Assembly (NCBI GenBank): GCA_902775835.1
Contig: CACYNZ010000043.1
Coordinates: 1-15,017 of the forward strand
Length of the DNA: 15,017 bases
Reading direction: 5' to 3'
DNA from: an uncultured Eubacteriales bacterium
GTDB lineage: Bacteria; Bacillota_A; Clostridia; Christensenellales; Aristaeellaceae
In this document: one piece after another, positions 1 to 15,017 of the stretch
How positions within the stretch are numbered: the stretch's first letter is position 1
Layout: each line of letters starts with the position of its first letter
The notes under the pieces: model-generated
What the model was told of the DNA's origin: nothing
The model's database searches: none
The model's input: the letters and a program-made list of their open reading frames with translations, nothing else
Translations under genes and position numbers: made by a program

Positions 1-289
1 GGTCGGTGTACACGAGCTGCTCAACCTTGCGGCCCTTGAGCAGGTGCTCGCTGACGATCTCGTCCACATTTTCCGGCTTGACGCGGCTGTAGAAGGTGCC
101 GTCCGGGTACACGATAACCACAGGGCCGGCTTCGCACAGACCGAAGCAACCGGTGCGGATGACCTTGACTTCATGGTCCAGGCCGTTTTCCGCAATCTTT
201 TCATTAAACCGTTCGATCAGGGTTGCAGAACCGGAAGATGAGCAGCCGGTGCCACCGCAGACCAGAACGTGCGCGCGAAAAATATCCAT
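1..289 (-). CDS. NuoF/HndC-type hydrogenase flavoprotein subunit, N-terminal part
   Basis: Partial gene: 96 codons are visible and it runs off the left edge. The first about 90 residues form a thioredoxin-like [2Fe-2S] domain with Cys11, Cys16 (CGGTGC), Cys48 and Cys52 (TGCFGLC), followed by the usual K-P-E-N-V-x-E-I-V-x-E-H-L-L-K-G segment. This is the N-terminus of the NADH/NADPH-binding subunit of trimeric or tetrameric [FeFe]-hydrogenases (HydB, HndC) rather than of respiratory NuoF, which lacks this added domain. The rest of the family carries FMN, NAD(P) and [4Fe-4S] sites, expected outside the window. The ATG at 289 follows a strong GGAGGAGG six bases upstream. It lies 16 bases after the HndB-like gene, so it belongs to the same operon. 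The exact cofactor (NAD or NADP) and whether the enzyme bifurcates cannot be read from this fragment. Confidence 0.88.
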   Translation of the reverse strand, partial: MDIFRAHVLVCGGTGCSSSGSATLIERFNEKIAENGLDHEVKVIRTGCFGLCEAGPVVIVYPDGTFYSRVKPENVDEIVSEHLLKGRKVEQLVYTD

Positions 290-305
290 GACTTACCTCC
301 TCCGA

Positions 306-683
306 TCAGTTGGCTTCAGCAGCCCCGATGGTGTATTCCTGTACCGGGCGTCCGTTCACAATGTGTTCGGCCACAATACGCGGGACCATTTCCGGCTTCA
401 CATGCACATAGGTAACTTTTTCCTGTCCGGGGACATACACGTCCACCATGGGCTCGAGACGGCACATGCCGACGCAGCCGGTCTGGGAGACGGTAACATG
501 GTTCAGCTGCCGCTTGGCAACTTCATCCACAAAGGAAAGCATGACAGGACGGGCACCGGCGGCGATTCCGCAGGTGGCCATGCCGATGACAACACGGGTG
601 GTGTCGTTCTTGTCTTCTTTTCTCAGATTGATCTTGGACAGCGTCGCCTTGCGGATCGCTTCCAGTTCAGCCAATGATTTCAT
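306..683 (-). CDS. HndB-like (2Fe-2S) ferredoxin-domain subunit
   Basis: A 125-residue protein of the HndB family, the small thioredoxin-fold ferredoxin subunit found with NADP-reducing and electron-bifurcating [FeFe]-hydrogenases. An N-terminal charged helix (about residues 1-30) precedes the fold. The TCGIAAGA motif gives Cys38 and TGCVGMC gives Cys70 and Cys74. The expected fourth ligand, equivalent to the second Cys of the CxxxxC pair in HndC, is replaced by Gly/Ala. As I recall this is usual in HndB proteins, so a cluster with a non-Cys ligand or a structural role is possible. The ATG overlaps the TGA of the upstream ATPase gene as ATGA, showing translational coupling. It probably passes electrons between the NuoE-like and NuoF-like subunits or helps assemble them; that role is inferred. 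Confidence 0.85.
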   Translation of the reverse strand: MKSLAELEAIRKATLSKINLRKEDKNDTTRVVIGMATCGIAAGARPVMLSFVDEVAKRQLNHVTVSQTGCVGMCRLEPMVDVYVPGQEKVTYVHVKPEMVPRIVAEHIVNGRPVQEYTIGAAEAN

Positions 684-1234
684 CGCATGATTCCTCCCAA
701 AATCGGTTCTAACTCTTCATGAATCGAATCCTGGATCCACTGGATGACTTCCGGTTCTGCCAGGGATACGCCTTCAAGTGCCTGACGGACTTCCACGGTG
801 GAAAAGTTCATCTCGCCGCCGTCGGACCGGCAGGTGAGGGTGAACTCGGGAGCGTCCGGATTCCCCATGATCAGAGTGGCCATGGTGGAACCGAGATCGC
901 CCAGGGGCAGGCAGTCAATGGAATCCGTATGCCAGTACGCCGTAATGGTTGTACCGGCGCCTTCCTTACTGTCAATCTTCACGCTTCCGCCGCTGAGGGT
1001 GGTGTTCTGCATCAGCAGCGGAATGCCCAGCCCGATTTTCCGGGTGGTGCGGGTGGTGACAAAGGGATTGCTTACCTGTTCCACAAACTCGGGACTCATG
1101 CCGCAGCCGTCATCCCGGACCTGCATCTCCAGCACCCCGTCACTGGCGAGGGCAAAGGAGATATCCACTTCCGTGGCGCCTGCGCGTACGCTGTTCTGAA
1201 CAATGTCCAGCAGGTGCAGGGCTATTTCTTTCAT
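680..1234 (-). CDS. GHKL-fold ATPase of hydrogenase operon
   Basis: A 184-residue protein whose first about 100 residues are a histidine-kinase-like (GHKL) ATP-binding domain. The N box is L-L-D-I-V-Q-N-S (Asn14), the G1 box is DDGCGM (residues 41-46), the G2 region is GLGIPLL (68-74) and a GAGTT segment (92-96) closes the fold. There is no transmembrane segment and no obvious phospho-acceptor domain; the last about 80 residues match nothing I know. Such stand-alone ATPases recur inside clostridial hydrogenase operons, sitting between NuoE-like and HndB-like genes, but their job is unknown to me. A kinase or anti-sigma-like regulatory role, or ATP-driven assembly, are all possible. It overlaps both neighbours by four bases (ATGA), so its amount should be tied to the subunits. 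Confidence 0.85.
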   Translation of the reverse strand: MKEIALHLLDIVQNSVRAGATEVDISFALASDGVLEMQVRDDGCGMSPEFVEQVSNPFVTTRTTRKIGLGIPLLMQNTTLSGGSVKIDSKEGAGTTITAYWHTDSIDCLPLGDLGSTMATLIMGNPDAPEFTLTCRSDGGEMNFSTVEVRQALEGVSLAEPEVIQWIQDSIHEELEPILGGIMR

Positions 1235-1719
1235 GCTTCAGCCTCTCCGGCTGCCTGATACTTGGCGATGATGCCGGGAACCTGATCCGGAGTCAGACGC
1301 CCGTACACTTCACCGTTGATCATCATGACGGGTGCGAGACCGCAGGCGCCGAGGCAGCGGGTAGCTTCCAGCGTGAACTTTCCGTCGGGGGTGGTGCCGC
1401 CCACGGGAATCTTCAGTACTTCGCTGAGCTTGTCCAGGACGCCCTGGCTGCCCTTGACGTAGCAGGCGGTGCCCAGACATACGCTGATGAGATATTCTCC
1501 CTTGGGATGCAGAGAGAACTGGGAATAGAACGTTGCTACCCCGTATACTTCACTGAGAGTGACGCCAAGCCCTTCTGCGATCACCTTCTGCACGTCCTCA
1601 GACACGCAGCCGAAGATCCCCTGGGCTCCCTGAAGCACGGGCATCAGGGCACCGGGCTGATCCTTGTGACTCTCAATCAAGGCCTTGAGCTGTTCAAACT
1701 TCTCGTTGGAGCCTTCCAT
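1231..1719 (-). CDS. NuoE/HndA-type [2Fe-2S] hydrogenase subunit
   Basis: A 162-residue NuoE-family protein, full length for the family. An N-terminal helical bundle (P-G-A-L-M-P-V-L-Q ... G-V-A-T-F-Y-S-Q-F) is followed by a thioredoxin-like domain whose ligands Cys81, Cys86, Cys122 and Cys126 (SVCLGTACYVKG, TRCLGACG) bind one [2Fe-2S] cluster. In trimeric [FeFe]-hydrogenases this subunit (HydC, HndA) relays electrons near the flavin subunit. It is the first gene of the second block, behind a visible promoter and a Rex-like site. The ATG at 1719 has AGGAGG about 12 bases upstream, slightly far but with no better alternative. A four-base overlap with the ATPase gene follows. The partner NuoF-like subunit begins at the left edge. 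Confidence 0.92.
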   Translation of the reverse strand: MEGSNEKFEQLKALIESHKDQPGALMPVLQGAQGIFGCVSEDVQKVIAEGLGVTLSEVYGVATFYSQFSLHPKGEYLISVCLGTACYVKGSQGVLDKLSEVLKIPVGGTTPDGKFTLEATRCLGACGLAPVMMINGEVYGRLTPDQVPGIIAKYQAAGEAEA

Positions 1720-1755
1720 ATTCTGTGATTGCCTCCTTCTTATTGATATACTGGG

Positions 1756-1777
1756 GGGCAGACCACGGAATCTGCCC
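1756..1777 (-). other. Hairpin in the 5' leader of the hydrogenase subunit operon
   Basis: A perfect seven-base-pair inverted repeat, GGGCAGA / TCTGCCC with an eight-base loop, lies in the roughly 70-base leader between the promoter and the NuoE-like gene. There is no U-run after it on either strand, so it is not a simple terminator. It could stabilise the transcript or be a regulatory structure. Confidence 0.5.
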
Positions 1778-1789
1778 GGGATATACCGT

Positions 1790-1807
1790 TTGATAATTAT
1801 ATCACAA
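1790..1807 (-). promoter_or_regulatory. Rex-like redox operator over the promoter
   Basis: On the minus strand this reads TTGTGATATAATTATCAA. It matches 11 of 14 specified positions of the Rex consensus TTGTTAANNNNTTAACAA, including both outer arms. It contains the -10 hexamer, so a bound Rex protein would block RNA polymerase. Rex is the NAD(H)-responsive repressor of fermentative and hydrogenase genes in clostridia. No rex gene is in the window, so the assignment rests on the motif and context only. Confidence 0.42.
1796..1804 (-). promoter_or_regulatory. Extended -10 promoter of the hydrogenase subunit operon
   Basis: The minus strand shows TGA followed by a consensus TATAAT (TATAAT at 1801-1796), an extended -10 element. 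No good -35 hexamer stands at 17 bases, which extended -10 promoters can tolerate. Transcription would start near 1789, about 70 bases before the NuoE-like gene. Confidence 0.65.
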
Positions 1808-1854
1808 AGTGCAATAGATTGTAGACAGGGAATTAAAAAACTAAGGAATATTTT

Positions 1855-2568
1855 TCAGACGGGCACAGGCGGCGTCAGAAGATAGTCCAGAAAGGCGCGC
1901 ACGCTGTTTTCCGGAAGCTGAATGCTGACCTCGGCTTCCAGGATATCCCCGAGATAATGTGCATCGGAGGAGTGAAGCACAACCTTGCCGGCCTGCGGCG
2001 TGTGCGGGCACGGCAGGCCGCGCCAGACTTCCACGGCCGTGAAATTCAGTTCCTCGGGCATGAAGCCGAGGTTTACGAGAAGTCCGTTGGACCCGCGGTT
2101 GATGTGCGCGGGTACGGGGACGCCGCCCGCCTCGCGGATGCGCTGCACCCACTGGGCCAGCGTCAGATCGGTGGCGCCGATGAGCAGGGCGTCCAGCTCC
2201 TGAATGACCTCATCGTCCTCGTTCATGATCAGCTGGTTTCCAAAAAGCGAGGGCTTGTTCTTCTTTTTGGGCAGATGCGCTGTGACCTCCTGACCGAAGG
2301 CCACGGCGGTGTCCACGTCCGGAAAATAGCCGAGCAGATGCACTTCCTCGCGGGTGGTGATCTCCATGCCGGGAATCAGGGTCAGCCCGTAGGCGTCGCA
2401 GCATGCCTTGGCTGCAGGCAGGTTCAGGCCTGTATTGTGATCGGTCAGGGCAATCATGTTCAGTCCCTTGAGCGCAGCCATGCCGCAGAGATTGGCGGGC
2501 GTCATGTCGTCGCTGCCGCAGGGGGACAGACAGGAGTGCATGTGCAGGTCAGTGAACAGGGTTTCCAT
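1855..2568 (-). CDS. PHP-domain metal-dependent phosphoesterase
   Basis: A 237-residue stand-alone PHP domain, a metal-dependent hydrolase fold acting on phosphoesters such as nucleotides or histidinol phosphate. Metal ligands are visible in order: DLHMHS (His9, His11), TDHNT (Asp43, His44), GMEITT (Glu69), EVHLL (His77), PAHINR (His155) and SDAHYLGD (Asp202, His204). There is no polymerase or other fused domain and no signal peptide. The ATG follows AGGA eight bases upstream, and the gene starts three bases after the second DRTGG gene, so it is the last gene of the sensory block. Related small PHP proteins occur in clostridial hydrogenase clusters. The substrate is unknown; turnover of a nucleotide signal made or bound by the neighbouring DRTGG and ATPase proteins is only an idea. 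Confidence 0.9.
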   Translation of the reverse strand: METLFTDLHMHSCLSPCGSDDMTPANLCGMAALKGLNMIALTDHNTGLNLPAAKACCDAYGLTLIPGMEITTREEVHLLGYFPDVDTAVAFGQEVTAHLPKKKNKPSLFGNQLIMNEDDEVIQELDALLIGATDLTLAQWVQRIREAGGVPVPAHINRGSNGLLVNLGFMPEELNFTAVEVWRGLPCPHTPQAGKVVLHSSDAHYLGDILEAEVSIQLPENSVRAFLDYLLTPPVPV

Positions 2569-2571
2569 AGA

Positions 2572-2916
2572 TCAGGTCCTGCCGGGAATGCCGGCGGCGT
2601 TGAGCCTGCCGCAGATTTCGTAGGATGTCAGAGGAGAGGAGAGCACAATCATGTCCTCGCTTATGGCCTTGTTCAGGCTTTCCTCTTCCATGTCGATGCT
2701 TTCGGGCAGGATCACGCAGGCCATTTCCGCCAGAACGGCCACGGCCACCACATTCATGTGCGTCTGTACCGTCACCCAGGCCATGCCTTCCTCACCGTGG
2801 GACATGACCCAGGACAGAAGATCACAGGCATACCCGCAGGTCACTTCACGGCCTGCGTCCAGCCCCGGGGTGAGGCAGCGCGCCTGGATCAGATTGGAAA
2901 GCTCAGCGACAGTCAT
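2572..2916 (-). CDS. DRTGG-domain protein (second copy)
   Basis: A 114-residue single-domain protein of the DRTGG type, a fold otherwise found attached to CBS domains or phosphotransacetylase and thought to bind ligands such as adenine nucleotides. It resembles the first DRTGG protein of this block (4697-5074) through the M-T-[IV]-A-[DE] start, the [CD]-D-L-[ML]-S segment and the final C-G-x-L-x-A-x-G-[IL] end. Its middle is divergent, and it lacks the R-G-K turn kept in the other copy. An ATG at 2925 is also in frame, but its ribosome site AAAGGA abuts it directly, whereas the ATG at 2916 has it eight bases upstream, so 2916 is chosen. It follows the sensory hydrogenase gene by about 15 bases. 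Confidence 0.78.
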   Translation of the reverse strand: MTVAELSNLIQARCLTPGLDAGREVTCGYACDLLSWVMSHGEEGMAWVTVQTHMNVVAVAVLAEMACVILPESIDMEEESLNKAISEDMIVLSSPLTSYEICGRLNAAGIPGRT

Positions 2917-2931
2917 TGGGATCATCCTTTC

Positions 2932-4233
2932 TCATTCACGTTTGGTCTGGGCAAGCTCCAGCATCTGCTGGGCCATGACCTGAAGTTTTTCCTTCATCAG
3001 ATGGATGCAGTCGTTTTCCGTGCAGTATCCGCGGACAATGTCCTCGGCGAACGCGGCGCAGGTCGGGCTTCCGCAGGAACCGCAGTCATACCCGGGAAGC
3101 TTTTCGATGATCTCGTTCATGCGCATCATCTTGCGCATGGCTTCGGCCATGTTGTCGTCCAGCACCGCCGCGGCATTGGGCCGGAACGGCTCATCATTGC
3201 GCACGGGATACTTGTTGAGCAGGGCTACGGGCACATCCGTGTCCGGATGCGTGTCCGGCATGGCCTTGACCATTTTGCGCACGGAATTCTTCGCCACGTA
3301 GTTGTTCTCAAAGGTCAGCGGGCCGCCCACGCAGCCGCCGATGCAGGCGTTGCCCTCCAGATACACGAGATCGGACAGCTTGTTGTTTTCCACTTCTTCC
3401 AGCACGCGGATAACATTGGGAATGCCGTCCACGGAAAGGCTGTTTCCGGGGCATACCGCGTTTGCCTCGCCGTTGGAGGTGGCCCAGCCCACGCCGTAGC
3501 GGGTAGCGGGCACGAAATCCGGATCCCGGAGCATCTCATTGATGTGCGGGAGCAGCAGGCCGTAGAGCTCCATCATGGAAATGGCGCCGTTCAGCTCGGA
3601 CTTGTGCTGGCCGAGCGGATTGCGGATGGCGGTCATTTTTGCAGGGCAGGGCGTGATAAAGAAACAGCCCACCTCTTCCGGAGAGACGCCCTTCATGCGG
3701 CAGAACTCGCTGCGGGCCACGGAAGCCGCCACCTCCATGGGCTGGCGGATGTCGATCACATGTTCCAGGAGCTCGGGAAAGCGGACCTGGATCAGCCGGA
3801 CCACGGCCGGGCAGGCGGAGGAGATCATGGGTCTTGGCAGACCCGGCTCCCGGAGCTTTTCGCGGATGGCGCGCGTGACGATGTCCGCGCCGCGTGCCAC
3901 CTCGAACACATAGTCGAACCCGATGCGGTACAGGGCTTCCAGCACATGGTCCGGGCTGACCAGACCGCGGAACTGACCGTACAGGGAAGGCGCCGGGAGA
4001 GCAATGGAATATTTCCAGTTGTGCACGATATCCAGGGGATCGGTGACCGCGATCTTGGCATGATAATCACAGACACGGATGCATTCACCGCAGTCAATGC
4101 ACAGCGTGTCCAGAATATGGGCCCGTCCCCCGCGGACACGGATGGCTTCAGTGGGGCAGTGCTTGAGACAGTTGGTACAGCCCTTGCAGCGCTGCTTGTC
4201 CAGCTGAACGGAATGGTAACGTACAGGTTCCAT
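2932..4233 (-). CDS. Putative sensory [FeFe]-hydrogenase with two ferredoxin clusters and C-terminal FeS domain
   Basis: A 433-residue protein. Residues 10-60 carry two [4Fe-4S] ferredoxin motifs (Cys16, 19, 22, 26 and Cys45, 48, 51, 55). Residues about 75-345 are an H-cluster domain with ligands Cys141 (SSACPA), Cys196 (ITPCPAK), Cys297 and Cys301 (EGNACIGGC). Residues 380-410 form an extra FeS domain (Cys384, Cys387, Cys392 and Cys404 or Cys409). Catalytic hydrogenases read TSCCP, MPC and EVMAC; here the proton-shuttle Cys is Ala140, and the two Met are Thr194 and Asn295. Lys199 is kept. These changes are characteristic of the putatively sensory group C/D enzymes. No PAS domain is fused, which argues for the group D layout. 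The start at 4233 has GGCAGGT nine bases upstream. It probably senses H2 or redox state and signals to the adjacent ATPase. Confidence 0.9.
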   Translation of the reverse strand: MEPVRYHSVQLDKQRCKGCTNCLKHCPTEAIRVRGGRAHILDTLCIDCGECIRVCDYHAKIAVTDPLDIVHNWKYSIALPAPSLYGQFRGLVSPDHVLEALYRIGFDYVFEVARGADIVTRAIREKLREPGLPRPMISSACPAVVRLIQVRFPELLEHVIDIRQPMEVAASVARSEFCRMKGVSPEEVGCFFITPCPAKMTAIRNPLGQHKSELNGAISMMELYGLLLPHINEMLRDPDFVPATRYGVGWATSNGEANAVCPGNSLSVDGIPNVIRVLEEVENNKLSDLVYLEGNACIGGCVGGPLTFENNYVAKNSVRKMVKAMPDTHPDTDVPVALLNKYPVRNDEPFRPNAAAVLDDNMAEAMRKMMRMNEIIEKLPGYDCGSCGSPTCAAFAEDIVRGYCTENDCIHLMKEKLQVMAQQMLELAQTKRE

Positions 4234-4262
4234 ACGGTTGTACCTGCCTTTTCTCAGGGAGC

Positions 4263-4697
4263 TCAGCCTGCCGTGGGCAGATTGAATCCCATGGTGATGG
4301 TGGTGCCGGTGCCCATTTCGGACTCAATCGCGAAATGGTCTGCGTTGCGCTTCATGTTCGGCAGGCCCATGCCGGCGCCGAAGCCGAGGGAACGCGCTTC
4401 CTCATTGGCTGTGGAATAGCCTTCGCGCATGGCCATTTCCAGGTCCGGGATACCAGGCCCCCGGTCCTTGGAGATCAGCTGCACCTGGTCCGGGAAAACC
4501 GACAGGGTCAGGACGCCGCCCAGGGAATGGATGACGAGATTCAGTTCCACTTCATAGGATGCCACGGCCACGCGGCGCAGGACATCTCCGCCGACGCCCA
4601 GCTGCTTGAGCTTTTTCTTGATGTCGGCACTGGCTTTGCCGGCGCTGGTGTAGTCGGCTGTTTCAACGGGGTAGGCGGTCGTGAACAGCGCTTCCAT
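4263..4697 (-). CDS. RsbW-like anti-sigma/serine kinase-type GHKL ATPase
   Basis: A protein of 144 residues made of one GHKL ATP-binding domain like those of RsbW, RsbT and SpoIIAB. Counting from the GTG at 4700, the N box is A-S-Y-E-V-E-L-N (Glu50, Asn54), the G1 box is DRGPGIPD (79-86) and the G2 region is GFGAGMGLPNM (106-116). No membrane or sensor domain is present. Such proteins phosphorylate or bind anti-anti-sigma partners, but no STAS-domain or sigma gene is nearby, so the partner is unknown. The stop TGA of the upstream DRTGG gene overlaps the ATG at 4697. A GTG at 4700 with GGAGG seven bases upstream is an equally possible start. Its place directly before the sensory hydrogenase gene suggests it carries the output signal. 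Confidence 0.87.
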   Translation of the reverse strand: MEALFTTAYPVETADYTSAGKASADIKKKLKQLGVGGDVLRRVAVASYEVELNLVIHSLGGVLTLSVFPDQVQLISKDRGPGIPDLEMAMREGYSTANEEARSLGFGAGMGLPNMKRNADHFAIESEMGTGTTITMGFNLPTAG

Positions 4698-5074
4698 CAC
4701 GAATCATCCTCCGAATTCCATTCTACCGGGACAGGCACGCCTCTGAGGCCTTCGGCATAGAGCATGCCGCAGGCGGAGAAGGCGGTCAGCTTGGTGGTGA
4801 TGACCACCAGCCCCTGCTCGTCGGCGCTTTCCAGAATGTCATCCGTCGGCACCTTGCCGCGGACGAAGACCAGACATTTGAGGTCCAGCATTTCACTGGT
4901 TCTCACCACGTGGGGGTTGGTCAGGCCGGTGATGAGCACGGTCTTCTCGTCCACAAAGGCGAGCACGTCGCTCATCAGGTCGGAACAGCAGGCGGTGTAG
5001 ACAGGGGTGTCAAGTTTGTCTTCTCCGAGCAGCACGCGGGCGCTCAGAATCCGTACCATGTCGGCAATGGTCAC
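4697..5074 (-). CDS. DRTGG-domain protein (first copy)
   Basis: A 125-residue DRTGG-domain protein and the first gene of the sensory block. It shows the family features S-D-L-M-S-D-V-L-A-F, L-I-T-G-L-T-N, V-R-T-S-E-M-L-D, F-V-R-G-K and a C-terminal C-G-M-L-Y-A-E-G-L. The domain is a presumed small-ligand (possibly adenine nucleotide) binding unit; as a free-standing protein it is repeatedly seen beside sensory [FeFe]-hydrogenase genes. A GTG at 5083 is in frame, but it lies inside the ribosome site GAGGTG; the GTG at 5074 lies six bases after that site and is the better start. The second copy lies after the hydrogenase gene. Its stop codon overlaps the next start, so the ATPase and this protein are probably made together. 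Confidence 0.82.
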   Translation of the reverse strand: MTIADMVRILSARVLLGEDKLDTPVYTACCSDLMSDVLAFVDEKTVLITGLTNPHVVRTSEMLDLKCLVFVRGKVPTDDILESADEQGLVVITTKLTAFSACGMLYAEGLRGVPVPVEWNSEDDS

Positions 5075-5138
5075 AGGTATCACCTCATTAAAAATTGAAC
5101 ATAGGATGTTAGCAAACAGTCAGACTTATCCACATGTT

Positions 5139-5168
5139 ATCTTATCAGTCAGCAAAGAAGTTTGTCAA
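5139..5168 (-). promoter_or_regulatory. Promoter of the sensory hydrogenase block
   Basis: On the minus strand a consensus -35 TTGACA (5168-5163) is followed after 18 bases by TAAGAT (5144-5139) preceded by TGA, an extended -10. Transcription would begin near 5132, giving a leader of about 58 bases. Direct repeats of CTTATC (5125-5130 and 5141-5146) and CAGTCAG (5117-5123 and 5146-5152) flank the -10 and could be operator elements. Confidence 0.7.
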
Positions 5169-5186
5169 TGCGAAAAAGGGCGGAAA

Positions 5187-5225
5187 AGCATGAAGAAAGA
5201 ACGCTCCGGAGTGTGTCCGGAGCGT
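5187..5225 (-). terminator. Rho-independent terminator of the nanE-ROK operon
   Basis: A perfect ten-base-pair stem, ACGCTCCGGA / TCCGGAGCGT with a five-base loop (5201-5225), is followed on the minus strand by TCTTTCTTCATGCTTTT. It starts 11 bases after the kinase stop codon and ends just before the -35 of the sensory block, so it separates the two operons. Confidence 0.85.
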
Positions 5226-5236
5226 CGGGGAAACGA

Positions 5237-6142
5237 TTATGCGGATGTGCCGGCGCAGGTCTCGTCCAGAAAAAACTTCAGGGCTCCGGCAAGCCCGGCA
5301 TCATTGCCGAGAAGGGCCCTGCGGACCTCAAGATGCTCGGCAAAGCGCGGCATGACGCCGTGCAGGATTTTCTCTTCCAGCGGACGGATCAGCAGCTTTT
5401 CCTGCACGCTGACGCCGCCGCCGATCAGGATGAGCTGCGGGCTGAAGATATGGACAAGCCCCGTAATGCCGGCGGCCACATCATCTGTCCAGGCATCCAG
5501 CGCGCGGAGCATGTCAGGATCCCCGGCGGATGCACGCTCAAACACTTCCCGGCCATTGGATGCGCCGGCGCGCCGGACAAGGGCGGACGTGCTCGCGTAG
5601 TTTTCAAAGCATCCCCGCTTTCCGCAGGTGCACCGAGGTCCGTCCTGGTACAGTGTGAAATGCCCCAGTTCGCCGGCAATGCCCAGCCGGCCCTGGTACA
5701 GTCTGCCGTCCAGAATGATTCCGCCGCCCACGCCGGTGCCCAGGGTGATCATGAGCAGGTCCTGATATCCGCGTCCGGCGCCGAGAAAGTATTCGCCCAG
5801 CGCGGCGGCGTTGGCGTCATTGAGCACGCGCGCGGGAACGCCGAAGGCCTGTTCCAGGCGGCTTCGGATGGGCGTGCCCTCATAGTCCGGAATGGCGCCG
5901 TTTGTGCCGATGACGGTGCCGGTGCGGGCATCGATCTGGCCGGTGGCGCTGACGGCTATGCCCTCGGGCGGACAGGGACTGGAAGCAAGCGCGTCCCGGC
6001 ATGCGGAAATCACGGTATCCATGACCGGGGTCGCATACCCGTCAAAATTCACACTGCGGCTGAAGCGCGCATGGATATTGCCGTCATGGTCCATGAGGGC
6101 CAGCTTGACTTCGGTTCCGCCGATATCCACGCCGAAAATCAT
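5237..6142 (-). CDS. nanK: ROK-family sugar kinase, probable N-acetylmannosamine kinase
   Basis: A 301-residue ROK kinase of normal length. The ATP-binding DIGGT is at residues 6-10 and GTGVGGG at 135-141. The catalytic Asp109 lies in V-L-N-D-A-N-A-A-A. The ROK zinc site is His161 (GELGH) with Cys171, Cys173 and Cys178 in C-T-C-G-K-R-G-C-F-E. No DNA-binding domain is present, so it is an enzyme and not a NagC/XylR-type repressor. ROK kinases act on glucose, N-acetylglucosamine, N-acetylmannosamine or fructose, and the sequence alone does not decide. The ATGA overlap with nanE makes ManNAc to ManNAc-6-phosphate the best guess. No sialic acid lyase or transporter is beside it, so the sugar must enter through genes elsewhere. 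Confidence 0.82.
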   Translation of the reverse strand: MIFGVDIGGTEVKLALMDHDGNIHARFSRSVNFDGYATPVMDTVISACRDALASSPCPPEGIAVSATGQIDARTGTVIGTNGAIPDYEGTPIRSRLEQAFGVPARVLNDANAAALGEYFLGAGRGYQDLLMITLGTGVGGGIILDGRLYQGRLGIAGELGHFTLYQDGPRCTCGKRGCFENYASTSALVRRAGASNGREVFERASAGDPDMLRALDAWTDDVAAGITGLVHIFSPQLILIGGGVSVQEKLLIRPLEEKILHGVMPRFAEHLEVRRALLGNDAGLAGALKFFLDETCAGTSA

Positions 6143-6846
6143 GACCTGTGCGCCTCCAGTTCCCGGAAAAAGCGTCCGGCGATTTCCAGAGGCCGCGTGA
6201 TGGCGCCGCCCACCACCACGGCCCAGGCGCCGAGGTCCAGCATGCGTACGGCCTGCTCGGGCGTGTGGATGCGGCCTTCCGCGATCACCGGGCAGGGGAG
6301 TGCCTGGACCATCTGACGCACAAGCTCGTAGTTCGGTTCACCGGTGCAGTCCCGGGTCTTCTCCGTATATCCGTTCATGGTGGATCCCACCAGATCCGCC
6401 CCGGCCTTCCAGGCGGCTTCGGCTTCCTCCAGGGTGGCGCAGTCGGCCATGATAATGATGTTGGGATATTTTTCCTTCACTTTCTTCAGGAACTCCGGCG
6501 CGGTGAGCCCGTCTCCGCGCGGCGTGTCCGTGCAGTCAATGGAAACAATGTCGCAGAGTGCTTCCATGCATTCATCCACTTCCCGCATGGTCATGGTGAT
6601 GCGGCCGGAATAGCCCGGGTATTCCCGCTTGATCAGTCCGATGACGGGCAGTCCGGTTTCCTCCTTGATGCCCACGATATCCCGGACAGAGCTGGTGCGG
6701 ATCATTCGGGCGCCGGCCTGCTTGGCTGCACGGGCCATGAGCGGCATGACGGAACGCTCCGGATCGTACAGCGGTTCGCCGGGCGTGGCCTGGCACGATA
6801 CAATAAGACTGCCCTTCATCAGGGCAAAGAGTTCTTCCCTGGTCAT
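6139..6846 (-). CDS. nanE: N-acetylmannosamine-6-phosphate 2-epimerase
   Basis: A 235-residue NanE, a TIM-barrel enzyme that turns ManNAc-6-phosphate into GlcNAc-6-phosphate in sialic acid and ManNAc breakdown. The family start L-I-V-S-C-Q-A is at residues 14-20. The likely catalytic Lys73 lies in G-L-I-K-R-E-Y, D-C-T follows at 104-106, and G-S-T-M-N-G-Y-T at 154-161, and the Glu190 of A-E-G-R-I matches the second catalytic residue. The barrel ends with the phosphate-binding V-V-G-G-A-I-T-R-P. An in-frame ATG at 6921 would begin within the promoter -10; the ATG at 6846 has GGAGG nine bases upstream and matches the family N-terminus, so it is chosen. It is co-transcribed with the ROK kinase. 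Confidence 0.95.
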   Translation of the reverse strand: MTREELFALMKGSLIVSCQATPGEPLYDPERSVMPLMARAAKQAGARMIRTSSVRDIVGIKEETGLPVIGLIKREYPGYSGRITMTMREVDECMEALCDIVSIDCTDTPRGDGLTAPEFLKKVKEKYPNIIIMADCATLEEAEAAWKAGADLVGSTMNGYTEKTRDCTGEPNYELVRQMVQALPCPVIAEGRIHTPEQAVRMLDLGAWAVVVGGAITRPLEIAGRFFRELEAHRS

Positions 6847-6916
6847 ATGACGGTGCCTCCTTATGCTGCGGCCGGATGTGTATATGGAAAGGACATAAGC
6901 GGCCGTCTGTGGAAAA

Positions 6917-6946
6917 ATCATACAGGCAAAGCCTGAAAAAAGTCAA
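6917..6946 (-). promoter_or_regulatory. Promoter of nanE-ROK operon with a palindrome in the spacer
   Basis: On the minus strand, -35 TTGACT (6946-6941) and -10 TATGAT (6922-6917) are separated by 18 bases. The spacer holds the dyad CAGGC-AAA-GCCTG (6924-6936), well placed to be a repressor operator. The expected transcription start is near 6910, about 60 bases before the start codon. Confidence 0.68.
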
Positions 6947-7017
6947 TGGCTGAAGGCGCGTTCTGCGGACTGAGCGCGCCCGCGGACGGAAAAAATGCCA
7001 AATGCCGCGCTGGTGCA

Positions 7018-7045
7018 TTGACAAATGTGCAGAATGTGGTAGAAT
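7018..7045 (+). promoter_or_regulatory. Promoter of the tRNA-Ser pair
   Basis: Consensus -35 TTGACA at 7018-7023, a 16-base spacer and an extended -10 TGG-TAGAAT ending at 7045. The tRNA begins 18 bases further on, as expected for a strong stable-RNA promoter. Confidence 0.85.
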
Positions 7046-7063
7046 GACTCGGCTGGTTCACTT

Positions 7064-7152
7064 GGAGAGATGGCCGAGCGGTTGAAGGCGCTGGTCTTGA
7101 AAACCAGTGATGCCGAAAGGCACCGGGGGTTCGAATCCCTCTCTCTCCGCCA
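7064..7152 (+). tRNA. tRNA-Ser (anticodon UGA)
   Basis: A class II tRNA with the acceptor stem GGAGAGA paired to TCTCTCC, a discriminator G and an encoded CCA at 7150-7152. The anticodon stem and loop CTGGT-CTTGAAA-ACCAG gives TGA. A long variable arm (TGCCGAAAGGCA) and the T-loop GTTCGAATC are present, as expected for serine tRNA. Confidence 0.96.
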
Positions 7153-7169
7153 GCTTTTTACAGGCCTAT

Positions 7170-7257
7170 GGAGAAGTACCCAAGTGGCCGAAGGGGCTCC
7201 CCTGCTAAGGGAGTAGGCCGGGTAACCGGCGCCCGGGTTCAAATCCCGGCTTCTCCG
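7170..7257 (+). tRNA. tRNA-Ser (anticodon GCU)
   Basis: A class II tRNA with acceptor GGAGAAG paired to CTTCTCC and discriminator G. The anticodon stem CTCCC / GGGAG with loop CTGCTAA gives GCT. The variable arm and T-loop GTTCAAATC are present. Unlike the tRNA 17 bases upstream, CCA is not encoded (the genome reads CAC after the discriminator), so it must be added by nucleotidyltransferase. Confidence 0.96.
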
Positions 7258-7261
7258 CACG

Positions 7262-7297
7262 AAACTCTGAAGATGAAAGTTTTCAGAGTTTTTTTGG
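7262..7297 (+). terminator. Rho-independent terminator of the tRNA operon
   Basis: A ten-base-pair stem, AAACTCTGAA / TTCAGAGTTT, with a ten-base loop, runs into TTTTTTTGG. It lies four bases after the second tRNA. Confidence 0.85.
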
Positions 7298-7372
7298 TTT
7301 TTGAGTCATTCACAGGCGGCTGTGTCGCCGGGGTCAGGGGGTCAGCAGAAACACGTGCCGTCCGCCGCGCTT

Positions 7373-7391
7373 CATGTCCGGTCCGGACATG
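7373..7391 (+). promoter_or_regulatory. Perfect palindrome upstream of the dehydrogenase gene
   Basis: CATGTCCGG-T-CCGGACATG is a perfect nine-base inverted repeat about a single central base, ending 29 bases before the start codon. It is long enough to be a dimeric repressor site or a leader hairpin near the ribosome site. No convincing -35/-10 pair is visible in 7298-7420, so the promoter of the gene is unresolved. Confidence 0.45.
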
Positions 7392-7420
7392 GGAAGAGGT
7401 TTCACAGGGAGGGTGTTTTC

Positions 7421-8371
7421 ATGCTGGACAAGCGGAAAGTCGTGATTATCGGAGCCGGGCACGTGGGTTCCCATGTGGCCATGGCACTGTGCTTTCAGGG
7501 CACATGCGATGAAATCGTACTGATTGACCGGGACAGGGAAAAAGCAGTCAGCAACAGCTATGATGTGGCGGATGCCTGCCTGTTCCTGCCCAGTACCACA
7601 TACGTGCGCGCAGGAGATTATGCGGACTGCCGGGATGCGGACGTGATTGTCATTTCCGTGGGCATGCCCAGAAAGCCGGGCCAGATGCGCCTGGATCTTC
7701 TGGATGATTCCATTGTCATGATCAGGGACGTGATCAGCCATCTGCGGGAAGTGCAGGTAAGCGGGATTGTGATCTCCATCACCAACCCCGCCGATGTGGT
7801 GGGCGACTACCTCCGCAGACATCTGCAGCTCCCCCGGGAACGCTGCTTTTCCACGGGCACATCCCTGGATACGGCGCGCCTGAGGCGCACGCTCAGCGAA
7901 ATGAGCGGTATGGACCGGAAAAGCGTCAGCGCCTGTGCGCTGGGCGAGCACGGGAATTCCTCGATGGTGGCATTTTCCGCTGTCACGCTGGGCGGCGTCA
8001 GCATGCGCCGGCTGAAGGAAGCGGATCCGGATGCGTGCGCGCAGCTGCTCGAGGACGTGATCCTGGAGCGCACCCGGAATATCGGGAACGATATCATCAA
8101 CGGCAAGGGTTCCACGGAGTTCGGGATCGGGGCTGCCTGCGCGGACATGATCCGTGCCATTTTCCATGATGAAAAGCGGGTGATTCCGGCATCCGTCCGC
8201 CTGGAAGGCGAGTACGGCCTGTCCGGTGTGGCCTGCGGCGTTCCCTGCGTGATCGGCCGGGGCGGCATTGAGAAGATCGTGGAGCTCCCGCTGGATGCGG
8301 AGGAAAGGGAACTGCTTGCCCGCAGCTGCGATGTCATCCGTCAGTATTCGGAGCGGGCGGAAAGCGTCTGA
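7421..8371 (+). CDS. LDH/MDH-superfamily 2-hydroxyacid dehydrogenase
   Basis: A 316-residue NAD-dependent dehydrogenase, cytoplasmic, interconverting a 2-keto acid and an L-2-hydroxy acid. The Rossmann motif GAGHVG is at 11-16 with Asp36 for NADH. Catalytic residues are Arg90 (equivalent to LDH 109), Asp150 (168), Arg153 (171) and His177 (195, in GEHGNSS). Overall it is LDH-like, but residue 84 in M-P-R-K-P-G, equivalent to the specificity position 102, is Arg as in malate dehydrogenases instead of the Gln of lactate dehydrogenases. Malate/oxaloacetate or another bulky keto acid may therefore be the substrate. The ATG at 7421 has AGGGAGGG upstream; the open frame extends 40 codons further but without family similarity. 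It is a single-gene unit. Confidence 0.88.
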   Translation: MLDKRKVVIIGAGHVGSHVAMALCFQGTCDEIVLIDRDREKAVSNSYDVADACLFLPSTTYVRAGDYADCRDADVIVISVGMPRKPGQMRLDLLDDSIVMIRDVISHLREVQVSGIVISITNPADVVGDYLRRHLQLPRERCFSTGTSLDTARLRRTLSEMSGMDRKSVSACALGEHGNSSMVAFSAVTLGGVSMRRLKEADPDACAQLLEDVILERTRNIGNDIINGKGSTEFGIGAACADMIRAIFHDEKRVIPASVRLEGEYGLSGVACGVPCVIGRGGIEKIVELPLDAEERELLARSCDVIRQYSERAESV

Positions 8372-8377
8372 GAAATG

Positions 8378-8414
8378 AAAAGGTGAAGCGGCCGGAGGGC
8401 TGCTTCACCTTTTT
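8378..8414. terminator. Bidirectional terminator between convergent genes
   Basis: A twelve-base-pair stem, AAAAGGTGAAGC / GCTTCACCTTTT, with a 12-base loop, is flanked by T-rich tracts on both strands. It lies seven bases after the dehydrogenase stop and 36 bases after the aldo/keto reductase stop on the other strand, so it can end both transcripts. Confidence 0.85.
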
Positions 8415-8450
8415 GCGCGCGTAAAACACGCAGGCACGGAAAATGTGCTG

Positions 8451-9593
8451 TCAGGCGCCGAAGAGCTCGGCGGTCTTCTTCATGCGATCCGCAATCTGCA
8501 CGCCGAAGGGACAGCGCGATTCGCAGGCGCGGCAGGCAATGCAGGCGGAAGCGGTCACGCCCAGCGCCAGATAGTGCTCACGCACGCTCTCCGGAACAGT
8601 TTCATGGGCGGAGGCAAGGTCATGGAACTTGTTGACCATGGCGATGTCTATGTTCCGGGGGCAGGGACGGCAGTGTCCGCAGTAGGTGCACTGCCCCGTG
8701 TAGGCGTGCAGGGGTGCGCCGGCAATGACGGAGGCGTAGTCCTTTTCCTGTTCCGTGGCCGTCTCGTAGCGGAGGCAGTCATCGACCTGCTCCACGGTGT
8801 CGTACCCGCAGAGAATGGAAGCGACGGCGGGCCGGGTGAGACTGTAGTGGATCAGCTGGGGAGCGGTGAAGGCCGCGCCGAAGGGCGAGGTTTCCGCGGA
8901 AAACAGGCGACCGCCGAAAAAGCCCTTCATGACGGTCAGGCCCACGTCCCGCTCCTCGCAGAGCCGGTAAAGCGCGGAGCGCTCGGGATCAATGCCGCTG
9001 AAATTTCCTTCATACCCGGCGAACATGGACTCCAGGTTTTCACTGGCGGGCTTCATGTCGAAGGCGGGATTGATGCTGAACAGGATCATTTCTATGAAAC
9101 TGGTTTCAGCGGCCATGGCGGCGATACGCGGATTATGGGTGCTCAGGCCGATGTGCCGGATGATGCCGGAAGCATGCAGCTCATGCACATACCGGATGTA
9201 ATCCGAATGCATGGCCAGGTCCCATTCCTCCTGGGAATCGATGTAATGGATCATGCCCAGGTCGATGTAGCCCCCGCCGATGCGTGCAAGCAGGTCTTCA
9301 AAGGCCGGACGCACCTTGGACATGTCCCGGGTGCGCACATACTGACCGTTCTGCCAGGTGGATCCGATGTGGCCCTGGACATACCAGGAATCGCGGCAGT
9401 CGGCAATGGCCTTTCCGATGATGTCCCGGGATTTCGGGTCCGGCATCCAGCAGTCAATGATGTTGATGCCCATTTTCCGGGCATGCTGGATGAGACGGAT
9501 GGATTCTTCCTCGGGATGGCGTTCCAGCCATTCCCCGCCGAAACCGATTTCACTGACCATGAGTCCCGTTTTTCCAAGTCTTCTGTACTGCAT
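8451..9593 (-). CDS. Ferredoxin-fused aldo/keto reductase-family protein lacking catalytic Tyr and Lys
   Basis: A 380-residue protein. Residues 1-290 form an aldo/keto reductase TIM barrel (M-Q-Y-R-R-L-G-K-T-G-L start, G-L-S-T-H-N at 149-154). Residues 295-370 carry two [4Fe-4S] motifs (Cys302, 305, 308, 311 and Cys351, 354, 357, 361). The AKR tetrad is incomplete. Asp47 and His116 are present, but the usual D-T-A-x-x-Y-G segment is D-C-W-M-P-D-P-K, with no Tyr, and the Lys position reads Q-G-H-I-G, with His74. I recall anaerobe homologues with a similar pattern, so it looks like a conserved subfamily and not decay. Redox chemistry through the clusters rather than classic carbonyl reduction is possible. 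The ATG at 9593 follows AAAGGAG; the open frame upstream lacks similarity. Confidence 0.88.
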   Translation of the reverse strand: MQYRRLGKTGLMVSEIGFGGEWLERHPEEESIRLIQHARKMGINIIDCWMPDPKSRDIIGKAIADCRDSWYVQGHIGSTWQNGQYVRTRDMSKVRPAFEDLLARIGGGYIDLGMIHYIDSQEEWDLAMHSDYIRYVHELHASGIIRHIGLSTHNPRIAAMAAETSFIEMILFSINPAFDMKPASENLESMFAGYEGNFSGIDPERSALYRLCEERDVGLTVMKGFFGGRLFSAETSPFGAAFTAPQLIHYSLTRPAVASILCGYDTVEQVDDCLRYETATEQEKDYASVIAGAPLHAYTGQCTYCGHCRPCPRNIDIAMVNKFHDLASAHETVPESVREHYLALGVTASACIACRACESRCPFGVQIADRMKKTAELFGA

Positions 9594-9653
9594 AGAAACT
9601 CCTTTGCGCAGAGAAATATGGGAAACCGCAGCTCCTGTACGGAGTATGGCAGA

Positions 9654-9662
9654 AGTGTAGCA
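9654..9662 (-). promoter_or_regulatory. Possible extended -10 promoter of the aldo/keto reductase gene
   Basis: The minus strand reads TGC-TACACT, with TACACT at 9659-9654, about 60 bases before the start codon. No convincing -35 is visible, so this is a weak call. Confidence 0.35.
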
Positions 9663-9699
9663 CAGCCGGAAGGGAAAGAAAAGCCGCGGGAGAGCTGGC

Positions 9700-9748
9700 G
9701 GGAATATCAAAAAAACTAAGATTTTATCCGGGAAAATGCGATATTCCC
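9700..9748. repeat. Separated inverted repeat in the divergent intergenic region
   Basis: GGGAATATC (9700-9708) and GATATTCCC (9740-9748) are perfect nine-base inverted copies, 40 bases apart from start to start, about four helical turns. They lie between the promoters of the divergent aldo/keto reductase and lyase-like genes. Two operator half-sites or a looped site are possible. Confidence 0.4.
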
Positions 9749-9771
9749 AGAGGAAAATCCGGGTTTGTTTG

Positions 9772-9780
9772 TGCTATTCT
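9772..9780 (+). promoter_or_regulatory. Probable extended -10 promoter of the lyase-like gene
   Basis: TGC-TATTCT ends at 9780, 45 bases before the start codon. No -35 consensus stands 17 bases upstream, which would suit an activator-dependent promoter, for example one using the AraC-type protein encoded downstream. Confidence 0.45.
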
Positions 9781-9825
9781 GTCCCTGACCGGCAAGCCGG
9801 AGAACGACAGGAAGGATGATTCTGC

Positions 9826-12207
9826 ATGAACATTCATTTTCCAAGACTGTACCGATATGAACGGAAGCAGGAACACTGCAGCGTGGCACTGCCTTTTCCG
9901 GAGGGAAAGTTCCGGGACGGCATGCATGTGCAGATCCTGGATCAGGACAGGGAACTGCCTGTTCAGACCCGGGTGACTTCCCGGTATCCGGACGGAAGCG
10001 TGCGCTATGCGTTTGTGCGCTTCACCGCAGACCTGCCGGCCAATCGAGGAAAGGAACTCCAGGCGGAACTGCGTGAAGGCAGTGCCCCTGAGTACAGCGG
10101 CATCCGTGTGGAGCGCAGCGGGGATACCCTGAACGTGGACGGCGGAATGGGCGGACTGCAGCTTACGGTCCGGGACGGCAGCCGCTCGCTGGTGGAATGT
10201 GTCTGTGACGGCAGAAAAACCTACCGTGCGGAGCAGTTCCTGGGGCCGGTGCTGAAGGATGGCGAAGGCCGGGAATGGAAAATCTGCCTGAGCGAGTGGC
10301 GCGTGGCCGAATCCGGCCCCCTGGTGGCCAGACTCAGATGCCGCGGCGTTTTTGTGCCCGAAACCGTGGATATGCCGGAGGAGCGTCCTTCCTTTGAGGT
10401 GACGCTTACCCTGTACGCGGGCAAGCCCTGGATGGAAGCGGGCTTCCGCCTGATCAACTCCACCAGTGCCCCGCTGAAGGCCGCGTCCCTGGTCTTTGCG
10501 CTCATGGATGGAAAGACCGGAGCCTGGGATCCCGCCGTGCATGGCGGCACTGCCCGGGAAAAGGGCGATTCCGTGGGCGAAGGCGGTACGGACAATGGCC
10601 GTGTGGCCGGGGAAGGCGGAATCCTGAGAACCACGGGCATCAAGATGCTGCCCCAGCTGGAGGAAAAGGTCAGGGACGCGGCGGTGCGCTGCTGCGTGGG
10701 AAGCTCCAACTACAAGACCAATTTCACGGTCAGCCGCGGGGAGAGCGTGGAGCGGGTGGTGGACACCGCCTATCTCATGTCTGAGGCCAATGAGCACTTC
10801 ATTGAAGTGTTTTACGGCACCCTGTTTGCGGACCGGACCGACCGGGAATCTGGCGTGTGCGCCACCATCTATCAGGCGCAGCAGAACTATCCCAAGGCTG
10901 TGAAGAGCGATGCCTCCGGTGTCTATGTCATGCTGGTGCCGGAGCATGTGGAGGAGGTTGTGCTCCAGGGCGGCATGAGCCGCGAGCAGTGCTTTCAGCT
11001 GCATTTCCACGGTCCGGAGGAATCCCTCGCGGAAGTGGACAACCGCAGTCTTCTGTATCAGATGCCCGACCGGCCCTGGGTGGACGCGGAACTGTTCCGG
11101 GATGCGGGCGTGGCACCGGATATCTTCCTGGACCCGGACCTGTGCCGTCCGGAGGTGGAGGCGCGCCTGATCAGCCTGTGCGATGCGCACAGCCGCAGTT
11201 TCGGCATGCTGAACTTCGGCGATGCCCCGGATCCCAATTACACGCGTCAGGGCAGAGGCCGTGGAAAGCTGGTATGGACGAACAACGAGTATGACTTCCC
11301 GCATGCCTGCGCCCTGCTGTACATGCGCACCGGGGAGCGCCGGTTCCAGGACTACCTGATCGCCGCGGCCCGGCACTGGATGGATGTGGACGTGTGCCAC
11401 TACAGCAAGGATCCGCTGCTGGTGGGTGGACAGTGGGAGCACTGCCGTTCCCATGTGCTGGACAGCACCATGGTCTGCTCCCATGAATGGGTGGAGGGCC
11501 TGCTGGACCTGTACCACTTCACCGGGGACGAGCGCGCACTGGAAACCGCGCTGGGTATCGGGGAGAATGTGCTGCGCCTTCTGGATACGCCGGCCTATCA
11601 GGTCAGCGGTGAGAGCAATGCCCGGGAAACCGGCTGGGCGCTGCGCAGCCTGACCGCGCTGTATGTGGAAACCGGGGATCCGAAGTGGGTGCAGAAGGCC
11701 GACTGGATTGTGGCACAGTTCCGGGACTGGATGGACACGTATGGAAGCTGGGTGGCTCCGTACACGGACAACACCCTGATTCATGTGGGCTTCATGATCG
11801 CCGTGGCCATGGGCAGTCTTGCCAGGTATTACCGGGTATTTCCCCGGGAGGATATCCGTCAGATGCTGCTTGCCGCCGCGGATGACCTGCTGGAAAGCTG
11901 CATGACCCGGACCGGGCTGTTCATCTATAAAGAACTGCCCAGCCTGAACCGGCTGGGCAACAATACCCTGCTCCTGGAGGCGTTCACCATCGCCTATGAG
12001 CTGAGCGGGGACCTGAAGTATCTGCGTGCGGGCCTGCCCACGTTCCGCGGGGAAATGGCGGGCCGGACCGGGATCATGGGCGAAAAGAAGGTCATGGAGG
12101 GCACTGTGATCCTGGAAAACGATCCGCCCAAGCACTTCGCCCAGTGCTTCATTCCGCTGTCGGTCTATTACAAGAAGGCGGCTGAGACGGGCGTGCTCGA
12201 CGCCTGA
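9826..12207 (+). CDS. Exo-rhamnogalacturonan lyase/YetA-like family protein
   Basis: A 793-residue protein that I recognise as PcRGLX/YetA-like, the family of the fungal exo-rhamnogalacturonan lyase (PL26) and Bacillus YetA. An N-terminal RIFT-barrel-type domain (about 1-130, starting R-L-Y-R-Y and V-A-L-P-F-P-E-G-K) leads to a central beta-rich domain (about 140-430). The C-terminal part is helical and toroid-like, holding conserved L-N-F-G-D (about 460), N-N-E-Y-D-F-P-H-A (486-494) and G-Q-W-E-H-C-R-S-H (about 534-542). There is no signal peptide, so it should work inside the cell on imported oligosaccharides. The start has AGGAAGG upstream. It overlaps the AraC gene tail-to-tail by 40 bases. 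Lyase chemistry is not proved from the sequence; the substrate could be another uronic-acid glycan. Confidence 0.7.
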   Translation: MNIHFPRLYRYERKQEHCSVALPFPEGKFRDGMHVQILDQDRELPVQTRVTSRYPDGSVRYAFVRFTADLPANRGKELQAELREGSAPEYSGIRVERSGDTLNVDGGMGGLQLTVRDGSRSLVECVCDGRKTYRAEQFLGPVLKDGEGREWKICLSEWRVAESGPLVARLRCRGVFVPETVDMPEERPSFEVTLTLYAGKPWMEAGFRLINSTSAPLKAASLVFALMDGKTGAWDPAVHGGTAREKGDSVGEGGTDNGRVAGEGGILRTTGIKMLPQLEEKVRDAAVRCCVGSSNYKTNFTVSRGESVERVVDTAYLMSEANEHFIEVFYGTLFADRTDRESGVCATIYQAQQNYPKAVKSDASGVYVMLVPEHVEEVVLQGGMSREQCFQLHFHGPEESLAEVDNRSLLYQMPDRPWVDAELFRDAGVAPDIFLDPDLCRPEVEARLISLCDAHSRSFGMLNFGDAPDPNYTRQGRGRGKLVWTNNEYDFPHACALLYMRTGERRFQDYLIAAARHWMDVDVCHYSKDPLLVGGQWEHCRSHVLDSTMVCSHEWVEGLLDLYHFTGDERALETALGIGENVLRLLDTPAYQVSGESNARETGWALRSLTALYVETGDPKWVQKADWIVAQFRDWMDTYGSWVAPYTDNTLIHVGFMIAVAMGSLARYYRVFPREDIRQMLLAAADDLLESCMTRTGLFIYKELPSLNRLGNNTLLLEAFTIAYELSGDLKYLRAGLPTFRGEMAGRTGIMGEKKVMEGTVILENDPPKHFAQCFIPLSVYYKKAAETGVLDA

Positions 12208-13043
12208 GCGTTCTGGCGCGCACGGCTGCGGAACTCCCGGGGCGTCATGCCGGTGGCACTGCGGAAGCGGGTGGACAGATAATCCCCGCTGCAGTAGCCG
12301 CAGGCCAGGGCGATCTCGCTGACGCTCATGTCCGTGCCGGAAAGGAGTTCATAGACATGCCTGAGCCGGATCCGGCTCAGATACAGGGAAAACCCGACCC
12401 CGAGCTGCTGGCTGAACAGGCGCGACAGATGCGCCTGGGAGTAGCCGAGCTCGGAGGCGATGTCCGCGAGCCGAAGGTCTTCCGCATACCGCTGTTCCAT
12501 GCGCACCAGCGTGTCCACAATGCAGGTGGAGAGACTGGAGGGAAAGTATACAACGCTTCCGCCCGCGCGCTCCTCGTGGATCAGCGTGAGCAGGCGCAGA
12601 AGAAGTCCCTGCAGCACTGTGTCCCGGTAAGGCGCATTGTCCGTGTATACCCGGAGCATGTCCTCGAAATAGGAGGCGATCCTGGCCCTGGCACTTTCCG
12701 GGAAATGATGGATTTTCCTCTCCATCATGTCCTCCAGAAAACCGGGAGCGGTGGTCCGGACCAGCGGCTCGACGGCCTGCTGCGTGAACTTGATCAGGTA
12801 GCTCTCGTACGGCGCACTGCTCAGGGAAATGGTGCGGTGATAGAGGTAGGGCGGCATGACGGTCACATCCCCGGCGTGCGCGTCATAGGTCTGCTGCGGC
12901 GTGATGGTCCGGCGGTCGCCCGAAACCAGGAAGCCCACGGAATAGTGGTCCACGGACATGGCCATGGTGGGCATCTCATAGTCCGCGGGCAGGCTGCGGC
13001 GGCTTACCTGGATCTGTACGCCTTCGGGAAGCTTGGACGGCAT
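12168..13043 (-). CDS. AraC-family transcriptional regulator
   Basis: A 291-residue regulator. The N-terminal half is a cupin-type ligand domain with A-H-A-G-D-V-T-V-M-P-P and Y-H-R. The last about 100 residues are the double helix-turn-helix, with L-A-D-I-A-S-E-L-G-Y-S-Q-A-H-L-S-R-L-F as the first and V-S-E-I-A-L-A-C-G-Y-C-S-G-D-Y-L-S-T-R-F as the second, ending G-M-T-P-R-E-F-R. This layout is usual for activators of sugar genes. The ATG at 13043 has GGAGG eight bases upstream and is chosen over an in-frame ATG at 13094 that falls in the promoter. Its 3' end overlaps the lyase-like gene, making that gene the likeliest target; the divergent MATE gene is another. The ligand is unknown. Confidence 0.92.
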   Translation of the reverse strand: MPSKLPEGVQIQVSRRSLPADYEMPTMAMSVDHYSVGFLVSGDRRTITPQQTYDAHAGDVTVMPPYLYHRTISLSSAPYESYLIKFTQQAVEPLVRTTAPGFLEDMMERKIHHFPESARARIASYFEDMLRVYTDNAPYRDTVLQGLLLRLLTLIHEERAGGSVVYFPSSLSTCIVDTLVRMEQRYAEDLRLADIASELGYSQAHLSRLFSQQLGVGFSLYLSRIRLRHVYELLSGTDMSVSEIALACGYCSGDYLSTRFRSATGMTPREFRSRARQNAQASSTPVSAAFL

Positions 13044-13066
13044 GCTGCATTCCTCCTTTTCCTGTG

Positions 13067-13094
13067 AGCATAGCATAATTCCCGGGAAGCGCAA
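13067..13094 (-). promoter_or_regulatory. Possible promoter of the AraC-type gene with a palindromic spacer
   Basis: On the minus strand, TTGCGC (13094-13089), a 16-base spacer and TGC-TATGCT (TATGCT at 13072-13067). The spacer contains the perfect palindrome TTCCCGGGAA (13079-13088), which could be an autoregulatory site. It sits in the 81-base gap shared with the divergent MATE gene, so binding there would affect both. Confidence 0.42.
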
Positions 13095-13124
13095 GGTAAG
13101 CGCCGGACCGGAAGGAAAGAAACC

Positions 13125-14525
13125 ATGAGTGTAAAGAAATCAGACCAGAAGATCGATATGACAAGGGGGTCCATCATGCGCAACGTGCTGCTGTTTGCGC
13201 TTCCCCTGGTGATGGGCAATATCCTTCAGCAGCTCTATACCACCGTGGACACGCTGGTCATCGGCAAGTTCTGCGGAACCACATCGCTGGCGGCCGTGGG
13301 CACAAGCGCGCAGCCGGTGGAGGCGCTTCTGTGCATTTTCCTGGGCATCGGCACCGGTGTTTCCATTCTTGTGTCCCAGTATATCGGGGCAGGCGACATA
13401 CGCAAGACGCGGGAGGTATGCAATACCGCGGTGGTGTTTGTCTGGGTGTGCGGGATCCCGCTGGCCGTGCTCGGGTATTTCCTGGCGCCGCTGATCCTGC
13501 GGATCATGCAGGTGCCGGATGACACGGCTGACCACGCGGTCATGTATACCCGGATCGTGCTTGCCGGCTCCCTGGGGAATATCGGATATAATATGAATGC
13601 CGGCATACTCCGCGGGCTCGGAAACAGCAAGGCGTCCCTCTGGTTTCTGGCTGTTTCCTGCGCGGTGAACATTGTACTGGATGTACTGCTTGTGGCAGGC
13701 CTGGGCATGGACGTGTCCGGGGCAGCCCTGGCCACAGCCTTCTCCATGCTCGTGTCCTGGGTGGTCAGCATCTTCTATATCCGCCGGCATTTTCCGGAGC
13801 TCAGCTTTCCGGTCATCACCCGGGTGTTCTCCGGCGCGCAGATGAAGCGCATTGTGGCCATCGGCCTGCCCATCGGACTGAACAATTCCCTGTATTCCGT
13901 CGGGCATATCGCGCTTCAGACCCTGGTCAACGCGCAGGGCTCCGTGTTTATTGCCGGACAGTCCGTGGCCGGGCGGATCACGGGCCTGGCCAATATCGCC
14001 ATTTCCGGCATGTGCTCGGCGGCCACTACATTTTCCGGCCAGAACTTCGGCGCCGGGGACTATGACCGGCTGCGCCAGGGGCATCTGCGGATTCCGCTGT
14101 ATACCGGGGCGATCACCCTGATCATGGGCCTGATCTGGCTGATTCCGCGCGGACCGATTCTCCGGATATTCAGTCAGGATGAGATGGTGCTCATGTACGC
14201 CAACCGCTATGTGGTGATCATGCTTCTGTCCATATGGCTCTTCGGCGTGTTCAACAGCATGCTGTGCATTGTCAACGGCGTGGGCGAGGTACGGTACACC
14301 ACAGTGGTGAACCTGCTCATGCTCTGGGCCGTGCGCATTCCCTGCGCGCATCTGATCAGCCATGTGATCGGCGGCACGTGGATCATGCTCTGCTTTCCGG
14401 TTTCCTTTGCCTTCGGAATGCTGTGCATGTTCGGATATTACATGTTTTCTCGGAAATGGAAGGAAATCATCCGGCGTCCGAACCGGGACCGGGACGGCGA
14501 CGCAGACGGTGAGACAGGCATATAA
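13125..14525 (+). CDS. MATE-family multidrug/metabolite efflux transporter
   Basis: A 466-residue inner-membrane protein of normal MATE length with about twelve hydrophobic segments in two similar halves. Family signatures include L-P-L-V-M-G-N-I-L-Q-Q-L-Y-T-T-V-D near residue 30, followed by A-A-V-G-T-S, and the matching I-G-L-P-I-G-L-N-N-S-L-Y-S in the second half near 245. MATE proteins export drugs or metabolites using Na+ or H+ gradients; the substrate cannot be told here. The C-terminal tail (about 445-466) is charged and rich in Arg and Asp. The ATG follows GGAAGGAAAG. It is divergent from the AraC-type gene and only 30 bases ahead of the next aldo/keto reductase, so the latter two may be co-transcribed. 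Confidence 0.94.
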   Translation: MSVKKSDQKIDMTRGSIMRNVLLFALPLVMGNILQQLYTTVDTLVIGKFCGTTSLAAVGTSAQPVEALLCIFLGIGTGVSILVSQYIGAGDIRKTREVCNTAVVFVWVCGIPLAVLGYFLAPLILRIMQVPDDTADHAVMYTRIVLAGSLGNIGYNMNAGILRGLGNSKASLWFLAVSCAVNIVLDVLLVAGLGMDVSGAALATAFSMLVSWVVSIFYIRRHFPELSFPVITRVFSGAQMKRIVAIGLPIGLNNSLYSVGHIALQTLVNAQGSVFIAGQSVAGRITGLANIAISGMCSAATTFSGQNFGAGDYDRLRQGHLRIPLYTGAITLIMGLIWLIPRGPILRIFSQDEMVLMYANRYVVIMLLSIWLFGVFNSMLCIVNGVGEVRYTTVVNLLMLWAVRIPCAHLISHVIGGTWIMLCFPVSFAFGMLCMFGYYMFSRKWKEIIRRPNRDRDGDADGETGI

Positions 14526-14555
14526 AGGCGACGACAGAAAGGAGATGTACAAGGA

Positions 14556-15017
14556 ATGGAAATCAGGAAACTCGGATTTGGAGCCATGCGGCTGCCGCTG
14601 CTTCAGGCGGACGACCCCAAAAGCATTGACCTGGAGCAGGTGAAGCGTATGGCGGACCTGTTCATGGAGCGCGGGTTTGTGTATGTGGACACGGCCTATC
14701 CCTACCATATGGGCTTTTCCGAGCGGGCGGTGAAGAGCGCCCTGGTGGAGCGCCATCCTCGGGACAGTTTTCTTTTGGCGGACAAAATGCCCATCTTCCG
14801 CATCAGCGGCCCCGAGGACGCACCGGCTCTCTTTGCAGAGCAGTTGGAGCGAACGGGCGCCGGCTACTTCGATTTCTATCTGCTGCACGCCATGGGTGCG
14901 GAGCGCATGAAGACCGTCCGGGAGAACAAGGTGTGGGAATATCTCCTGGAGGAGAAGGGGCGGGGGCGCATCCGCCGCCTGGGCTTCTCCTTCCACGATT
15001 CGCCGGAGGTGCTGGAC
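14556..15017 (+). CDS. Aldo/keto reductase, N-terminal part
   Basis: Partial gene; 154 codons are visible and the frame stays open to the right edge. It begins M-E-I-R-K-L-G-F-G-A-M-R-L-P, typical of the anaerobe aldo/keto reductases that often end in a [4Fe-4S] ferredoxin domain. The whole catalytic tetrad is present: Asp45 and Tyr50 (V-D-T-A-Y-P-Y), Lys77 (L-A-D-K-M-P) and His111 (Y-L-L-H-A-M). That contrasts with the homologue at 8451-9593. The start at 14556 follows AAAGGAG; another ATG at 14545 lies in a different, short frame. Whether a ferredoxin tail follows cannot be seen. It probably shares a transcript with the MATE gene. The substrate is unknown; NADPH-linked carbonyl reduction is the family norm. 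Confidence 0.9.
   Translation, partial: MEIRKLGFGAMRLPLLQADDPKSIDLEQVKRMADLFMERGFVYVDTAYPYHMGFSERAVKSALVERHPRDSFLLADKMPIFRISGPEDAPALFAEQLERTGAGYFDFYLLHAMGAERMKTVRENKVWEYLLEEKGRGRIRRLGFSFHDSPEVLD

Follow-up and report, generated by a model that had tools for sequence, protein, structure and literature searches.

Within a window of 15,017 nt, the whole stretch of DNA analysed here, we found a compact gene set that probably constitutes a kinase signalling module resembling partner switching and accepting different sensors. This reading is based on gene anatomy, linkage, co-occurrence, fusions, an exchange of the sensor, kinase-type active-site residues, the predicted fold and invariant motifs. 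Widely conserved, the module probably serves fermenting bacteria as a sensor of hydrogen or of their electron balance, with a kinase relaying the signal. An initial annotation had united an H-cluster protein, an ATPase, DRTGG proteins and a PHP protein in one signalling module; this interpretation is supported in part, with linkage, co-occurrence, fusions and sensor swap speaking for a single module around the H-cluster protein.

Table 1. Genes of the module and its neighbourhood; coordinates and strands are those of open reading frames in the window (Aristaeellaceae contig CACYNZ010000043.1).
Feature	Coordinates	Strand	Description
DRTGG-A	4697..5083	-	128 aa, free DRTGG-domain protein (Pfam DRTGG), first gene
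GHKL1	4263..4700	-	145 aa, probably a Ser/Thr kinase; free-standing ATPase resembling SpoIIAB/RsbW
HydS	2932..4233	-	433 aa, group D-type [FeFe]-hydrogenase-like putative sensor
DRTGG-B	2572..2925	-	117 aa, second free DRTGG-like protein
PHP	1855..2568	-	237 aa, PHP-domain phosphoesterase
NuoE/HydC-like	1231..1719	-	subunit of neighbouring bifurcating-type hydrogenase; Pfam 2Fe-2S_thioredx 176.6 bits
GHKL2	680..1234	-	184 aa, another free-standing ATPase, histidine-kinase-like; flanked here by the NuoE-like gene and the gene of the 2Fe-2S protein
2Fe-2S protein	306..683	-	thioredoxin-like, hydrogenase operon neighbour; matches below cut-off (Pfam 2Fe-2S_thioredx 20 bits, NCBIfam 2Fe-2S ferredoxin 37.1 bits)
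NuoF/HydB-like	2..289	-	start of neighbouring subunit (2Fe-2S N-terminal part), cut by window end

The five genes from DRTGG-A to PHP are as tightly packed as first described, with gaps of -4, 29, 6 and 3 bases in gene order, the end of DRTGG-A sharing 4 bases with the GHKL1 start. Their placement directly upstream of catalytic hydrogenase subunits holds only loosely: PHP is followed after 135 bases by the NuoE-like gene, GHKL2, the 2Fe-2S protein and the NuoF start, and the catalytic HydA lies outside the window; relatives carry complete NuoF-like genes and genes of HydA size. GHKL2 tracks the gene set genome-wide, and the feature therefore extends past the originally annotated interval (1855..5083). 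The NuoE/HydC-like gene was counted as a neighbour outside the signalling set.

HydS showed the sequence features on which we base its assignment to the group D (M2e) [FeFe]-hydrogenases. It matched Pfam Fe_hyd_lg_C (107.8 bits) and the C-terminal FeS domain (47.6 bits) and is laid out as N-terminal 4Fe-4S motifs, an H-cluster domain and a C-terminal Cx2Cx4Cx16C motif (C384, C387, C392 and C409 in the window copy; motif present in 75/77 aligned proteins). Cysteines C141, C196, C297 and C301, taken as the H-cluster ligands by comparison with the CpI motifs, were invariant in an alignment of 28 proteins. At the position of the proton-relay cysteine C299 stands A140 (alanine in 73 of 77 aligned proteins, serine in four), which bears out the sensor-type substitution proposed for this protein. 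T and N occupy the M353 and M497 positions, and no PAS domain was matched by Pfam at 1e-3 in the window HydS. According to the literature, TamHydS of Thermoanaerobacter mathranii is a [FeFe]-hydrogenase of group D (M2e) with a putative sensory role. It shares this domain layout, the Cys to Ala exchange at C299, the C-terminal motif and the lack of a PAS domain, and its gene likewise precedes those of a trimeric bifurcating hydrogenase; the residues reported for it at the M353 and M497 positions are S and L instead. The same sources state that TamHydS interconverts H2 and protons, and report low H2 turnover and an H2-dependent structure change for TamHydS only. In the congener T. wiegelii the gene behind HydS encodes DRTGG-B and gave no AraC/HTH match (Pfam, 1e-3), and the AraC/HTH label of the corresponding T. 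mathranii gene is therefore probably a misannotation, as judged from this one congener. Group C TmHydS similarly combines an H-cluster with low activity and has been proposed to sense H2; it differs in carrying a PAS domain, whereas the signalling parts around the window HydS are separate proteins.

The free GHKL ATPase of the initial annotation was recovered as GHKL1 by Pfam HATPase_c (33.4 bits, cut-off 26.4), with HATPase_c_2 also matched. Its closest solved relatives are SpoIIAB (1til, 1.3e-11 with the family profile) and RsbW (6m36, 1e-3), the kinases of partner switching, and like this kinase family it has a stand-alone GHKL fold. E50, N54, H58 and D79 were conserved in 66/66 proteins, as were G81, G83 and G106-G112, which together with E50, N54 and D79 make up the N-box Glu/Asn, the DxGxG motif and the glycine-rich lid. 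Among the best 80 of at least 589 matches, all 78 testable loci had GHKL1 upstream of HydS and on its strand, and in two genomes that lack group D HydS the sensor is replaced by a CBS pair, which is fused to GHKL1; GHKL1 is therefore likely the direct receiver of the sensor signal.

Of the two DRTGG calls, that of DRTGG-A was upheld by the Pfam cut-off (PF07085, 31.9 bits against 25.2). The window DRTGG-B gave no Pfam or NCBIfam match at 1e-3, and its assignment holds by homology, since the T. wiegelii counterpart reaches 29.1 bits and passes the DRTGG cut-off. Both proteins share an invariant D-x-x-S: D35 and S38 were found in 62/62 aligned DRTGG-A proteins (T52 in 61, S in the other), and D35, S38 and T52 in 63/63 DRTGG-B proteins. 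Instead of being a phosphosite, S38 could serve as a ligand or cap a helix, and the conservation of T52 is nearly as high. In contrast to the regulatory CBS-DRTGG region of family II pyrophosphatase (3l2b/3l31), the DRTGG proteins of the module are free, carry the invariant D-x-x-S and are encoded beside a kinase; compared with the N-terminal domain of HPr kinase/phosphatase, no HPr-kinase domain is attached, and the one HPr kinase/phosphatase copy aligned has no Ser at position 38. Some module genomes also encode more distant DRTGG domains, e.g. four PF07085 matches in one genome (G002).

The PHP phosphoesterase call was confirmed by Pfam (32.1 bits, cut-off 26.4). D7, H9, H11, D43, H44, E69, H77, H155, D202 and H204 were present in 61/61 proteins and are the likely ligands of a complete metal site; C17 was equally invariant. 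GHKL2 matched HATPase_c with 54.9 bits, and in other genomes it lies directly behind PHP or is fused to it.

Set beside the SpoIIAA/SpoIIAB and RsbV/RsbW/RsbU systems, the module likewise combines a SpoIIAB/RsbW-like kinase of stand-alone fold, which has the N-box Glu and Asn, with small partners whose Ser is invariant and with a neighbouring phosphoesterase; it differs in having a DRTGG fold in place of STAS, PHP in place of PP2C and an H-cluster or CBS protein as sensor, and the set includes no sigma factor. HydS, with its altered proton relay, would read H2 and thereby the redox poise of the ferredoxin/NADH pool, and would act on the adjacently encoded GHKL1. GHKL1 would bind the DRTGG proteins, which would hold the place of STAS antagonists, and probably phosphorylate S38. 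PHP, backed by GHKL2, may then reset the DRTGG proteins or their ligand, and the DRTGG proteins may adjust electron disposal through HydABC or, in one variant, Rnf. More tentatively, and with somewhat less than even confidence, we suggest a new class of bacterial phospho-switches with exchangeable sensors, in which GHKL1 phosphorylates the invariant DRTGG Ser, DRTGG replaces STAS and PHP replaces PP2C. Its input would be either an H-cluster protein or a CBS pair, and across clostridia it would match electron disposal, through the bifurcating hydrogenase and Rnf, to H2, redox or energy state. The earlier statement that the route is not worked out agrees with the 2026 TamHydS paper, which leaves interaction partners to be identified, and the literature on hydrogenases with DRTGG, PHP domain, partner switching or RsbW contained, as far as searched, no description of it and no experiment with any of the partners. 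Group D hydrogenases have been studied in detail as putative H2 sensors, and the gene set supplies candidate partners: GHKL1 ranks highest, the DRTGG proteins come second, and PHP and GHKL2 third. If true, free DRTGG proteins would acquire a role in signalling, and H2 sensing would be tied to fermentation control in gut, rumen and biofuel clostridia.

The same proteins might instead signal through a nucleotide, with DRTGG binding an adenine nucleotide or dinucleotide, PHP hydrolysing it, and GHKL1 and GHKL2 serving as ATP-driven conformational partners and not as kinases. The invariant likely metal ligands of PHP would fit, as would its best NCBIfam match, a 3',5'-nucleoside bisphosphate phosphatase (44.6 of 400 bits, far below cut-off), and the CBS domains that join GHKL1 where group D HydS is absent; a 2010 paper states in its title that CBS-DRTGG regulatory regions bind AMP and Ap4A. 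By a loose alignment, three other DRTGG-type domains lack a Ser at the place of S38, and GHKL1 keeps the SpoIIAB-type Glu and Asn throughout with partner-switching kinases as nearest relatives, which argues against this version, and we regard it as unlikely while still deserving weight.

A classical anti-sigma factor role, in which GHKL1 would hold a sigma B/F/G-type factor and the module would thus control transcription, is considerably less probable. SpoIIAB and RsbW as closest relatives speak for it, as do some database names (anti-sigma regulatory factor or RsbT) and a SigBFG match over cut-off in 176/199 genomes of the phylum. Against the anti-sigma F model (TIGR01925), however, GHKL1 scored 48.4 bits at a curated cut-off of 135. 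The SigBFG family cut-off was passed in only one of 12 module genomes and seven of the 12 had no match at 1e-45, while the HydS genomes G037, G091 and G165 have only weak matches, all counts from genomes that may be incomplete; by these counts the hypothesis is weakened. Against the main, partner-switching-like reading, no cognate sigma factor was found in the gene set, and no STAS antagonist or PP2C phosphatase domain among the ten proteins scanned with Pfam at the locus.

Similarly low is the probability that HydS assists the bifurcating hydrogenase next to it, as a slow catalyst or in its assembly, with the other proteins as accessories or chaperones and no signalling. The H2 and proton interconversion reported for TamHydS would be compatible with such a role, and a NuoF-like gene lies nearby, downstream on the same strand, in 34/59 testable loci among the best 80 of at least 589 matches ('NuoE' profile hits above 150 bits were counted, as this label also marks NuoF-like proteins). 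The other 25 of the 59 lack it, and the module is therefore not merely part of a hydrogenase operon. Moreover, one variant adjoins rnf genes, CBS-GHKL1 modules exist without group D HydS, and GHKL1-HydS adjoins histidine kinase and response regulator genes in four loci (L053, L058, L151 and L155; identified by Pfam for both proteins of L053 and L151 and the L058 regulator, otherwise by eye).

The conserved five-gene linkage that the initial annotation proposed to look for was found across relatives. Within the best 80 of at least 589 matches, with loci shortened by contig ends excluded per count, DRTGG-A lay upstream of HydS in 75/77 loci, and DRTGG-B and PHP downstream in 70/77 and 68/76, respectively. 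GHKL1 was within 300 bases of HydS in 77/79 loci, window included; about 880-890 bases separate the two in L003 and L009. Among 199 genomes of one phylum, counted without correction for shared ancestry, the 74 with HydS nearly always encoded GHKL1 (73), DRTGG (74), PHP (71) and GHKL2 (71), whereas these occurred in 5, 13, 3 and 9 of the 125 genomes without HydS. Two other [FeFe] hydrogenases (G124, 208 bits; G152, 206 bits) were left out of the HydS count; all kept genomes had a best match of at least 293 bits, although in some HydS is fragmented or interrupted by an internal stop (G016, G100, G074, G104). The recurrence of the gene set in dozens of genomes indicates more than chance. Natural fusions join DRTGG-A with GHKL1, HydS with DRTGG-B and PHP with GHKL2. 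That inherited synteny alone explains the arrangement, with no functional coupling, is hardly credible: related genomes do share gene order by descent and the counts carry no kinship correction, but several kinds of fusion exist, partner presence and absence are correlated across genomes, and split sets keep their partners in the genome, with exactly two matches to the DRTGG-B profile (1e-5) in 15/15 genomes.

Structure prediction used alignments of full-length fusions (A9, A10), and the A10 structure, with partly middling confidence in its DRTGG-B part, was used for the fold only. Two alignments mixing fusions with single-domain rows (A7, A8) had low identities, looked misaligned and were dropped. 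The HydS::DRTGG-B and DRTGG-A::GHKL1 fusions represent ready material for structure work.

Several genomes deviate from the common pattern. G165 encodes two HydS-DRTGG-B pairs and gave no GHKL1 match, and G032, G165 and G189 each have two DRTGG matches, both DRTGG-B-like by score and none DRTGG-A-like; GHKL1 and DRTGG-A are therefore not always needed. Given the HydS::DRTGG-B fusions, DRTGG-B may be a direct target of HydS. PHP was not matched in G040, G093 and G176, nor at L074 or at L035, where only 1.7 kb follow downstream and which was excluded under the contig-end rule. G024, G048 and G158 encode DRTGG and GHKL1 but lack group D HydS, and PHP was not matched in them.

Control by Rex is not claimed for the window, because the best match there to the Rex-box consensus was 10/14, with 6% of shuffles as good. 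Upstream of DRTGG-A, 14/14 positions matched this consensus in L056 and L057 and 13/14 in L066. A rex-like gene lies just upstream in two of 66 testable loci among the best 80 of at least 589 matches (L018 and L071), and upstream in ten further loci, mostly picked for looking unusual (L085, L086, L122-L126, L129, L132, L154).

The initial annotation had read five packed genes as a putative H2/redox-sensing module: a free DRTGG protein (DRTGG-A), a stand-alone GHKL ATPase (GHKL1), an H-cluster protein (HydS), a second DRTGG-like protein (DRTGG-B) and a PHP phosphoesterase. Open reading frames, spacing and domain matches (for DRTGG-B, homology to its T. wiegelii counterpart) confirmed them at gene level, with -4, 29, 6 and 3 bases between successive genes. 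PHP is separated from the following NuoE-like gene by 135 bases; on the other side, 153 bases separate the set from the end of a ROK-family kinase gene upstream, which has the same orientation. Two tandem tRNA genes (7064-7149 and 7170-7257) are on the + strand, in the orientation opposite to that of the module.

Genes of the putative sensing module and of the adjoining hydrogenase operon, in transcription order
Gene	Position	Strand	Remark
DRTGG-A	5083-4697	-	first of set
GHKL1	4700-4263	-	second
HydS	4233-2932	-	third
DRTGG-B	2925-2572	-	fourth
PHP	2568-1855	-	fifth
NuoE-like	1719-1231	-	next after PHP
GHKL2	1234-680	-	second free histidine-kinase-like ATPase, inside hydrogenase operon
2Fe-2S protein	683-306	-	after GHKL2
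NuoF, start of gene		-	after 2Fe-2S protein; last

Domain matches place 4Fe-4S motifs at the N-terminus of HydS, followed by the H-cluster domain and, at the C-terminus, an FeS site. The proton-relay cysteine of catalytic enzymes is replaced by alanine in 73 and by serine in 4 of 77 HydS proteins (alanine in the window), and 75 of 77 end in Cx2Cx4Cx16C. The literature describes TamHydS, the group D/M2e protein of Thermoanaerobacter mathranii, by these same features, on which we file HydS as a putative group D member. A 2026 paper (PMC13104023) reports that H2 leaves the C-terminal cluster of TamHydS unreduced, and states that its interaction partners are still to be identified. In the congener T. 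wiegelii, HydS is flanked by GHKL1 and DRTGG-B (L049). Because this DRTGG-B matches DRTGG and a sub-threshold PucR and nothing else in Pfam at 1e-3, the AraC label on the TamHydS neighbour in Land et al. is probably a misannotation, as judged from the congener.

Conserved linkage, proposed by the initial annotation as a check, was found among the best 80 of at least 589 matches in a scan with query alignment A1, a sample which is therefore weighted towards close relatives. Where the contig was long enough to tell, GHKL1 lay upstream of HydS on the same strand in 78/78 loci, DRTGG-A upstream in 75/77, DRTGG-B downstream in 70/77 and PHP downstream in 68/76. Over 79 loci, that of the window among them, the end of GHKL1 was at most 100 bases from HydS in 66 and at most 300 in 77; the distance was about 880-890 in L003 and L009. 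Gene order was identical in, for example, T. wiegelii, Acetivibrio mesophilus, Christensenella hongkongensis and Coprothermobacter platensis. A NuoF-like gene followed in 34 of the 59 loci with at least 5.5 kb of downstream sequence, and none was present within the locus in the other 25; the module is therefore more than an appendix of the hydrogenase operon. One locus (L129, G049) is a decayed copy with HydS and PHP in fragments and GHKL1 almost lost, DRTGG-B and hydrogenase genes still being present. For L072 the record title (Sumerlaeota MAG) disagrees with the classification of its genome G037 in the A. mesophilus phylum.

Among 199 genomes drawn evenly from that phylum (G001 being A. mesophilus), 74 carried this HydS type (leaving out two matches at 206-208 bits), 87 DRTGG, 78 GHKL1, 74 PHP and 80 GHKL2. 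The 74 HydS genomes included 74 with DRTGG, 73 with GHKL1, 71 with PHP and 71 with GHKL2, and 70 combined HydS, GHKL1, PHP and DRTGG; the corresponding numbers for the 125 genomes without HydS were 13, 5, 3 and 9 (Fisher P at most 1.6e-41 for HydS versus GHKL1, DRTGG and PHP, kinship ignored). With these cut-offs, each genome that carries GHKL1, PHP or GHKL2 has a single copy of it, apart from two GHKL1 in G124.

The DRTGG-B profile (1e-5) matched exactly twice in 15/15 genomes behind the loci, even where neighbours of HydS are missing. DRTGG-A, GHKL1 and HydS stay together in G012-G015, with DRTGG-B and PHP paired elsewhere. In G010 and G011 GHKL1 and HydS have a histidine kinase and an OmpR-type response regulator as neighbours, joined by CheW in G011, and a second cluster holds a rex-like gene, DRTGG-A, DRTGG-B, PHP and GHKL2; G180 is split likewise. 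Exceptions are G032, G165 and G189, each with two HydS and two DRTGG-B-like matches, where the genome profile search gave no scoring DRTGG-A-like match and, for G165, no GHKL1 match. The two HydS-DRTGG-B pairs per genome in G165 and G032 (L146-L149), each close to hydrogenase-type genes, are possible duplicated sensors.

Several members are fused: DRTGG-A to GHKL1 (L071, L122-L126, L157 and many more in the protein database), HydS to DRTGG-B (L120, L121 and ten listed protein clusters, one short) and PHP to GHKL2 (L133, L140-L143). In G124 and G152, which lack this HydS type, the set consists of DRTGG-A, CBS-CBS-GHKL1, DRTGG-B, PHP and GHKL2; a similarly sized GHKL1 (302 residues) accompanies HydS in L156. 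From these fusions and this swap, GHKL1 looks like a common receiver with HydS or CBS as exchangeable inputs. A second copy in G124 comprises DRTGG-A, CBS-CBS-GHKL1 and a 2Fe-2S protein together with an rnf cluster (RnfC 564.6 bits, further subunits identified by eye). At L136 (5160-10804), DRTGG-A, CBS-CBS-GHKL1 and a 2Fe-2S protein immediately precede an rnf cluster, which suggests control of Rnf. GHKL2, PHP-fused in some genomes, tracks the signalling set genome-wide.

Linkage, co-occurrence, fusions and sensor swap uphold the earlier signalling interpretation in outline and sharpen it. HydS would change state upon H2 and act on GHKL1, which would bind or phosphorylate DRTGG-A, and perhaps DRTGG-B, at S38, an invariant serine (D-x-x-S) of both; PHP together with GHKL2 would reset the system. 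Beyond gene identity we infer every step. In the likeliest rival the module stays, but DRTGG would receive a nucleotide and PHP would hydrolyse one. The case for GHKL1 as an anti-sigma factor is weakened: a sigma B/F/G-type factor is present in 176/199 genomes of the phylum sample, but among 12 module genomes 7 have no match at 1e-45 and only 1 passes the family cut-off. Apart from HydS, the proposed set would work similarly to partner switching, but falls outside its membership because neither STAS nor PP2C was found among the ten proteins scanned at the locus. Full-text literature, mostly outside subscription journals and preprints, yielded nothing relevant on DRTGG with hydrogenase and nothing on partner switching or RsbW with FeFe hydrogenase. 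For PHP domains with FeFe hydrogenase it gave one paper, which predicts Rex sites and names hydrogenase genes as well as a PHP domain protein. A Clostridium thermocellum paper notes Cthe_0339, annotated as histidine kinase, inside the bifurcating hydrogenase genes of that species; this gene is probably GHKL2.

In L018, L071, L085, L086, L122-L126, L129 and L132 the gene immediately before DRTGG-A encodes a rex-like redox repressor, as does the one before DRTGG-B in L154, and strong Rex-box-like sites precede DRTGG-A in L056, L057 and L066; a link to NADH sensing is possible. PHP has an invariant G110-x-Q112 and, close to the first metal motif, an invariant cysteine (C17, in SPC) that might be redox-active. 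Adjoining GHKL1-HydS in L053 (10398-12308) and L155 (2937-4847, with CheW beside it) is a 637-aa protein joining an H-cluster domain to a chemoreceptor (MCP) signalling domain, a possible H2 chemoreceptor.
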